Below are positions 1-64,000 of a DNA stretch of 64,000 nt, one piece after another (the first letter of the stretch is position 1; each line of letters begins with the position of its first letter). Both the position numbers and the translations under genes were made by a program. The stretch covers positions 4,774,001 through 4,838,000 of the forward strand of contig NZ_CP128360.1 in assembly GCF_030345095.1 (NCBI RefSeq), written 5' to 3'. A model generated the notes under the pieces. It was not told the origin of the DNA. It ran no database searches and saw only the letters and a program-made list of their open reading frames with translations. This stretch comes from Solwaraspora sp. WMMA2056. GTDB lineage: Bacteria; Actinomycetota; Actinomycetes; Mycobacteriales; Micromonosporaceae.

Positions 1-114
1 CTGCGGACCCAGCCCCCGCAGGACCCGGTCGCCGGCGTAGAAGACCTGGTTCCCGGGATCCCGGAAGGATCCGGGCTCGTCGTGTGACGTCGAGGTCGTC
101 GGTTCGGAGATCAT
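1..114 (-). CDS. N-terminus of a probable SAM-dependent methyltransferase (partial)
   Basis: An open minus-strand frame starts at ATG 114-112 and leaves the window after 38 codons. The visible residues contain a GSFRDPGNQVFYAGDRVLR stretch that resembles the N-terminal signature of a class I SAM-dependent methyltransferase family found beside the small membrane protein at 128-280. The start lies 13 bp after that gene's stop, so the two are probably one operon. The SAM-binding motifs are outside the window, so the family call rests on the N-terminal signature and gene context only. Confidence 0.5.
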   Translation of the reverse strand, partial: MISEPTTSTSHDEPGSFRDPGNQVFYAGDRVLRGLGPQ

Positions 115-127
115 CGAGTGGTGCCGC

Positions 128-280
128 TCAGTCCTTCTTGGCGGGCTGCTTGCGGAACCGGCTGACCAGGCGGCGCCAGTAGAGCTTCGTCGCGACGACC
201 ATCCCGGCCGCACCGGCGACCACCGCTTGAACGATCAAGCTGCCGGATCCGGCGTCAAGGTATGCCAATACGTCAGTCAT
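128..280 (-). CDS. Small single-span membrane protein (YLDxGSGS family)
   Basis: This 50-residue protein starts at ATG 280 behind a GGGAGG ribosome binding site; a longer upstream frame lacks such a site. It opens with the motif YLDAGSGSLIVQ, followed by one hydrophobic span (about residues 14-30) and a basic, lysine- and arginine-rich tail, so the C-terminus should be cytoplasmic. Short proteins with this YLD-P/A-GSGS motif commonly sit beside methyltransferases or exopolysaccharide genes, which fits the downstream partial gene. The molecular function is not known to me. Confidence 0.7.
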   Translation of the reverse strand: MTDVLAYLDAGSGSLIVQAVVAGAAGMVVATKLYWRRLVSRFRKQPAKKD

Positions 281-597
281 GCCGGCCACCTCCCAACTGT
301 CGAGTCTCGTGCCGTACAGGGTGGGCGATCGACCACCGACGGGCCGAGCCGGCGTCATCGTTGGTTCGCCGGCCCGCCACCTGGCGGACAACTGCCGTCC
401 ACCACCCTACGCCGCCCGTCTCACCCACACCGACAGCCCCACGCACCACGCGGCCCGTGGTGGCCGCACCCCTCGGCAACGTTGTCGCATTTCACAGCCT
501 TTCACCGGGGTTCACCCCGCTGGTAACCCTGCCCGGGGCACGGTCGCCCGCTTGGGTAACAGTTCGACAACGGCAGGTGAAGGCGCGCCGCCGACGC
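281..597. other. Intergenic region without a supported gene
   Basis: This gap lies upstream of the small membrane protein (minus strand) and downstream of the HelD-like gene. It should hold the promoter of the minus-strand operon and the helD terminator. I see a short GC-rich inverted repeat, CGGGGT-TC-ACCCCG, near 506-519, but its loop is too small for a normal hairpin. Open frames here look like high-GC artefacts: they lack ribosome binding sites and any family signature. Confidence 0.4.
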
Positions 598-3000
598 CTA
601 CTCGTCACCGGTGCGCAGCACCATCGGCAGCGTTCCGGGGTAGAGCACGCCGAGCCGGGCCGTCGCCCTGGTCAGGGCGACGTACAGGTCGTTTCGTCCC
701 CGTGCCGACTCGGCGAGGATCGCGCCCGGATCCACCAGGATCACCGAGTCGAACTCCAGACCTTTCGCCTGTGCCACGGTCAGCACCACCACCGGCGCGG
801 CCAGATCCGGTTGTTCCCCGAACGCGACCTCGCCGGCCCCTGCCGCCCGGACCGCCTCGCCGAGCGGCCCGGCACCACCGGCGGGCACGATCACCCCCAA
901 CCGGCCGGACCCGACCTGGGGCAGTTCCCGGCGGACCAGCTCGACCAGCCGATCCGCCAGCTCCTGCGGCCCGGACACCTGCTCCCACCACGGGTCGACG
1001 CCGGACTCCCGGACGGCCTGCGGGACGCTGACGTCGGGATCGATCGCGGCGAGCACCCGGGCGGCGACCGCGAGGATCTCGGCCGGCGTGCGGTAGCTGA
1101 CGGTCAACTGCGCCAACCGCCACCGGTCGGCCACGTACGGCTCCAGAATGTCCGACCAGGCGGCGGCACCGCCGAGGAAGCCGGTCTGCGCCACGTCCCC
1201 GACGATCGTCATCGACCGGCTCGGGCAGCGACGCATCAACAGCCGCCACGCCATCGCCGACAGTTCCTGCGCCTCGTCGACCACGACATGGCCGAAGGTC
1301 CAGCGACGATCGGCGGCGGCCCGCTCGGCGGCGGTCCGCCGGTCGCCCGCCACCTGGCGGGTCGCCAGCGACTCGGCGTCGAGCAGGTCCGTCGCGGCCA
1401 GGATCTCGGGTTCGGCCTCGTCCTCCACGTCGATCGACTCCGACCCGCGCAGCACCTCCAGGGCACCTTCGGCGTACTCCAGACGGGCGCGACGACGCAG
1501 TTCGGCCGCCGTCCGTGCGTCGCTGTCGTCCTCACCCAGCAGTTCGGCGGCCTCGTCGAGCAGCGGCACGTCCGCCGGGGTCCAGCCGCCACCGGGTGGG
1601 CGCGCCAGCAGCGCCCGGCCGGCGGCGTCGAGATGCGGCGCGGCGGCGGCGAGCCGCTCCTCGGAGGCGTACAGGTCGGTCAGCAGCCGCTGCGGGGTCA
1701 GCACCGGCCAGAACCGGTCCAGGGCCGACCGCAGCGCGGGGTCCGTCCGCAACTCCCGGCGGATCTCGGCGAGATCAGCTTCGGCGAGCACCTGCGGGTC
1801 GCCGGGCGCGTCGTCGCCACCGAGTGGATCGTCGGCGTACGGATCGACGCCGATCTCCTCGGCGATCTGGCTGGCCAGGGCGTGCACGATCTCGGTGTCG
1901 AACAGTGGGCGGGCCAGGTTGTGCAGTCGCCCGGCCCGCCGGACGTTGTCCCGGGCCGTCTGGCAGATCTGCGGGGTCAGCCGGAGCTGGTGACCGTCCA
2001 CCTCGATCACGACGGTCTCGTCCGGCACCTCCTGGCGATCGCGGACCGCGGCGGCGATCACGGCAGCCATCTCGGCACGCCCCTTGAGCTGAGCTGCCGC
2101 CGCCGGCTCGACGCGGGTCGCGCGTACCCCGGGGAACAGTTCCCCCGGGGTGCGCAGCAGCACACCGGTCTCCGCCAACGACGGCAGCACCTGCGCGATG
2201 TAGCGCAGGAACGTCGCGTTGGGGCCGACGACCAGCACGCCACGGCTGGACAGCTCCCGCCGGTACGTGTACAGCAGGTAGGCGGCCCGGTGCAGCGCGA
2301 CGGCGGTCTTGCCGGTGCCCGGACCGCCCTGCACGACGAGCACCCCGTCCACCGGCGCTCTGATGATCTCGTCCTGCTCGGCCTGGATGGTCGCGACGAT
2401 GTCCTTCATCCGGCCGGTGCGCCCGGCGGTGATCGCGGCGAGCAGCGCCGCCTCACCGGTCACCGCGGTCGTCGGCCGGTCGCGCGCCAGGTCCAGATCG
2501 AGCACCTCGTCGTCGAGCGCGGTCACGGTCCGCAGCCGGGTACGCAGGTGCCGCCGCCGCCACACCCCGTCGGGTGCCGCCGCCGTCGCCAGGTAGAACG
2601 GTCGGGCGGCCGGTGCCCGCCAGTCGATCAGCAGCGGGTCGTAGTCGCCGTTCTCGTCGAACAGCCCGATCCGGCCGATGTAGTGGCGGGTGCCGTCGGT
2701 CAGGTCGAGCCGACCGAAGCAGAGGCCGTTCTCCACGGCGCCGTACTGGGCGATCCGCTCGCTGTGCAGGGCCACCGTGCTCTCCCGCTCGGAGCGGGCC
2801 TGCGGCGTGCCGCCGGTGGAGCGCAGGGCCGCCGCCAGTCGCTGCTGCGCCTGCTGCCGTAACCGGTCCACCTGCTCGTACAGCGTGGTGACGTACTGCT
2901 GCTCGGCGGCGAGCTCAGCGGCCAGGGCCGGGGCGGCTGAGGCGATCCGGTGCGCGTCGCCGACGTTGTCACGACCACGGGCGCCCACGACACTTGACAC
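598..3000 (-). CDS. helD: HelD-family ATPase (RNA polymerase recycling / UvrD-like)
   Basis: The 800-residue product has the layout of actinobacterial HelD: an N-terminal helical region (about 20-70, the antiparallel coiled coil that enters the polymerase secondary channel in characterised HelD), then a UvrD/Rep-like motor with Walker A GGPGTGKT near residue 225, a DEAQELS Walker B-like motif, and motif VSYRTP. It shares LLIDWRAPAARPFY near residue 125 with this family. HelD proteins release stalled or rifampicin-bound RNA polymerase using ATP. The start is GTG 3000 behind AGGGGGAAA. Some relatives (HelR) give rifampicin tolerance and follow a rifamycin-associated inverted repeat; I do not see that element upstream. 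The divergent osmC gene starts 231 bp away. Confidence 0.88.
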   Translation of the reverse strand: MSSVVGARGRDNVGDAHRIASAAPALAAELAAEQQYVTTLYEQVDRLRQQAQQRLAAALRSTGGTPQARSERESTVALHSERIAQYGAVENGLCFGRLDLTDGTRHYIGRIGLFDENGDYDPLLIDWRAPAARPFYLATAAAPDGVWRRRHLRTRLRTVTALDDEVLDLDLARDRPTTAVTGEAALLAAITAGRTGRMKDIVATIQAEQDEIIRAPVDGVLVVQGGPGTGKTAVALHRAAYLLYTYRRELSSRGVLVVGPNATFLRYIAQVLPSLAETGVLLRTPGELFPGVRATRVEPAAAAQLKGRAEMAAVIAAAVRDRQEVPDETVVIEVDGHQLRLTPQICQTARDNVRRAGRLHNLARPLFDTEIVHALASQIAEEIGVDPYADDPLGGDDAPGDPQVLAEADLAEIRRELRTDPALRSALDRFWPVLTPQRLLTDLYASEERLAAAAPHLDAAGRALLARPPGGGWTPADVPLLDEAAELLGEDDSDARTAAELRRRARLEYAEGALEVLRGSESIDVEDEAEPEILAATDLLDAESLATRQVAGDRRTAAERAAADRRWTFGHVVVDEAQELSAMAWRLLMRRCPSRSMTIVGDVAQTGFLGGAAAWSDILEPYVADRWRLAQLTVSYRTPAEILAVAARVLAAIDPDVSVPQAVRESGVDPWWEQVSGPQELADRLVELVRRELPQVGSGRLGVIVPAGGAGPLGEAVRAAGAGEVAFGEQPDLAAPVVVLTVAQAKGLEFDSVILVDPGAILAESARGRNDLYVALTRATARLGVLYPGTLPMVLRTGDE

Positions 3001-3231
3001 ACTTTCCCCCTGTTTGTCCGCCTCGACGCGCCCGCGCCGACCGGTGCGTGGATCCGGCCGTGTCCGCAGCCCACGAAAGATCCCACGATAGCGTGCGACC
3101 GCCGGCCGACCCGCCGGCCGCGTCGCCGCCCGACCGGGCCCCGACCCGGGCCCGCCCCGGCACCGACCGGCGGTGTTTCCCCGCCCACCCGGGGGGTACG
3201 CGGGGTGGGCGGACGACGCGGAGGGGGCACG

Positions 3232-3678
3232 ATGGGCGACTCAGACACCTGGATCCATCAGGCATCAGCAACCGCCGAGGCGGGTCGGGTCCGGACCGAC
3301 GACGGCGAGTTCTCCAGCCGGTTGTCCTCACCACTGGCACCGCAGGGCTCGGGGCTGACCCCGGAGCAACTGCTCGCCGCCGCCTTCGCCTCCTGTCTGC
3401 ACCACGCGGCGGTGGAGGCAGCCACCGAGATCATCGACGAGTCGCACACCGTCGAGGTCCGCGCCGAGACCCGGCTGCACCGGGACGCGGACGGCCGCTA
3501 CCGCGCCGACGTACGGGCGAGTGTCTCGTCCTGCGGCCTCAGCGGTGAGCAACTGGCCGCCCTGGTCCGCCGGGCGGACCTGCTCTGGCCGTTCTGCGCC
3601 ACCGACGGCAGCCGGCACACCGTCGACGTGGTGGCCGCCCGACCGGAGGAGAGCCGGGTCGGCGTCCCACCGGGCTGA
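3232..3678 (+). CDS. OsmC/Ohr-family peroxide-detoxifying protein
   Basis: The 148-residue protein, started at ATG 3232 behind GGAGGGGG (an earlier in-frame ATG at 3205 lacks a site), has the OsmC fold signature: a glycine/threonine-rich N-terminal strand region, LTPEQLLAAAFASCLHHA carrying the first conserved cysteine near residue 60, and DLLWPFC with the second near residue 122. In Ohr/OsmC these two cysteines reduce organic hydroperoxides at the expense of lipoylated or thiol partners. An extra cysteine (SSCGLS, about 102) lies between them. It converges on the GGDEF gene; the two stop codons sit in the two arms of one hairpin (3671-3717). Confidence 0.85.
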   Translation: MGDSDTWIHQASATAEAGRVRTDDGEFSSRLSSPLAPQGSGLTPEQLLAAAFASCLHHAAVEAATEIIDESHTVEVRAETRLHRDADGRYRADVRASVSSCGLSGEQLAALVRRADLLWPFCATDGSRHTVDVVAARPEESRVGVPPG

Positions 3679-3717
3679 CCTCGCGCCGGCCACTGCGGCA
3701 CCGGCGTGGTCAGCCCG
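3671..3717. terminator. Bidirectional hairpin terminator built from two converging stop codons
   Basis: CGGGCTGACC at 3671-3680 is perfectly complementary to GGTCAGCCCG at 3708-3717, and an inner stem CGCCGG (3684-3689)/CCGGCG (3701-3706) continues the structure. The osmC stop (TGA 3676-3678) is in the left arm and the stop of the GGDEF gene (TCA 3710-3712 on the plus strand) is in the right arm. There is no T-run, as is common in high-GC actinobacteria. Confidence 0.7.
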
Positions 3718-6241
3718 AGCCGGTCCGGCGCAGGCGTGGCATCCGGACCACGTGGGCGCCGGGGTGCAGCCGGGGTACGAGTGCCCCGACCACTCCGTCA
3801 CAGCCGCGCCGCAGCGCGGCGAGCAACTGGTCGGCACCGGCGGCCGCCGGCCCGAACAACCGGCCCTGCCCGGCCGCGCAGCCGAGTTCCCAGAGGGTAC
3901 GCCGGTGCGCCTCGGTGGACACTCCGTCGGCGACGACGGTGTCGGCGAGGTCGCGCCCCAGCCCGATCAGGGACCGTAGCGCCAGCGGGGAGTTGTCCGC
4001 CGCGACGAGCGACTGATGGTCCACCTTCACCAGGTGCACCGGGATCCGCAACAGCGCCGACAACGGCGCGTCCGAGGTGCCGAATCCGGCGAACCCGATC
4101 CGGACGCCGTCGTCGTGCAACTGGTGCAGCGCGCGCAGTGCAAGCTCCGGGCAGGTGGCCCCGGTCGTCTCGGTCAACTCGACGGTCAGCAGATCCGCCG
4201 GCACCTGATGGGCCGCCAGCAGCCGTCGGACCTCGGCGGGAAACGCCGGATCGAGCAGGCTGCGCGAACTGATTCCGATCGACACCGGCAGGGCGAACCC
4301 GCCGTCGCGCCAGCACCGGGCGGCGGCCAGCGCGCGGTCCATCGTGCCCCGGGTGAACTCGGCCAGCCAGCCGGACCGCTCGACCAGGGTGAGCAGGCGC
4401 TGGGCGGGCTGGTCACCGAGATCAGGCTGACCCCACCGGACGGTCGCCCCGGCGGCCACGACCGTACCGCTGCCGAGGTCGACGACCGGGTCGAAGGCCA
4501 CCGTGTAACGGCGGGCCGCGAGCGCACCGGGTAGTTCGCCGCCGAGAGCCAGCTGGTCGGGGTCGGCGGTGTCGCGGCTGCGGTCGTAGCGGCACAGGCC
4601 CTGCCCGTGCTCCTTGGCCTGATACATGGCGACGTCCGCCCGACGCAACAGTTCCTCGGTGCTGGTGTTGCCGTCCGCGGTGGCCAGCCCGGCGCTCGCC
4701 CGCAGGCTGATCCGGATCCCGTCGAGGTCCATCGGCTCCCGCAGGACCTGCAGGATCTGCCGGGCGTGGTGCTCGGCCCGGGCGGGGGCTGTCGGACCGG
4801 TGAGCAGGATGGCGAACTCGTCGCCGCCGAGCCGGGCCACGAGGTCGTCGGCCGCCCCTCGGGCGAGTCGCCGGGCGACCTCGATCAGCACCTGGTCGCC
4901 GGCGGAGTGCCCGAGGGTGTCGTTGACCTCCTTGAAGTGGTCGAGGTCGATCAGCAGCAACGCGGTCCGGGGCAGGCTGCGCCGATCCGACAACGCGGCG
5001 GCGAGGCGTTCCCGCAGGTATCGACGGTTGGCCAGCCCGGTCAACGGATCGTGGGTGGCGTCGTGCTCATGCCGGGCCGCGAGCTCGGTGACCTGGGCGT
5101 AGGCGACAGCGTTGCGGATCGCGGTGCCGAGGGCGGAGCCGAAGGTCCGCAGGGTGTAACGCTCCCGGTCGGACAGCGCCGCGCCGGTGAGGCCGAGCCG
5201 CAACGTGCCGAGGCCCGCTGGCGTGGTCGCCGCCCCCAGCGGCACGCTGACCACCCCGTCGTCGGTACGCGGCGGTGCGCGATCGGCCGGGCCGTCGTAC
5301 CGTAGGCCGTGCTCATCGCCCCGGACGAGGCGGCGCTGCGGGCCGTGCTGGAATTCGATCTCGACGAGTCGCGCCGCGAACAACCGGCCGGCTCCCGACA
5401 GCGCGGTCCGCACCACGGCGTCCAGGTCGACGTCGTTGAGGGCGTCGGTGGTCTCGGCGAGCTGCCGCCACGCCGCCCGTTCCTCGGCGAGGTGCAGTCT
5501 GCGGCGGTAGCCGGAATGCAGCAGCAGCACGGCCAGTGGGGTGGCGACGAGCAGCCGGGCATCGATGGCGACGACGACCACGGTCAGCATCGCGATCAGC
5601 AGCGTGGCGGCCTTCACCACCGCGCGCATCCCGGCACCCCGGCGGACCACCCGTCGCCAGGAGGTGCGTTCCGCCAGCGAGACGACCGGCACCGGCAGGG
5701 TCTCGTCCACCAGGGCGTACGCCAGGGCGGCTGCGCACAACGCGAGTGCCGTCGTGGCCCAGGACCGGGTCAGGTGGGTGGTCGACCCGAGGGCCGGGGA
5801 CAGTCCCCACCAGGCGGCGGCCGAGGCGGCACCGAGCGCGCCGAGCGACTCCTTGGCGCTGGCGAAGGCGACCTTGACCGGGGTGGATCCGGCGACGAGT
5901 CGGCCGGCAGCTACGCCCAGCGCCGTACAGACCACCACCCAGGACGGTGGCAGGACCGCCACCGAGACCAGCACCGCCGCGCTGGTCGGCGAGATACCCT
6001 GCGGAGCACGGATCCGGATCGGTACGGTACATCCGCTCGCCACGGCGACCAGGCAGGCCAGGACCAGCGGGTGGTGCAGGGCGGGCAGGCTGGGCGTTGC
6101 CGCGATCCGCGACACCGCCCATGCCAGCGCCACCAGGCCACAGCAGACGATGAGTCCGACGAGAGGCACCAGCCGCCGGTCCGCCTCATCATTACGCACC
6201 GCCGCCGTCGCCTCACTTCCCGTTCGGACAGCACCCTCCAC
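3710..6241 (-). CDS. Membrane GGDEF / degenerate EAL protein (c-di-GMP signalling)
   Basis: The 843-residue protein has several N-terminal membrane spans (about residues 25-240), a GAF-like region (about 255-380), a GGDEF domain with HDPLTGLANRRYL and an intact GGDEF motif at residues 472-476, and an EAL-like domain from about 580. The GGDEF half should make cyclic di-GMP from two GTP. The EAL half is degenerate: the EAL-xRW position reads GAT-VRW, the DDFG position reads GFAGFGT, and the late EGVE position reads DGVS. Metal-binding acidic residues are therefore missing and phosphodiesterase activity is unlikely; the domain may only bind c-di-GMP or GTP. GTG 6241 follows a GAGG site; GTG at residue 15 is an alternative. 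Confidence 0.88.
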   Translation of the reverse strand: MEGAVRTGSEATAAVRNDEADRRLVPLVGLIVCCGLVALAWAVSRIAATPSLPALHHPLVLACLVAVASGCTVPIRIRAPQGISPTSAAVLVSVAVLPPSWVVVCTALGVAAGRLVAGSTPVKVAFASAKESLGALGAASAAAWWGLSPALGSTTHLTRSWATTALALCAAALAYALVDETLPVPVVSLAERTSWRRVVRRGAGMRAVVKAATLLIAMLTVVVVAIDARLLVATPLAVLLLHSGYRRRLHLAEERAAWRQLAETTDALNDVDLDAVVRTALSGAGRLFAARLVEIEFQHGPQRRLVRGDEHGLRYDGPADRAPPRTDDGVVSVPLGAATTPAGLGTLRLGLTGAALSDRERYTLRTFGSALGTAIRNAVAYAQVTELAARHEHDATHDPLTGLANRRYLRERLAAALSDRRSLPRTALLLIDLDHFKEVNDTLGHSAGDQVLIEVARRLARGAADDLVARLGGDEFAILLTGPTAPARAEHHARQILQVLREPMDLDGIRISLRASAGLATADGNTSTEELLRRADVAMYQAKEHGQGLCRYDRSRDTADPDQLALGGELPGALAARRYTVAFDPVVDLGSGTVVAAGATVRWGQPDLGDQPAQRLLTLVERSGWLAEFTRGTMDRALAAARCWRDGGFALPVSIGISSRSLLDPAFPAEVRRLLAAHQVPADLLTVELTETTGATCPELALRALHQLHDDGVRIGFAGFGTSDAPLSALLRIPVHLVKVDHQSLVAADNSPLALRSLIGLGRDLADTVVADGVSTEAHRRTLWELGCAAGQGRLFGPAAAGADQLLAALRRGCDGVVGALVPRLHPGAHVVRMPRLRRTGSG

Positions 6242-6524
6242 ATGAGCCTCGCGTTAGCGTCTCATAACTCACCGTCCACACAACAGGCCCCGACTCAGAT
6301 CCAATCGTTGTCACGCATCTCGCCACCTCCTCCATCCGACGCTTCGAAGCGAAGGGTAAAGAAGATAAGTGACGTTTGGTATAGCTAAATGTCTTTTACT
6401 CCAGTACGCGAGCAATATTGCCAATATAACTTTACGCCCGTCTCTGGAAACAGCCCGTGAAGCTCACTCTTGACGCCGATCGGCGAGGACACCACAGGTG
6501 CCACCACGACCGGTAGCGCCGGAC
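6242..6524. promoter_or_regulatory. AT-rich regulatory region with three perfect palindromes
   Basis: This gap between the B12 sensor stop and the GGDEF start (both minus strand) is clearly less GC-rich than its surroundings around 6350-6450. It contains perfect palindromes CGCTTCGAAGCG (6340-6351), GCAATATTGC (6412-6421) and CGCCGATCGGCG (6474-6485). It should carry the promoter and possible operators of the GGDEF gene. A 23-codon frame at 6389 has no ribosome binding site and is not called. Confidence 0.5.
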
Positions 6525-7562
6525 TCAGCGCGCAATCGCGTGGACGACGGCACGTCGGCCGTCGCGCAGAAAGTCGTACGCACGAGGGAAATCACGCAGG
6601 GTCGCAGAGAATACACTCAGCGTTCTAAGCACCCCACGTTGCGGAACGCCACGCGCCCGCAGCACCTCGACCGTCCACGAAATGGCATCGACGAACAGGG
6701 CACCGTCGTCCATGTAGACAGCCGCCGCGAGAAAATCCACCAGATGACCGAGATCGGCGATCGTGGCATCCCACTGTGCCTGTGTGTAGCCGGAGGTGAT
6801 CCGTTCGGAGCGGCGCAGGTCGTCCAGCGCCAGGTCGATGATCTCGGCCCGCCGCTTCACCAGCCCCGCGTACTCCTCGCCGCCGAGCCGGCCCGTCGGC
6901 GCCGCCGCCCCGGACGACACCTCGCCCGGGGCAGCGAGCAGGTCGGCGGCGGCGCGGGCGTCCGGCGCCCAGGCCACCCCGAACGCCCGCGCCCACCGGC
7001 CGTCCGGACCGAAGCCACGGCCGCCGACCAGAATCGGCACGTCGGCCCGGCGGCAGGCCTCGATCATCTGATGTGCCTGCGGCAGCCGCATCGGCAACGC
7101 GCAGGCCAGGGCCAGCGCCACCGCGTCGTGTCGGTGCAGGTAGGCCATCAGGTGTACGGCGGGCACACTCGCGCCGAGGAAGGTGACCTGCCAACCGCGC
7201 AGTCGCAACACCTCGGCGACCAGCCGGGGCGGCAACGCGTGCCACTCGCCGTCCATGCAGGCCACGACGACCCGCCCCCGGTACGCTCGGGGAGCGGCCC
7301 GGGCGACGACCGCGGCCACCACCTGTTCGCTGATGTGCGTGGCCGCGTGTTCCTGGGCCACCGACCACTCGTTGCGCTGCCACCACTGACCGACCTGTGC
7401 CTGGGCCGGCGCGACGAGGTCGAGCAGCACCGACTCCGCCGGGATCCCGGCCTCCAGCAGGTCGTCGGCCAGGTCCCTGGCGCCGGCCTCGTCTGCCTCG
7501 GCCAGACAGTCGAGAAACGCCGGGTATGCCGAAGTGACGTCGACGGTCGAGACAGCGGCCAC
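6525..7562 (-). CDS. B12-binding sensor with CarH-type light-sensing cap motif
   Basis: The 345-residue product starts at GTG 7562, whose first base is the last base of the phosphatase stop codon (TAGTG), behind a GGAGGA site. Residues 1-90 form a helical B12 cap containing W61-x9-E71-H72, the Wx9EH signature of CarH-type cobalamin photoreceptors. Residues 95-200 are a B12-binding Rossmann domain with E106-x-H108-x-x-P111 (family consensus ExHxxG, so glycine is replaced by proline), then GASVP and a GG pair. Residues 215-345 form a helical domain that I do not recognise with certainty. There is no MerR helix-turn-helix, so it cannot act as CarH does on DNA. The coupling suggests it reports to the adjoining phosphatase; that is inference. 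Confidence 0.82.
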   Translation of the reverse strand: MAAVSTVDVTSAYPAFLDCLAEADEAGARDLADDLLEAGIPAESVLLDLVAPAQAQVGQWWQRNEWSVAQEHAATHISEQVVAAVVARAAPRAYRGRVVVACMDGEWHALPPRLVAEVLRLRGWQVTFLGASVPAVHLMAYLHRHDAVALALACALPMRLPQAHQMIEACRRADVPILVGGRGFGPDGRWARAFGVAWAPDARAAADLLAAPGEVSSGAAAPTGRLGGEEYAGLVKRRAEIIDLALDDLRRSERITSGYTQAQWDATIADLGHLVDFLAAAVYMDDGALFVDAISWTVEVLRARGVPQRGVLRTLSVFSATLRDFPRAYDFLRDGRRAVVHAIAR

Positions 7563-9352
7563 TACCGTCCGTCCTCCGCCGCCTCGGGGTCGGGAACGGC
7601 GCGCAGGTGGCGGTCCCGCTGGCGGCGCGCCGGCGGCTGCGCCCGGATCGCCAGGACCGCGATGTCGTCGTGGTCGCGACCGGCCAACCAGTCCCCGGCC
7701 AACTGTTCGACCCGCTGTGCCAGCGCCGGCGCCGGCATCCGATGACACCCACGCAGCGCCTCACAGAGCCGGGCGAGGCCGTACTGCTCGGTGCCGTACC
7801 GCCCGCCGCGCGCCTCGGTCACCCCGTCGCTGTAGAGCAGGCAGGTGTCCCCCGCCGCGAGTTCCACGGTGAGCTGGCCGATCCGCGGGTCCGGCACCAC
7901 CCCGATCAGCATCCCGCTCAACGGCACCGTCTCCACCGTGCCGTCACCCCGTAGCACCAGCGGCGGCAGGTGCCCGCCGCCGGCCAGGGTCAGGCTCAGC
8001 CCGCCGTCACCCGTCGGGCTCGCGGTCCCCAGCACCATCGTGGCGAACCGGCCCTGGCCGTGCGCCTGGGTGGTCTCCAGCACCGACTCGTTGAGCAACC
8101 GCAGCAGCCGTCGGGGATCGGTCTCGACGTTGCGCAGTGCCTGCAGTCCCTGTCTGACCTGGCCGGTGAAGACGGCCGCGTCGACACCCTTGCCGGAGAC
8201 GTCACCCAGGAAGAACAGGACGTCGCGGTCGGCGAGCCCGAAGGCACCGTAGAAGTCACCGCCGATCCGCAACGACGACTGCGCCGGTCGGTACGCGGTG
8301 CCCCACTGCACGCCCGGCACCGGGTGCGGCTCGGTCGGCAGCAGGCTGGCCTGCAACGTCTCGGCGATCTCCGACTGGTGCCGGTAGAGCACGGCGGCGT
8401 CGAGTGCGGAACCCGCGCGGGCGGCGAACCCACGCAGCAGGTGCAGGTCCGCGTCGTCGAAGCCGACCGCGCCGCGCCGCGCGACGAGCAGGGCACCGGT
8501 CGGTTGCGCGCTGCCGGGCAGCCCCACCACGCGTACGGCGGCATCGGACGCCTGTGCCGGAGCCAGCCAGCCGAGGTCGACGGCCTGCTCGGCGAGCCAG
8601 TCCACCGATGTCGCCCCCGTACCGGCGAGCGTTTCGACGAAGGCCGCCGGCAGGTCACCGACGGCGAGTACGCCGCCGTCGACCTGCGGGCCGGTGCTGC
8701 CCCCGCCGCGTGCCCGCCACCACCGCGCCTGACCCCGGCGTGGCGCGACGACCAGCACGGCGACCTCACCCAGCGTCGGTACGGCGAGGCGCACCACGGC
8801 CCGGGCGGCGCGGTCCTCGTGCAGCGGATTACCCAGCCGTTGGCTGGCCGTGGCGAGGAACATCCAGCGGGCCCGCTCGGCGAGCAGCGCGTCGGAACGT
8901 GTCGTGCTCTCCGTGGCGTCGTCGACGTACCACGCGGTCCGGTCCCGGTCCAGGGGCACCCGGCGCAGCCGCAGGCGCAGCCCGCGATGGGTCAGCTCGC
9001 CACCGTCATCGCGCATCGCCGCGTCGAGGCCACCGACCCCGCTCACCACGACGACCTGTCCGACCACGAGCTCCGGCAGCAACCGACGCGCCGTGGCGTC
9101 GATGTGTCGCACCACGGCAGCCGCGTCGCAGATCACCAGCCCCTCGCGGAAGTTGTCCACCACGGCGGTCATTTCGAAACCGGGCTCCGCCGAGGGCGCG
9201 GCAGTGGGTGCCGTGGGGCGTTGCGCGGGCGGCGTACCGGCATCGGACGGATCAGACCCCCCAGCCACCGTCGCCGGCCCGGGTGTGGAGATCCGCCCGT
9301 CGCCCGACTCCCAGTTCGTGACGTCGGCGGTGCTCACCAGCCCAGGCCCCAC
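7562..9352 (-). CDS. PAS-GAF-SpoIIE (PP2C) serine phosphatase, RsbU-like
   Basis: The 596-residue protein has a proline/alanine-rich N-terminus, a PAS-like domain (about 62-150), a GAF domain (about 170-310) and a C-terminal SpoIIE/PP2C phosphatase (about 325-565). Metal-binding motifs are intact: GGDFYGAF, LGDVSGKG, AGGGHLPP, YSDGVTEAR and HDDIAVLAIR. RsbU/SpoIIE enzymes dephosphorylate STAS anti-sigma antagonists in partner-switching cascades. A B12-binding sensor is translationally coupled directly downstream, and a STAS gene (now interrupted) lies divergently about 280 bp upstream. The start is uncertain: GTG 9352 is used, with GTG 9337 possible. Confidence 0.88.
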   Translation of the reverse strand: MGPGLVSTADVTNWESGDGRISTPGPATVAGGSDPSDAGTPPAQRPTAPTAAPSAEPGFEMTAVVDNFREGLVICDAAAVVRHIDATARRLLPELVVGQVVVVSGVGGLDAAMRDDGGELTHRGLRLRLRRVPLDRDRTAWYVDDATESTTRSDALLAERARWMFLATASQRLGNPLHEDRAARAVVRLAVPTLGEVAVLVVAPRRGQARWWRARGGGSTGPQVDGGVLAVGDLPAAFVETLAGTGATSVDWLAEQAVDLGWLAPAQASDAAVRVVGLPGSAQPTGALLVARRGAVGFDDADLHLLRGFAARAGSALDAAVLYRHQSEIAETLQASLLPTEPHPVPGVQWGTAYRPAQSSLRIGGDFYGAFGLADRDVLFFLGDVSGKGVDAAVFTGQVRQGLQALRNVETDPRRLLRLLNESVLETTQAHGQGRFATMVLGTASPTGDGGLSLTLAGGGHLPPLVLRGDGTVETVPLSGMLIGVVPDPRIGQLTVELAAGDTCLLYSDGVTEARGGRYGTEQYGLARLCEALRGCHRMPAPALAQRVEQLAGDWLAGRDHDDIAVLAIRAQPPARRQRDRHLRAVPDPEAAEDGR

Positions 9353-9633
9353 TCCTCGTATCGATCGTCGACACCGGGACGGCGCCCGGCGTCACTGCCC
9401 GTGCCTCCACCCTACGCGGCGGCCGGCGAAGCGCCACCCGAGCGTGCGCCCGAGCACGCCGGCGCGGCCGGGTCTACCCTGTAGCTGAGCCAGTCCCGAT
9501 CTTCCGCCGTCCGATGACGATGGCGGACACCGACGCGGGCGGACAAGAGACGCGGGTGGGCAGGAAGTGCCGGACCACCATGTCCGGCGGCACAACGAAA
9601 CGCCGCTGCAGGCGCAGAAGGGGTGATTCTCCG

Positions 9634-10011
9634 GTGTGGGGTGGCGGATCGGACACCACGGCGGCCCCACTCGTCGTGACCGCAGGCCCGGCCTCGCCGC
9701 AGGACGCGGTGCTGCGTCTCGCCGGCGATCTCGACTTCCAGACAGCCGCCCTGGTGCACCAGCGGGTCGATCTGGCCCTCGCCGGGCGACCGGCCCGGCT
9801 GGTCCTGGATCTGCGTGGGCTCACCTTCATCGACAGCACCGGCCTCGCGGCGATCGTGTACGCCTGGCGCGCCGCCTAGGACCAGCAGGCCACGGTGCAG
9901 CTGCACGACGTTCCCGCATTCCTCGCCAGCGTGCTCGACATCACCGGTGTCGGTGAGCTGCTGGCACGGCCGCTGCCCGAGGCAGCCGACCCGGATGCCA
10001 GCACGGCCTGA
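9634..10011 (+). pseudogene. STAS-domain anti-sigma factor antagonist interrupted by an in-frame amber codon
   Basis: From GTG 9634 (AAGGGG site about 10 nt upstream; an ATG exists at 9514) the frame encodes a STAS domain: LRLAGDLDFQTA, then FIDSTGLAAIVYAW with the serine that is phosphorylated in SpoIIAA/RsbV proteins. The frame meets TAG at 9877-9879 just after this motif. The same frame continues without shift for 43 codons to TGA 10009, and that part is the expected C-terminal half (VQLHDVPAFLASVLDITGVGELL). One base change from CAG, CGG-like or similar codons explains the break. The truncated protein would lose the last strand and helix, so I call it a pseudogene, although readthrough or a base-call error cannot be excluded. 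It lies divergent to the SpoIIE phosphatase gene. Confidence 0.75.
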
Positions 10012-10042
10012 CCGGCCCGCGGGACGCCGGCCGTACGCTCAC

Positions 10043-10070
10043 GCGGGGCCCGCGAGACACCGGGCCCCGC
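10043..10070. terminator. Bidirectional terminator between the STAS remnant and the glycosyltransferase
   Basis: GCGGGGCCCG (10043-10052) and CGGGCCCCGC (10061-10070) form a perfect 10-bp GC stem with an 8-nt loop, placed in the 69-bp gap between two converging genes. No T-run follows on either strand. Confidence 0.75.
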
Positions 10071-10080
10071 ACCACGCCGG

Positions 10081-11214
10081 TCAGCCGCTGACGACCGCCG
10101 GGAGCAGTTCGGCTGACGTGACCGCCGGCCCGGCCGACGCCGTCGCCGGCATCGCGTGCTTCCACCGGTGGTAGATGCGCTCGTACCGGGACGCCATCAG
10201 ATCCGGGGAGAACGACCTCCGGACATGCTCGGCACAGACCTGCGGATCGAACTCACGCGACCGCTCGATCGCCGCCGGCAACTCCGCCGGGTCGTCACAC
10301 ACCACTCCGGTCTCACCGTGGCGGATCACCTCGGGTACGGCGCCCCGGTTGAGCGCCACCACCGGGGTACCACACGCCATCGCCTCCAGCATCACCATGC
10401 CGAACGGTTCCTCCCAGCGGATCGGCATCAGCAGACACCGCGCCGCGCCCAACAACTGCCAACAGCGCCCCCTGTCGGGGTTGACCAGTAGTTCCACATC
10501 AGGGCCGAGCATCGGGCGGACCGTCTCGTCGAGGTAGCGCTGTTCCGACGGTTCGGTCGCCTTGCCGGCAAGCACGAGTCGGACACCGGCCTCCCGGACG
10601 GCCTCGATGGCCAGGTCCGGGCCCTTGTCAGCGGAGAACCGGCCCAGCCAGAGCACCGGGCCGTCGGTCGGTGTCGGTTTGGGCCGGATGTCGGCGGCCA
10701 GGCCGTTGTGTACGGTTGCCGCCCACGGCAGACCGGCACCCACCCGACGCTGGGCGTACGAGATCGCCACCAGGGCCACCGCCCGGTCGATACCCCGCAG
10801 ATACTCGCCGAGTTCGCCGTCAGGTGAATTGTGCACCGTGACCACGGTCGGCACCCGGCGCTGGGCGGCGGCCAGCGGGCCCACCGTCGTGTGGTCGTGT
10901 ACGACGTCGAAGGTGTCGTCCTCGATCAGCCGGTCCACCCGGGCAAGGTGCACGAGCTCAGGCAGCGAATGGCCGAGCCGGTCGGCCTGCAGCTCCCGGA
11001 CGGTACTGACGAAGTTGGCCGCGGTGCCGGTCCTGCTCCCGGCACCGAACAGGGTCACTTCGTTTCCTCGGGCCACCAGCGCGTCGACGAGCGCCGCGCA
11101 GACCTGCTCGACGCCGCCGTATCCGGGTGGCGGGAGTTCGTAGTAGGGCGGCACGATCATCGCGATCCGCAACGGCTGCTGCTGCTCGGTGTGCGTGGAC
11201 GGGACATCGTTCAC
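10081..11214 (-). CDS. GT4-family glycosyltransferase
   Basis: This 377-residue cytosolic protein has the two-Rossmann GT-B layout. The N-terminal half contains PPYYELPPPGYGGVEQV, typical of GT4 acceptor-site loops; the C-terminal half has VLWLGRFSADKGPDLAI, and the nucleotide-sugar site EEPFGMVMLEAMACGTPVV with the E-x7-E motif. It transfers a sugar from an activated donor to an unknown acceptor; the motif is close to a widespread actinobacterial GT4 of unknown substrate. It stands alone between a bidirectional terminator and the peroxiredoxin gene. The start used is GTG 11214 with a purine-rich GGGGGG stretch upstream. Confidence 0.85.
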   Translation of the reverse strand: MNDVPSTHTEQQQPLRIAMIVPPYYELPPPGYGGVEQVCAALVDALVARGNEVTLFGAGSRTGTAANFVSTVRELQADRLGHSLPELVHLARVDRLIEDDTFDVVHDHTTVGPLAAAQRRVPTVVTVHNSPDGELGEYLRGIDRAVALVAISYAQRRVGAGLPWAATVHNGLAADIRPKPTPTDGPVLWLGRFSADKGPDLAIEAVREAGVRLVLAGKATEPSEQRYLDETVRPMLGPDVELLVNPDRGRCWQLLGAARCLLMPIRWEEPFGMVMLEAMACGTPVVALNRGAVPEVIRHGETGVVCDDPAELPAAIERSREFDPQVCAEHVRRSFSPDLMASRYERIYHRWKHAMPATASAGPAVTSAELLPAVVSG

Positions 11215-11260
11215 GGCGCACCCCCCGCGTTAGCCGACACTACGGCCGGATAGGTTCGGC

Positions 11261-11776
11261 TTACCCCGTGAAAGCGGGATAAAAACTGATATCTGATGAG
11301 TGGGCAGGGACGGTAGCCGGCTCACCCGGCGGGAGGCGCCGGATCGCGTCCAGGATCCCGTCCACACCCGGATCGTCGTCGATCGACGACAGGTGGGTGT
11401 AGGTGACCACACCGTCGCGGTCGAGCACGAACACCGCCCGACCGGCGACGGCGCCCTGCGGCTGGTAGACGCCGTAGCGGCGGGCCACCGCGCCCCGGGG
11501 TACCGAGTCCGACAACAGCGGGAACCCGATCCCCTGTCGCTGGGCGAACGCCCGGTGGGAGCGGTACCCGTCCACCGACAGCCCCAGCGGCACCGCCCCG
11601 TACCGGTCGAACTGCGCCAACGCCGCCGTGCAGCCGGCCAGCTGGGCCGCGCAGACCGGGCTGTCGTCGGCGGGGTAGAACAACAGCACCACCGGACGTC
11701 CACGCAGCGAGGCCAGGCGCAGCCACCGCCCGGCACCGACCGGCAGGCAGAAGTCCGGCGCCGCAGCGTCCGGCAT
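11261..11776 (-). CDS. AhpC/TSA-family peroxiredoxin (Bcp-like)
   Basis: The 171-residue protein is started at ATG 11776 behind GGAGAAGG; an in-frame ATG 24 bp earlier has no site. It has the thioredoxin-like peroxiredoxin fold with VLLFYPADDSPVCAAQLAG holding the peroxidatic cysteine, where the usual T-x-x-C-T reads S-x-V-C-A, so the conserved active-site threonine is a serine. The resolving cysteine of Bcp (C-x4-C) is not in its usual place, but another cysteine lies at GCTAAL six residues on. It should reduce peroxides with thiol partners in the cytoplasm. The glycosyltransferase starts 46 bp downstream, so the pair may be cotranscribed. Confidence 0.82.
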   Translation of the reverse strand: MPDAAAPDFCLPVGAGRWLRLASLRGRPVVLLFYPADDSPVCAAQLAGCTAALAQFDRYGAVPLGLSVDGYRSHRAFAQRQGIGFPLLSDSVPRGAVARRYGVYQPQGAVAGRAVFVLDRDGVVTYTHLSSIDDDPGVDGILDAIRRLPPGEPATVPAHSSDISFYPAFTG

Positions 11777-11964
11777 CGGTACGCCTTCTCCAGTGCTCAT
11801 ACGGGCGATCGTCGCGCCGCCGCGGATGAGCGCCGTTCACTCGCCCGGGGTGGTCATGTCCCGGCCGGCGCGTTAGATCCGCGGCGGTCGGGGAACGCGC
11901 TGCGGCGACAACGACCTCAGGCCGGCCGATCAACGGTACGGCCGGATCGCGACGGGAGCGGCGG

Positions 11965-14685
11965 ATGCGCACAGCCGGACAGGACACCGTGGCGGAGCCG
12001 AACCACACGCTGCGGCCGACCGACCCGGTGGGCGTCGGCCCGGTACCGCTGCTGGCCTCGAAGATCACCGCCGCCGGCCCGCCGGCGGGTCTGGTCGAGC
12101 GGCCGCGCCTGGCCAGCCGGTTGGACACCGGTACGCGCGGACCGTTGACCCTCCTGGTGGCTCCTGCCGGCTGGGGCAAGACGGCCCTGCTCGCCGGCTG
12201 GTTCGCCGCGCGGCAGGGGTCCGGTATCCTCGCCTGGCTCACGGTCGAACCGGCGGACCGGGGCACCCGCTTCTGGACCTATCTGCATGCCGCACTCGAC
12301 ACCGCGCTCACCCGCTGGCCGACGGATCGCCCCGTGCTGCCGGTGCCAGCTGACGACGTGGAGCAGTTCCTGCCCCGGCTCGCCTCGGCACTCGCCGCCC
12401 AACCAGAGCCGGTGCTGGTGGTACTGGACGACATGCACACCGTGTCGGACGCCGACGTGTTCAGCGGCCTGGAATTCCTGTTGCGGCACTGCCGGGGCCG
12501 GTTGCGTCTGGTGATCGCCGGCCGCAGCGAGCCGCCAATGGCCCTGCACCGGCTGCGGCTGACCGGTGAACTCACCGAGATCGGCACCACCGAGTTGGCG
12601 TTGACCTGGGAGGATACTCGGCGTCTCGTCGCCGAGCAGGGCATCGACCAGCCGCCGGAAGTGGTCCGCGACCTGCACCGGCGGGCGCAAGGGTGGCCGG
12701 CCGGGGTCCGCCTGGCGAGTCTGGCGGTCGGTCCGCCCGACGAGGGTGCGGCCGGCCGGTCCGGCGTCGATGGCGCGGCGGACCCGGGTATCGCCGACTA
12801 TCTGCGGGCCGAGGTGCTGGGTGCGCTCGACCCGGCGGGGCGGCAGACTCTCGTACACACGGCGCTGCTCGACCAGGTCTGCGCCCCACTGGCCGACGCG
12901 CTGACCGGCCGGACCGACGCCGCCGACCAGCTGTCCGCCGCCGCCCGCGTCGCGACCGGGTTCGTCAGCACCAGCGGCGGTGACCCGACCTGGTACCGCT
13001 GTCACCCGATGCTGGCCGACACGTTGCGCGCCGAACTGCTGCAGCGATACCCCGACGAGGTCTCACGGTTGCACCACCGGGCCTACACCTGGCATCGCGA
13101 CCAGGGCCGCCCGCTCGCCGCGCTGCGGCACGCACTGGTCGTGGCAGATGTCGCCGGGGCGAGGGCGCTGGCCGACGCGCACTGGCCCGAGCTGCTGCTC
13201 TGCGGCCATCAGGACGCCGCGACCGGTCCGCTACCGACGACCACCGACGACCACCCGGCGTTGCTGCTGGCGGCCGACCTCGACCGGCTCGAAACGAACG
13301 GCACCGCCGGCACGATGCCCGCCGTTGACCCCGACGGTGCCGACCCGCCGGTCGACGTCGGCCAGCCGGTCGTCATCGCGGCGCGACTGGCCGCGGCCCT
13401 CGTCGAGGGCCGGTTCACCCCGGCGGTGCGGTACGCGGAGCAGCTGCTCGCCACCGCGACCGCGATGCCGCCACCGGTGGCGGACCGGGCACGAACGGTG
13501 GCGGCGGTGCTGCTGGGCACCGCCCGGTACGGGTCAGGCGACCTGTCGGGCGCCGAGGCCCTACTGGCCGAGGTCGTCGACGCCGGTGAGGGGGTGTCCC
13601 CCTGCGCGCGTCGGTCGGCCGCCGCTCAGTTGGCGCTGCTGAATGCCGGAGGCGGCCGGCTCGCCGAGGCACACCGGCTGGCACAGACCGTGCTGACCAC
13701 GCCGGCCTGCCCGGGGCGGCGCTGTGCCGGCCACGCCGCCGCCGCGCATCTCGCGCTGACGCTGATCGCCCTGCACCGCGACGACCTGCCCGACGCCGCC
13801 CGCCAACTGGGCCAGGTCGCCGCGCTGGCGGGGCCCGGCACGGTGGCTACCGTGACCGGGCTGGAGCCCCTGGCGCAGGCCTGGCTACGCCACGCGGAGG
13901 GCGACTTCGGGGCGGTCACCGAGCTGCTCGCTGCGGCCGACGGCGCGGATGCCGCCGGCCATCACGCGGGCCTGCGTCGGCTGGCCGTGGCGGAGACCTT
14001 GATGGCCTGTGGCGACTTCGGCGGGGCCCGGGAGCTGCTGACCACACTGGCGGGTGCCGACACCGGTCCAGGGCCGGCGACCGGCCCGGCGGCCTACCCG
14101 GAACTGGTCCGTACGCAGGCCCGGATCGCGCTGGCCCGGCTGCACCTGTTGGCCGGTGAGCCGGCCGCCGCCCTGGCCGGGCTGCCCCTGGACTCCCCGG
14201 CGGACCACGACGCACTGACCCGGCTACAGCGGCTGGACAGCGGCCTGATCGAGGCGGTGGCGACGCGAGCGCTGGGTGACCAGCGGCGGGCCCGCGAGCT
14301 GCTGGAAGGGGTGCTCGACCGGGCCGTGTCGGACGGTCACCGGCGAGTGTTCACCCAGGCCGGTACGCCGGTGCGGGACCTGCTGGTGGAACATCTCGAC
14401 TCGGGCACCCGACACCGGGGGTACGTCAACGATCTCGTCGACTCCGCCGGTCGGCGGCCCGCCGACCGGCACCGGCCGGTGACGACGCTGGCCGAGCCGC
14501 TCACCGAGCGGGAACTGACGGTGCTGCGCTACCTGCAGGGCACCTTGTCCAACGGGGAGATCGCCGCCGAACTGTTCCTGTCGGTGAACACCGTCAAGAC
14601 CCACGTGCGCAACATCTACCAGAAGCTCGGCGCCCCACGCCGTCGGGAAGCCGTGCGCCGGGCCCGGGAGCTACGGCTGCTCTAG
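11965..14685 (+). CDS. LuxR-family regulator with MalT-like ATPase (LAL/STAND)
   Basis: The 906-residue protein has a STAND-type NTPase with Walker A APAGWGKT (lysine near residue 72), Walker [10 protein letters not shown] (near 153-157), a long helical-repeat region (about 370-820) and a C-terminal LuxR helix-turn-helix (about 845-906) with [12 protein letters not shown] and [17 protein letters not shown]. This is the MalT/LAL architecture in which ATP and an inducer control oligomerisation and DNA binding. GGGAG lies 9 nt before ATG 11965. The next genes (triple BON, MscS) run in the same direction, the first 43 bp after its stop, so they are candidate targets. The inducer is unknown. Confidence 0.88.
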
Positions 14686-14728
14686 CCGCCGGGCGGCAGC
14701 CGGGCCAGGCAACGCCATGGGAGGACAG

Positions 14729-15409
14729 ATGACCGCCGCCACGGTACGTACCGACGAGGAGATCCAGCGCGACGTCCTGGAGGAGCTCAAGTGGGACGCC
14801 CGGGTGCAACCCAACCAGATCGGCGTGACCGTGCAGGACGGGGTGGTGACGTTGCTCGGCTGGGTCGACAACTATGGCAAGAAGTGGGCGGCGGAGCGGA
14901 CCACGCACCGGGTACGCGGCGTCGTGGCCGTCGCCAATGACGTGGAGGTACGGCTGCCCAGTTCGGCGGAGCGCACCGACGCCGACGTCGCGGGCGCCGC
15001 GACCCGGGCCCTGGAGTGGGACGCGTTCGTCCCGATCGAACGTCTCGAGGTGACGGTGGCGCAGGGCTGGGTCACGCTCAAGGGCGAAGTGGAGTGGGAG
15101 TTCCAGCGCCGGGCCGCGGAGCGGGCGGTCCGCCGCCTGTCCGGGGTCCGTGGCGTCACCAATCTGATCGCGGTCCGGCCCCGGATCAACCCGTCGGCGC
15201 CGCAGCTGCGCCGCAGCATCACCGACGCGCTGGTCCGCAGCGCCGCCACCGACGCACGGCAGATCACCGTCGACACCGACGGCGGCCGGGTCGTCGTCAA
15301 GGGCGTGGTCCGGTCCTGGTTGGAACGTGAGGAGGCGGAACGGATCGCCTGGTCGGCACCGGGGGTGACCTCGGTGGAGAACCGGCTGACCGTCGATCCG
15401 GGCGCCTGA
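14729..15409 (+). CDS. Triple BON-domain protein
   Basis: The protein is 226 residues when started at ATG 14729, because the ribosome binding site GGAGGA lies between this ATG and one 12 bp earlier. Three BON units follow each other (about 10-75, 83-150 and 155-226), each with the V-x-V-x-x-G-x-V-x-L-x-G strand pattern ([36 protein letters not shown]). BON domains bind phospholipids and occur in OsmY and in some mechanosensitive channels. It lacks a signal peptide. An MscS channel gene follows 98 bp downstream, so a role at the inner membrane under osmotic stress is a reasonable guess. Confidence 0.85.
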
Positions 15410-15507
15410 CCGACCGACGGCGCAGCGACTGGCCGGTCCGCATCCATCGGGCCGCCGCCGGGGGCGACGCGACACGACGCGTACGTGGGTGGGGAGGCGA
15501 CCGGAGG

Positions 15508-16785
15508 ATGTGGGACGAGCAGGTGGGCCGTCTGGTGCTGGCGGTGATCGCCTCGGTCGGCGGGGCGCTCGCCGTCGCCTGGCTGTCGGGTCGGGTGATC
15601 CGCCTGGCCGCGCGGGGCCGGTACGCCGCGTTCCTCACCACCTTGCACCGGGAGTGCCACCGTCCGTGGCGGGCGACGTTACTGGTAGGCGGGCTGCTGA
15701 TGGCGGTGCCGTTCAGTGGCGTCACCGGTGACCTGCGCGGTGACGTTCTGCACATCCTGCTGCTCGGGCTGATCTACGCCGGTGCCTGGTTGGTGATCCG
15801 GATCCTCTTCGTCTTCGAGGACACCGCCTTCCGTCGACTTCCGGTGGACATGGCCGACAACCGCCGACGTCGGCGGGCCCGTACCCAGATCGGGCTGTTG
15901 CGCCGCCTCACCGCAGTGATCATCGGTATCGTCGCGTTGGCCGCGACTCTGATGACGTTCTCCCAGCTGCGGGCCCTCGGCGCATCGCTGCTGGCTTCGG
16001 CCGGGGTCGCCGGTGTGGTCGCCGGCCTGGCGGCGCAGTCGGTGCTGGGCCATGTCTTCGCCGGCCTGCAGCTGGCGTTCAGCGACGAACTGCGCCTCGA
16101 CGACGTGGTGGTGGTCGACCAGGAGTGGGGCCGGATCGAGGAGATCCGGCTCACCTACGTCGTCGTCCGGGTATGGGACCAGCGTCGGCTGATCCTACCG
16201 ACGTCCTACTTCACCACTACGCCGTTTCAGAACTGGACCCGCAACGAGGCCCAGGTGCTCGGCAGCGTGATCCTGCACCTGGACTTCACCGCCGACATCG
16301 ACGTGCTGCGGGCCGAGGCGCACCGGATCGTCGACGCCTCCGCACTGTGGGACCGTCGCGAATGGGTGATGCAGGTGGTCGACGCCACCGAGACGACGAT
16401 CTGCGTCCGCGTCATCGCCTCGGCCGCCGACGCGCCCAGCTCCTGGGATCTGCGCTGCGAACTGCGCGAAGGACTGTTCGGGTTCCTGCGGCGGCATCAT
16501 CCGGACTGGCTGCCCCGGGCCCGCAGCGAGCTCGCCGGGCCGTCCGAGGCGGCAGAGCTGGCACCGCCGGGCGGCCACCCGACCGCAGCGGTGGGCCGGC
16601 CGGCGACCGCGCGGCTGGGCCGCCCGGGTGCGGGCGGGCCCGACCCGGGCAGCAGCAGGGGGACCGGTCCGCGTGGTCGGGCCGCCCGCACCGCCGGGGG
16701 CCGCCAGCAGTTTGGCAACGCCGAGGCCCGTCGCCAGCAGGCAATCGGGTCGGCGGCGGACCGGCCGTCGGCAGCCGGCGGCTGA
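15508..16785 (+). CDS. MscS-family mechanosensitive ion channel
   Basis: The 425-residue protein has about five membrane spans (about 8-25, 55-75, 85-105, 135-155 and the pore helix 165-190). The pore helix reads LLASAGVAGVVAGLAAQSVLGHVFAG, typical of MscS TM3, followed by the beta domain (DVVVVDQEWGRIEEI) and a C-terminal domain. A disordered, proline- and glycine-rich tail starts near residue 345. MscS channels release solutes when membrane tension rises. ATG 15508 follows a GGAGG site directly. It is codirectional with the BON protein and converges on the Hsp70 gene. Confidence 0.9.
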   Translation: MWDEQVGRLVLAVIASVGGALAVAWLSGRVIRLAARGRYAAFLTTLHRECHRPWRATLLVGGLLMAVPFSGVTGDLRGDVLHILLLGLIYAGAWLVIRILFVFEDTAFRRLPVDMADNRRRRRARTQIGLLRRLTAVIIGIVALAATLMTFSQLRALGASLLASAGVAGVVAGLAAQSVLGHVFAGLQLAFSDELRLDDVVVVDQEWGRIEEIRLTYVVVRVWDQRRLILPTSYFTTTPFQNWTRNEAQVLGSVILHLDFTADIDVLRAEAHRIVDASALWDRREWVMQVVDATETTICVRVIASAADAPSSWDLRCELREGLFGFLRRHHPDWLPRARSELAGPSEAAELAPPGGHPTAAVGRPATARLGRPGAGGPDPGSSRGTGPRGRAARTAGGRQQFGNAEARRQQAIGSAADRPSAAGG

Positions 16786-16822
16786 CCGTCGGCGACAAGG
16801 CGCTGACCGTCGGCGACAAGGC
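16781..16822 (+). repeat. 21-bp perfect tandem duplication over the mscS stop codon
   Basis: The unit GCTGACCGTCGGCGACAAGG plus C occurs at 16781-16801 and again at 16802-16822. The mscS stop TGA (16783-16785) is inside the first copy, so the duplication does not change the protein. Confidence 0.85.
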
Positions 16823-16849
16823 GGACGACGGATACGGTCGGCCGACGCG

Positions 16850-18634
16850 TCACCGACGACGACGTCCGCTGGTGTCCTCGGTGGCGAAGACGGCGGCAAC
16901 CTGCCGCAGTTCGGCGGCGAGGGTACGCAGCCGGTCCGCCGGCGCCCGCTCAGCGATCGCACCGCGGGCGTCGTCGACCAGCATCCGCGCCCGGGTCTGC
17001 TCGTGTACCGGCGCGGTGGTGGCGTCGGTCAGGGCCCGGTCGACCAGGTCGACCAGGGCCGCCAGCTCGCGGCCCGGATCGGCGGTGTCGTCGTCGACGT
17101 CCGGCGACGGGGCAGGACCGGCCGGTGCCGTGGCCGGCACCTCGACCTGTGTGACGGTGACCGACCGGCAGCGGTCACCGTCGACGTCGCGGGCCGAGAT
17201 GGTGACGATGCCGTCGACGTCGATGTCCACGGTGACCTCGATCCGCGGTACGCCGCACGGCGCCGGCCGGATGTCGGTGAGGCGGAACCGGCCCAGTATC
17301 CGGTTGTCCGCCGCGCGGGTGCGCTGACCCTGCCGCACGACGACGTCGACACTTGTCTGGCCGTCGCGCGCGGTGGAGACGACCTGGGTACGGCGGACCG
17401 GAAGGGCGGTGTTGCGCTCGACGATCGTCACCATCGTCTCGTCGTGCGCCTGTAGCCCCAGCGCCAACGGGGTCACTTCCCGCAGCCGCGCCCGGGTGCC
17501 GCCCCCGGTGAGCACCCCGGCCTGGACCGCCGCTCCCAGCGCCACCACCTCGTCGGCGTTGATCAGCAACTGCGGCTCGTGGCCCTCGGTGAGCCGCCGC
17601 AGCAGGTCGCGCACTGCCGGGATCCGGGTCGCCCCGCCCACCATCAGCACCTGGTCGAGGTCGGCCGGGCCGATGCCGGCAGCGCGCATCGCCTGCTCCA
17701 CCGGTGCCTGGCAGCGCCCGACCAGATCGGCGCTGAGCTCGTCGAAACAGGCCCGGTCGACGAGGGTACGCAGATGTCGCGGCCCGGTCGGGTCGGAGGC
17801 GACGAACGGCAGGTTCACCTCGGCCTCGGTGGCCGAGGAGAGTTCCTCCTTGGCACGCCGCGCCGCCTCGGCCAACCGCTGGCCGGTCTGGGCGTCGGCC
17901 GCCAGGTCGATGCCGTGGTCGCGGTGGAATTCGGCCACCAGGTGCTCCACCAGCCGGTGGTCGAAGTCGTCGCCGCCCAGATGGGTGTCCCCCGCTGCCG
18001 CCCGGACCTCGACCACCCCGTCACCGACGTCCAGGACGCTGACGTCGAAGGTGCCGCCGCCGAGGTCGACCACCAGCACCGTCCGCCGGTGGCGCAGGTG
18101 CAGGCCGTAGGCGAGCGCCGCGGCTGTCGGCTCGTTGATGATCCGCAGGATCTCCAGTCCAGCGAGCTGGCCGGCCCGCCGGGTGGCGGTGCGCTGAGCG
18201 TCGTCGAAGTGCGCCGGTACGGTGACCACCGCCTGGTCGATTCGCTCGCCCAGGACCGCTGCCGCCTCGTCGGCCAGGGTACGCAGCACCACCGCACTGA
18301 TCTCCTCAGGTGCATACCGCCGGCCCTTGACCTCGAACCGGGCCATCGCGCCCTCGTCGACGACATCGAACAGCACCGCGGCGGCCTCCCGGCCGACCTC
18401 GTCGTGGCGACGTCCGATGAACCGTTTCGCGGAGTGGATCGTGCCCTTCGGGTTGAGGACCGCCTGGCGCCGGGCGGCGTCGCCGACGAGGCGGGCACCG
18501 GCGTCAGTGAAGGCGACCACCGACGGTGTGGTCCGCAGCCCGACGGTGTTCGGCACGACTGACGGACGTCCCCCGCAGACCGCGGCGACGACCGAGTTGG
18601 TGGTGCCCAGGTCTATACCCACTGCGCGCGGCAT
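16850..18634 (-). CDS. Hsp70-family chaperone (DnaK paralogue)
   Basis: The 594-residue protein has all Hsp70 ATPase signatures: GIDLGTTNSVVA at residue 6, VVDLGGGTFDVSVLD near 190, and VLMVGGATRIPAVRDLL near 325, followed by the hydrophobic linker region and a substrate-binding beta domain with TPLALGLQ and ISARDVDG. The helical lid is short and the C-terminus ends in RRRR, without the EEVD-like or acidic tail of housekeeping DnaK. No grpE, dnaJ or hspR is adjacent, so this is a secondary Hsp70 rather than the main dnaK operon. GAGGGGG lies upstream of ATG 18634. It sits among osmotic and envelope stress genes. Confidence 0.88.
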   Translation of the reverse strand: MPRAVGIDLGTTNSVVAAVCGGRPSVVPNTVGLRTTPSVVAFTDAGARLVGDAARRQAVLNPKGTIHSAKRFIGRRHDEVGREAAAVLFDVVDEGAMARFEVKGRRYAPEEISAVVLRTLADEAAAVLGERIDQAVVTVPAHFDDAQRTATRRAGQLAGLEILRIINEPTAAALAYGLHLRHRRTVLVVDLGGGTFDVSVLDVGDGVVEVRAAAGDTHLGGDDFDHRLVEHLVAEFHRDHGIDLAADAQTGQRLAEAARRAKEELSSATEAEVNLPFVASDPTGPRHLRTLVDRACFDELSADLVGRCQAPVEQAMRAAGIGPADLDQVLMVGGATRIPAVRDLLRRLTEGHEPQLLINADEVVALGAAVQAGVLTGGGTRARLREVTPLALGLQAHDETMVTIVERNTALPVRRTQVVSTARDGQTSVDVVVRQGQRTRAADNRILGRFRLTDIRPAPCGVPRIEVTVDIDVDGIVTISARDVDGDRCRSVTVTQVEVPATAPAGPAPSPDVDDDTADPGRELAALVDLVDRALTDATTAPVHEQTRARMLVDDARGAIAERAPADRLRTLAAELRQVAAVFATEDTSGRRRR

Positions 18635-18887
18635 GGCCGTTCCCCCTCGTGCCGGTGTCCGGCGCAGGGCTGACGTCAGCTGTCGACGGCACGGTCCGGG
18701 TCGGCGCCGACGCCCCTGCGGCGTCCGGTGTCAGCGCCATCGTGGCGGCGGGCCGGGCGATCCCGGCTCATCCTGCGGGAATGATCGGTCGGCCGGGGCG
18801 TAGACCCACCGGTCGGCGGGTAGGTGTGCGTCTTGACAATCCTGCTCGCCCTGGCCTGAAGACAGAGGGACCCACGGAAGGAATCCG

Positions 18888-19076
18888 ATGACGGACGCGC
18901 TGTGGCTGGCAGACCACGCCGAGGGTCTGGACTTCCCGCTGTCCCGGGAGGATCTCGTCCGCCGGGCGCAGGAGCTCGGCGCCGACACCGCAGTGCTGCA
19001 GGCGCTGCGGGCGCTGCCGGTCGAGCGGTTCACCAGCGTCGAGGAGCTGCTCGCGGCGATAGGCGAACCACGCTGA
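18888..19076 (+). CDS. DUF2795 small protein
   Basis: This 62-residue cytosolic protein has the DUF2795 pattern: an N-terminal LDFPLSREDLVRRA segment and the C-terminal LPVERFTSVEELLAAIG helix. Such proteins are common in actinobacteria, often near stress genes, with no established function; they look like a short helical unit. ATG 18888 follows GGAAGGA. A TTGACA element at 18833-18838 could be a -35 box, but I see no good -10 behind it. The gene is separated by 42 bp from the BON-methyltransferase gene and is probably cotranscribed. Confidence 0.8.
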   Translation: MTDALWLADHAEGLDFPLSREDLVRRAQELGADTAVLQALRALPVERFTSVEELLAAIGEPR

Positions 19077-19118
19077 CCGACGGCGTTTCACCGACCTGGC
19101 ACCGGGTACCGGCGACGG

Positions 19119-19832
19119 GTGTTCTACACGGAATTCTCCCACGCCCGGCACCGGCTGCACGACGGGTACCTGTCGGCTGTCGCCGCTGACCTGCTGGCCA
19201 CCGATCCCCGGTTGCGCGACCTCGACGTCGAGGTCCGCTTCGACGGTGGGGTGGCCCATCTGACCGGCGACGTCGCCGACGACGACCAGCTCCAGCGGGT
19301 ACGCGAGGCGCTCGGCCGGCTCGCCGGGGTGCACGGGGTGTGGGACCGGGTACGGGTCGCCGGGCGGAACCCGGTGATCCTCGACATCGGTTGTGGCGAG
19401 TGTCCCCAGTATCCGGGCAACATCGGGTTGGACCAGCGACCAGGCAAGGCCGTGTCGGTGGTGGCGGATCTGCGTAACGGATTGCCGGTACGCGACGGAT
19501 CGGCCGACCAGATCTTCGCGGTGCATGTCCTGGAGCACCTGACCGACTACCTGAAGCTGCTCGACGAGTGCCACCGGGTGCTGCGCCCCGGCGGCGTACT
19601 GCATGTGCTTTCGCCCTGGTGGCGGCACGTCAACGCGGTCGCCGACCCGACCCACCTGCGGTTCTTCGACCTGCAGACGATCAAGGGCATCTGCCAGCAG
19701 CCGGCTCCGGCCGGTCGCTGGTACCCGCAGCACGCGTCCTGTGACGGGGCCACGGTCTTCGCCGACCTGGTCGCCGCCCGGGCTGCGGATCCGGAGCCGG
19801 ACCCGCAGCACCTGGCCCGGTTCTTCGACTGA
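19119..19832 (+). CDS. BON domain fused to a SAM methyltransferase-like domain
   Basis: The 237-residue protein joins two unrelated folds. Residues 18-80 are a BON unit (VRFDGGVAHLTGDV) similar to those of the triple-BON protein 4 kb upstream. From about residue 85 there is a methyltransferase type 11-like domain: ILDIGCGECPQYPGNIGLD (motif I), the acidic strand VVADL, IFAVHVLEHL, and VLRPGGVLHVLSPWW. The SAM-binding residues look present. The start is GTG 19119 with a weak ribosome binding site, so an upstream start is possible. A BON module could tether the enzyme to a membrane surface; the substrate is unknown. Confidence 0.72.
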   Translation: MFYTEFSHARHRLHDGYLSAVAADLLATDPRLRDLDVEVRFDGGVAHLTGDVADDDQLQRVREALGRLAGVHGVWDRVRVAGRNPVILDIGCGECPQYPGNIGLDQRPGKAVSVVADLRNGLPVRDGSADQIFAVHVLEHLTDYLKLLDECHRVLRPGGVLHVLSPWWRHVNAVADPTHLRFFDLQTIKGICQQPAPAGRWYPQHASCDGATVFADLVAARAADPEPDPQHLARFFD

Positions 19833-19914
19833 CCCGTCGGCTTTACACCCGTCCTCGGACCGGGACCGGACGTAGCGGGGGCGTGCGCGGCGGGTCCGTG
19901 ATCCGGCGCAGGGG

Positions 19915-21315
19915 TCAGGCCGGTGCACCGGTGCGGCCGACCAGGCCGCCAGCGGCCAGCACCAGCCAGCTCAGCTCGGGATGGACGATGTCGCTGTGCG
20001 CACCGGCCGGCGGACCACCCCGGCGCACCACCGCAGAGACGTCGATGTTGACCATCCGCCGATGCTCGAGCCGGTAGCCGGCCCGGTCCCCGGCCGCGAC
20101 CACCGGCACGGACACCGCGTCGACCGCGCTCGCGCCGTGGTAGCCCAGGGCGCCCCAGCGTCGCCCGAGCGACGGCAGCGCCGCCGCGTCGTCGCCGACG
20201 GCCACCGACGCGAGCGGGTAGAACACGGCCAGTGCCGCGTCGTTGACCGAGCGGCAGACCACCACCGGTCCGTCGATCCGCTGGGCAAGTCCGGCCAGCG
20301 CGCCGCGCCGGTCGACGGCGAACGGCAGCCGAGGGGCGAACGCGTACCGGGACAGGGCCCCCTGCAGCAGCGTCACCGACCGGACGGTGACGTCGGTGTG
20401 GGCCGCCGCGAAGCTCACCAGGCGGGCGCCGAAGCTGTGGCCGACCAGATGGACCCGGATGCCGGGTGCCACGGCCGGCACACGGTCCAGCACCGGGCCA
20501 AGGCCGATCTGCCCGACGACCCCGGCACGGTTCTTCATCTGCCAGTACGTCAGCTGCCGTAGCGCCTCCTTGGCACCGTGCCAGATCCCGCGCAGCGGAT
20601 CGGCCAGGGCCGCCGCGCCGGAGGGCGCGGGTTCGGCCAACGGTGTCCGGCACCGGCGCAGCTCGTCGAGGAACCGGCGGTAGACGTCGGTGGGTTCGGC
20701 GGCCAGCATCCCTGGCAGCGGCACCGTGTCGGGGTGGGCCGGCCCGCTCTCGCCGTCGTCGAACCCGTCCGCCACGGCCAGCGCGAACCCGCGCAGCTCG
20801 GTGGCGAACGCCCGGACCAGGGTCGGGGTCGGCCGGGTCAGCAGCAACGCGGCCATCCGGTCCAGCGCCGGCGCACCGGCGGGAAACGTCGACCGCAGCA
20901 GGCGCAGGGTGGCGTCGTCCAGCCACGCCGGGTGCGGTGCGCCGTCGTCGGGCCGGCGGGTGACGGTGGCTGCACCCGCCGGCAGATGGCTCGTCAGCGG
21001 GTCGCCGGGCGGGAAGTCCGGCACCGGCTCGTCCGGCCATCGACGCGCCGGCCAGTGCACGCCGAGCAGGCCGATGCTGTCCGCCCACGGTCCGTCCCGG
21101 CGGGCCTGGGCGGCCAGCAGACCCAGGAAGCCGTCGTAGAGCGTCGCCGCCATGGGTCCGTCGTTGTTCCACCCGTGGGCGAAGACCACCAGATCGGTGA
21201 CGGCGCAGGCGCGTACCCCGGTCAGCAGCGCCGCGACCGCCGCCGGATCGGCGTCGCCGGCCGCGTCGAAACGGACCTGCCAGAACGGCAGCCCACCGAT
21301 GCGTCGAAGCGTCAT
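19915..21315 (-). CDS. Alpha/beta hydrolase with GHSFGAR nucleophile elbow
   Basis: The 466-residue protein starts at ATG 21315 behind GGAGGAGACGGAG; a GTG 24 bp upstream overlaps the preceding stop but has no clear site. It has the serine hydrolase core: VVFAHGWNND near residue 45 (oxyanion region), VHLVGHSFGARLVSFA near residue 290 with the nucleophile serine, and HSDIVHPE near the C-terminus as the likely catalytic histidine. There is no signal peptide, so it should act in the cytoplasm. It is longer than simple lipases. It lies 20 bp behind the subtilase gene and is probably cotranscribed. The substrate is unknown. Confidence 0.78.
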   Translation of the reverse strand: MTLRRIGGLPFWQVRFDAAGDADPAAVAALLTGVRACAVTDLVVFAHGWNNDGPMAATLYDGFLGLLAAQARRDGPWADSIGLLGVHWPARRWPDEPVPDFPPGDPLTSHLPAGAATVTRRPDDGAPHPAWLDDATLRLLRSTFPAGAPALDRMAALLLTRPTPTLVRAFATELRGFALAVADGFDDGESGPAHPDTVPLPGMLAAEPTDVYRRFLDELRRCRTPLAEPAPSGAAALADPLRGIWHGAKEALRQLTYWQMKNRAGVVGQIGLGPVLDRVPAVAPGIRVHLVGHSFGARLVSFAAAHTDVTVRSVTLLQGALSRYAFAPRLPFAVDRRGALAGLAQRIDGPVVVCRSVNDAALAVFYPLASVAVGDDAAALPSLGRRWGALGYHGASAVDAVSVPVVAAGDRAGYRLEHRRMVNIDVSAVVRRGGPPAGAHSDIVHPELSWLVLAAGGLVGRTGAPA

Positions 21316-21335
21316 CTCCGTCTCCTCCGAGCGGG

Positions 21336-23162
21336 TCACACCGCCTGCAGGGCCCGGAGCAGATCGACCAGGCCACGGCCCTGGAAACGTCGGTCCCGGC
21401 CGAGCGGCACGGCCGTGTCGAGCAGCACCTGTTTGACCCGGTCGGGCTGGCCGATGAACTCGCGGCGCACCGACAGGAACGCGGCGACCGCGCCGGAGAC
21501 GTGCGGTGCGGCCACGCTCGTGCCGGACTCCTCCAGGTAGACGGCGACCGGCGGACCGGTCCAGCCGGTGAGGGCCGCCGTCAACCGGGCGCCGGCCGCG
21601 CAGGAGACGATCCGTTCGCCGGGGGCGACCAGGTCGGGTTTGGCCCGCCCGTCACCGGTCGGCCCCTTGGACGAGAAGTACGACACCCCGTAGGTGTGTG
21701 GCATGTCGCGGTGGGTCGAGCCGACGGTGATGGCCCGTTCGGCGTTGCCGGGGTCGTTGATCGTCGATCCGAGGACGAACCGTGACGGTACGCCGTACGG
21801 TGCTCCGACCGTGCCGTAGCCGGAGTTACCGGCCGCGGTGACCACGACGACTCCGGAGCGGACCAGTTTGTCGACCTCCCGGCACAACGGTGACTGCCCG
21901 CAGGCGAACCATTCGGGGTCGAACTCGTAGCCGACGCTGAGGTTCACCCCGTGGATCCGCATGACCCGGTCGCTCTGGGCGTTGACCTGCCGGACGTAGG
22001 CGAGCGCGCTGATCACCCGGGACACCCGCTCGGCGAGTCCGCCGCCACCGTGCAGCACCTTGAGGCTGACCAGTCGGGTCTGCGGCGCGATCCCGGTCAG
22101 TCGGTCCGGGTCCACCTGTTCTCGCGGCACCGGGATCGGCTCGTCGGGGTTGTCGAGGTCGTGGTGGTACTCGATGATCCGCGCGGTACGTCGCGGGTCC
22201 TGGGACGCCCAGTGGTCGATTCCGCCGGCGATGATGCCCGCGACGTGGGTGCCGTGGCCGCTGTCGTCGACCAGTGCGCCGTCGGGGTGCGGTGCGCCGC
22301 CGGCGGGAAAGCTGCGGTGCAGGTCACGCACCTCTGGGGCGCTGAGCGTGGCGTAGCTGGTGAAGTGCGGGTGGCCGGCGTCGATGCCCGAGTCGACCAC
22401 CGCCCAGACGATCCGGTCGCCCCGGGCGCCGAAGGTACGGCGGGCCGCGTCGGCCTTGATCGTCGCGGCCGATACGTCCAGTTGCGGACGAACCGGGAAG
22501 TCCGGCCAGATCCGGTGCACGCTGCGGCCGGCCGGGTCAGCAGCCACCGTGTCGGCGGCTACCAGCCGTTTCATCTGGTTGAGGCTGAGTTCCCCGACGA
22601 CGTACTCGCCGGCGAGTGGGCGGGGATGCTGCCCGGCGGTGACCCGGAACCAGAGTCCGGCCAGGTGTTCGGTGGCCCGCTGCGCACCGCCGACGAAGTG
22701 CAGGTTGAGCGCCACCAGGACCGGCATCGGCTCGTCCGGGCCGGCGGGGAAACCCAGGCGTCGGCGGCCGCCGACGCCACGTAGCGGGTCGGCGATCACG
22801 CCGGGGGCGGCGATCGGGGCCGGTGACGGCGGGTCCGGGCCGGTCAGGGGATCCGTTTCGGGCAGGGCGGGCGTGACCGGTGCCGCGGCGGCGAGGACCG
22901 TGGCCCGCTGCCGGCCGGCCGGGGTGAGCCGCACGGTGCGTACCCCGTCGACCAGCCCGGCGGCCCGCAACCGGTCGAGCGCGGCCCGCACGGCCGCATG
23001 CCAGGCGGGTTCACCGGCGAGGCAGGCGCGGTCGGCGTCGGTGAAGGTCTCCGCGAACCGGAAGGCGACCTCCCGCAGTACGGCCGGTAGGCCGGGTGCC
23101 GCCCGAGAGCGGCCCGCCAGGGCGAGCAGCGTCCGGCTGTCCCATTCGTCCGGCTCCGCCAT
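21336..23162 (-). CDS. Intracellular subtilisin-like (S8) protease with N-terminal winged-helix-like domain
   Basis: The 608-residue protein has a complete S8 triad: D257 in AVVDSGID, H303 in SGHGTHVAG, S549 in SGTSVAAPH, and the oxyanion asparagine in TAAGNSGYG. It has no signal peptide. Residues 8-95 instead resemble a winged helix (helices, then LDRLRAAGLVDGVRTVRLTPAG), as in the N-terminal domains of restriction-type or sensor proteins. Residues 145-205 may be a propeptide-like region. AGGGAGGG lies before ATG 23162. The alpha/beta hydrolase gene follows after 20 bp. The pairing of a DNA- or protein-binding fold, an internal protease and a hydrolase is unusual; the role is unknown. Confidence 0.82.
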   Translation of the reverse strand: MAEPDEWDSRTLLALAGRSRAAPGLPAVLREVAFRFAETFTDADRACLAGEPAWHAAVRAALDRLRAAGLVDGVRTVRLTPAGRQRATVLAAAAPVTPALPETDPLTGPDPPSPAPIAAPGVIADPLRGVGGRRRLGFPAGPDEPMPVLVALNLHFVGGAQRATEHLAGLWFRVTAGQHPRPLAGEYVVGELSLNQMKRLVAADTVAADPAGRSVHRIWPDFPVRPQLDVSAATIKADAARRTFGARGDRIVWAVVDSGIDAGHPHFTSYATLSAPEVRDLHRSFPAGGAPHPDGALVDDSGHGTHVAGIIAGGIDHWASQDPRRTARIIEYHHDLDNPDEPIPVPREQVDPDRLTGIAPQTRLVSLKVLHGGGGLAERVSRVISALAYVRQVNAQSDRVMRIHGVNLSVGYEFDPEWFACGQSPLCREVDKLVRSGVVVVTAAGNSGYGTVGAPYGVPSRFVLGSTINDPGNAERAITVGSTHRDMPHTYGVSYFSSKGPTGDGRAKPDLVAPGERIVSCAAGARLTAALTGWTGPPVAVYLEESGTSVAAPHVSGAVAAFLSVRREFIGQPDRVKQVLLDTAVPLGRDRRFQGRGLVDLLRALQAV

Positions 23163-23249
23163 GGCGGTCCCTCCCTGCGGGCCACCCCGGTCGGTCGATC
23201 GACGACCACAGCGACCATTTCCAGCATAGAGCGAGCATCCAGTTACTCA

Positions 23250-23269
23250 AAGTGACCAGTTGGCCACTT
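23250..23269. promoter_or_regulatory. Candidate 20-bp palindromic operator between subtilase and ctpI
   Basis: AAGTGACCAGTTGGCCACTT is palindromic apart from one base pair and sits in the 238-bp divergent gap, 88 bp before the subtilase start and 132 bp before the P-type ATPase start. The family of regulator that would bind it is not known to me. Confidence 0.4.
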
Positions 23270-23400
23270 CTCGAGCAGGCGGACAGATCCGGAAAAGAAG
23301 AAAGCACCTCGGATCCGTCGCTGGCGGATCTACGGTGGGTAAGCGACATGACCATCACCGTCCTCCCCCCGGCGGGCCGCCCACAGGGAGGTGACGCCCC

Positions 23401-26400
23401 ATGCTGGAGCGTCCGGCAGCCACCGTCAGGTCGGTACGGCGACACCGGATGGCGCACGCCCGGCACGCCTGGGCCTACGACGGCCACGCCCACCTGGAAG
23501 TCAGCACCGACGACCACGGCCAGGTCGTCGCCGACGTCGCGGAGCTGGAGCAGGCGCTGCAGAGCGTCGACGGGGTGCGGTGGGCGGCATGGAACGGCGC
23601 CCTGTGCCGGATGGTGGTCCGGTTCGACCCCGAGGTCCTGGGCGGCAGCCGGCTGATCGCCGCGCTCACCCGGGCCGAGCAGCAGGTCGCCCCGCGGGCC
23701 ACCGGGACCACCCACGTCGACTCCGGCACGGGCAACATGGTCTCGCTGGCCGGTGACCTGATCGGCGCCGGCGTCGGTGCGCTCGGCAAGGTGCTCCGGC
23801 TGCCCGCGATGCCCAACGAGATCGCGGCGCTACCGGCGGCCTTCGAACACGTACCGCAGCTGCGGGCCTGGCTGCGCCGGGCCCTCGGCCCGGTCGGGGC
23901 GGACCTGGGCCAGGCCCTGTTCAGCACGGCGGTGGCCGCCGCCTCCCAACGCCCGCTGACCAGCCTCACCGACGCCGTGCTGCGGGCTTCGCTGATCGCC
24001 GAGGACGCCGCGTACCACGACGTGTGGGCCCGGCGGGTCCACGAGCTGCATCCCGACGCCGACGCCAGCCGCGCCCCGGTGCTGCCGCCGCCGACCCGTC
24101 CCCGGCCGCTGCCCGACGGGCCGATCGAGCAGTACGCCCAACGGATGAGCACGATGACCCTGGTCGCCGCCGGCATCCTCACCGTGCTGCCCGGCGGCCG
24201 GCAACGCGCCGCCCGGGTCACCGCCGTCGCCTCCCCCCGCAGCGCCCGCACCGGCCGCGACGCCTACGCCGGTCAGCTCGGCCGGACCCTGGCCCGGCAC
24301 GGGGTGGTGGTCCGTGAGGCGGCCGCGCTCCGACGTCTGGACCGCGTCGACACCGTGGTCGTCGACGCCTCGGTGCTGCTCACCGGCCGTACCTTGATCA
24401 CCGCCGTGGTCACCGTCAGCGGCACCGAGGAGCAGGCCCGGCAGCAGGCGACGCGACTGGTGGACACCGGCGCGGGCCGCGGTACCGCCGGGTGCAACGA
24501 CGGCTGGGCGCTGACCCCACCGCACCGGCTGCACCGTCCGGTGCCCGCCGACGCGCTGGACCGGGTCGGTGCCGGGCCGACGGGCAACGGCGCGGCACCC
24601 GACGTACTGGCGCTGACCCGCGACGGCGAACTGATCGCCCTGGTCCGGGCGGAGGCGGAGCTGGACCCGCAGGCCGAGGCGCTGACCGCCGCCGCCCGCC
24701 GGGTCGGACGGTTGCTGATCGCCGGACGCGCCAGCGCTGGACGCAACCCGGCCAGCGGCTCCTCCGGCAGCGCCCTGGCCCGGCGCTGCCAGGCCGACGG
24801 CACCGTGGCCAGTGGCTCGAAACTGGCCGCCTCGGTACGCACCCTGCAACAGGCCGGCCACGGGGTGATCCTGGTGGCCGCCCGCAACGACGTGGCCCTG
24901 GCCGCCGCCGACTGCGGCATCGGGGTGATCCGTACCGCCGCCCGCCGACCCCCGTGGGGCGCCCACCTGATCTGCGCACCCGGCCTGGAGACTGCCTGGC
25001 TGGTCCTGGAGGCGACCGCCCTGGCCCGCTCGGTGAGCGCCGCGAGCGCACAGCGGGCCATGATCGGCTCCCTGGCCGCCGCCGCGCTCGGGGTGCTCGA
25101 CGGTACGCAGCGGGGCGCCGCCCGGTCCCTGTTGATCGACAACGTGGCGGGACTGGTCAACCTCGCCCTCGGCCACCGCGCCGCCCGCGACCTCGGGCAC
25201 CGGCCGACGCCCGCGCCGGCGACCGACACACCGTGGCACACCATGCCGGTCGAGGAGGTGTTCGACCGGCTCGACGCCGGTCCCGACGGGCTCAGTGAGG
25301 CGCAGGCCCGGCAGCGCCGGACCGAGCAGGGCGAACGCACCGAAACGGACACCACCCGCGGACTGTGGCAGGCCGCCGCCGAGGAACTCGACACCCCACT
25401 GACCGGGCCGCTGGCCGCCGGAGCCGGCGTCTCGGCGATCACCGGATCCACCGTCGACGCCCTCATGGTGCTATCCGTGATCATGGCCAACGCGTTGCTC
25501 GCCGGCGCCCAGGAGGTCACCGCCGGACGGGCCCTGCGGCGGCTGCTCAGCGCCGGTGCGCTACGGGTACGGCTGCGCCGCGGCGGCGAACAGCGCGTCG
25601 GACCGGCCGAGGACCTCGTCGTCGGCGACCTCATCTGCCTGGAACCCGGTGACTCGGTGCCCGCGGACTGTCGGCTGGTCACCGCCAACGGCCTGGAGAT
25701 GGACGAGTCCAACCTGACCGGCGAGTCGACCCCGGTCGCCAAGTCCGCAGACCGCACCGGTGCCACCGATCTCGCCGACCGGACCAGCATGGTGTACGCC
25801 GCCACCACCGTCGCCGCCGGAACGGCGACCGCGGTCGTGGTCGCCACCGGCCGGTCCACCGAGGCGGGACGCTCGACCGACCAGGTCCGCGACGAGGCAC
25901 CGCGCGGCGGCGTCCAGGCCCGGCTGCGGCAGCTCGCCGCCGCCTCGGTGCCGACCGCGCTGGCCGCCGCCGCCGCGACCCTCGGCAGTGGACTGCTGCG
26001 GGGCCGGCTCGGCGAATCGGTCGGTTCCTCGGTCGCGCTGGCGGTGGCAGCCATCCCCGAAGGGCTACCGTTCGTCGCCACCGCCGCGCAACTGAGCGCC
26101 AGCAAGCGGCTGTCCCGGCACAACGTGCTGATCCGCGACCCCCGGGCGATGGAGGCACTCGGCCGGGTCGACGTGATCTGCTTCGACAAGACCGGAACCC
26201 TGACCCAGGGGGCGATCCAGCTGCAGGCGGTCTGCGACGGTCGACAGACCGAACCGGTGGACGCACTCGGCCACGGACACCGGCACATCCTGGCGGCGGC
26301 GCTGCGGGCCACTCCGGTTCCGGACGGCGACCAGCGGCTTCCGCATCCGACCGACCAGGCCGTCGTCGACGGCGGGCACCGTGCCGGGGTCGGCATCCGA

Positions 26401-27894
26401 GAGGGCGCCGACGGTTGGGAACTGCTGGCCGAACTGCCGTTCGAACCGGGACGTGGCTTCCACGCGGTGCTCGGCTCCTGCCCCGACGGGGCGACGATCA
26501 GCGTCAAGGGCGCACCCGAAACCGTACTGCCCCGGTGCGCGACCTGGCGGCGCGACGGCGAGGTGGTCCCGTTGGACGACACCGGCCGCCGCGAGATCGA
26601 CGCCGCGATCGACCGGCTCGCCCACGACGGGCTGCGGGTGCTGGCGGTGGCCGGTCGGACCGCGTCCGGCCGGCGCGACCTCGACGACGACCGGGTCGGC
26701 CAACTCGAACTACGGGGGCTGCTCGGACTCGCCGACCCGCCCCGCGACAGCGCCGCCGCAGCGATCGGGCGGCTCCGCCAGGCCGGCATCGCCGTGGTGA
26801 TGCTCACCGGCGACCATCCGAGCACCGCCGAGTCGATCGGTGCGCAGCTCGGCCTGCTCAACGGCAGCGCCGTGGTCACCGGGGCCGAGCTCGACGCGGC
26901 CGGTGCCGACGAGCTGGCCGATCTGGTGTCGCGTACGGCGGTCTTCGCCCGGGTCAGCCCAGCGCACAAGGTCGCCGTGGTGCGCGCGCTGCGTCAGGCC
27001 GGCCGGGTCGTCGCGGTCACCGGCGACGGCGCGAACGACGCCCCCGCGATCCAGCTCGCCGACGTCGGCATCGCGCTGGGCGACCACGGCACCAGCGCCG
27101 CCCGGCAGGCCGCCGACATGATCGTGGTGGACGGCCGGATCGAGAGCATCGCCGAGGGCGTGACCGAGGGCCGGGCGATGTGGATCTCGGTACGGGAGTC
27201 CCTCGCGCTGCTGCTCGGCGGGAACCTGGGCGAGATCCTCTTCTCCGTACTGAGCTCGCTGCTGTCCGGACAGCAGGCGCTCAACCCCCGGCAGATCCTG
27301 TTCGTCAACCTGATGACCGACCTGCTCCCGGCGATCACCGTCGCCGCCCGTCCACCGCGCCGACGTACCGCCGACGAGCTGGCCCGCGAAGGGCCGGAAT
27401 CGTCACTGGGCGCGAGCCTGCACCGCGAGGTCGCGCGGCGGGCCGCAGCGACCGCGCTGGCCACCACCGGCGGCTGGCTGGCCGCCCGGTTCACCGGCAC
27501 CCCCGCGCGGGCCAGCAGCGTCGCGCTCGCCAGCCTGGTCGCCGCGCAGCTGGCCCAGACCGCCGTCGCGGCCAAGGGCGACCCGATGGTGCTCGCCGCC
27601 GCCGGCGTCTCGATGGGCGCCCTCTTCGGGGTGGTGCAGACCCCGCTGGTCAGCCACTTCTTCGGCTGCCGGCCGCTGGGGCCGGTCGGCTGGTCCATCG
27701 TCGGTGGATCGGCGGCCGCCGGCGCCGCGTTGGGTCTGCTGCCGTTGGAACGCATCGACCAGCTCCGGCGTACCCGGTTGGGCCGGCTCACGGTCGACGT
27801 CGCCCGCCGCAGCCGCGACCTGCGGCCCCGTCGGACGGTCCGGCCGGTCCGTCGACTCACGCCGACCGGCGCCGATGCCCCGCAGCCGGTCTGA
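23401..27894 (+). CDS. ctpI: CtpI-like giant P-type cation ATPase
   Basis: At 1497 residues this matches the oversized mycobacterial CtpI/CtpH type, about twice the length of normal P-type pumps. Residues 20-90 resemble a metal-binding HMA fold without the CxxC pair, and a long cytoplasmic-like region follows to about residue 600. The pump core has TGES at 773-776, the phosphorylation motif DKTGT with aspartate 929, an HAD-type hinge TGDGANDAP from residue 1207, and membrane helices around 690-720, 850-900 and 1270-1450. It moves an unknown cation using ATP. A near-perfect GGGAGGTGA ribosome binding site precedes ATG 23401. DUF1345 overlaps its 3' end. Confidence 0.87.
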   Translation: MLERPAATVRSVRRHRMAHARHAWAYDGHAHLEVSTDDHGQVVADVAELEQALQSVDGVRWAAWNGALCRMVVRFDPEVLGGSRLIAALTRAEQQVAPRATGTTHVDSGTGNMVSLAGDLIGAGVGALGKVLRLPAMPNEIAALPAAFEHVPQLRAWLRRALGPVGADLGQALFSTAVAAASQRPLTSLTDAVLRASLIAEDAAYHDVWARRVHELHPDADASRAPVLPPPTRPRPLPDGPIEQYAQRMSTMTLVAAGILTVLPGGRQRAARVTAVASPRSARTGRDAYAGQLGRTLARHGVVVREAAALRRLDRVDTVVVDASVLLTGRTLITAVVTVSGTEEQARQQATRLVDTGAGRGTAGCNDGWALTPPHRLHRPVPADALDRVGAGPTGNGAAPDVLALTRDGELIALVRAEAELDPQAEALTAAARRVGRLLIAGRASAGRNPASGSSGSALARRCQADGTVASGSKLAASVRTLQQAGHGVILVAARNDVALAAADCGIGVIRTAARRPPWGAHLICAPGLETAWLVLEATALARSVSAASAQRAMIGSLAAAALGVLDGTQRGAARSLLIDNVAGLVNLALGHRAARDLGHRPTPAPATDTPWHTMPVEEVFDRLDAGPDGLSEAQARQRRTEQGERTETDTTRGLWQAAAEELDTPLTGPLAAGAGVSAITGSTVDALMVLSVIMANALLAGAQEVTAGRALRRLLSAGALRVRLRRGGEQRVGPAEDLVVGDLICLEPGDSVPADCRLVTANGLEMDESNLTGESTPVAKSADRTGATDLADRTSMVYAATTVAAGTATAVVVATGRSTEAGRSTDQVRDEAPRGGVQARLRQLAAASVPTALAAAAATLGSGLLRGRLGESVGSSVALAVAAIPEGLPFVATAAQLSASKRLSRHNVLIRDPRAMEALGRVDVICFDKTGTLTQGAIQLQAVCDGRQTEPVDALGHGHRHILAAALRATPVPDGDQRLPHPTDQAVVDGGHRAGVGIREGADGWELLAELPFEPGRGFHAVLGSCPDGATISVKGAPETVLPRCATWRRDGEVVPLDDTGRREIDAAIDRLAHDGLRVLAVAGRTASGRRDLDDDRVGQLELRGLLGLADPPRDSAAAAIGRLRQAGIAVVMLTGDHPSTAESIGAQLGLLNGSAVVTGAELDAAGADELADLVSRTAVFARVSPAHKVAVVRALRQAGRVVAVTGDGANDAPAIQLADVGIALGDHGTSAARQAADMIVVDGRIESIAEGVTEGRAMWISVRESLALLLGGNLGEILFSVLSSLLSGQQALNPRQILFVNLMTDLLPAITVAARPPRRRTADELAREGPESSLGASLHREVARRAAATALATTGGWLAARFTGTPARASSVALASLVAAQLAQTAVAAKGDPMVLAAAGVSMGALFGVVQTPLVSHFFGCRPLGPVGWSIVGGSAAAGAALGLLPLERIDQLRRTRLGRLTVDVARRSRDLRPRRTVRPVRRLTPTGADAPQPV

Positions 27895-28540
27895 GCCACG
27901 CCGGGTCGGCGCCCGGCACCCGCCCTGGCAGCTGGTGGCGCTCGCCGGTCTCGGCGTCGGGGTGGCCGTCGGCGTGGCGGTGACCGGGCCGACGTCGCTG
28001 GGGCCGCTGGTCGGCTGGGGCGTCACCGCTGGCGGCTACCTGGCGTGGCGGTGGCCGGTGATCTGGCGCAGCGACGCCGCGGCGACCGCCCGCGCGGTCG
28101 ACCAGGTCGATCCCGGCCGGATCCTCGCCGACGTGGTGCTGCTCGGTGCGGCGGTGGCCAGCCTGCTGGCGGTGGCGGCGCTGCTCGGCGCACCGCAGGT
28201 CGCCCACGACCCGGCTGGCACGCTGCACATCGGGGTGAGCGTCGGCACCGTGGTGCTGTCCTGGGCGGTCATCCACGAGGTGTTCACCGGACGCTACGCC
28301 CGCCTGTACTACGGGAGAGGTCAGATCGGCGGCATCGACTTCCACACCAACGAGCCGCCCCGGTTCAGCGACTTCGCCTATCTGGCGTTCACCGTCGGCA
28401 TGACGTTCCAGGTCTCCGATCCTCAGCTGACCAGCAGCGCGATGCGGCGCAGCGTACTGGGCCACGCGATGTTGTCGTTCCTGTTCGGCGCGGTCATCCT
28501 CGCGGTGCTGATCAACCTCATCGGCAGCCTGGTGCGCTGA
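27875..28540 (+). CDS. DUF1345 membrane protein
   Basis: The 221-residue protein, from ATG 27875 overlapping the ctpI end by 20 bp, has about five hydrophobic spans (about 18-38, 40-60, 82-105, 112-135 and 195-218). The DUF1345 signature is clear: SWAVIHEVFTGRYARLYY followed by FSDFAYLAFTVGMTFQVSD. DUF1345 proteins are predicted inner-membrane proteins of unknown function. The overlap with the pump gene indicates translational coupling, so it may help the ATPase. Confidence 0.85.
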   Translation: MPRSRSEPRRVGARHPPWQLVALAGLGVGVAVGVAVTGPTSLGPLVGWGVTAGGYLAWRWPVIWRSDAAATARAVDQVDPGRILADVVLLGAAVASLLAVAALLGAPQVAHDPAGTLHIGVSVGTVVLSWAVIHEVFTGRYARLYYGRGQIGGIDFHTNEPPRFSDFAYLAFTVGMTFQVSDPQLTSSAMRRSVLGHAMLSFLFGAVILAVLINLIGSLVR

Positions 28541-28583
28541 GGGGCACGACGCGGATGGGGTGGTCGACGTGGTCGGCGGTGCC

Positions 28584-29153
28584 TCAGGCGGCCCGGCTGA
28601 CCTGGCTCTCGAACCGCTTGCGCAAGGTGTCCGCGCGGCCCGGGTCGGTGAACCCCTTGAACGACTGCTCCACGAACTCCGCCGGCATCATCGCCTCGAC
28701 CTGGGAGCGGAAGTCCTCGTCGAGGGCGGTGACGGTGATCTGCGGGGGATCGGTCAACTGCGCGACGATCGGACCGGCGTTCATCCGCGACAGCATGTAC
28801 GGCGTGCCCGGGGTGCCGGTGGCACAGAGGTAGTAGCCGTAGGCGGTCGCGGCACCGCTGGCGGTGGCCGGTTCGTCGATCTTCCAGACCTCGGCCGTAC
28901 ACAGCATCCGCTCGTCCGGATTCACCTCGTGGCCGTGCGCGGCGTGCTCGTCGCTGGTCGACTGCTCAATCGTCACCGCGATCCGCGCCGCCGCGTCCGC
29001 ACGTGCCTGGCCCTCGGTCAACGTCGGTGCGGCCACCGCCGTCGAGTAGTAGAAGCCGACGCCGAGCAGCGCCAGCGCCAGCGCCTCGGGCAGCAGCCAC
29101 CAGGAGCCGGACCGACGCCGCCGGACCAGCGATGAATCGACATCTCTCGACAC
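28584..29153 (-). CDS. Membrane-anchored protein of unknown function
   Basis: The 189-residue protein has a basic N-terminus (RRRRSG), one membrane span (about 19-40) and an external or cytosolic domain with no signature known to me. It contains two cysteines (MLCTAEVW, YYLCATG) that could pair in a periplasm-like space, and a C-terminal helical segment rich in charged residues. GTG 29153 has a GACACT hexamer 6 nt upstream, as in other leaderless starts here. It lies 49 bp downstream of the NuoF-like gene on the same strand, so it may belong to that redox operon. Confidence 0.65.
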   Translation of the reverse strand: MSRDVDSSLVRRRRSGSWWLLPEALALALLGVGFYYSTAVAAPTLTEGQARADAAARIAVTIEQSTSDEHAAHGHEVNPDERMLCTAEVWKIDEPATASGAATAYGYYLCATGTPGTPYMLSRMNAGPIVAQLTDPPQITVTALDEDFRSQVEAMMPAEFVEQSFKGFTDPGRADTLRKRFESQVSRAA

Positions 29154-29202
29154 CCTTGCAGTGTCGCAGGTGAGTGCCGGGAAGAAAAGCTACGTCGACC
29201 CG

Positions 29203-30684
29203 TCAGTGGCCGCTCTTGCCCTCGCTGAGCCGCAACGCCAACGCCGGACAGACGTTGACCGCCTTGCGGGCACCCGGCTCCAGCCACACCGGCACCGGAC
29301 TGGACGGAAAGGCCGGGTACCCGTTGGCGTCCAGCCGGATGTACTCCGGCACCACGTGCGCGCAGAGCCCATGGCCGTCGCAACGGGTCCAGTCCACGCT
29401 CAGCCGTTTGGTGCCACCGGACGGCGCGTCCACCGGCAACGGCAGGATGCCCTTCACCGGCTTGCCGCAGCCGTCACCGCCAGCATGCGCGGCGAGGTCC
29501 TCGGCGAAGACGTCCAGCGCTGAGATCGCGAACCGCGAGGTGCCGTCCGGATGGCTGCACGCCCCCCGGCCCTTGATCACACTCGCGGCGGCCCGGACCG
29601 CGTCGACCGCGGCGCTGCCGATGACCAGCGAGTCGATGGTGCGGGCCATGTCGGGCAGGCCGAGCCGGCACGGCCCACACTGACCGGCGGACTCGCCCGC
29701 CATGTAGTGCACCACCCGGGCGACCTCGCCGAGTGGGCAGGTCCCCTCCCCCAACGGAATGGTGATCCCGGCACCGAGGGTGCCGCCCACCTTGGTGAAG
29801 CCCTTGCGGGAGACCTCCACCGTGGCCACCGCCTCCGGCGTGATCCACTTACCGTGGTACCCACCGATCAGCAGGCCCGGTCCGACCGGCGCCTCACACA
29901 ACTCCAGGATGTCGCGCAGCGGCGTGCCGGTCGGGCACTCGACCACCGCCGGACGGGCGGCCGACCCGCCGATGGTCAGCAGCACCGTACCGGGCTCGTC
30001 GGGCAGGCCGACCGCGCAGTACTCGTAGGGGCCGAGCCGGGCGGCGACGGCCAACTGCGAGAAGGTCTCCGCGTTGGACAGCAGGGTGGGCAGGCCGGAC
30101 ACGCCGGAGTCGCTGGCCCGGACCTTGACCCCGGGCGGGATGTGCGGCAACCCGTTGATGCCGCGGACCAGCGCACCACCCTCGCCGGAGATGAACCGGT
30201 GCGGCACCGTGACGATGCTGGTCGGTACCGGCATCCGCCGTTCCGCCAGGGCCGCCGACAGCGAGCCACCACCGACCCCGTCGTCGGCCACCCCGATGAC
30301 GATCTCCTCGGCCTCCAGCGCGAACGCGGCGAGCGCGGCACCGTCGAGGATCAAGTGCGGGGCCCGGGTGAGCAGCACCTTGTCCTTCCAACTGGCCGGC
30401 TCACCCTCGGTCGCGTTGACCACGACGACCACCGGCTTGTCCTGCTTGTCGGCCGAATCGACGACCGCTTTGACCTTGCGGTGGAACGGGAATCCGGCCC
30501 CGCCGCGGCCCTTGAGATCGATCGCCTCACCGAGGCGCATCAGATCGTTGACCGACAGCGGCCCCACACCTCCGTGCACCTCTTCGTGTGCCCGCAGGTC
30601 CATTCGACCGAACTCCTCGAACCCGGCGGTCAGCCGGGGCGGGCCGACGGTCGCGACGGGAGGAACGGTCGTCGTCGCCCTCAA
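29203..30684 (-). CDS. NuoF-like flavo-iron-sulfur oxidoreductase with C-terminal ferredoxin
   Basis: The 493-residue protein has a NuoF/HoxF-like FMN and NAD(P)H-binding half (GRGGAGFPFHRK near residue 58, NATEGEPASWKD near 90), an SLBB segment (VECPTGTPLRDILELC), and the N3-type cluster region ESAGQCGPCRLG plus a later GACSHPDG cysteine. The first cysteine of the usual C-x2-C-x2-C is alanine, so the cluster has at most three cysteine ligands here. The last 75 residues are a single-cluster ferredoxin with RCDGHGLC and NVCP (C-x5-C-x-n-C-P). It starts at TTG 30684 overlapping the cytochrome b stop, behind AGGAGAGG. It should pass electrons between NAD(P)H and the membrane partner; direction unknown. 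Confidence 0.8.
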   Translation of the reverse strand: MRATTTVPPVATVGPPRLTAGFEEFGRMDLRAHEEVHGGVGPLSVNDLMRLGEAIDLKGRGGAGFPFHRKVKAVVDSADKQDKPVVVVVNATEGEPASWKDKVLLTRAPHLILDGAALAAFALEAEEIVIGVADDGVGGGSLSAALAERRMPVPTSIVTVPHRFISGEGGALVRGINGLPHIPPGVKVRASDSGVSGLPTLLSNAETFSQLAVAARLGPYEYCAVGLPDEPGTVLLTIGGSAARPAVVECPTGTPLRDILELCEAPVGPGLLIGGYHGKWITPEAVATVEVSRKGFTKVGGTLGAGITIPLGEGTCPLGEVARVVHYMAGESAGQCGPCRLGLPDMARTIDSLVIGSAAVDAVRAAASVIKGRGACSHPDGTSRFAISALDVFAEDLAAHAGGDGCGKPVKGILPLPVDAPSGGTKRLSVDWTRCDGHGLCAHVVPEYIRLDANGYPAFPSSPVPVWLEPGARKAVNVCPALALRLSEGKSGH

Positions 30685-32327
30685 TTCGCCTCTCCTCGTA
30701 GCTGGGTCCAGTAGTCCTCGTCGGTGTCGTCGGCCGCACCACGGCGACCACGGGTGCGGCGGCCGGCAGATTCGGCCGCCGCAGCCCGCTGGGCGCGGCG
30801 GGATGCCAGGTCGACCAGCGTCGGGGTGTCGTCACCCGGCGGGTAGTCGTCGATCTCCCGACCGACCGGCGCCTGCGCCTCGGCCCGCCGGCGGGCCGAC
30901 CGGCTACGGGCCGGCTCGGCCGAGACCGGACGGTCGTCGAAGCGGCCACGTGGCCCGGCTCCGGAGACCGGACGGTCGTCGGCGAACCGGCTGCGCGCAC
31001 CCGCGCCGGAGACCGGACGGTCGTCGGCGTACCGGCCCCGGGAGCCGACCGGTTCCTCCGCCCGCCGGCTGTCGTAGCCACGGTCGTCGTAGTCGCGCTC
31101 GTCGTCGGCGTAGCGGCGACGGGCGCCGTCCGGCTCGGCCTGGCGCCGACGCTCGGCGTCGTCGCTGTAGCGCCGTCGCGACCCGGTGTCGTCGTCGGCG
31201 TACCGGCCCCGGCCGGCGGGTTCCTCGTCCCGCCGGTCCCGGTCGACGGCGTCGCCGCGACCGGTCGTGCCACGCCGGGCGGCGGGACGGTCCTCGGCGT
31301 ACCGGCCGCGGCCGTTGTCCTCCTCGCGGGGTGCGTCGATCTGCCGGTACGCCCGGGTCGGCTCGGCCACGGACGACCGGGCGGCCGGCTGCGGCACCTC
31401 CGGTACCCGGTACCGGTCAGCTGAGCGGCCGGCCGATCCGCGCCCGGCGCCCGCCTGCGCCCAGGAGTCGATCATGTCGACCGGACGGTCCCCGAAGGAG
31501 CCGAACCGGGCGGTCGCCGGTTCCAGGCTGACCCCCTCGTCCCGGCTGCCCCGCCGCCGGCTCGACGAGGAGCGGGAGTCGTCGGCCATCTTGCCCACCG
31601 GCTTCATGGACGTCCCGGTGGCCTGCGACACGAACGGCTTCTTCTTGCCCACCCCGGTCGCGAAGCGGACCAGCAGCCCGATGACCACCATCAGCACACA
31701 GCCCAGGTAGCTGAGCGTCACCCAGGTCGCCGGCGGCCGCCCGGCACCGAGCCCGTGGGTGATGCCGATCGGCCAGGCCACGTACGCGCCGCTGTGCAGG
31801 GCCCGCCAGAGCCACGGCGGGCCGACCCCGACCCAGCGGGCCCGGGCCAGGCCGGTCCAGAGGATCGCGAACATCAGGTACGCCGCGAAAGTGCCGAGCC
31901 CGACGTAGACGGCCTGGCCACCACCGAGGAACGGGATGAACGCCCCCACCGCCGAGACGGCACCCGTGGTGATCTGGGTGACGATGTGCAGCACCAGAAA
32001 GACGATCGCCATGATCCCGGTGGTCCGGTGCGCCGACTGCAGCAGCACCCGGTGCCGGGGCAGCAGCACGATGCGGTCGGTCGCGGCCAGCCCGATCATC
32101 ACGGTGAGACTCAGCGCCACCAGCGCGAAGACGCCACCGAAGAAGTCCAAAAAGAAGAACGTGTAGACGTAGGCCACCCGGCCCGCCGACGTGAGCATCG
32201 CCAGTGCCCAGAAGACCGCCAGGACCGATGCCGACAGAATCAGGACCGACAACCGCGACGGCTGCCGTCCGCCGGCGAGTTCGGGCCTGGGTCCGGCGGG
32301 TCGCTGGTTCTGGTTCGTCCGCGCCAT
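30681..32327 (-). CDS. Ferric-reductase-like cytochrome b with disordered charged tail
   Basis: The 548-residue protein starts at ATG 32327 behind GAGGAG. Residues 25-225 form six membrane spans with two histidine pairs: H-x13-H in SAHRTTGIMAIVFLVLHIV and H-x12-H in LHSGAYVAWPIGITHG, which fits bis-haem ferric reductase-like domains. After GKKKPFVSQ (about 235) the remaining 310 residues are a low-complexity tail dominated by R, D, G and Y, with repeats of GRYADDRPVSGAG type. No flavin or NAD domain is attached; the translationally coupled NuoF-ferredoxin protein can supply it. The tail might bind a partner or cluster the protein. Confidence 0.82.
   Translation of the reverse strand: MARTNQNQRPAGPRPELAGGRQPSRLSVLILSASVLAVFWALAMLTSAGRVAYVYTFFFLDFFGGVFALVALSLTVMIGLAATDRIVLLPRHRVLLQSAHRTTGIMAIVFLVLHIVTQITTGAVSAVGAFIPFLGGGQAVYVGLGTFAAYLMFAILWTGLARARWVGVGPPWLWRALHSGAYVAWPIGITHGLGAGRPPATWVTLSYLGCVLMVVIGLLVRFATGVGKKKPFVSQATGTSMKPVGKMADDSRSSSSRRRGSRDEGVSLEPATARFGSFGDRPVDMIDSWAQAGAGRGSAGRSADRYRVPEVPQPAARSSVAEPTRAYRQIDAPREEDNGRGRYAEDRPAARRGTTGRGDAVDRDRRDEEPAGRGRYADDDTGSRRRYSDDAERRRQAEPDGARRRYADDERDYDDRGYDSRRAEEPVGSRGRYADDRPVSGAGARSRFADDRPVSGAGPRGRFDDRPVSAEPARSRSARRRAEAQAPVGREIDDYPPGDDTPTLVDLASRRAQRAAAAESAGRRTRGRRGAADDTDEDYWTQLRGEAN
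30917..31040 (-). repeat. Tandem coding repeats in the tail of the cytochrome b gene
   Basis: The segment encoding DRPVSGAG-type units is repeated about three times with near-identical bases (common block GACCGGACGGTCGTC on the plus strand), spaced 50-60 bp apart. It produces the RxRF/YADDRPVS repeats of the disordered tail. Copy number may vary between strains. Confidence 0.7.
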
Positions 32328-32639
32328 ATGCTCCTCGATCTCCCGCTCGGTGCCACCCACACCTGCGGCGCTCCGCGCTGTGTGCCCGGATCGCCGTCAG
32401 TATCCTGCCCTCGGCTTGGCGCCGGGAGAAACCGTACCGCTTCCCGGTTGTTTCACCCGCTCCAGTGCCCGTCCCTCAGCATCTACGTACCGGAGGCGTC
32501 GGCGGATGAACGGTGCCGCAATTTGATTGCGGCCTGGCCGCTGCGCCGGAATCATCCCGCTAGTTCCCGGTCGGATCCTGCCGCCTGACGCTGCGGAGAT
32601 GACCCGATGTGATTGCTTCATCACCAGGAATCTTCAGTG
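32328..32639. other. Upstream region of the cytochrome b operon
   Basis: No gene is supported here. The region precedes the minus-strand redox operon and follows the terminator of the repeat-protein gene, so it should contain the operon promoter. A moderately AT-rich patch near 32510-32640 is the likely promoter end; I cannot pick -35 and -10 boxes with confidence. Confidence 0.4.
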
Positions 32640-32690
32640 GAAATTAAGATGCCCCTCCAGCGCCGCGAGGAGTGCGGCACCGGAGGGGCC
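32640..32690 (-). terminator. Intrinsic terminator after the duplicated-domain secreted protein
   Basis: On the minus strand, GCCCCTCC/GGAGGGGC arms (32683-32690 and 32652-32659) enclose an inner GCCGC/GCGGC stem with a 7-nt loop, and the hairpin is followed by ATCTTAATTT. This is one of the few hairpins in the window with a T-rich tail. A second hairpin, GGTTCCCG/CGGGAACC at 32692-32715, lies just before it. Confidence 0.75.
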
Positions 32691-32732
32691 GGTTCCCGGG
32701 TGAGCGGCGGGAACCCGTTCGTGACGGTCGGT

Positions 32733-33584
32733 TCAGCTCTGCAGCTGGCAGGTCGCGAGCGACTCCAGGCCGACCGGCCGGTCACCCTGACGGCCGATCG
32801 AGATCGCGATCCGCTCCAACGCCGCGATCCGCTTGTCCTCCAGCGGCCCGAGGATCGCGAGGTTGACGAAGTTCGGACCACCCTGACCCTGGCTGCTGAC
32901 CAGCCGCGCGTTCGCCTCGTCGATCTGCGTCTGCAACTGCTGCAGGTTCCGGTCCACCTCGGCCCGCGCCGCCGCCGGAACCGCCGGCAACCGGTCGGCC
33001 ACGCTCGGGCAGACGATCGTGCCGGCACCGGTGTTGGCACCGTTGCCGTTGTTGCCGGCGGGCGCCTGCGTCTGGGCAGGTGCCGCAGGCGCGGCGGGCA
33101 GGTCAGCGGCGGCACCCCCGCCGGCCGCCGAACCGGCTACCAGTTGGCAGGTCGCGAGCGACTCCAGGCCGACCGGCCGGTCACCCTGACGGCCGATCGA
33201 GATCGCGATCCGCTCCAACGCCGCCGTCCGCTTGTCCTCCAGCGGCCCGAGGATCGCGTTGTCGACGAAGTTCGGACCACCCTGACCCTGGCTGCTGACC
33301 AGCCGCGCGTTCGCCTCGTCGATCTGCGTCTGCAACTGCTGCAGGTTCCGGTCCACCTCGGCCCGCGCCGCCGCCGGAACCGCCGGCAACCGGTCGGCCA
33401 CGCTCGGGCAGACGATCGTACCGACATCGGCCGAACTGGAGGTGTCGGCCGACGCCAGGCCGAGTCCTGCCCCCATGATGACGGCGGCCAGACCGACCGT
33501 GCCGGCGATCTTCCAGCGCCGTGAGTTCAACGGCGAGGCAGCGTCCGGGTGGTCCACCTTACGGCGGGGAGCACGGGAATACAT
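32733..33584 (-). CDS. Secreted protein with two near-identical 94-residue domains
   Basis: The 283-residue protein has an N-terminal signal sequence (basic stretch, hydrophobic core about 27-45, ending LGLASA). Two domains follow, about 55-150 and 190-282, each beginning GTIVCPSVADRLPAVP and ending ESLATCQL, joined by an alanine/proline/glycine-rich linker. Each domain has one cysteine near either end, suggesting a disulfide that closes a helical hairpin. The copies differ at only three residues (DN against NL, T against I). I recognise no known family; the secreted protein at 55804-56436 has a similar short cysteine-bounded helical segment. Confidence 0.75.
   Translation of the reverse strand: MYSRAPRRKVDHPDAASPLNSRRWKIAGTVGLAAVIMGAGLGLASADTSSSADVGTIVCPSVADRLPAVPAAARAEVDRNLQQLQTQIDEANARLVSSQGQGGPNFVDNAILGPLEDKRTAALERIAISIGRQGDRPVGLESLATCQLVAGSAAGGGAAADLPAAPAAPAQTQAPAGNNGNGANTGAGTIVCPSVADRLPAVPAAARAEVDRNLQQLQTQIDEANARLVSSQGQGGPNFVNLAILGPLEDKRIAALERIAISIGRQGDRPVGLESLATCQLQS
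32742..33023 (-). repeat. Copy 1 of a 282-bp intragenic direct repeat
   Basis: This segment encodes the C-terminal domain of the secreted protein and is about 97-98% identical by eye to 33141-33422; I count roughly seven differences. Confidence 0.9.
33141..33422 (-). repeat. Copy 2 of a 282-bp intragenic direct repeat
   Basis: This segment encodes the N-terminal domain of the secreted protein. Near-identity of synonymous positions with 32742-33023 points to recent duplication or gene conversion rather than ancient duplication under selection. Confidence 0.9.
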
Positions 33585-34163
33585 GGGACTGACAACCCAA
33601 CCCTTCTGGGGACAGCTGCCGGTAGCCGCGCCGCTCGATCGACGGCGTCCCGGGGGCCGTTCGGCCCGTGTCCGGATGACGCCCCGAGCGTGGGGTCACC
33701 GGACACTGTCGGAATGTTTCGGTGAGTCGTCGACGGTTTCCGCCGGGTCTCGACCATGCATACGGTGGCCCCACAGGGACGGTTCAACACCGCCCGGTGG
33801 ATGTTGCGCGGATTTTCCCGCCGCCCCGATCCAGCGAGGCCCGACCGATCGACACAGGCGAATCATCGTGCGATCAGCGCCACACCCGGTCGACGGCGTC
33901 ACGGCGCGACAGGCGGCGGGGCGGTCAACCGGGGCAAGATTAGGTGGGGCGACGCAGCCGACTCTTGCGGGAGACCGACGTTAAGGCGCGCCGCCCCGGC
34001 TGCACACCCTACTCCCGCACCCTGCGAAAAGGATCGCTGGACGCGCTGTAGCGGACTAGCAATTGCTTGGGCGACCAGCCGGTGGCCGTTGCGTCAGTGA
34101 GTCGTCACTCAGCGACGGGCCCCGCCGCGCCGCTGCCGGACGCCCGGGCCCGACGGTGCGACA
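33585..34163. other. 579-bp intergenic region without a supported gene
   Basis: This divergent gap separates the secreted repeat protein (minus) from the PPOX-family gene (plus). I see an inverted repeat GCGGGAG (33967-33973)/CTCCCGC (34012-34018) with 38 nt between arms, and a short AGTGA-GTCG-TCACT near 34098-34111. The first resembles an acceptor stem in length but the enclosed span is too short for a tRNA. Frames in the region lack ribosome binding sites and family signatures. Confidence 0.4.
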
Positions 34164-34574
34164 ATGCCCCTGATGAGCACCTCGGAATCCTGGTTCAGCG
34201 ACGCACTGGTCGACTTCTGGCGCGAGCGACATCTGTGCACGCTCACCACCCTGCGCCGCGACGGCACCCCGCACGTCGCACCGGTCGGGGTGACCGTCGA
34301 CCCGGACACCGGCACCGCCCGGGTGATCACCTCCGGCGGATCCCGCAAGGCCGCCCACGTGCGGGCCAGCGGAGCCGACGGTGCCCGGGTGGCGGTGTGC
34401 CAGGTGGACGGGGCGCGGTGGTCGACGCTGGAAGGCATCGCCCGGGTCCACGACGACCCGCAGACCGTACGGGACGCGGAGCAGCGCTACGCCCAGCGGT
34501 ACCGGGTGCCACGCCCCAACCCCCAGCGGGTGGTGATCGTGATCACGATCACCCGGCGGCTCGGCAACGTCTGA
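34164..34574 (+). CDS. PPOX-class, probably F420-dependent, flavin-fold oxidoreductase
   Basis: The 136-residue protein has the split-barrel fold of the pyridoxamine 5'-phosphate oxidase superfamily: LTTLRRDGTPHVAPVGVTVD near residue 27 and the later ARWSTLEGIARVHDDP strand pair. In actinobacteria these short forms usually bind F420 (or FMN, or haem) and carry out low-potential reductions; the cofactor cannot be fixed from sequence. ATG 34164 has GACGGT 6 nt upstream, fitting the leaderless pattern seen nearby; ATG 34173 is an alternative. It precedes the cobalamin genes but is separated from cobL by 127 bp with its own promoter. Confidence 0.78.
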   Translation: MPLMSTSESWFSDALVDFWRERHLCTLTTLRRDGTPHVAPVGVTVDPDTGTARVITSGGSRKAAHVRASGADGARVAVCQVDGARWSTLEGIARVHDDPQTVRDAEQRYAQRYRVPRPNPQRVVIVITITRRLGNV

Positions 34575-34688
34575 GGTCCCGACGGGCCGCCAGCACCGGC
34601 TGGTCCCGCCCGGCACCGCCGGAGCCGGCAGCGGCCCCACCGACCGTACCGGCGACAGGGCGACTACCCCGACAGCCGGGGCACCGGT

Positions 34689-34694
34689 TACGGT
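34689..34694 (+). promoter_or_regulatory. -10 hexamer of a leaderless cobL transcript
   Basis: TACGGT is followed by 7 nt and then ATG 34702, placing the expected transcription start at the start codon. There is no ribosome binding site before cobL. Confidence 0.5.
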
Positions 34695-34701
34695 CGCAGC
34701 C

Positions 34702-35931
34702 ATGCCACCCGTCGCCACGCCCGCCAGGATCACCGTCGTCGGCATCGGCGCCGACGGATGGGACGGGCTCTGCGGCGCCGGCCGGGCGGCGCTGCGGCGG
34801 GCCGACGTCCTCATGGGCAGCCGGCGGCAGATCGATGTGGTGCCGCCACCGCACCGGCCGGCGACGACCGTCACCTGGCCCACCCCACTGCTGACCCACC
34901 TGCCCCGGTTGCTCGACGAGCATCAGGGGCGACGGCTCGTCGTACTGGCCAGTGGCGACCCCATGCACTTCGGCATCGGGGCCACGCTGATGCGACTCGT
35001 CGGTGCCGACCGGGTACACGCGGTGCCGCACCCGTCGGCGGCCTCGCTGGCCTGCGCCCGTCTCGGCTGGCCGGTCGAGGAGACCGACGTGGTCAGCACC
35101 GTCGGGCGCCCGGTGCAGCTGCTGCACCCACGGGTGCAGCCCGACCGCCGGCTGCTGGTGCTCAGCGCCGGCCCGCACACCCCCGGCGAGGTGGCCGCCC
35201 TGCTCACCGCCCGCGGCTACGGCCCGAGCACCCTGACCCTGCTCGAACAGCTCGGCGGCCCCAGCGAACGGATCCGGGTCGGCACCGCCGCCGACTGGGC
35301 CGGTCCGCAGGCCGATCCGCTCAACGTGGTCGCCGTGCACTGCCGGCCCGCACCGGACGCGCCGACCCTGCCGACCGTGCCGGGACTACCCGACGACACC
35401 TACCGACACGACGGTCAACTGACCAAACGGGAGGTCCGGGCGATCACCCTCGCCCGGCTGGCACCGGCACCGGGACAACTGCTCTGGGACGTCGGCGCCG
35501 GCTCGGGCAGCATCGCCATCGAATGGGCCCGGGTACACCCGCAGTGCCGCGCGATCGCCGTCGAACGGCACCCGCAGCGCGCCGAGCGGATCACCACCAA
35601 CGCGGCCGCGCTCGGCGTACCAGGGGTGCGGGTCCTCGTCGCCGACGCCCCGGCCGCGCTGGCCGGACTGCCACCACCCGACGCGGTCTTCGTCGGTGGC
35701 GGGGTGACCACCGCCGGACTGCTCGAATCCGCCTGGGCGGCGCTGCGGCCGGGTGGCCGGCTGGTCGCCAACGCGGTCACCATGGAGTCCGAGGTGCTCC
35801 TCGCCGACTGGTACGCCCGGCACGGCGGGGACCTCACCCGGATCGCGATCAGTCGGGCCGCGCCGGTCGGCGGCTTCACCGGTTGGCGCCCGGCGCGGCC
35901 GGTCACCCAGTGGGCGGTGCACCGCCGGTGA
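34702..35931 (+). CDS. cobL: Precorrin-6Y C5,15-methyltransferase (decarboxylating), CobL
   Basis: This 409-residue protein is the fusion of CbiE-like and CbiT-like domains. Residues 8-215 are a tetrapyrrole methylase (VGIGADGWDGL, ASGDPMHFGIG); residues 230-405 are a class I methyltransferase (WDVGAGSGSIAIEWAR, FVGGGVT). CobL methylates precorrin-6B at C5 and C15 and removes the C12 acetate carboxyl group, giving precorrin-8. It heads the cobL-cobM-cobK operon, overlapping cobM by 4 bp (GTGA). Confidence 0.95.
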   Translation: MPPVATPARITVVGIGADGWDGLCGAGRAALRRADVLMGSRRQIDVVPPPHRPATTVTWPTPLLTHLPRLLDEHQGRRLVVLASGDPMHFGIGATLMRLVGADRVHAVPHPSAASLACARLGWPVEETDVVSTVGRPVQLLHPRVQPDRRLLVLSAGPHTPGEVAALLTARGYGPSTLTLLEQLGGPSERIRVGTAADWAGPQADPLNVVAVHCRPAPDAPTLPTVPGLPDDTYRHDGQLTKREVRAITLARLAPAPGQLLWDVGAGSGSIAIEWARVHPQCRAIAVERHPQRAERITTNAAALGVPGVRVLVADAPAALAGLPPPDAVFVGGGVTTAGLLESAWAALRPGGRLVANAVTMESEVLLADWYARHGGDLTRIAISRAAPVGGFTGWRPARPVTQWAVHRR

Positions 35932-36671
35932 CCGTCCACTTCGTCGGGGCCGGCCCCGGTGCCGCCGACCTGATCACCGTCCGTGGCCGCGAGGTCATCG
36001 CGACCAGCCCGGTCTGCCTGTACGCCGGCAGCCTCGTGCCGACCGCGCTGCTCGCCCACTGCCCACCGGACGCCCGGCTGGTCGACACGGCCCGGCTGAC
36101 CCTCGACGAGATCGTCGCCGAGATGGTCGACGCGCACGCGGCCGGGCACGACGTGGCCCGGCTGCACTCCGGTGACCCGTCGGTGTTCAGCGCCGTCGCC
36201 GAACAGATCCGCCGGTTGGCGGCGGCCGGGGTGCCGTACCGGATCGTCCCGGGGGTGCCGGCGTTCGCCGCCGCGGCCGCCGCGCTCGGCCGGGAGTTGA
36301 CCGTTCCCGAGGTCGGGCAGACGGTGATCCTGACCCGGGTGTCGGCCCGGTCGACCCCGATGCCCCCCGGTGAGGAACTGGCCGTCCTCGGTGCCAGCCG
36401 GGCGACCCTGGTGCTGCACCTGGCGGTGCAGCGCATCGACGCGGTCGTCGCCGACCTGGTGCCGCACTACGGCGTGGACTGTCCGGTGGCGGTGGTGGCG
36501 CGGGCCAGCCGACCCGACGAGGTGGTACTGCGCGGCACCCTGGCCGACATCGCCGCCGCCGTGCACGCCGCCGGCATCGTCCGCACCGCGGTGATCGTCG
36601 TCGGCGCGGTGCTCACCGCCGCCGGTTTCCCCGACAGCCACCTGTACAGCGCCGACCGGTGCCGGCCGTGA
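35928..36671 (+). CDS. cobM: Precorrin-4 C11-methyltransferase, CobM
   Basis: GTG 35928 overlaps the cobL stop in the sequence GTGA. The 247-residue protein is a compact SUMT-family methylase: FVGAGPGAADLITVRG at the N-terminus, LHSGDPSVF near residue 80, VPGVPAFAAAAAALG, and the TRVSARSTPMP loop characteristic of CobM/CbiF. It uses SAM to methylate C11 of precorrin-4, forming precorrin-5. It overlaps cobK by 4 bp, so the three enzymes are translationally coupled. Confidence 0.95.
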   Translation: MTVHFVGAGPGAADLITVRGREVIATSPVCLYAGSLVPTALLAHCPPDARLVDTARLTLDEIVAEMVDAHAAGHDVARLHSGDPSVFSAVAEQIRRLAAAGVPYRIVPGVPAFAAAAAALGRELTVPEVGQTVILTRVSARSTPMPPGEELAVLGASRATLVLHLAVQRIDAVVADLVPHYGVDCPVAVVARASRPDEVVLRGTLADIAAAVHAAGIVRTAVIVVGAVLTAAGFPDSHLYSADRCRP

Positions 36672-37459
36672 CCGATCACCGGCCCGGCCCGGACGGCGGG
36701 CCCCGGGTGCTCATTCTCGGCGGCACCGCCCAGGCTCGTCAGCTCGCCGCCGCGTTGGCGGCCGACCCGGCGGCGCGGGTGGTGACCTCGCTCGCCGGCC
36801 GGGTCGCCCGGCCCCGGCTGCCGCACGGCGAGACCCGCGTCGGTGGTTTCGGCGGACCGGACGGGCTGGCCCGCTGGCTGCGGGCCGAACACATCGGCGC
36901 GGTGGTCGACGCCACCCACCCGTTCGCCACCCGGATCTCCGCCTCGGCGGTGCGGGCCTGCGCGCTGGCCGGTACGCCGCTGCTGGTGCTGCGCCGGCCC
37001 GGCTGGGTCGCCGGTGCGGGCGACGTCTGGCACCGGGTGCCGGACCTGGGCGCGGCCGCCGCCGCCCTGCCCCGGTTGGGCACCCGGGCGATGCTCACCA
37101 CCGGTCGGCAGAGTCTGGCCGCCTTCGCGCCGCTGGCCGGGATCTTCTTCCTGATCCGTACGGTGGACCCACCGCAGCCGCCGCTGCCCGCCGACCGGGT
37201 GCTGCTGCTCGACCGCGGCCCGTACACCGTGGACGGCGAGCGGGCGCTGATGCGCGCGCACGCCATCGACGTGCTGGTGACCAAGGACAGCGGCGGCGAC
37301 GAGACGTCCGCCAAACTGGTCGCCGCGCGCGAGCTCGGACTCCCGGTGCTGATGGTCGACCGGGCCGCCGCGCCGTCCGCGCCGACGGTCGCCGACGTCG
37401 ACGCCGCCCTGACCTGGCTCGCCGACCTCGGCGTGGCGGCGGGCGCTCAGCCCGGGTAG
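36668..37459 (+). CDS. cobK: Precorrin-6A reductase, CobK
   Basis: The 263-residue protein is started at GTG 36668, overlapping the cobM stop as GTGA; GTG 36659 is also possible. It has LILGGTAQARQLAAAL, DATHPFATRIS and VTKDSGG, the marks of CobK/CbiJ, which reduces precorrin-6A to precorrin-6B with NADPH. Its 3' end overlaps the oppositely oriented cobIJ by 13 bp, so the two cobalamin operons converge without a spacer. A small CGGGC/GCCCG hairpin lies over the stop region. Confidence 0.95.
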   Translation: MTDHRPGPDGGPRVLILGGTAQARQLAAALAADPAARVVTSLAGRVARPRLPHGETRVGGFGGPDGLARWLRAEHIGAVVDATHPFATRISASAVRACALAGTPLLVLRRPGWVAGAGDVWHRVPDLGAAAAALPRLGTRAMLTTGRQSLAAFAPLAGIFFLIRTVDPPQPPLPADRVLLLDRGPYTVDGERALMRAHAIDVLVTKDSGGDETSAKLVAARELGLPVLMVDRAAAPSAPTVADVDAALTWLADLGVAAGAQPG

Positions 37460-38970
37460 TGCCGTGGGGTGAACACCACCGGCGGCCCGGCGGCGTCGTG
37501 GCTGACCTGGGTCGCCGACGAGCCGACGATCAGCAGGGTCCGCATGTCGACCATGGCCGGATCCAGGTCGGCCAACGCCACCACGTCGACGCGTTCACCC
37601 GGACCGCCGACGTCGCGGCCCACCACCACCGGGGTGTGTGCCGACCGGTGCTCCAGCAGCAGGTCCCGGGCCCTGGCCAGCTGCCAGGTCCGGCTGCGCG
37701 ACGCCGGGTTGTAGATCGCGATCACCAGGTCGGCGCGGGCAGCGGCGAGCAGCCGCCGTTCGATCACCGGCCAGGGCTTGAGCCGGTCCGACAGGGACAG
37801 CACGCAGTAGTCGTGCCCGAGTGGTGCCCCCACCCGGCTGGCCACCGCCTGGGCGGCGGTCACCCCGGGCAGCACCCGGACCGGCACGTCCTTCCAGCGG
37901 GGCTCGGCGGCGACCTCCAGCACCGCCGTGGCCATCGCGAACACCCCGGGATCACCGGAGGAGACCACCGCGACCCGGGCTCCGTCGGCCGCCAACCGCA
38001 GCGCGTGGGCGGCGCGCTGCGCCTCGACCTGGTTGTCCGAGGGGTGCCGGCGTTGCCGGGGGTTGGCCGGCACCCGGTCCAGGTATGGTCCGTAGCCGAC
38101 CAGGTCGTCGGCGGCCGCGAGGGCGGCCTGCGCCTGCGGGGTGATCCAGTCCCGGCCGGCCGGGCCGAGGCCGACCACCACCACCTCGCCCCGGCCCGAC
38201 CGGTCGGGCTCGGCGGGGCCCGCCGCGACGGTGCCGCCGCGTCGGCTGGCCAGCAGCGCGAGGGAGAAGTACGGCACCGTCGCCGGGTCGACGTCGGCCA
38301 GCGGCGCGACGCGTTGCCCGCCGGTGCTGGCCCGCTCGACGTACCAGGCGTCGTCGAGGCGGCCGGCGGCGGTCAACGCGTCGCGGACGGCCGGGAAGGT
38401 CCGACCCAGCTTGAGTACGGCGGCGGCGTCGGTGTCGGCCAACCGCCGGGTCAGCTCCCCGCCGTCGAGGGTGCCGGGCAGGACGGTCAGCACCTCGTCG
38501 GCCTCGACCAGCGGCCGGCCGAGTGCGGCGGCCGCCCCGCTCATCGAGGTGACCCCGGGCACCACCTCGGTCGGGTAGCGGTGCGCCAACCGCTTGTGCA
38601 GGTGCATGTAGGAGCCGTAGAACAGCGGATCGCCCTCGGCGAGCACGACCACGGTCCGACCGGCGTCGAGGTGGGCGGCGAGCCGTCGCGCGCAGTCGGC
38701 GTAGAACTCGTCCATCGCCGCCCGGTAGCCGCCGGGGTGGGTGCTGCGTTCGGTGGTCACCGGGTAGACCAGTGCCTCCTCGATCTGCCCGGCGCGCAGG
38801 TACGGCTCGGCGATGGACCGGGCGACGCTGCGGCCGTGCCGGGCGCTGTGGTGCACGATCACGTCGGCGGCGGTGATCAGCCGTGCCGCCTTCACGGTGA
38901 CCAGTTCCGGGTCACCGGGGCCGAGGCCGACGCCGTACAGCCGACCCGTTGCGTCCTGCCGCGTGCTCAA
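37447..38970 (-). CDS. cobIJ: CobI-CobJ fusion: precorrin-2 C20- and precorrin-3B C17-methyltransferase
   Basis: This 507-residue protein carries two SUMT-family methylases. Residues 10-240 are CobI ([32 protein letters not shown]), which methylates precorrin-2 at C20. Residues 262-500 are CobJ ([37 protein letters not shown]), which methylates C17 with ring contraction of precorrin-3B. The fusion is known from mycobacteria and other actinobacteria. It starts at TTG 38970 overlapping the cobH stop, with AGGTGGGG upstream. It is last in the minus-strand cobG-cobH-cobIJ operon. Confidence 0.95.
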
Positions 38971-39602
38971 CGCCCCACCTGTCCCTCGTCGTCGCTGGCG
39001 ATCGCGTTGAGCGCGGCCGCCGCCATCGCGCTACCCCCGCGTCGGCCCCGGACCACCAGGTGTTCCAGTCCACCATGGTCGGTCAGCGCCTGTTTGGACT
39101 CGGCGGCGCCGATGAAGCCGACCGGTACGCCGAGCACCGCCGCCGGCCGGCCGGCACCGGCGTCGACCAGCTCCAGCAGCCGGAACAGCGCGGTCGGCGC
39201 GTTGCCGACGGCCACCACCGCGCCGTCGAGATGGTCGACCCACAACTCGACGGCGGCGGCGCTGCGGGTGGTGCCGAGCTTGTCCGCCAACGCGGGCACC
39301 CGGGGGTCGGCCAGGGTGCACAGCACCGGGTTGGCGGCCGGCAGCCGGCGTCGGGTGACCCCGGCGGCCACCATCGTGGCGTCGCAGAGGATCGGCGCGC
39401 CGGCGCGCAGCGCGGCCCGGGCCGCCACCACCACCTGCGGCGAGAAGACCAGGTCGTCGACCAGGTCGACCATCCCGCAGGCGTGGATCATCCGGACGGC
39501 GACCCGGGCCTGTTCGGCGGTGAGCCGGCTCAGGTCGGCCTCGGCGCGGATGGTGGCGAACGACTGCCGGTAGATCTCGGCCCCGTCGCGGACGTGGTCC
39601 AT
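38967..39602 (-). CDS. cobH: Precorrin-8X methylmutase, CobH
   Basis: ATG 39602 overlaps the cobG stop as TGATG. The 211-residue protein has [17 protein letters not shown] near the N-terminus, the catalytic histidine region RMIHACG, and [12 protein letters not shown], all hallmarks of CobH/CbiC. It moves the C11 methyl group to C12, converting precorrin-8 to hydrogenobyrinate. Overlaps on both sides show tight translational coupling within cobG-cobH-cobIJ. Confidence 0.95.
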
Positions 39603-40867
39603 CACGGCTCCTCGCGTGCGGTGCGGACGGCGGCGGCCAGCGCCGCCCCTGGTGGGACGTGGACGGTGGGGCGGCCGGGCGCGCTCACCTGGTAGCCGTC
39701 GCCGGTGGCGAGGACCCGCAGCGCCGGCCCCGCTGGGGTGCCGCAGCCGCGCTCACAGCCGATCCAGTGCACCGGCAGGTGCGCCCCGCCGGTCGGGTCC
39801 GGCCGTTCGGCGTGCGTCGCCGCCGCGTCGGCCCGTACGTCGGCCCGGGACCGGGCACAGCCGGGCCGGCCCGCGCAGGCGGTGACGCCGAGCCATGGCG
39901 ACCCGGGATCGGTGTCGAGGCCCGCACGGTGCAGCCGGCGTGCCCAGCCGGGTGCGTCGGTGAGCCGGGGCAGCACCACGGTCCGCCACGGGGTGATCCG
40001 CGCCTGCGGTGCGGCGGCGGCGAGCAGGTCGGCCTGCGCGGCGGTGAGCCGACCCAGCGGTACGGCGAGCACGAGTGCCTGGTCGCCGTCGGGGCGGCGC
40101 AGCACGCCCACCGGCGGTACGCCGGACCGTCGCGGTGCGGTCGGCGGATCGGCCGCGACCCGGTGGACGCCCGGCGTGGTGGCGAGCGCCGCGACGAACC
40201 GTGCCAGTTCGGCGGCGGCGAGGTCGCCGATGCGCCAGATGGTGCCGGCCACGGCACGTTCGTCGGCGAGGAAGATCCGGGCGGCGGCGACCGCCACCCG
40301 GACCGCGTCGGTCGGCGTGGTCCGTAGGCCGTGGTCGACCCCGGCGAGCCGGATACCGACCCGGCCGTCCGACCCGGGCAGCAGGCCCACGTCGGGGCGC
40401 GCCGCGACGGTGGCGCCCCGGCCGTCGTCGACGGCGAACAGGAACCGGCCGGAGAGCCGGGCCAGGTCCGGCTGCGCGCAGATCGCCGCGTCGAGGGCGC
40501 GGACCTGCGCCGCGACGTCCCACCGAGGCACACTGTCCACACCGGCCAGTGGGGAGCCGAGGATGTTGCGGGCCCGGTCGTGTCCGGGTGCGGGCAGCAG
40601 CCCGGCCGCGCTCAGCCGGCCGGCGAGCACCCCGGCGGCGTCGGCGGCCACCCCCCGCAGTTGTACGTTGGCCCGACTGGTCAGCTCCAGGTGTCCGTCA
40701 CCGAGGTCACGGGCGGCGGCGGCCAGTACGGTCAGCTGGCCGGCGGCTAGCAGCCCACCGGGGCAGCGGACCCGGGCGAGGTGCCCGTCGGCGGCCGGAT
40801 GCAGCGCCAGCGTGCCGGGGCAGGCATCGGGGCCGCCCCGGACGGGCGGCAGCGGCGAGGCGGACAC
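39602..40867 (-). CDS. cobG: Precorrin-3B synthase, CobG
   Basis: The 421-residue protein resembles half of a sulfite/nitrite reductase: two ferredoxin-like repeats and the cluster motif C-x5-C ([11 protein letters not shown]) plus C-x3-C (GCERGCG) for a 4Fe-4S centre. CobG uses O2 to make precorrin-3B from precorrin-3A and so marks the aerobic pathway. The open frame extends 186 bp upstream into sequence that is the cobN riboswitch on the other strand; GTG 40867 is preferred because TAGTAT lies 7 nt before it, a leaderless promoter, and homology begins there. Confidence 0.93.
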
Positions 40868-40874
40868 GCGGCGG

Positions 40875-40880
40875 ATACTA
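40875..40880 (-). promoter_or_regulatory. -10 hexamer of a leaderless cobG transcript
   Basis: On the minus strand TAGTAT is followed by 7 nt and GTG 40867. No ribosome binding site is present, and the riboswitch on the opposite strand lies upstream of it. Confidence 0.55.
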
Positions 40881-40970
40881 CGGGCTGCCACCGGGAGGCG
40901 ACGCCCTCGCGGCGAATAGATCACACCTTGACGAAACGTCCCCGGGTCGTGACAGTGGTCGGTAGCCAAC

Positions 40971-41124
40971 TGCGGCGGCAAGTGGAGGAAGCCGGTGTGA
41001 TTCCGGCGCGGTCCCGCCACTGTCACCGGGGAGCGGACCCCACCGACGGCCACGGCCCCGATCCACGGGGCGGGAAGGCCGGGGCGAGCCTCGATCCGGG
41101 AGCCAGGAGACTCCGGTCGCCGCG
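40971..41124 (+). promoter_or_regulatory. Cobalamin riboswitch upstream of cobN
   Basis: The core elements occur in order: GAAGCCGGTGTGATTCCGGC, GGTCCCGCCACTGTCACCGG, GGGAAGGCCGG, and the B12 box GAGCCAGGAGACTC. Arms GCGGCG (40972-40977) and CGCCGC (41118-41123) can close P1. Downstream, CGGAC (41142-41146) and GTCCG (41165-41169) can enclose the cobN ribosome binding site GGGAGG (41152-41157), consistent with translational control. Confidence 0.93.
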
Positions 41125-41169
41125 ACCGACGACCCGGGGCGCGGACCCCGAGGGAGGACCAGGCGTCCG

Positions 41170-44826
<3,657 letters not shown>

Positions 44827-44862
44827 CCGCGCATCCCGGCGGCGGCCCGGCGGCATCCCGCG

Positions 44863-44868
44863 TAGGGT
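44863..44868 (+). promoter_or_regulatory. -10 hexamer of a leaderless pirin transcript
   Basis: TAGGGT is followed by 6 nt and ATG 44875, with no ribosome binding site. Confidence 0.5.
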
Positions 44869-44874
44869 CGAGGC

Positions 44875-45846
44875 ATGAGTGCGGCGGCGTCGGGAAGCAT
44901 CCGGTACGACGGGACCACGGTCGCCGGTGCGCAGCCGGAAAGCGTCCTGCTACCCGGCCACGATGTACCGTTGGGCCGCTACACGACGGTCCGGCGGCTG
45001 CTGCCGCAGCGACCCCGGCGGATGGTCGGTGCCTGGTGTTTCGTCGACCACTTCGGGCCCGACGACGTGGCCGGGCGGCCCGGCATGCAGATTCCGCCGC
45101 ACCCGCACACCGGGTTGCAGACGGTGACCTGGCTCGTCGACGGGGAGATCCTGCACCGCGACAGCCTGGGCAGCGTGCAGCCGATCGTGCCGGGGCAGCT
45201 CAACCTGATGACCGCCGGGCACGGCATCGCCCACTCGGAGCAGTCGCCGCCCGCGCATCCGCCGGTCATGCACGGGCTGCAACTGTGGGTGGCGCTACCC
45301 GAGGCCGCCCGGCACGGCGAGCCCCGGTTCGCGCACCATGCCGCGCTGCCGCAGGTCACCGCCGGCGACGCGCGGATCACCGTCGTGGTCGGCGAGTACG
45401 CCGACGTCCGGTCCCCGGCCGAGATGGCCAGCCCGATCGTCGGAGCACAGATCGACATCGACACCGACACCTCCGTCGCGCTGACGCTGCGCGACGATTT
45501 CGAGTACGCCCTGCTGGCGATGTCCGGCACGGCCCGCGTCGACGGGACGGAGCTGGCCCCGGGTGGGCTGCTCTACCTGGGCGAGGGCCGGTCGGCGTCG
45601 ACGGTGACCACCGACGGCCCGGCCCGACTGTTCCTGCTCGGCGGTGAACCGTTCGACGAGCCGCTCGTCATGTGGTGGAACTTCGTCGCCCGCAGCCACG
45701 AGGAGTTGGTGGCGGCCCGCGACGACTGGGCGGCCGGCCGGCGGTTCGGCACGGTGGCCGGCTGCGTGGACGCCCCGCTGCCGGCCCCGGAGATGCCGAC
45801 CACCCGGATCAAGGCCCGCGACCGGCACGGTCGCACCGTCGGCTGA
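44875..45846 (+). CDS. Pirin-family bicupin protein
   Basis: The 323-residue protein has two cupin domains. The N-terminal one holds the pirin metal ligands: HPHTGLQTVTWL (two histidines), and MTAGHGIAHSEQ (histidine and glutamate). The C-terminal cupin is followed by the conserved FDEPLVMWWNFVARSHEEL. Bacterial pirins bind iron or other metals; some have quercetinase activity and others modulate redox enzymes, so the exact role is open. A TAGGGT element 6 nt before ATG 44875 suggests a leaderless mRNA separate from cobN, which ends 48 bp upstream. Confidence 0.9.
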   Translation: MSAAASGSIRYDGTTVAGAQPESVLLPGHDVPLGRYTTVRRLLPQRPRRMVGAWCFVDHFGPDDVAGRPGMQIPPHPHTGLQTVTWLVDGEILHRDSLGSVQPIVPGQLNLMTAGHGIAHSEQSPPAHPPVMHGLQLWVALPEAARHGEPRFAHHAALPQVTAGDARITVVVGEYADVRSPAEMASPIVGAQIDIDTDTSVALTLRDDFEYALLAMSGTARVDGTELAPGGLLYLGEGRSASTVTTDGPARLFLLGGEPFDEPLVMWWNFVARSHEELVAARDDWAAGRRFGTVAGCVDAPLPAPEMPTTRIKARDRHGRTVG

Positions 45847-45875
45847 CCGTCGCACGGCGACTCACGGGCGTCGAC

Positions 45876-45930
45876 GTATCGAAATTCTTCGTTCACAATC
45901 TTTACTGTTAACTGTCTTTACGCTAACTTC
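45876..45930 (+). promoter_or_regulatory. AT-rich promoter region of the LPMO gene
   Basis: This patch is much richer in A and T than its surroundings and contains the direct repeat ACTGTTAACTGT centred on a GTTAAC palindrome (about 45904-45915). It is the only likely promoter and operator for the LPMO gene. The classic DasR site is not visible. Confidence 0.45.
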
Positions 45931-45982
45931 GTCGGCAACGGCCGGCCGCCCCCACCGCCACCCACGACGTGCGGAGCGCCCC

Positions 45983-46735
45983 ATGCAACGACGACTTCTC
46001 CTGCCCCTGCTCGCCACCGGCACCATCCTCGGCACCCTGCTGGTCGCCACGCCGGCCAGCGCCCACGGCTACGTCTCCTACCCGCCCAGCCGACAGGCGA
46101 TGTGCGCGCAGGGCCGGGTCGCCAACTGCGGCCCGATCGTGTGGGAGCCGCAGAGCGTCGAAGGCCCCAAGGGGCAGCGCACCTGCCACGGCGGGGTGAG
46201 CCGGTTCGCCATTCTCGACGACGACAGCGTCAACTGGCCGGCCACCACGGTCGGCGGGGCGGCCACCTTCACCTGGACGCTGACCGCCCGGCATGCCACC
46301 AGCACCTGGGAGTACTTCGTCGGCAGCACCCGGATCGCCGTGTTCGACGACGGTGGCCGGCAGCCCAACGCCACCGTGTCGCACACCGTGCACCTCGGTG
46401 GCCGCACCGGCCGGCACAAAGTGCTGGCGATCTGGAATGTCGCCGACACCACGAACGCCTTCTACTCCTGCGTGGACGTCCAGATCGGGGCCGGGCCCGG
46501 CCCGTCGCCGACCCCGCCACCGCCGTCACCCACTCCGACGCCACCGCCGCCGACCACCGCGCCACCGACCACCGCGCCGCCCGGCCAGCCCGGTGGCACC
46601 TGGGCCGCCGGCACTGCGTACCAGGTCGGTGCCGTCGTCAGCTACGCCGGCGTCGACTACCGGTGCCGGCAGGCACACACCGCCCTCGTCGGTTGGGAAC
46701 CGCCGAACGTGCCGGCACTGTGGCAGCGGCTCTGA
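45983..46735 (+). CDS. Secreted AA10 lytic polysaccharide monooxygenase with chitin-binding module
   Basis: The 250-residue precursor has a signal peptide (residues 1-27, ending TPASA) that exposes histidine 28 of HGYVSYPPSRQ as the new N-terminus, the first ligand of the copper histidine brace. The second ligand is probably the histidine in TARHATSTW. Conserved NCGPIVWEPQSVEGPKG marks AA10. After a Pro/Thr linker (about 173-203) the C-terminus is a CBM5/12 module (WAAGTAYQVGAVVSYAG, with W and Y surface residues), which usually binds chitin. It oxidatively cleaves crystalline polysaccharide. An earlier ATG in frame is rejected because it precedes the pirin stop. Confidence 0.92.
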   Translation: MQRRLLLPLLATGTILGTLLVATPASAHGYVSYPPSRQAMCAQGRVANCGPIVWEPQSVEGPKGQRTCHGGVSRFAILDDDSVNWPATTVGGAATFTWTLTARHATSTWEYFVGSTRIAVFDDGGRQPNATVSHTVHLGGRTGRHKVLAIWNVADTTNAFYSCVDVQIGAGPGPSPTPPPPSPTPTPPPPTTAPPTTAPPGQPGGTWAAGTAYQVGAVVSYAGVDYRCRQAHTALVGWEPPNVPALWQRL

Positions 46736-46757
46736 CCGGTCGGTGCATGATGTACAC

Positions 46758-47996
46758 ATGTCGCAACCGCTCGGTCGACCGTTCTGGCGGTTCTGGAGCG
46801 CCGCCACCCTCGCCAACATCGGTGACGGGATCCGCCTCGCCGCACTCCCGCTGCTGGCCCTGTCGCTGACCGGGGACCCGCTCGGGCTGGCCGTCGTCGC
46901 CACCGCGCAGACCCTGCCCTGGCTCGTCGCCGGGCTGGCCGCCGGCGCGCTCGCCGACCGGGTCGCGCCGCGTACGCTGCTCGCCGCCGCCGACACGGTA
47001 CGCGCCCTGCTGCTGGTGGCCCTGGTGGCGACGGTGGCCACCGGCACCGCCACCATCGCCCTGGTCGCCGTCTGCGCGTTCGGTCTCGGCGTCGGCGAGG
47101 CGGTACGGGACACCGCCGGTCAGGTGGCGGTGCCGAAACTGGTGCCGCCGGCCGCGCTGGAGCGGGCCAACGGCCGGCTCACCGCCGGCACCATCGTCGG
47201 CAACGAGTTCGTCGGCCCACCGGTCGGTGCCGCGCTGTTCGTCGTCGGCGCGGCCGTACCGTTCGCGGCCAACGGGGCCAGCCTGGCGCTCGCCGTGATG
47301 CTGGTGCTGTCGCTGCCGCTGAGCCTGGCCCGTACTCCCACGGCCACGGCTGCCGCCGCGACCGCCGCCGCGACCGCCGCCGCGACGGTCGGCCCGAGCG
47401 TCCGGGCCGGGCTGGGCTGGCTGGCCCGCCACCGGACGCTGCGCGCCCTGGCGCTGGTGGTCGCGGCGGTCGCCGCCGCCGACGCCGCCTGGTTCGCGAT
47501 CTTCCTGCTGTACGCCCGGGACGTGCTCGGTGTCGGCGCGCTCGGCTACGGCCTGCTGCTGTCCGCCGGGGCAGGTGGCGGGCTGGCCGGGGCGTTCCTG
47601 GCCGACCGGCTGGTCGCCGGCCGCCGGCACCGGCTGGTGTTGGCGGTCTCCCTGGCGGTCACCGCCGGGGTGCCGGCGCTGCTCATCGCCGTACCGCAGA
47701 TCTGGGTGGCGGTGATGGTGACCGTGGTGTCCAGCGGCGCGTTCGCGGTGCTGAACATCTGCGCGGCGGCACTACGGCAGCGCACCGTACCGGACGGACT
47801 GCTGGGGCGGGTGACGGCGGCGTCCAAGACGCTGATCTACGGTGCCGCCGGCGGTGGTGCACTGCTCGGTGGCGCGCTGGCCGCCGGGGTCGGGCTGGCC
47901 GCCCCGTTCGGCTTCGCCGGGCTGGTCGCCGTGGTCGCCACCGCCGGCTGGTGGCTGGCCACCCGGGGCGACGCACCACTGGTGCAGCCAGCCTGA
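46758..47996 (+). CDS. MFS transporter (Tet/Enterobactin-exporter-like)
   Basis: The 412-residue protein has about 11-12 membrane spans starting near residue 12 (FWRFWSAATLANIGDGIRL) and the MFS motif A-like loop GALADRVAPRTLL between helices 2 and 3. The family includes EntS-like and macrolide-type exporters with ATLANIGDG starts. Substrate cannot be read from sequence. ATG 46758 lies 22 bp after the LPMO stop; a CATGAT hexamer 6 nt upstream could serve a leaderless transcript. The central loop near residue 200-215 contains an Ala-Thr repeat coded by a 12-bp tandem repeat. Confidence 0.85.
   Translation: MSQPLGRPFWRFWSAATLANIGDGIRLAALPLLALSLTGDPLGLAVVATAQTLPWLVAGLAAGALADRVAPRTLLAAADTVRALLLVALVATVATGTATIALVAVCAFGLGVGEAVRDTAGQVAVPKLVPPAALERANGRLTAGTIVGNEFVGPPVGAALFVVGAAVPFAANGASLALAVMLVLSLPLSLARTPTATAAAATAAATAAATVGPSVRAGLGWLARHRTLRALALVVAAVAAADAAWFAIFLLYARDVLGVGALGYGLLLSAGAGGGLAGAFLADRLVAGRRHRLVLAVSLAVTAGVPALLIAVPQIWVAVMVTVVSSGAFAVLNICAAALRQRTVPDGLLGRVTAASKTLIYGAAGGGALLGGALAAGVGLAAPFGFAGLVAVVATAGWWLATRGDAPLVQPA
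47352..47387 (+). repeat. 12-bp tandem repeat, three copies, within the MFS gene
   Basis: The unit GCCGCCGCGACC occurs three times in a row (the last copy ends in G). It codes for an Ala-Ala-Ala-Thr stretch in the cytoplasmic loop, where changes in copy number would stay in frame. Confidence 0.75.
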
Positions 47997-48050
47997 TCAC
48001 CGGATCATTCTACTGCCGGCGACGTGCCCGACCCGGTTCCGGACCGACAG

Positions 48051-48911
48051 TCAGTTGAGGCGCACGGTGACGCCGCCGGAGAACATCGAGTCATGCAGTT
48101 CCAGAGAGACGAGGTCGACGCCCTTCGGCACGTCGAAGGCGACGATGGCGGTCACCTGGTTCCCGGGGTTGATCTCGGTCAGGAAGGACTCGGCATCCTG
48201 GTTGACCGCGAGCCCGGCGGAAGTGTCCGCCTCGAACCGCCGGCCGTCCTTGTCGAAGGCGCGCTGGCTACCGTCGTGGAAGGTCCGGGCCTCGTCGCCG
48301 ATATTGGTGACAAGCATTGTCACCAGGCAGTACTGTCCCTGCGCGGTCTCGGTGAAGAACCCGCTACCGACCTTGGACTTGCCGCATTCGATCTTGTTGA
48401 CAACGAACTCGAACTTGCCATCGCGGACCGGGTCGCCGATCCCCGGCTCCGCTGCCGGAGCAGGAGGGGGCGCTTCCTCGGCAGGGGCGTCAGGCTCGCC
48501 GCCGTCCGCAGGCGCGACTGCCGTATCGGTCCCGTCCTGAGACACCTCACCCTCGGCAGCCGACTCCACCTGTTGCTCGGTCCCGCTGCGGGCAGTCGAC
48601 GTCGTCTCGTCGGTGGACCCGTTGAACGCGCCGATGAGCGCGCCGCCACCGCAGCAGAACAGGACGACCACGGCAGCGATGATCCCGACGATCCCGAGCG
48701 GCGTCAGTTTGCCCCGGCCCGGTGGCACCGGCTGCACGGGAACGCCGTACGGGGGTGCGGTCCCGGGGTGGTGGGCCCCCGGCGGGTAGCCACCAGGCGG
48801 CAGGGGAACAGGCGGGTACGGCCCCGGGTTCGGGTTGCCGTATCCACCAGGCGGGTTCGAAGGCGGGTAAGTCACCGGCTCACTATCGGTGATCGGCGAT
48901 GACGCTCGCAT
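48051..48911 (-). CDS. DUF4352 protein with proline-rich N-terminus
   Basis: The 286-residue protein starts at ATG 48911 behind GGAG; the longer open frame upstream is not supported. Residues 15-75 are rich in proline, glycine and tyrosine (PPGGYGNPNPG type), one membrane span follows at about 82-105, then an acidic linker and a C-terminal beta-sandwich of the DUF4352 type (FEFVVNKIECG, QGQYCLVTMLVTNIGDEARTF) with two cysteines likely to form a disulfide. It is probably anchored in the membrane with the domain outside. DUF4352/telokin-like domains have no single known function. It converges on the MFS gene. Confidence 0.8.
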   Translation of the reverse strand: MRASSPITDSEPVTYPPSNPPGGYGNPNPGPYPPVPLPPGGYPPGAHHPGTAPPYGVPVQPVPPGRGKLTPLGIVGIIAAVVVLFCCGGGALIGAFNGSTDETTSTARSGTEQQVESAAEGEVSQDGTDTAVAPADGGEPDAPAEEAPPPAPAAEPGIGDPVRDGKFEFVVNKIECGKSKVGSGFFTETAQGQYCLVTMLVTNIGDEARTFHDGSQRAFDKDGRRFEADTSAGLAVNQDAESFLTEINPGNQVTAIVAFDVPKGVDLVSLELHDSMFSGGVTVRLN

Positions 48912-49092
48912 GGGCCGGCCGGCTCCAACAAGATCCACTATCGCTCGCTGAATGCCCTCCCACCAGCGCAGACGCGGCGACGGGTAGGCGGGATCAGCCA
49001 CCCTGACGGCGAAACGCCCACTACCCAAACGGCTATGATGCACACGATCTGTTGACCGACCGGTGCCGCAGGCGCGACGGTGCGATAACGGT

Positions 49093-51027
49093 ATGTGCGC
49101 CACCCTTGCGGCCATGTCAGCAGCAGGTCCTCCGCCGAAGCGGCAGTTCCGGGGCTTCTGGCTGGCGACGGTCGCCAACCTGGACTGGCCGAGCCGACCC
49201 GGACTGACGCCGGACGCCCAGCAGGCGGAGCTGCGCGGCTGGCTCGACCTGGCCCGGCAGCTGCGCTGCAACGCCGTCGTCGTGCAGGTACGCCCGAGCG
49301 CCGACGCGCTCTGGCCGTCGCCGTACGAGCCGTGGTCGGCGGTGCTCACCGGCCAGCAGGGCACCCACCCCGGCTACGACCCGCTGGGTGTGCTGGTCGA
49401 CGAGGCACACGCCCGCAACCTGGAACTGCACGCCTGGTGCAACCCGTACCGGGTCGCCAACCACGCCGACCCGACCCGGCTGGTCGCCGGCCATCCGGCC
49501 CGCCGCGACCCGGAGTGGGTCATCGCGTACGCCGGCCGGCTCTACTACGACCCGGGCCAACCGGCGGTACGGTCGTTCGTCCAGGACGCGATGCTCGACG
49601 CGGTCACCCGCTACGACGTCGACGCGCTGCACTGGGACGACTACTTCTACCCGTACCCGGTCGCCGGGGAGACCTTCGCCGACCAGGCCAGCTTCGCCGC
49701 GTACGGGGCCGGCTTCGACAGCCTCGCCGCGTGGCGCCGGCACAACGTCGACCTGCTCGTCGCGCAGATGAGCGACCGGCTGCGGGCGGTCAAGCCGTGG
49801 GTGCGCTTCGGCATCAGCCCGTTCGGCATCTGGCGCAACGCCGCCACCGACCCGCTCGGTTCGCGGACGAACGGGTTGCAGTCCTACGACGCGATCCACG
49901 CCGACAGCCGCCGCTGGGTGCGGGAACAGTGGATCGACTACATCGCTCCGCAGTTGTACTGGCACCTCGGCCACCCGGCCGCCGACTACACCGAGCTGGT
50001 CCGCTGGTGGTCGGCGACGGTGTCGGGTACCAGTGTGGAGTTGCTCGTCGGGCAGTCGACCTACCGGGTCGGCGTCGCCGGGCAGGACCCGGCCTGGCAG
50101 GACCCGGCCGAGCTGAGCCGGCACCTGACGCTGCACCACAGCTACCCGCAGGTCCGCGGCGACCTGCAGTTCAGCGGCAAGGACGTGCGCGCCGACCGGC
50201 TCGGCGGGGTCAGCCGGCTGGTCGCCGACCACTACGCCCGGCCCGCGCTGGTGCCGGTCGCAGCCGGGCGCGGCGGCGTACCGGCCCCGGGCAGCACGCC
50301 GCCGCCGCCGGCGATCACCGCCGCGACCCGCACCCCGACCGGGGTACGGCTGGACTGGCTCGCCGCGACCGGCGCCACCGTCCCGACGGCGTACGCGCTC
50401 TACCGCTGCCCCGGCACCGACGCGGCCGACCCGACCGCGTTCGACGACGCCCGGCACCTGCTGGCGACGGTACGGGCCACCGGCACCGGCGGCTCCTTCA
50501 CCGACGTGACGGCGGCGCACGGTTCTGCGTACACGTATCTTGTCGCCGCCCTGGACCGCCAGCACCGGGAGAGCCCGACCGGGCCGGCGCGGGTGCTGGC
50601 CGCCGGCAGCGACGCGTTCAGCGTGATCGTCGACAACGGCACGCCGGGCGGATTCACCGCCAGCGCCGCCTGGGGCACGTCGAGCTGGTCGGCCGGACGC
50701 TACGGCGCCGACTACCGGTTCACCAGCCCGCAGCCGGTCAGCGACCCGGCCTGGTTCACCGTCACCGTGCCCGCGGCCGGCAGCTACCGCGTCGACGTGT
50801 GGCATCCGGCGGCGTCGGGCTACCACCCGGCCGCGCCGCATCTGGTGCAGACCACCACCGGGCTGGTCAGCCGGCCGGTGGATCAACGCACCGGCGGCGG
50901 CCGGTGGCGGGAGCTGGGTGTCTTCGCGCTGGCGGCGGGGCGGCGGCCGGTGGTCGGGGTGAGCCGGTGGGCACCGGCCGGCGGCCACATCGTCGCCGAC
51001 GCGGTACGCCTGACCCGGGTCGGCTGA
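49093..51027 (+). CDS. GHL10 (DUF187) glycoside hydrolase-like protein with golvesin C-domain
   Basis: The protein is 644 residues from ATG 49093 (637 from ATG 49114). Residues 20-330 form a TIM barrel of the GHL10 type (FRGFWLATVANLDWPSRPGL, NAVVVQVRPSADALWPS, ALHWDDYFYPYP, PQLYWHLGHPAADY). A fibronectin III-like domain (about 405-490) and a golvesin-type carbohydrate-binding domain (about 495-640, DNGTPGGF and GHIVADAVRL) follow. GHL10 proteins are thought to cleave peptidoglycan-related or other glycans. No signal peptide is visible at either start, which is odd for such a modular hydrolase. TGCGAT lies 6 nt before ATG 49093, weakly like the leaderless pattern. Confidence 0.85.
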   Translation: MCATLAAMSAAGPPPKRQFRGFWLATVANLDWPSRPGLTPDAQQAELRGWLDLARQLRCNAVVVQVRPSADALWPSPYEPWSAVLTGQQGTHPGYDPLGVLVDEAHARNLELHAWCNPYRVANHADPTRLVAGHPARRDPEWVIAYAGRLYYDPGQPAVRSFVQDAMLDAVTRYDVDALHWDDYFYPYPVAGETFADQASFAAYGAGFDSLAAWRRHNVDLLVAQMSDRLRAVKPWVRFGISPFGIWRNAATDPLGSRTNGLQSYDAIHADSRRWVREQWIDYIAPQLYWHLGHPAADYTELVRWWSATVSGTSVELLVGQSTYRVGVAGQDPAWQDPAELSRHLTLHHSYPQVRGDLQFSGKDVRADRLGGVSRLVADHYARPALVPVAAGRGGVPAPGSTPPPPAITAATRTPTGVRLDWLAATGATVPTAYALYRCPGTDAADPTAFDDARHLLATVRATGTGGSFTDVTAAHGSAYTYLVAALDRQHRESPTGPARVLAAGSDAFSVIVDNGTPGGFTASAAWGTSSWSAGRYGADYRFTSPQPVSDPAWFTVTVPAAGSYRVDVWHPAASGYHPAAPHLVQTTTGLVSRPVDQRTGGGRWRELGVFALAAGRRPVVGVSRWAPAGGHIVADAVRLTRVG

Positions 51028-51037
51028 CACGGGGTCC

Positions 51038-51043
51038 TACACT
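51038..51043 (+). promoter_or_regulatory. -10 hexamer of a leaderless Sel1-protein transcript
   Basis: TACACT is followed by 7 nt and GTG 51051, with no ribosome binding site. It lies 11 bp after the GHL10 stop. Confidence 0.55.
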
Positions 51044-51050
51044 GCCCGCC

Positions 51051-52283
51051 GTGGCATGGCAGGCGTACGAACAGGGACTGATCTGCCTCGGGCGTCGCGA
51101 CGTCACCGCTGCCCGGGCCCAGTTCGAATCGGCCGGGGCGGACCCGCGGGCGCTGCTGTTGTTGGGGCGGTTGGCCAACGCCGGTGACGGCGAGCCGGCC
51201 GATCCCTCGCGGGCGCGTCGGCTGTACGCGCGGGCCGCGGCACTCGGCAGCGCCGATGCCGCGTACCACCTGGCGGCACTGTACGCCACCGGGCGTGGTG
51301 GCGATCGCGACGACGCGGCCGCGCTGACCTGGTACCTGCGCTCGGCCGAGCTGGGCAGCGCCGACGCCCGCCGGATGGTCGGCGTCATGTACGCCCACGG
51401 TCAGGGTGTGCCGGCCGACGACGCCGAGGCCGAGCGGCACTGGCGGGCGGCGGCCGCCGGCGGCCAGGCACCGGCGATGCGTGATCTGGGTGCCCTGTAC
51501 GCGCAGCGCCGGGACGATCCAGCCGAGGCGGCGTTCTGGTATCTGGAGGCCGCGAAGTCCGGCGACAGCACGGTCGGCGAGGAACTGGCACGGCTCGCGC
51601 CCCGGCTGCGCGAACGGACGGCGGCCGATCGGCGGGCGCAGACCCTGCTCGGGGTGATCCTGGCCTTCCACCTCGACGATCCGGCCGCCGCGGTGCCGCT
51701 GCTGACCGCCTCGGCGGGCCAGGGCGACCCGGTCGCGCAGCGGACCCTCGGCTTCCTGGTCGAACGCGGCATCGGCACCGACCGGGACGCGCACCGGGCC
51801 GCCGAGCTGTACCGGTCGGCGGCGGACGCGGGTGACGGCCCGGCCGCGTTCAACCTCGCGGTGCTGCACCCCGACTCCCCCGGGGCGGTGACGTGGCTGC
51901 GCCGCGCCGCGACGAACGGCGTCGTCGAGGCGTACCCACGGCTCGGTGACCGACTCAGCGAGCAGGACCTCGACGAGGAGGCCCTGCGCTGGTACGTCCG
52001 TGGTGCCGACGCTGGCGACAAGGGCAGCATGCTGGCGGCGGCCTGCTGGTACCGCGACGGCTTCGGCGGTCCGGTCGACCTGGTGCAGGCGCTGCGCTGG
52101 TGCCTGGCGATGCTCGACGTCGGCAGTGGTGACGGCATCCACGAGGCCCACGGTTTCGTGGCGCAGATGAGTGTGGACGACATCCACGAGGCCGGTCGGT
52201 TGTCCGGCCGGCTGACCGAGGCGGACCTGCTCGCGCAGCGGTCAGCTCCGCCCGGCGGCGAGGAACTCGTGGGCACCACGTAG
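51051..52283 (+). CDS. Sel1/TPR repeat protein
   Basis: The 410-residue protein is built from about ten Sel1-like (TPR-type) helical repeats, with units such as ARRLYARAAALGSADAAYHL and AALTWYLRSAELGSADARRM. It has no signal peptide or membrane span. Sel1 repeats make protein-binding scaffolds; the partner is unknown. GTG 51051 is chosen because a TACACT hexamer stands 7 nt upstream and the repeat region begins at once. Its 3' end overlaps the converging reductase gene by 42 bp. Confidence 0.82.
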   Translation: MAWQAYEQGLICLGRRDVTAARAQFESAGADPRALLLLGRLANAGDGEPADPSRARRLYARAAALGSADAAYHLAALYATGRGGDRDDAAALTWYLRSAELGSADARRMVGVMYAHGQGVPADDAEAERHWRAAAAGGQAPAMRDLGALYAQRRDDPAEAAFWYLEAAKSGDSTVGEELARLAPRLRERTAADRRAQTLLGVILAFHLDDPAAAVPLLTASAGQGDPVAQRTLGFLVERGIGTDRDAHRAAELYRSAADAGDGPAAFNLAVLHPDSPGAVTWLRRAATNGVVEAYPRLGDRLSEQDLDEEALRWYVRGADAGDKGSMLAAACWYRDGFGGPVDLVQALRWCLAMLDVGSGDGIHEAHGFVAQMSVDDIHEAGRLSGRLTEADLLAQRSAPPGGEELVGTT

Positions 52284-53081
52284 CCGGGTGGTCAGCCGGT
52301 CACGGGTCCGGGCGCAGTCCAGCCGCAGCTCGGCCGGTCCGGGAACACCGCTGGCGGCACGTCGGCCGGTGGGCAACGCCGTGGGGTCGAGGCCGTCTCG
52401 GCGGGCGATGAGCACCCCCAGGCGGTGCCGGCTGATCGCGTCCGGACCGGCGACGTGGTGGATCCCGGAGTACGGCGACCCGGCGAGTTCGCGCAGTGCA
52501 GCGGCGAGGTCGGCGACGTGCACCGGGCACCGCACGTCGTCGGTGAACAGCACACCGGTGCCGACGCCGGCAGCCAGAGCATGTACGTGTCGCTCGTGGA
52601 CGGACTCGCCGTACCCGATGATCAGTGACGTCCGGGCGATGACGGCGTCGGGTGTGATCGCCGCGACCGCCGTCTCGGCGGCGGCCTTGGCCGCACCGTA
52701 CGGCGTCGTCGGGTCCGGTGGGCACGTCTCGTCGTAGGCGTCCGCCGCACCGGCGAAGACCGCGTCGCTGGAGACGTGGACGAGCCGGGCCGCCACCGCC
52801 ACGGCGGCGTGGGCGACATGGGCACCGCCGTCGGCAGTGCTCGCCCAGTCGCTCTGGCGGTAGGTGGCGTTGACGATCACGTCGGGCCGGGCCATGGCGG
52901 CGACACGGGCGACATCGTCACGGATGCGGATGTCGAGCGCGTGCCAGTCGACTCCGGCGCCGAGATCAGCGCTGGGCGGACGGCGGTGGAAGGTCGCGGC
53001 CACCCGGTGCCCGGCGCGCCGAGTCTGACGAACGATCTCCCGGCCGAGAAACCCACTGCCACCCACCACGAGAAGCCTCAC
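52242..53081 (-). CDS. RmlD-like NAD(P)-dependent sugar reductase (extended SDR)
   Basis: The 279-residue protein has the Rossmann start LLVVGGSGFLGREI, the substrate-domain loop VNATYRQSDW, and LVHVSSDAVFAG with the catalytic region followed by YGAAKAAAET (Y-x3-K). This is the extended SDR pattern of dTDP-4-dehydrorhamnose reductases. No other rml gene is adjacent, so the substrate may differ. GTG 53081 lies 6 nt after TACCGT, a leaderless promoter, and no ribosome binding site is seen. Confidence 0.83.
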   Translation of the reverse strand: MRLLVVGGSGFLGREIVRQTRRAGHRVAATFHRRPPSADLGAGVDWHALDIRIRDDVARVAAMARPDVIVNATYRQSDWASTADGGAHVAHAAVAVAARLVHVSSDAVFAGAADAYDETCPPDPTTPYGAAKAAAETAVAAITPDAVIARTSLIIGYGESVHERHVHALAAGVGTGVLFTDDVRCPVHVADLAAALRELAGSPYSGIHHVAGPDAISRHRLGVLIARRDGLDPTALPTGRRAASGVPGPAELRLDCARTRDRLTTRLRGAHEFLAAGRS

Positions 53082-53087
53082 CCGACC

Positions 53088-53093
53088 ACGGTA
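53088..53093 (-). promoter_or_regulatory. -10 hexamer of a leaderless reductase transcript
   Basis: On the minus strand TACCGT is followed by 6 nt and GTG 53081. Confidence 0.5.
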
Positions 53094-53122
53094 GGCCCGG
53101 CGGTCCGCCCGCGCGTCGCACG

Positions 53123-53797
53123 CTACGTCGGACGGTCGAGGCCGGCGCGGACCCGGCCGGTCTCGTACGCCCAGATCGCGACCTCGACCCGGTTGCGGAC
53201 GCCGAGCTTGGTCATCAGGGCGGCCAGGTGGCTCTTGACCGTGCTGAGGCTGATGTACAGCTCGCCGGCGATCTCGGTGTTGGTGCGGCCCCGGGCGACG
53301 GCGACGAGCACCTGCTCCTCGCGGTCGGTCAACGGGTCGAACGGTTGGCGGGCCGGTGCCACCGGACCGGCGGCGGCGAAGGCGCTGAGCAGCCGGGTGG
53401 TGACGGCCGGCGCGATGAGCGCGTCACCGGCGGCGGCGGCCCGGACGGCCTGGGTGAGCAGTGCCGTGCCGGCGTCCTTGAGCAGAAACCCCCGGGCGCC
53501 CGCGCGCAGCGCCGCGTAGACGTACTCGTCGAGGTCGAAGGTGGTGATGACGACCACGGCGAGCGGGTCGACGACGCCGGGGCCGGCGAGACGACGGGTG
53601 GCCTCGATGCCGTCCACATCGGGCATCCGGATGTCGAACAGGCACACGTCCGGACGCAACCGGTGGGCGAGGTCGACCGCCCGGCGGCCGTCGGCCGCCT
53701 CGCCGACGACCTCGATGCCCGGCTGGGCGTCGAGAATCATCGTCAGCCCGGTCCGCACGATCTCCTGATCGTCGGCGACGACCACCCGGATGGTCAC
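53123..53797 (-). CDS. NarL/FixJ-family response regulator
   Basis: The 224-residue protein has a receiver domain (about 1-125) with the acidic pair DD at 9-10, the phosphoacceptor D55 in LFDIRMPD, and the conserved lysine in FLLKDAG. A LuxR-type helix-turn-helix (about 155-215) carries LTDREEQVL and LSTVKSHLAALMTKLG. It should act with the kinase encoded immediately upstream; GTG 53797 overlaps the kinase stop as GTGA. Targets are unknown; the divergent DUF2306 gene is a candidate. Confidence 0.93.
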   Translation of the reverse strand: MTIRVVVADDQEIVRTGLTMILDAQPGIEVVGEAADGRRAVDLAHRLRPDVCLFDIRMPDVDGIEATRRLAGPGVVDPLAVVVITTFDLDEYVYAALRAGARGFLLKDAGTALLTQAVRAAAAGDALIAPAVTTRLLSAFAAAGPVAPARQPFDPLTDREEQVLVAVARGRTNTEIAGELYISLSTVKSHLAALMTKLGVRNRVEVAIWAYETGRVRAGLDRPT

Positions 53798-54960
53798 GTC
53801 CCGGCCCGACCGGCCGGGGCCTGGCGGGGCAGGGCCACAGCGACGGTCCAGCCCCGGTCACGGTCCGGGCCGGCGTCGCAGGTGCCGCCGAGCAGGGCCG
53901 CCCGCTCGGTCATGCCGACGATGCCGAAGCCGCCGGTGGCGGCGGGCCGCGCCGTGCCGGTGTCGCCGTCGTCGCTGACCCGCAGCCGTACCGCGTCGGC
54001 GTCGACGTCGACGCGGACCTCGATCCGGGTGGCGTGCCGGGCATGCCGGCGGGCGTTGGTCACCGACTCCTGGGCCAGCCGGTAGACCGCGGTGGCGACG
54101 GTCGACGGAATGTCGTCGACGTCGCCGTGCAGGGTGACGTCGACGACCGGCCCGGGCTGCGCCCGGCTGGCGAGTCGGGCGACGTCGCCGATTCCGGGGT
54201 TCGGGGTGAGGTCCGCCGGGCCCAGCTGCCCGGCTGGTTCGCCGTGGCGCAGGCCGCGCACCATCAGCCGCATCTCGGCCAGGGCGCGGGTCGCCTCGGC
54301 CTCGATCACAGCCAGCGCGTCGAGCGCCGCCGCCGGGCGGGTCGGCGCCACCGCGATGCCCGCCTGGGCGCGGATCGCCATCGCCGACACGTGGTGGGCC
54401 ACCGTGTCGTGCAGGTCGCGGGCGAGGCGTTCCCGTTCGGCCAGCTTGGCCTGGTCGAGTTCGCGGGCCCACAGCGTCGCCCGGTACCGCAGGGCGGTGG
54501 CCACGGCCATCGCGGCGGAGACCACCACCGTCCCGCCGACCAGGTCGGCGAGGTCGAGGTGGCCCACCGCCGCCGACAGGCCCATCTTGGCCAGGATGAT
54601 CGCCGTACCGGCCACGATCTGCCGGCCGGAACCCCAGCGGTACAGCGCGTACGGCAGGATCAGCAGGTAGACACCGGTGACCAGCTCCGGTTCGTGGCCG
54701 GCCAGCAGCGCGGTGACGGCGGTGACCGGGAAGGCGACGGCGACCATCAGCAGCGGCCTGGTCCGGCGCCAGCACAGCGTCGGCGCCAGCACCAGGGCGA
54801 CGATCGTCGAGTACGCGGGCGACATCAGGTCGGTGCGCAGCAGCCCTTCGAGGGTCGCCGCGACCCAGACCGCGCCGAGCAGCACCCAGTCCCGCCAGAC
54901 CCGCGTCGGCGGGTCGGCGACGCGGGGCTCGGCCCACAGCGACCGCAGCAGCGCACGCAC
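53794..54960 (-). CDS. NarL-partner sensor histidine kinase (HisKA_3)
   Basis: The 388-residue protein has five or six membrane spans (about 22-160) with short loops, so it probably senses something in or at the membrane. A HisKA_3 dimerisation domain follows with ERLARDLHDTVAHH and phosphoacceptor H184, then a HATPase_c domain with NARRHA (N-box) and GGFGIVGM (G-box). GTG 54960 is preferred over an upstream frame because TACGAT stands 6 nt before it. The kinase and regulator are coupled by a 4-bp overlap. Confidence 0.92.
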   Translation of the reverse strand: MRALLRSLWAEPRVADPPTRVWRDWVLLGAVWVAATLEGLLRTDLMSPAYSTIVALVLAPTLCWRRTRPLLMVAVAFPVTAVTALLAGHEPELVTGVYLLILPYALYRWGSGRQIVAGTAIILAKMGLSAAVGHLDLADLVGGTVVVSAAMAVATALRYRATLWARELDQAKLAERERLARDLHDTVAHHVSAMAIRAQAGIAVAPTRPAAALDALAVIEAEATRALAEMRLMVRGLRHGEPAGQLGPADLTPNPGIGDVARLASRAQPGPVVDVTLHGDVDDIPSTVATAVYRLAQESVTNARRHARHATRIEVRVDVDADAVRLRVSDDGDTGTARPAATGGFGIVGMTERAALLGGTCDAGPDRDRGWTVAVALPRQAPAGRAGT

Positions 54961-54966
54961 ACCGCG

Positions 54967-54972
54967 ATCGTA
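54967..54972 (-). promoter_or_regulatory. -10 hexamer of a leaderless kinase transcript
   Basis: On the minus strand TACGAT is followed by 6 nt and GTG 54960, the chosen kinase start. Confidence 0.55.
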
Positions 54973-55091
54973 CGCAGCGGGCCGCGACGGCGTACCGGCC
55001 ACAAGTACGACGAGCGGCCCCGTCCAACGGCGGGGACGACGCCGGCCCGCGCGGCGATGACCGCTCGCCGCCCCGCCGCGACGATCGAGGC

Positions 55092-55838
55092 ATGTCCACA
55101 CCCGTACCGCACCCACGGTCGATGCCCCGGTCCACCGCCCACACCGTCGCGGGCCGATCCTCCCCCGCCAACTGGCTGATCCCCACCGGGTTGGTGCTGC
55201 TCAGCCTGGTGCCGGTGGTCGCCGGCAGCCTGCGACTGGTCGAGCTGGTCGGCGGGCCGCCCATCGTGCCCGACGGCGACCGGGTCACCGCTGCCCCGGT
55301 GGCGCTGGTGACGCACATCGTCAGTGTCACCGTTTTCAGCCTCGTCGGCGCGTTCCAGTTCGCGCCGGACCTGCGGCGACGCCGCCGGGCCTGGCATCGG
55401 GCCGCCGGGCGGGTCCTGGTGGTCTGTGGGTTGCTCACCGCCGGTACCGGCCTGTGGCTGACCCTGTTCCTGCCGCCGGCGGCGGTCGACAGCGAGCTGC
55501 TGGTCGTCATCCGGGTGGTGGTGAGTGTGGCGATGGCGGTGTGTGTCGGGGTCGGTTTCCTCGCGGTCCGGCGCCGCGACTTCGCCGCGCACCGGGCCTG
55601 GATGATCCGGGGTTACGCGATCGGGATGGGTGCGGGCACCCAGTTCTTCACCCAGCTGGCCTGGCTGGCCGTGGTCGGCCCGGTGACGGCGTCGGGCCGG
55701 ACCGGCACCATGGCTGCCGGTTGGCTGATCAACGTGGTGGTGGCGGAGTGGGTCGTCCGGCGTCGCGCCGCCGGCTCTCGCCGGCGACGCGACCCGGTAC
55801 GGGTCAGCGGATCCGCTCGACCACGACCCGCCGGATGA
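55092..55838 (+). CDS. DUF2306 membrane protein
   Basis: The 248-residue protein has about six or seven membrane spans (first at about 28-48) and the DUF2306 features: THIVSVTVFSLVGAFQF, RRAWHRAAGRVLVVCGL and RRDFAAHRAWMIRGYAI, with conserved histidines that could bind haem or metal. It is divergent from the two-component operon with 131 bp between starts, so it may be its target. Its end overlaps the converging RlpA-like gene by 35 bp. The function of the family is unknown. Confidence 0.85.
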   Translation: MSTPVPHPRSMPRSTAHTVAGRSSPANWLIPTGLVLLSLVPVVAGSLRLVELVGGPPIVPDGDRVTAAPVALVTHIVSVTVFSLVGAFQFAPDLRRRRRAWHRAAGRVLVVCGLLTAGTGLWLTLFLPPAAVDSELLVVIRVVVSVAMAVCVGVGFLAVRRRDFAAHRAWMIRGYAIGMGAGTQFFTQLAWLAVVGPVTASGRTGTMAAGWLINVVVAEWVVRRRAAGSRRRRDPVRVSGSARPRPAG

Positions 55839-56436
55839 CGAACTTGCCCGGTTCCCGGACCTGTTCGAAGGCGGCGTCGTTGAGCAGCACACAGCTGGCC
55901 GACGGGCTGGTCACCGTGACGGTGATGCTCCGGTCGTTGTCGAGGTTGGTCACCTTGAGGACGGTGCCGATCGGGAAGGTGCCGCTGGAGGCGGCCGGGG
56001 CGGCGTCCTCGTTGAACAGAGTCACCGTCGAGCCGGCGCAGACGACCTCACCGGGCGCCCCGGTGTCCGGCGGCGCGGCACCGGTGTCCGTACCGCCGGG
56101 TGGCGCCGGCTGCGGCGCCGCCGGGGTGGCCGGGGCCGCGACCGGGGCGTCGGCCTGTACGTCGGCCGTGCAGCCAGCAGCGGCCCGCCGCTGCTGGATC
56201 AGGTCGACGACGGCCTGCCGGTTGGCGATCCGGTCGGCGGACAGAGCATCCGGGTTGGCCCGCTGGTCGGCGATGAAACTGAGATTGTTGCGCAGCGCGG
56301 TGTCCAGACCGTCGCAGTTCTCCCCCGCGTTGCCCAGCCCGGTGCCGACCGCCAGTCCGCCGCCGAGCAGGGCGGCTGCCGCGACCCCGATGAACACCTT
56401 GCGCGCCCGTCCGCTTCTGACGTCCCACCCGTACAT
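55804..56436 (-). CDS. Secreted RlpA-like double-psi beta-barrel protein
   Basis: The 210-residue protein starts at ATG 56436 behind AGAGGAG. It has a signal or anchor sequence (about 13-35), a cysteine-bounded helical segment (about 40-90, ENCDGLDTALRNN to AAAGC), an alanine/proline linker and a C-terminal RlpA-like barrel (about 128-210) with FPIGTVLKVTNLDNDRSITV and SCVLLNDAAFE. RlpA-like domains act on or bind cell-wall glycans; the usual catalytic aspartate-centred NDRGP loop reads SPSASC, so activity is doubtful. Confidence 0.8.
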   Translation of the reverse strand: MYGWDVRSGRARKVFIGVAAAALLGGGLAVGTGLGNAGENCDGLDTALRNNLSFIADQRANPDALSADRIANRQAVVDLIQQRRAAAGCTADVQADAPVAAPATPAAPQPAPPGGTDTGAAPPDTGAPGEVVCAGSTVTLFNEDAAPAASSGTFPIGTVLKVTNLDNDRSITVTVTSPSASCVLLNDAAFEQVREPGKFVIRRVVVERIR

Positions 56437-56579
56437 GCACCCGCTCCTCTCGTCGCACGGCTGCGCGAGGCGCAGCCCACCGACCGGTACGGGTGGCGAC
56501 ACTGGGTGGATCTACCGCAGGACTGAAGTTTTGCTTAAGAATCCTCACAGAGGCGGCGGTGCCCCGGCAGACGGCGGGC

Positions 56580-56798
56580 CTATCGGCCGGCCGGGGCCCG
56601 CACCACCAGGCGTTCCAGCAGGTCACGGCTGGCGGCGGCGACGGCGGCCACGGCCGCGTCGAACGCTTCGGCGTTGTGAGCGGCCGGCTGGCGGAAGCCG
56701 GAGATCTTCCGTACGTACTGCAGGGCGGCGGCCTCGATGTCGGCGTCGGTCACGTCCGGGGTGTACGGCTCACGCAGGGTCTTGATGCTTCGGCACAT
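56580..56798 (-). CDS. DUF2277 small protein
   Basis: The 72-residue protein begins MCRSIKTLREPYTP, the conserved start of DUF2277, and contains ALQYVRKISGFRQPAAHN and a helical C-terminus. An in-frame ATG 9 bp earlier is possible. DUF2277 is widespread in actinobacteria; its short CRSIK motif has been noted but no function is established. It is divergent from the tetR promoter region. Confidence 0.85.
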   Translation of the reverse strand: MCRSIKTLREPYTPDVTDADIEAAALQYVRKISGFRQPAAHNAEAFDAAVAAVAAASRDLLERLVVRAPAGR

Positions 56799-56841
56799 GC
56801 GCTCCATCGTGCCTGACCCGGCGGCGTCGCGGGACCCCGCG

Positions 56842-56880
56842 TTGACACCGACGGCTAACGCAATTAGCTTTACAGCTATG
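56842..56880 (+). promoter_or_regulatory. tetR promoter with overlapping operator palindromes
   Basis: TTGACA (56842-56847) and TAGCTT (56865-56870) are separated by 17 bp. Two inverted repeats overlap them: GCTAA-CGCAA-TTAGC (56854-56868) and TAGCT-TTAC-AGCTA (56865-56878). Their position fits autorepression by the TetR protein encoded just downstream. The predicted transcription start is at about 56878, the A of an ATG. Confidence 0.75.
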
Positions 56881-56922
56881 GCTGGTAGTTCGACACCTCG
56901 TCCCGGCGGCCGGCGTGCCTAG
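56878..56922 (+). CDS. 14-codon leaderless leader ORF overlapping the tetR start (putative)
   Basis: ATG 56878 stands 7 nt after the -10 box TAGCTT, so its transcript would be leaderless. The frame codes for MAGSSTPRPGGRRA and stops at TAG 56920-56922, which overlaps the tetR GTG start at 56915 in another frame. tetR has no clear ribosome binding site, so translation of this short frame could deliver ribosomes to it. The peptide itself need not have a function. Confidence 0.45.
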   Translation: MAGSSTPRPGGRRA

Positions 56923-57475
56923 GGTCGGCCTCACCCCGGACGCTCTGGTGGACGCCGCGATCGCTCTCATCGACGAACACGGCGTCGACGCGCTGACGCT
57001 CAGCGCGCTCGCCGGCCGGGTCGGTGTCGCCGCCCCGTCGCTCTACAAGCACGTCGGCGGCGGGCTCACCGAACTGCGCGCCCTCGTCGCCGTACGGGTG
57101 CTCGACGAGGTCGCCGACGAACTCACCCGGCACACCCTCGGGCTGAGTCGCGACGCCGCCGTCGCCGCACTGATGCGCGCCAGCCGCGGCTACGTCCGCC
57201 GGCACCCGGCCCGCTGGGCGGCGATGCCGGCCGACCCGCTGAGCCAGCCGGCCACGGCCGCCGCCGGCACCCGGCTGCTGGAAGTGTTCCTCGCCGTACT
57301 GCGCGGCTACGGGCTGGACCCTGCCACGACGGTCCACGCCACCCGCTGCCTGCGGGCGACCGTGCACGGCTTCGTCGCGCTGGAGGTCGCCGGCGGCTTC
57401 GGCCTGCCGGAGGACCTGGAGCAGACCTACGACCGGCTCGTCGCCATGGTCGTCGCCAGCCTGCCGCGCGACTGA
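56915..57475 (+). CDS. TetR-family transcriptional regulator
   Basis: The 186-residue protein begins PRVGLTPDALVDAA, the usual start of a TetR subgroup (TetR_C_33-like), and has the helix-turn-helix LTLSALAGRVGVAAPSLYKHVG at about 27-50. The C-terminal helical domain should bind an unknown ligand. GTG 56915 lies inside a short leader ORF. Overlapping palindromes in the promoter suggest autorepression. The neighbouring divergent DUF2277 gene may also be a target. It converges on cobB. Confidence 0.88.
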   Translation: MPRVGLTPDALVDAAIALIDEHGVDALTLSALAGRVGVAAPSLYKHVGGGLTELRALVAVRVLDEVADELTRHTLGLSRDAAVAALMRASRGYVRRHPARWAAMPADPLSQPATAAAGTRLLEVFLAVLRGYGLDPATTVHATRCLRATVHGFVALEVAGGFGLPEDLEQTYDRLVAMVVASLPRD

Positions 57476-57509
57476 CCGGCGAGCGGACGGGCACGGCGCG
57501 GAGCAGCGG

Positions 57510-58910
57510 TCACCGCCGGCGCGCGGCGGCGACCAGCCGGGCCGCGATCTGCGGCCGCGCGGCCCAGTGCAGATGCAGGTACGACGCGTGCACCCCGGCG
57601 GTGACGAAACCCTCCGGCGCGCCACCACGCCACCCCCACGCCGCCGCCACGCCAGCGCGCGGCGACACCTCGGTACGGTGGAACTCATGCCCGGTCAGCC
57701 GGCTGCCGACCGGCACCGCCACGCTGTCGGTCAACGCCACCGCGTCGCGGTAGCCGAGGGTCAACCGGGGCGTCATCCGGGCGTCCGCCGGCAGCACCCC
57801 GCACATCGGAGCACCGTCGAGGGTGCGGCACAGCCACAGCAGGCCGGCACATTCGGCGACGACCGGCGCTCCGGTGGCGGCGACCGCCGCCACCTGCGAG
57901 CGCAACCCGGCGTTGGCGGTCAGCTCACCGGCGTACACCTCGGGGAAGCCGCCGCCGACGACCAGCGCCGCCGTGCCGGCGGGCAGTCGCTCGTCGCGGA
58001 CCGGATCGACGGTACGCACCTCGGCGCCGGCCGCCGTCAACAGCTCCACGGTCTCCGGGTAGCCGAAACTGAACGCCGGGCCGGCGGCGACCGCCACGAC
58101 CGGTCGGCGGTCGGTCGGCGCGCACCGCCCGGCAGCCACCGATCCGGCGTCGGCGTCGAGACCGGGGGCGACGGCGCGGACCGCCGCCGCCGGCGACCAG
58201 GCGTCGGCCGCCAGCGCGGGTGCGCGGCGCGCCACCGCCGCCACGGCGTCCAGGTCCACCGACGCGGCGACCAGCGTCGCCAACGCGTCGACCGAGGCGC
58301 GCGCCTCGACGGTGCGTTCGACCGCCGGCACCAGACCCAGGTGCCGCGACGGGGTGTCGACCGACGGCTGCCGGCGCAGCACGCCGAGCACCGGGGTACC
58401 GACCTCCTCACAGGCATCCCGCAGGACCTGCTCGTGCCGGTCGGAACCGACCCGGTTGAGGAGCACCCCGGCGATGTGGACCTGGCCGAACGACCGGAAG
58501 CCGTGCACCAGGGCGGCCACCGAACGGCTCTGCCCGGCCGCGTCGACGACCAGCAGTACGGGCGCGGCCAGCAGCGCCGCGACGTGCGCCGTGGAGCCGA
58601 GGTCGCCGGCGCCCACCCGGCCGTCGTAGAGACCCATCACACCCTCGACCACGGCCAGGTCGACGCCGGTGGCGCCGTGGGCGAACAGCGGCGCGACGAG
58701 GTCCTCGCCGACCAGGACCGGGTCCAGGTTGCGGCCCGGCCGACCGGAGGCGAGCGCGTGGTAGCCGGGATCGATGTAGTCCGGGCCGACCTTGAACCCG
58801 GCTACCCGGAGGCCGCGGGCGGCGAAGGCGGCGAGCAGGCCGGTGGCCACCGTGGTCTTGCCGTGGCCGGAACCGGGGGCGGCGATCACCAGCCGGGGTA
58901 CGGCTACCAC
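57510..58910 (-). CDS. cobB: Hydrogenobyrinic acid a,c-diamide synthase, CobB
   Basis: The 466-residue protein has an N-terminal ATP-binding dethiobiotin synthetase-like domain (APGSGHGKTTVATGL, VGPDYIDPGYH, VEGVMGLYDGR) and a C-terminal class I glutamine amidotransferase domain with the nucleophile in VVAECAGLLWLC and the histidine in GHEFHRTE. It amidates carboxylates a and c of hydrogenobyrinic acid using glutamine and ATP, in the aerobic pathway before cobalt insertion. GTG 58910 overlaps the cobO stop by 7 bp. It is the last gene of the riboswitch-controlled chlID-cobO-cobB operon. Confidence 0.95.
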   Translation of the reverse strand: MVAVPRLVIAAPGSGHGKTTVATGLLAAFAARGLRVAGFKVGPDYIDPGYHALASGRPGRNLDPVLVGEDLVAPLFAHGATGVDLAVVEGVMGLYDGRVGAGDLGSTAHVAALLAAPVLLVVDAAGQSRSVAALVHGFRSFGQVHIAGVLLNRVGSDRHEQVLRDACEEVGTPVLGVLRRQPSVDTPSRHLGLVPAVERTVEARASVDALATLVAASVDLDAVAAVARRAPALAADAWSPAAAVRAVAPGLDADAGSVAAGRCAPTDRRPVVAVAAGPAFSFGYPETVELLTAAGAEVRTVDPVRDERLPAGTAALVVGGGFPEVYAGELTANAGLRSQVAAVAATGAPVVAECAGLLWLCRTLDGAPMCGVLPADARMTPRLTLGYRDAVALTDSVAVPVGSRLTGHEFHRTEVSPRAGVAAAWGWRGGAPEGFVTAGVHASYLHLHWAARPQIAARLVAAARRR

Positions 58911-59506
58911 TCGATGCCCTGCTGGCCCTTGCGCCCGGCGTCCATCGGATGTTTGACCTTGGTCATCTCGGTGACCAGGTCGGCGAGGTCGATCAGCTCC
59001 GGCGCGGCGTTACGGCCGGTGATCACCACATGCTGGCTGCCCGGCCGCTGCCGCAGCACGGACACCACCTCGGCGACGTCGATCCACCCCCAGGTGATCG
59101 GATAGGTGAACTCGTCCAGCACGTAGAACCGGTACGCCTCGGCGGCCAGATCCCGCCGGATCTGCGCCCAGCCTTCGGCGGCCTCGGCGGCGTGGTCGCG
59201 TTCGGTGCCGGGGCGCTGGATCCAGGACCAGCCCTCCCCCATCTTGTGCCAGGTCACCGGCGCTCCCTGGCCCGAGGCACCGAGGGTACGCAGGGCCGCC
59301 TCCTCGCCTACCTTCCACTTCGGAGACTTGACGAACTGGTAGACCACCACCGGCCAGCCGGCCGACCAGGCCCGCAACGCCATGCCGAACGCCGCCGTCG
59401 ACTTGCCCTTACCCGGCCCGGTGTGCACGGCGAGCACCGGCTGGCGACGCCGGGCCCGGGTGGTCAGCCCGTCGTCGGGGACATGTTCCGGTTTACCCTG
59501 TGGCAT
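58904..59506 (-). CDS. cobO: Cob(I)yrinic acid a,c-diamide adenosyltransferase, CobO
   Basis: The 200-residue protein has a Walker A GPGKGKSTAAFGMALRAW near residue 30, VYQFVKSPKW, GEGWSW and VLDEFTYPITWGW, which together identify CobO/BtuR-type corrinoid adenosyltransferases. It transfers the 5'-deoxyadenosyl group of ATP to Co(I) corrinoids. ATG 59506 overlaps the chelatase stop as TGATG, so the start upstream in the open frame is not used. Confidence 0.95.
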   Translation of the reverse strand: MPQGKPEHVPDDGLTTRARRRQPVLAVHTGPGKGKSTAAFGMALRAWSAGWPVVVYQFVKSPKWKVGEEAALRTLGASGQGAPVTWHKMGEGWSWIQRPGTERDHAAEAAEGWAQIRRDLAAEAYRFYVLDEFTYPITWGWIDVAEVVSVLRQRPGSQHVVITGRNAAPELIDLADLVTEMTKVKHPMDAGRKGQQGIEW

Positions 59507-61530
59507 CAGGCAGCCCTCCGCCGGTCGTGGACCTGTGAACCCGCCGCCGACAGCGCGGCCAGCGGCAGCCACTGCGCGGTGAAGCCGGCAGCGAGCCGGC
59601 GGGCCAGACCGAGCCGCACCGGGCCGGCCTCGCAGTCGAGCACCACCATCGGGGTGCCGGCGAGCAACGGCACCAGCGTCGTCGGATCCGGGCCGGCAGT
59701 CGCCCGCCCGTCGGTGACCAGCAGAACCAGCGGCCGGCGACGCGGATCCCGACGGCGCTCGGCGGCGACGGTGGTCGCGGCGGCGCGCAACCCGGCGGCA
59801 ATGGGGGTACGCCCCCCGGTGCGCAGCTGCGCCAACCGGGTGACAGCGACCTCGTGGCTGCTGGTCGGCGGCAGCACCAGGTCGGCACCCGTACCCCGAA
59901 AGGTGATCATCCCGACCCGGTCACGCCGGTGGTACGCGTCGCGCAGCAGCGACAGCACGGCGGTCTTGACCACGCTCATCCGGTGCCGGGCCGCCATCGA
60001 TCCCGAGGCGTCGACCACGAACAGGATCAGATTCGCCTCCGTGCCGACGAAGCGGGCCTGACGCAGATCGGCGGGGACGATCCGCCGGCCACCACGCGAC
60101 GCGGTGGCCCGCACCGTGGCCGGCAGATGCAGGGCCGGCGCCCGTCCGGTCGGGGCCGTGTCGCCGACCAGCCGGCCCCGGTCCGCGTGGGCGACCGACC
60201 GCCGGCCGGGTGTGCCGCCGTCGCCGAGTCCGGGCAGCCTCAGCGTCCGGGGCCGGTACGCCGGGCCGGCCGCCGCCGGGGCGGTCGCCGATCCGGCTGT
60301 GCTGTCGTCGTCGCGGTCGGCACCCTCCCGGCCGGCACGGCTCTGACCTTCACGGCCGTCGCGGCGGGCACCCTCCTGGCCGTCGTGGCCTTCACCGTCA
60401 CGGCCGTCGCCGCCGCCGTCGGCCGCCTGCGGTGGGGGTCCGTCCGCGCGGGTCGGCGGCGTACCGTCCGGCGGTGCGGGACGTCCCGGGGGCGGAGGTG
60501 CGGGGTCCGGATCGTCGTCGGGACACTCGTCACGCAACACCTCGTCGAGACGCTGCGCGTCGGCACCGGGCGGATCCAGCGGATCCCGTCGCCGCCGGTG
60601 TGGCAGGGCCAGCCGTGCGGCGTCGGCGACCTCGGCGGCGCTGACCGCCGGCAGGTCACGCCAGGCGGCCAGGGCCACGGCGGCACGGGCCATCACGATG
60701 TCCGCCCGCAGCCCGTCCACCTGGTACGCCAGACAGATCCGGGCGATCCGGTCGATCTCCGCGTCCGGCAGGGTCACCGCCGGCAGGGCGGACCGCGCCA
60801 CGCGTACCCGCTGTGCGAGGTCGTCGTCGGCGGACCGCCAGCGGGCCGCGAAGGCCGCCGGGTCGGCCTCGTACGCCAGCCGCCGACGCACCACCTCGGC
60901 CCGGTCGGCCACCTGCGTCGGCGCGGTCACCGAGACGACCAACCCGAAGCGGTCCAACAGCTGCGGGCGCGGCTCCCCCTCCTCCGGGTTCATCGTGCCG
61001 ACCAGCAGGAACCGGGCGGCGTGGCTGACCGACACCCCGTCGCGTTCGACGTGCGCGCGACCCATGGCCGCCGCGTCCAGCAGCAAATCGACCAGGTGGT
61101 CCGGCAGCAGGTTGACCTCGTCGACGTAGAGCAGGCCCCGGTGCGCGGCGGCGAGCAGCCCCGGCTCGTACGCCTTCACCCCGGCGCTGAGTACCCGCTG
61201 AATGTCCAACGTCCCGACCACCCGGTCCTCGGTGGCACCGACCGGCAACTCGACCAGCGCCGCCGGCCCGCGTCGGGCGGTGATCGGCCCAGTGTGCGGA
61301 CCATCGGGGCAGGCCGGGTCGGTGGCCGCCGGGTCGCAGCCGAACCGGCAGCCGGCGACCCGATCGACCGGCGGCAGCAGGCTGGCCAGGGCCCGGACCA
61401 TCGTCGACTTCGCGGTGCCCTTCTCGCCACGGATCAGCACCCCGCCGATGCCGGGGTGCACCGCCGCGAGCAGCAGGGCCTGCCGCAGCTCGGGCAGGCC
61501 GACGATGGCGGTGAACGGGTACGGCGTCAT
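59506..61530 (-). CDS. ChlID-type cobaltochelatase subunit (AAA+ and VWA fused)
   Basis: The 674-residue protein joins an AAA+ ATPase (about 1-330: RGEKGTAKSTMVRAL, VDEVNLLPDHLVDLLLDAA, GTMNPEEGEPRPQLLDRFG), a charged Pro/Asp/Gly-rich linker (about 345-430), and a C-terminal VWA domain with MIDAS residues in VVDASGSMAARHRMS and VLLVTDGRAT. A cysteine cluster (CRFGC to ACPDG) follows Walker A, as in relatives. It resembles magnesium chelatase BchI plus BchD, but the setting (cobO, cobB, cobalamin riboswitch, CobN elsewhere) makes it the motor partner of CobN. ATG 61530 overlaps the stop of an 8-codon leader ORF. Confidence 0.9.
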   Translation of the reverse strand: MTPYPFTAIVGLPELRQALLLAAVHPGIGGVLIRGEKGTAKSTMVRALASLLPPVDRVAGCRFGCDPAATDPACPDGPHTGPITARRGPAALVELPVGATEDRVVGTLDIQRVLSAGVKAYEPGLLAAAHRGLLYVDEVNLLPDHLVDLLLDAAAMGRAHVERDGVSVSHAARFLLVGTMNPEEGEPRPQLLDRFGLVVSVTAPTQVADRAEVVRRRLAYEADPAAFAARWRSADDDLAQRVRVARSALPAVTLPDAEIDRIARICLAYQVDGLRADIVMARAAVALAAWRDLPAVSAAEVADAARLALPHRRRRDPLDPPGADAQRLDEVLRDECPDDDPDPAPPPPGRPAPPDGTPPTRADGPPPQAADGGGDGRDGEGHDGQEGARRDGREGQSRAGREGADRDDDSTAGSATAPAAAGPAYRPRTLRLPGLGDGGTPGRRSVAHADRGRLVGDTAPTGRAPALHLPATVRATASRGGRRIVPADLRQARFVGTEANLILFVVDASGSMAARHRMSVVKTAVLSLLRDAYHRRDRVGMITFRGTGADLVLPPTSSHEVAVTRLAQLRTGGRTPIAAGLRAAATTVAAERRRDPRRRPLVLLVTDGRATAGPDPTTLVPLLAGTPMVVLDCEAGPVRLGLARRLAAGFTAQWLPLAALSAAGSQVHDRRRAA

Positions 61531-61553
61531 GCCGGGCACCGACTGGTGCGCAT
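61527..61553 (-). CDS. 8-codon leader ORF between riboswitch and chelatase gene (putative)
   Basis: On the minus strand GGAAGGG, an ideal ribosome binding site, is followed 7 nt later by ATG 61553 and a frame coding MRTSRCPA that ends in TGA 61529-61527. That TGA overlaps the chelatase ATG (61530) as ATGA. The chelatase gene has no ribosome binding site of its own at ATG 61530 or GTG 61539. So the riboswitch probably controls initiation at this short frame, and the chelatase is translated by coupling. Confidence 0.6.
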   Translation of the reverse strand: MRTSRCPA

Positions 61554-61601
61554 GGTGAATCCCTTCCGCGGGTGTCCACGCCCGCGTGCCGGTGGACCAG
61601 G

Positions 61602-61750
61602 GAGCGGCCGGAGTCTCCTGGCTGCCGGATCGACATCACGTCCCGAGCCTTCCCGCCGTCGTGGCAGTGGCTGTCTCATGGGGACGTGACTCCCCGGTCA
61701 CAGTGGCGGGACCGCCCCGGATTCGCACCGGGTTCCTCCGCGTACCGCTC
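61602..61750 (-). promoter_or_regulatory. Cobalamin riboswitch upstream of the chelatase-cobO-cobB operon
   Basis: On the minus strand the order is CCCGGTGCGAATCCGGGGCG, GGTCCCGCCACTGTGACCGG, GGCGGGAAGGCTCGGG and the B12 box GCAGCCAGGAGACTCC. Arms GAGCGG (61750-61745) and CCGCTC (61607-61602) close P1. The leader ORF ribosome binding site lies about 35 nt beyond P1, with a GTCCAC/GTGGAC hairpin between. Confidence 0.93.
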
Positions 61751-61863
61751 GTGCCGGCCATGCTCCCCCACCACTCGGGTCACCGTCAATGTGGCCCCGG
61801 TCCCTGCGCTGGTCGTGGCGGTGGGCATTGTCCGGCCGGGCGGACCGGCGGTACGCTGCGCGG

Positions 61864-62015
61864 GCCACGGTGTTCGGGAAGCCGGTGTGATTCCGGCGTG
61901 GTCCTCGCCACTGTGACCGGGGAGTGTCCGTTCCACCACGCCACTGGGCCGACGAAGACGGCTTGGGAAGGCGGGACGGCCGCGACGATCCGGGAGCCAG
62001 GAGACCGGCCGTGGC
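61864..62015 (+). promoter_or_regulatory. Cobalamin riboswitch upstream of cbtB-cbtA
   Basis: The plus strand shows GGAAGCCGGTGTGATTCCGG, GGTCCTCGCCACTGTGACCG, GGGAAGGCGGG and the B12 box GAGCCAGGAGACC. GCCACGG (61864-61870) and CCGTGGC (62009-62015) form P1. The cbtB ribosome binding site GAGAGGA lies at 62044-62050. It is divergent from the riboswitch at 61602-61750, with 113 bp between the two P1 stems. Confidence 0.93.
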
Positions 62016-62059
62016 ACGCACCGCATCGCCACGAGGCATGGACGAGAGGATTCCCTGGC

Positions 62060-62260
62060 ATGACTGCACCTTCTGTCGGCGGCGAGGTCACCACCCCCGC
62101 CATCCGCGTACCGCTGGCCGGCTGGCTGCTGGCCGCCGTCGCGGCGGTCGTCATCTACCTGGTCGCGCAGGACAACGGGCTGGTGCTGGCCGGCGCCGCC
62201 GAGTTCGTGCACGAGTTCACCCACGACGGCCGGCACGCCCTCGGCGTCCCGTGCCACTGA
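62060..62260 (+). CDS. cbtB: Cobalt transporter small subunit CbtB
   Basis: The 66-residue protein has one membrane span (about 20-38) and a histidine-rich end, HEFTHDGRHALGVPCH, which is the mark of CbtB. CbtB and CbtA form a predicted cobalt uptake system that is usually under B12 riboswitches; the histidines probably bind cobalt at the outer face. GAGAGGA lies 9 nt before ATG 62060. cbtA follows after 16 bp. Confidence 0.92.
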   Translation: MTAPSVGGEVTTPAIRVPLAGWLLAAVAAVVIYLVAQDNGLVLAGAAEFVHEFTHDGRHALGVPCH

Positions 62261-62276
62261 GCGGGGGTCGGCTCAC

Positions 62277-63035
62277 ATGAGCGGTCACCCGTTCGGCACC
62301 GTACTGCGTCGTGGTCTGCTCGCCGGGCTCGCCGCCGGGGTGGCCGGCGCGGCGGCGGCCCTGCTGATCGTCGAACCCCGGATCGAATCGGCGCTGGTCG
62401 TCGAGGAGGGCCGGGCCGCGCCGGGCGGCGGCGGGCACGGCCACGAGGAGGAACTGGTCAGCCGGGGCGTGCAGGTCCTCGGTGGACTCGTCGCGACCGT
62501 CGCGGTCGAGGTCTGCCTGGCGGTGATCGTCGCCGTGGTCTTCGGCGCGACCCGGCACCTGCTGCCCGGCCGCGACGACTTCCGCCGGGTCGGGCTGCTG
62601 GCCGGGCTCGGCTTCGTCGTGGTGGCGTTGCTGCCGGCCATCCGTTTCCCGGCGAACCCGCCCGGCGTCGGTGACCCCGACACCGTCAACCAACGCACCG
62701 GCCAGTACCTGTCGTTCATCGTCGCGGCGGCGGCGGTCACCTGGCTGGCTCTGCTGGTGCACCGGCGGCTGGCCGCCTGGTCGCGGCCCGCGCCGTACCG
62801 GGCCGTGGTCGCGACGGTCGTCGCCGTCGTCGGCTACACGCTGCTGCTGACGCTCTGGCCGGCAACCGGCGTCGAGGTGCCGGGCGACATCCCGGCGGCG
62901 CTGCTGTGGGAGTTCCGCCTGGCGTCACTGGCACAGCTCGCCACGATGTGGACGGTCCTCGGGGTGGTGTTCGGGCTGCTGCTCACCCCCGCCCGCGCCG
63001 GCCACCGGCGGCCGGTCACCGCCGACGTCGCGTGA
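62277..63035 (+). CDS. cbtA: Cobalt transporter subunit CbtA
   Basis: The 252-residue protein has five or six membrane spans (about 10-32, 68-92, 104-122, 140-160, 170-190, 213-235). It has a histidine/glutamate-rich external loop GGGGHGHEEEL near residue 52 and the conserved ALLPAIRFPANPPGVGDPDT and FRLASL segments of CbtA. It is the main membrane subunit of the CbtAB cobalt uptake system. GTGA overlap couples it to the next gene. Confidence 0.92.
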   Translation: MSGHPFGTVLRRGLLAGLAAGVAGAAAALLIVEPRIESALVVEEGRAAPGGGGHGHEEELVSRGVQVLGGLVATVAVEVCLAVIVAVVFGATRHLLPGRDDFRRVGLLAGLGFVVVALLPAIRFPANPPGVGDPDTVNQRTGQYLSFIVAAAAVTWLALLVHRRLAAWSRPAPYRAVVATVVAVVGYTLLLTLWPATGVEVPGDIPAALLWEFRLASLAQLATMWTVLGVVFGLLLTPARAGHRRPVTADVA

Positions 63036-63424
63036 CGGAGGGTGCCGACGCCGCACGTACACCACTGGGGCAGTCGGCCCGGGTGACGGTCTGCCGGGGA
63101 TGCTGTTGCGGTACCCGCCGCAAGCACCCCGACGTGGACCATGACCGCCAGCTCGACGTTCTGCGCACGGCCGGAGCGGTGCAGGTGTCAGAGTGCCTGA
63201 ATGCCTGCGACCGGTCCAACGTGGTCGTGGTCCAGCCGGCACCACTGGCGCGTCTGCTGGGGGCCCGGCCGGTCTGGCTGGGCGGGGTGCTCGACGACGC
63301 GGCGGTGTCCGCCGTCGCGCGGTGGGTCACCGCCGGCGGACCGGGGCTGGCCGCGCCTCCCGACCAACTCACCGGGCTGCGGTTCGCCGCCCCCCGGTGG
63401 GGCAGGTCGACCCCGGAGTCCTGA
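63032..63424 (+). CDS. Thioredoxin-like [2Fe-2S] ferredoxin-domain protein of the cobalt operon
   Basis: GTG 63032 overlaps the cbtA stop as GTGA. The 130-residue protein has VTVCRGCCCGT near residue 20 and SECLNACDRSNVVVVQPA near 60, the four-cysteine arrangement of thioredoxin-like [2Fe-2S] ferredoxins (as in the NuoE fold), here with an extra cysteine in the first motif. Such proteins often follow cbtBA or other cobalamin genes in actinobacteria. It may donate electrons for corrinoid reduction or handle cobalt; neither is shown. Confidence 0.8.
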   Translation: MTEGADAARTPLGQSARVTVCRGCCCGTRRKHPDVDHDRQLDVLRTAGAVQVSECLNACDRSNVVVVQPAPLARLLGARPVWLGGVLDDAAVSAVARWVTAGGPGLAAPPDQLTGLRFAAPRWGRSTPES

Positions 63425-63448
63425 CGACGTCGCGCCGTCGCCGGCCGC

Positions 63449-63510
63449 CGTTGCCTGCCAGCCGCGCCGCCGTTGCTTGCCAGCCGAGTGGTCGCGGCTG
63501 GCAAGCAACG
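63449..63510 (+). terminator. Strong hairpin built from three copies of a 16-mer
   Basis: CGTTGCTTGCCAGCCG (63471-63486) and its exact complement CGGCTGGCAAGCAACG (63495-63510) form a 16-bp stem with an 8-nt loop. A further direct copy with one mismatch, CGTTGCCTGCCAGCCG, stands at 63449-63464 and can compete for the same arm. The position, 24 bp after the ferredoxin gene, fits a terminator of the cbt operon; no T-run follows. Confidence 0.7.
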
Positions 63511-63581
63511 CCCCCGAACGTTCACCTGCCTGCACGACGGTCGTCCGTCCCGGGCGGTTGCGGCAAGTTCCGTCCCGAACT

Positions 63582-63601
63582 GGTTGCATGATTGTGCAAC
63601 C
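63582..63601. promoter_or_regulatory. Candidate 20-bp operator upstream of the terminal regulator gene
   Basis: GGTTGCA-TGATTG-TGCAACC has perfect 7-bp arms and lies 48 bp before ATG 63649. The regulator encoded downstream, or another, may bind it. Confidence 0.45.
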
Positions 63602-63648
63602 GCCCCGAGCCGTGGGCTTCTCCACGACCGCATGGCTGTGTTGAGCTG

Positions 63649-64000
63649 ATGTCTGTGACACGGGGAACGCGGACCATCACGACACACGACGCGACGGCGG
63701 TTCCACAGCTGACCAGGTGGGGCGTGTCGCCCGACGCCGACCTCGTCTTCCGGGCGCTGACCATGTTCGGCGCACGCGACGACGAGGAACTCGCTCACGA
63801 GCTGGGATTGGCACGCAAACGGGTCAAGGTCGCACTCGACGAGCTGACCAGCTGGTCGGCGGCGGGGGTGGCGGCTGGCGGCCGGTGGCGAGCGGCACCG
63901 GCCGGCACGGTCCTCGCCCGGCTACGCCAGCCCACCCGACCGGTACGGCGGCGCGACATCTGGCGCCAGCACTTCCGTGCGATGCACGGCATCGACCTGC
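63649..64000 (+). CDS. N-terminus of a helix-turn-helix regulator (partial)
   Basis: From ATG 63649 the frame stays open for 117 codons to the window end. Residues 28-95 form a TrmB/LuxR-associated winged helix: WGVSPDADLVFRALTMFG, ELAHELGLARKRVKVALDELTSW. Actinobacterial regulators of this type usually continue to a C-terminal LuxR helix-turn-helix, which lies outside the window. No strong ribosome binding site is visible. A perfect inverted repeat lies 48 bp upstream. Confidence 0.65.
   Translation, partial: MSVTRGTRTITTHDATAVPQLTRWGVSPDADLVFRALTMFGARDDEELAHELGLARKRVKVALDELTSWSAAGVAAGGRWRAAPAGTVLARLRQPTRPVRRRDIWRQHFRAMHGIDL

Follow-up and report, generated by a model that had tools for sequence, protein, structure and literature searches.

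The window analysed here, i.e., a stretch of 64,000 nucleotides from Solwaraspora sp. WMMA2056 (contig NZ_CP128360.1), contains two consecutive genes that encode a SpoIIE-type phosphatase and a B12-binding protein (Table 1). The phosphatase reading frame ends in ...GACGGACGGTAG (7564-7562, minus strand) and the GTG start codon of the putative sensor, which is counted as residue 1 throughout, begins at 7562. Stop and start codon hence share a single base, just as the original prediction for this DNA had described.

Table 1. Features of the photocobilin-SpoIIE locus and its surroundings (positions in the window).
Feature	Position	Strand	Basis or remark
GGDEF-EAL protein gene	3710-6241	-	downstream of photocobilin, same strand, gap ~280 bases
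Photocobilin gene, 345 aa, GTG start	6525..7562	-	phmmer, Foldseek, AF2
Photoglobin (biliverdin-binding globin) domain, ~residues 229-344	6531..6878	-	full-length SasPcob alignment; AF2 helices
W296	6675-6677	-	within photoglobin domain
D270	6753-6755	-	within photoglobin domain
Rossmann-type B12-binding domain, ~residues 97-210, incl. H137	6933..7274	-	PF02310 E 4.5e-14, alignment
E106-W107-H108 (ExH)	7239-7247	-	H108 is the cobalt ligand in SasPcob (PMC10979010)
Four-helix-bundle cap, ~residues 9-87	7302..7538	-	PF02607 E 1.3e-14
E71-H72	7347-7352	-	within four-helix-bundle cap; with W61 forms W-x9-EH
W61	7380-7382	-	within four-helix-bundle cap
TAGTG, SpoIIE stop / photocobilin GTG start, 1-base overlap	7560..7564	-	sequence
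PAS-GAF-linker helix-PPM (SpoIIE) serine/threonine phosphatase, 596 aa	7562..9352	-	PF07228, AF2
PPM/SpoIIE catalytic domain, residues 345-571	7640..8320	-	alignment
Long linker helix, residues 300-337 (38 residues), between GAF and PPM	8342..8455	-	AF2 secondary structure
STAS (anti-sigma-antagonist-like) gene, divergent, FIDSTG phospho-site motif	9634..10011	+	genome-wide PF01740 search

A Pfam scan of the 345-residue sensor matched B12-binding_2 (PF02607) and B12-binding (PF02310) only, with no MerR or helix-turn-helix (HTH) family among its hits, and in the AF2 model (mean pLDDT 90.6) the N-terminus of the protein coincides with the start of the B12 four-helix bundle. The lack of a MerR HTH and the motifs W61, E71-H72 and ExH had been read correctly from the DNA, down to the exact residue numbers. 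It had further been proposed that this is a CarH-like sensor with a helical C-terminal domain of unknown type. Judged by sequence and predicted fold, however, the protein is a full-length photocobilin and not a CarH minus its HTH: in a phmmer search of PDB sequences, the photocobilin structures 8J2X and 8J2W match residues 16-341 with E-values of 2.5e-97 and 3.1e-97, followed by 8J2Y (1.7e-42), while CarH scores far more weakly (5c8a, 2.5e-10). Foldseek with the AF2 model likewise returned 8J2W and 8J2X as top hits (TM 0.91), with an Acidimicrobiaceae photocobilin next. Because these solved structures are matched over the full length, the C-terminal helical domain can be assigned as a photoglobin, and the domain order is that of a B12-binding four-helix bundle, a Rossmann domain and a C-terminal photoglobin. 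What stands of the CarH comparison is thus a CarH-type B12 cap that lacks a DNA-binding domain.

Photocobilins combine a CarH-type B12 module with a five-helix globin that holds biliverdin beside the corrin (Zhang et al. 2024, PMC10979010). In these receptors, W61 stacks on the adenosyl group, E71-H72 belong to a network at the dimer interface and H108 is the cobalt ligand, while H137 touches a biliverdin propionate across the dimer and D270 and W296 are biliverdin residues; light, either green via B12 or red via biliverdin, cleaves the Co-C bond and the dimers separate (PMC10979010). The Solwaraspora sensor is 54% identical overall to SasPcob, the photocobilin of Saccharothrix syringae (63% over the B12 module, 44% over the globin), and all seven of these residues are present at the same positions of the alignment. 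These include the complete set of four residues of the adenosylcobalamin (AdoCbl) site (Trp61, Glu71-His72 and His108) and both Asp270 and Trp296 of the biliverdin pocket; a covalent Cys is absent from the globin domain, with no Cys after residue 228. Among 87 homologues paired with a SpoIIE gene (see below), W61, E71, H72 and H108 are invariant (87/87), as is W296 of the bilin pocket; D270 is substituted in 18 of the 87 and retained in the Solwaraspora sensor. From family membership, we predict that the sensor would bind AdoCbl and biliverdin and undergo green/red photoconversion, and both photocobilins characterised so far are photoactive (PMC10979010).

The Solwaraspora genome carries one haem oxygenase gene that could supply biliverdin. 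Across 301 genomes of the family, haem oxygenase (PF01126) showed no association with photocobilin (p 0.28), and within the largest genus it is found in only 19 of 89 photocobilin genomes. Haem oxygenase co-occurrence was therefore ruled out as proof of biliverdin use. Since the two genes are unassociated across the family, the use of biliverdin may vary, and some photocobilins may work with B12 alone or obtain biliverdin otherwise.

The phosphatase had originally been described as a PAS-GAF-SpoIIE protein, and this layout was borne out. Its SpoIIE domain matches PF07228 with an E-value of 1.2e-41 (143 bits against a cut-off of 25), and the metal-site aspartates D366, D384, D509 and D562/D563 are intact and fall into invariant or nearly invariant columns, both in the alignment and among the 87 partner phosphatases. 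The AF2 model (mean pLDDT 86.5) displays a PAS-like region (residues 60-145), a GAF-like region (179-293), the helix 300-337 and the PPM domain (345-571). A GAF match in the phosphatase itself stays below the Pfam cut-off; 16 of 34 orthologues match GAF models and up to 6 of 34 match PAS models. The best fold match in the PDB is the RsbU domain of Rv1364c from M. tuberculosis, and the modelled architecture is of the RsbP/RsbU type. In phosphatases of this type, linker helices govern dimerisation and activity (PMC12143880).

To place the two genes in a broader context, we located photocobilin homologues in three genome sets (301 from the family, 299 from the order and 396 from the phylum) and compared 101 loci, i.e., 100 that were fetched with their flanks and the window itself. 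The pairing seen in Solwaraspora proved to be widely conserved: of the 101 photocobilin loci sampled in the phylum, 87 have a same-strand SpoIIE gene that ends directly in front of the sensor. The original prediction had named a lack of conserved pairing as grounds for its refutation, and it withstood this test. With just 10 SpoIIE genes across the 7.0 Mb of the Solwaraspora genome, the adjacency is far beyond chance. In 73 of the 87 pairs, the phosphatase stop overlaps the sensor start (36 GTGA, 23 ATGA, 7 TAGTG, 6 TGATG and 1 TTGA), and the two-gene unit is found across families of the order as well as in another order of the class. In an all-against-all comparison of neighbours at the 101 loci, no other real neighbour family was kept nearly as often; several clusters in this comparison were antisense frames of the sensor and phosphatase genes. 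We saw no photocobilin-SpoIIE fusion protein among the loci. An apparent C-terminal extension of SpoIIE at some of them, with gaps of 1.0-1.6 kb, was discarded as an artefact of taking the first domain match, and the phosphatase frame at these loci always ends beside the sensor.

The two genes are also inherited together. Among the 301 family genomes, 191 carry both, none the sensor only, 3 the phosphatase only and 107 neither (Fisher p 3.8e-79), so that every single genome with a sensor (191/191) also has the phosphatase. Distance matrices of sensor and phosphatase are correlated (Mantel r 0.90, 0/999 permutations), which partly reflects shared ancestry. In three genomes with two copies, the sensor and phosphatase paralogues are similarly diverged and their nearest neighbours mostly coincide. 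Taken with the near-universal overlap of the two genes in related actinobacteria, these sequence comparisons suggest that the phosphatase is the target of the sensor.

Two of the three genomes with the phosphatase only (L203 and L204) were inspected and contain no detectable photocobilin beside the paired-type phosphatase. The phosphatase can therefore work alone, and these genomes represent a natural experiment on sensor loss.

The 14 loci without an upstream SpoIIE gene include 10 low-scoring ones from other classes of the phylum. Unpaired photocobilins have GGDEF, PAS-EAL, HATPase or heliorhodopsin genes as neighbours, e.g., a distant homologue from another class of the phylum that overlaps a heliorhodopsin frame (L166:6887-8753, plus strand; PF18761, E 2.2e-101). 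At two further loci, frames of 486 codons that have no Pfam match follow unpaired homologues (L156:8025-9482 and L157:8048-9505) and could be either an output protein or a non-coding frame.

Genes for STAS proteins are a recurrent third element near the pair. Of the 87 pairs, 57 have one at a distance of up to 3.5 kb, in most cases immediately downstream or in divergent orientation upstream, and none of the 14 unpaired loci does; given 13 STAS domains in a genome, around 1% of pairs would be expected to have such a neighbour by chance. In Solwaraspora, the divergent STAS gene detected in the PF01740 search contains an in-frame stop codon (TAG, 9877-9879) beyond its phospho-site motif; the nearest relative (L044) has an uninterrupted frame. 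The interrupted gene is possibly a pseudogene, a truncated form or the product of a sequencing error. No match to an anti-sigma kinase (HATPase_c_2) lies near the pair, and the nearest kinase-like match in the window is weak and ca. 47 kb away. On the other side of the pair, the GGDEF-EAL gene is a possible second light output that would act via c-di-GMP.

We propose that the sensor and phosphatase genes act as a bicistronic unit for light signalling. In the dark, the photocobilin would bind adenosylcobalamin with H108 as lower ligand and W61, E71 and H72 around the adenosyl group, hold biliverdin near D270 and W296, and assemble into a head-to-tail dimer like that of the Saccharothrix protein. 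Upon illumination, in the green via B12 or in the red via biliverdin, the Co-C bond would break, the adenosyl group would be released and the dimer would be disrupted. The co-translated PAS-GAF-PPM phosphatase would read this change by direct contact, most likely at its N-terminal sensory part, and the signal would reach the PPM domain through the linker helix of 38 residues, comparable to the action of RsbQ on the PAS domain of RsbP or of RsbT on RsbU. The phosphatase would in turn dephosphorylate a STAS anti-sigma antagonist and thereby alter the partner switch between anti-sigma and sigma factor. The phosphatase as target of the photocobilin, the STAS substrate, the sigma factor and the sign of the effect are each something that we infer, and the sigma-factor link is drawn from knowledge of the protein families since no kinase gene lies near the pair and the STAS gene is interrupted.

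That partner switching receives an input here from a light-switched PPM phosphatase, in an arrangement like that of RsbQ-RsbP, appears quite likely to us. Weighing against it are the lack of a sensor-phosphatase fusion among the loci, the genomes that keep the phosphatase without the sensor, the missing association with haem oxygenase, the substitutions of D270 in other homologues and, around the pair itself, the lack of an anti-sigma kinase gene and the interrupted STAS gene. RsbQ is thought to act in trans on the PAS part of RsbP, and RsbQ-PAS modules elsewhere drive kinases and cyclases (PMC3183031). Light control of the phosphatase is judged most likely because of this model and because a similar interchange of outputs is seen near unpaired photocobilins. 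Photocobilins are moreover known to activate a diguanylate cyclase that is either attached or added separately, though the cyclase that a stand-alone photocobilin activated in trans was a foreign one (PMC10979010).

Several other readings of the locus deserve consideration. The sensor might respond mainly to the level of B12 or to redox conditions, or serve only as a dimerisation cap, with light being incidental and the phosphatase still under its control. It would fit such a role that the B12 sites do not vary among the pairs while the biliverdin residue D270 does, and that most pair-carrying genomes of the largest genus have no haem oxygenase. However, the three residues that hold the photolabile adenosyl group are conserved throughout the pairs along with W296, and photoactivity was found for both of the photocobilins that have been characterised, which makes this reading unlikely. 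It is also conceivable that the two genes are merely co-transcribed and have different targets, such that the photocobilin regulates another neighbour, e.g., the GGDEF-EAL protein. The gene for this protein is kept in all four relatives from the genus (L044-L047, 72-97% identity), and control of a diguanylate cyclase by photocobilins has precedent; yet it was not found in any of the eight tested loci of other genera, as opposed to a SpoIIE gene adjacent in the great majority of loci, and we consider this explanation unlikely.

Gene order may be retained among closely related actinobacteria and our sample comes largely from one family, so the pairing might also reflect inertia of gene order without any functional coupling. 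Against this speak the spread of the unit over families and orders, which no other neighbouring family shares to a comparable extent, and the nearly perfect match in presence and absence of sensor and phosphatase, which together render mere inertia very improbable. Finally, one might see in the sensor a relative of CarH that is free of DNA binding and carries an unknown C-terminal domain, and thus an undescribed receptor class. Among transcription-factor families, CarH does come closest to the B12 part (5c8a), but the photocobilin structures match the whole length with E-values of ~1e-97, so that the C-terminal domain and the receptor class are both already described and this view is practically untenable.

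A light-switched phosphatase therefore remains our preferred reading. The locus had been put forward as a candidate for an undescribed signalling system, and in this respect the literature is ahead: structures and light response of photocobilins were published in 2024, and a link to SpoIIE and STAS proteins was suggested for the Saccharothrix photocobilin in the same work, which named STAS, SpoIIE and PP2C-like phosphatases as potential interaction partners of SasPcob on the basis of STRING and called the function of stand-alone photocobilins less clear (PMC10979010). The partner assignment is now much firmer. What the present comparison adds is a quantitative case that stand-alone actinobacterial photocobilins have their dedicated partner in a SpoIIE phosphatase, with co-inheritance and overlapping genes naming the likely natural partner. 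A photoglobin survey by Schneider et al. from 2022 reportedly analysed gene neighbourhoods in general. For the class Actinomycetes as a whole, we lean towards the view that a photocobilin with its dedicated PAS-GAF-PPM phosphatase, often accompanied by a STAS protein, is a widespread co-inherited light receptor that places partner switching of the general-stress type under green/red light. If green or red light indeed alters the activity of the phosphatase on a neighbouring STAS protein, B12/bilin light sensing would be tied to stress or developmental sigma factors of soil actinobacteria, and the pair could be used for optogenetic control of protein dephosphorylation with red and green light.

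The closest known relative of the sensor is the stand-alone SasPcob (PDB 8J2W for the dark and 8J2X for the light state), which shares its domain order and key-residue numbering; its probable partners were suggested by STRING, whereas for the Solwaraspora-type pair the SpoIIE neighbour, with its overlap and co-inheritance, is documented across many genomes. AbDPcob (PDB 8J2Y) has the same sensory domains with light controlling the attached enzyme, but is a photocobilin-diguanylate cyclase fusion with a GGDEF output, ca. 34% identity to the sensor and a His in place of D270. The MerR-family B12 photoreceptors CarH and LitR have in common with the Solwaraspora sensor the B12 cap with its W-x9-EH and ExH motifs; they carry a MerR DNA-binding domain where the sensor has none and instead features a photoglobin and a likely phosphatase partner. 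The arrangement as a whole most resembles RsbQ-RsbP of Bacillus subtilis, in which a sensor gene is similarly adjacent to one for a PAS-linker-PPM phosphatase (PMC3183031), although RsbQ, as an alpha/beta hydrolase, has no relation to photocobilin and the Solwaraspora phosphatase has an added GAF domain.
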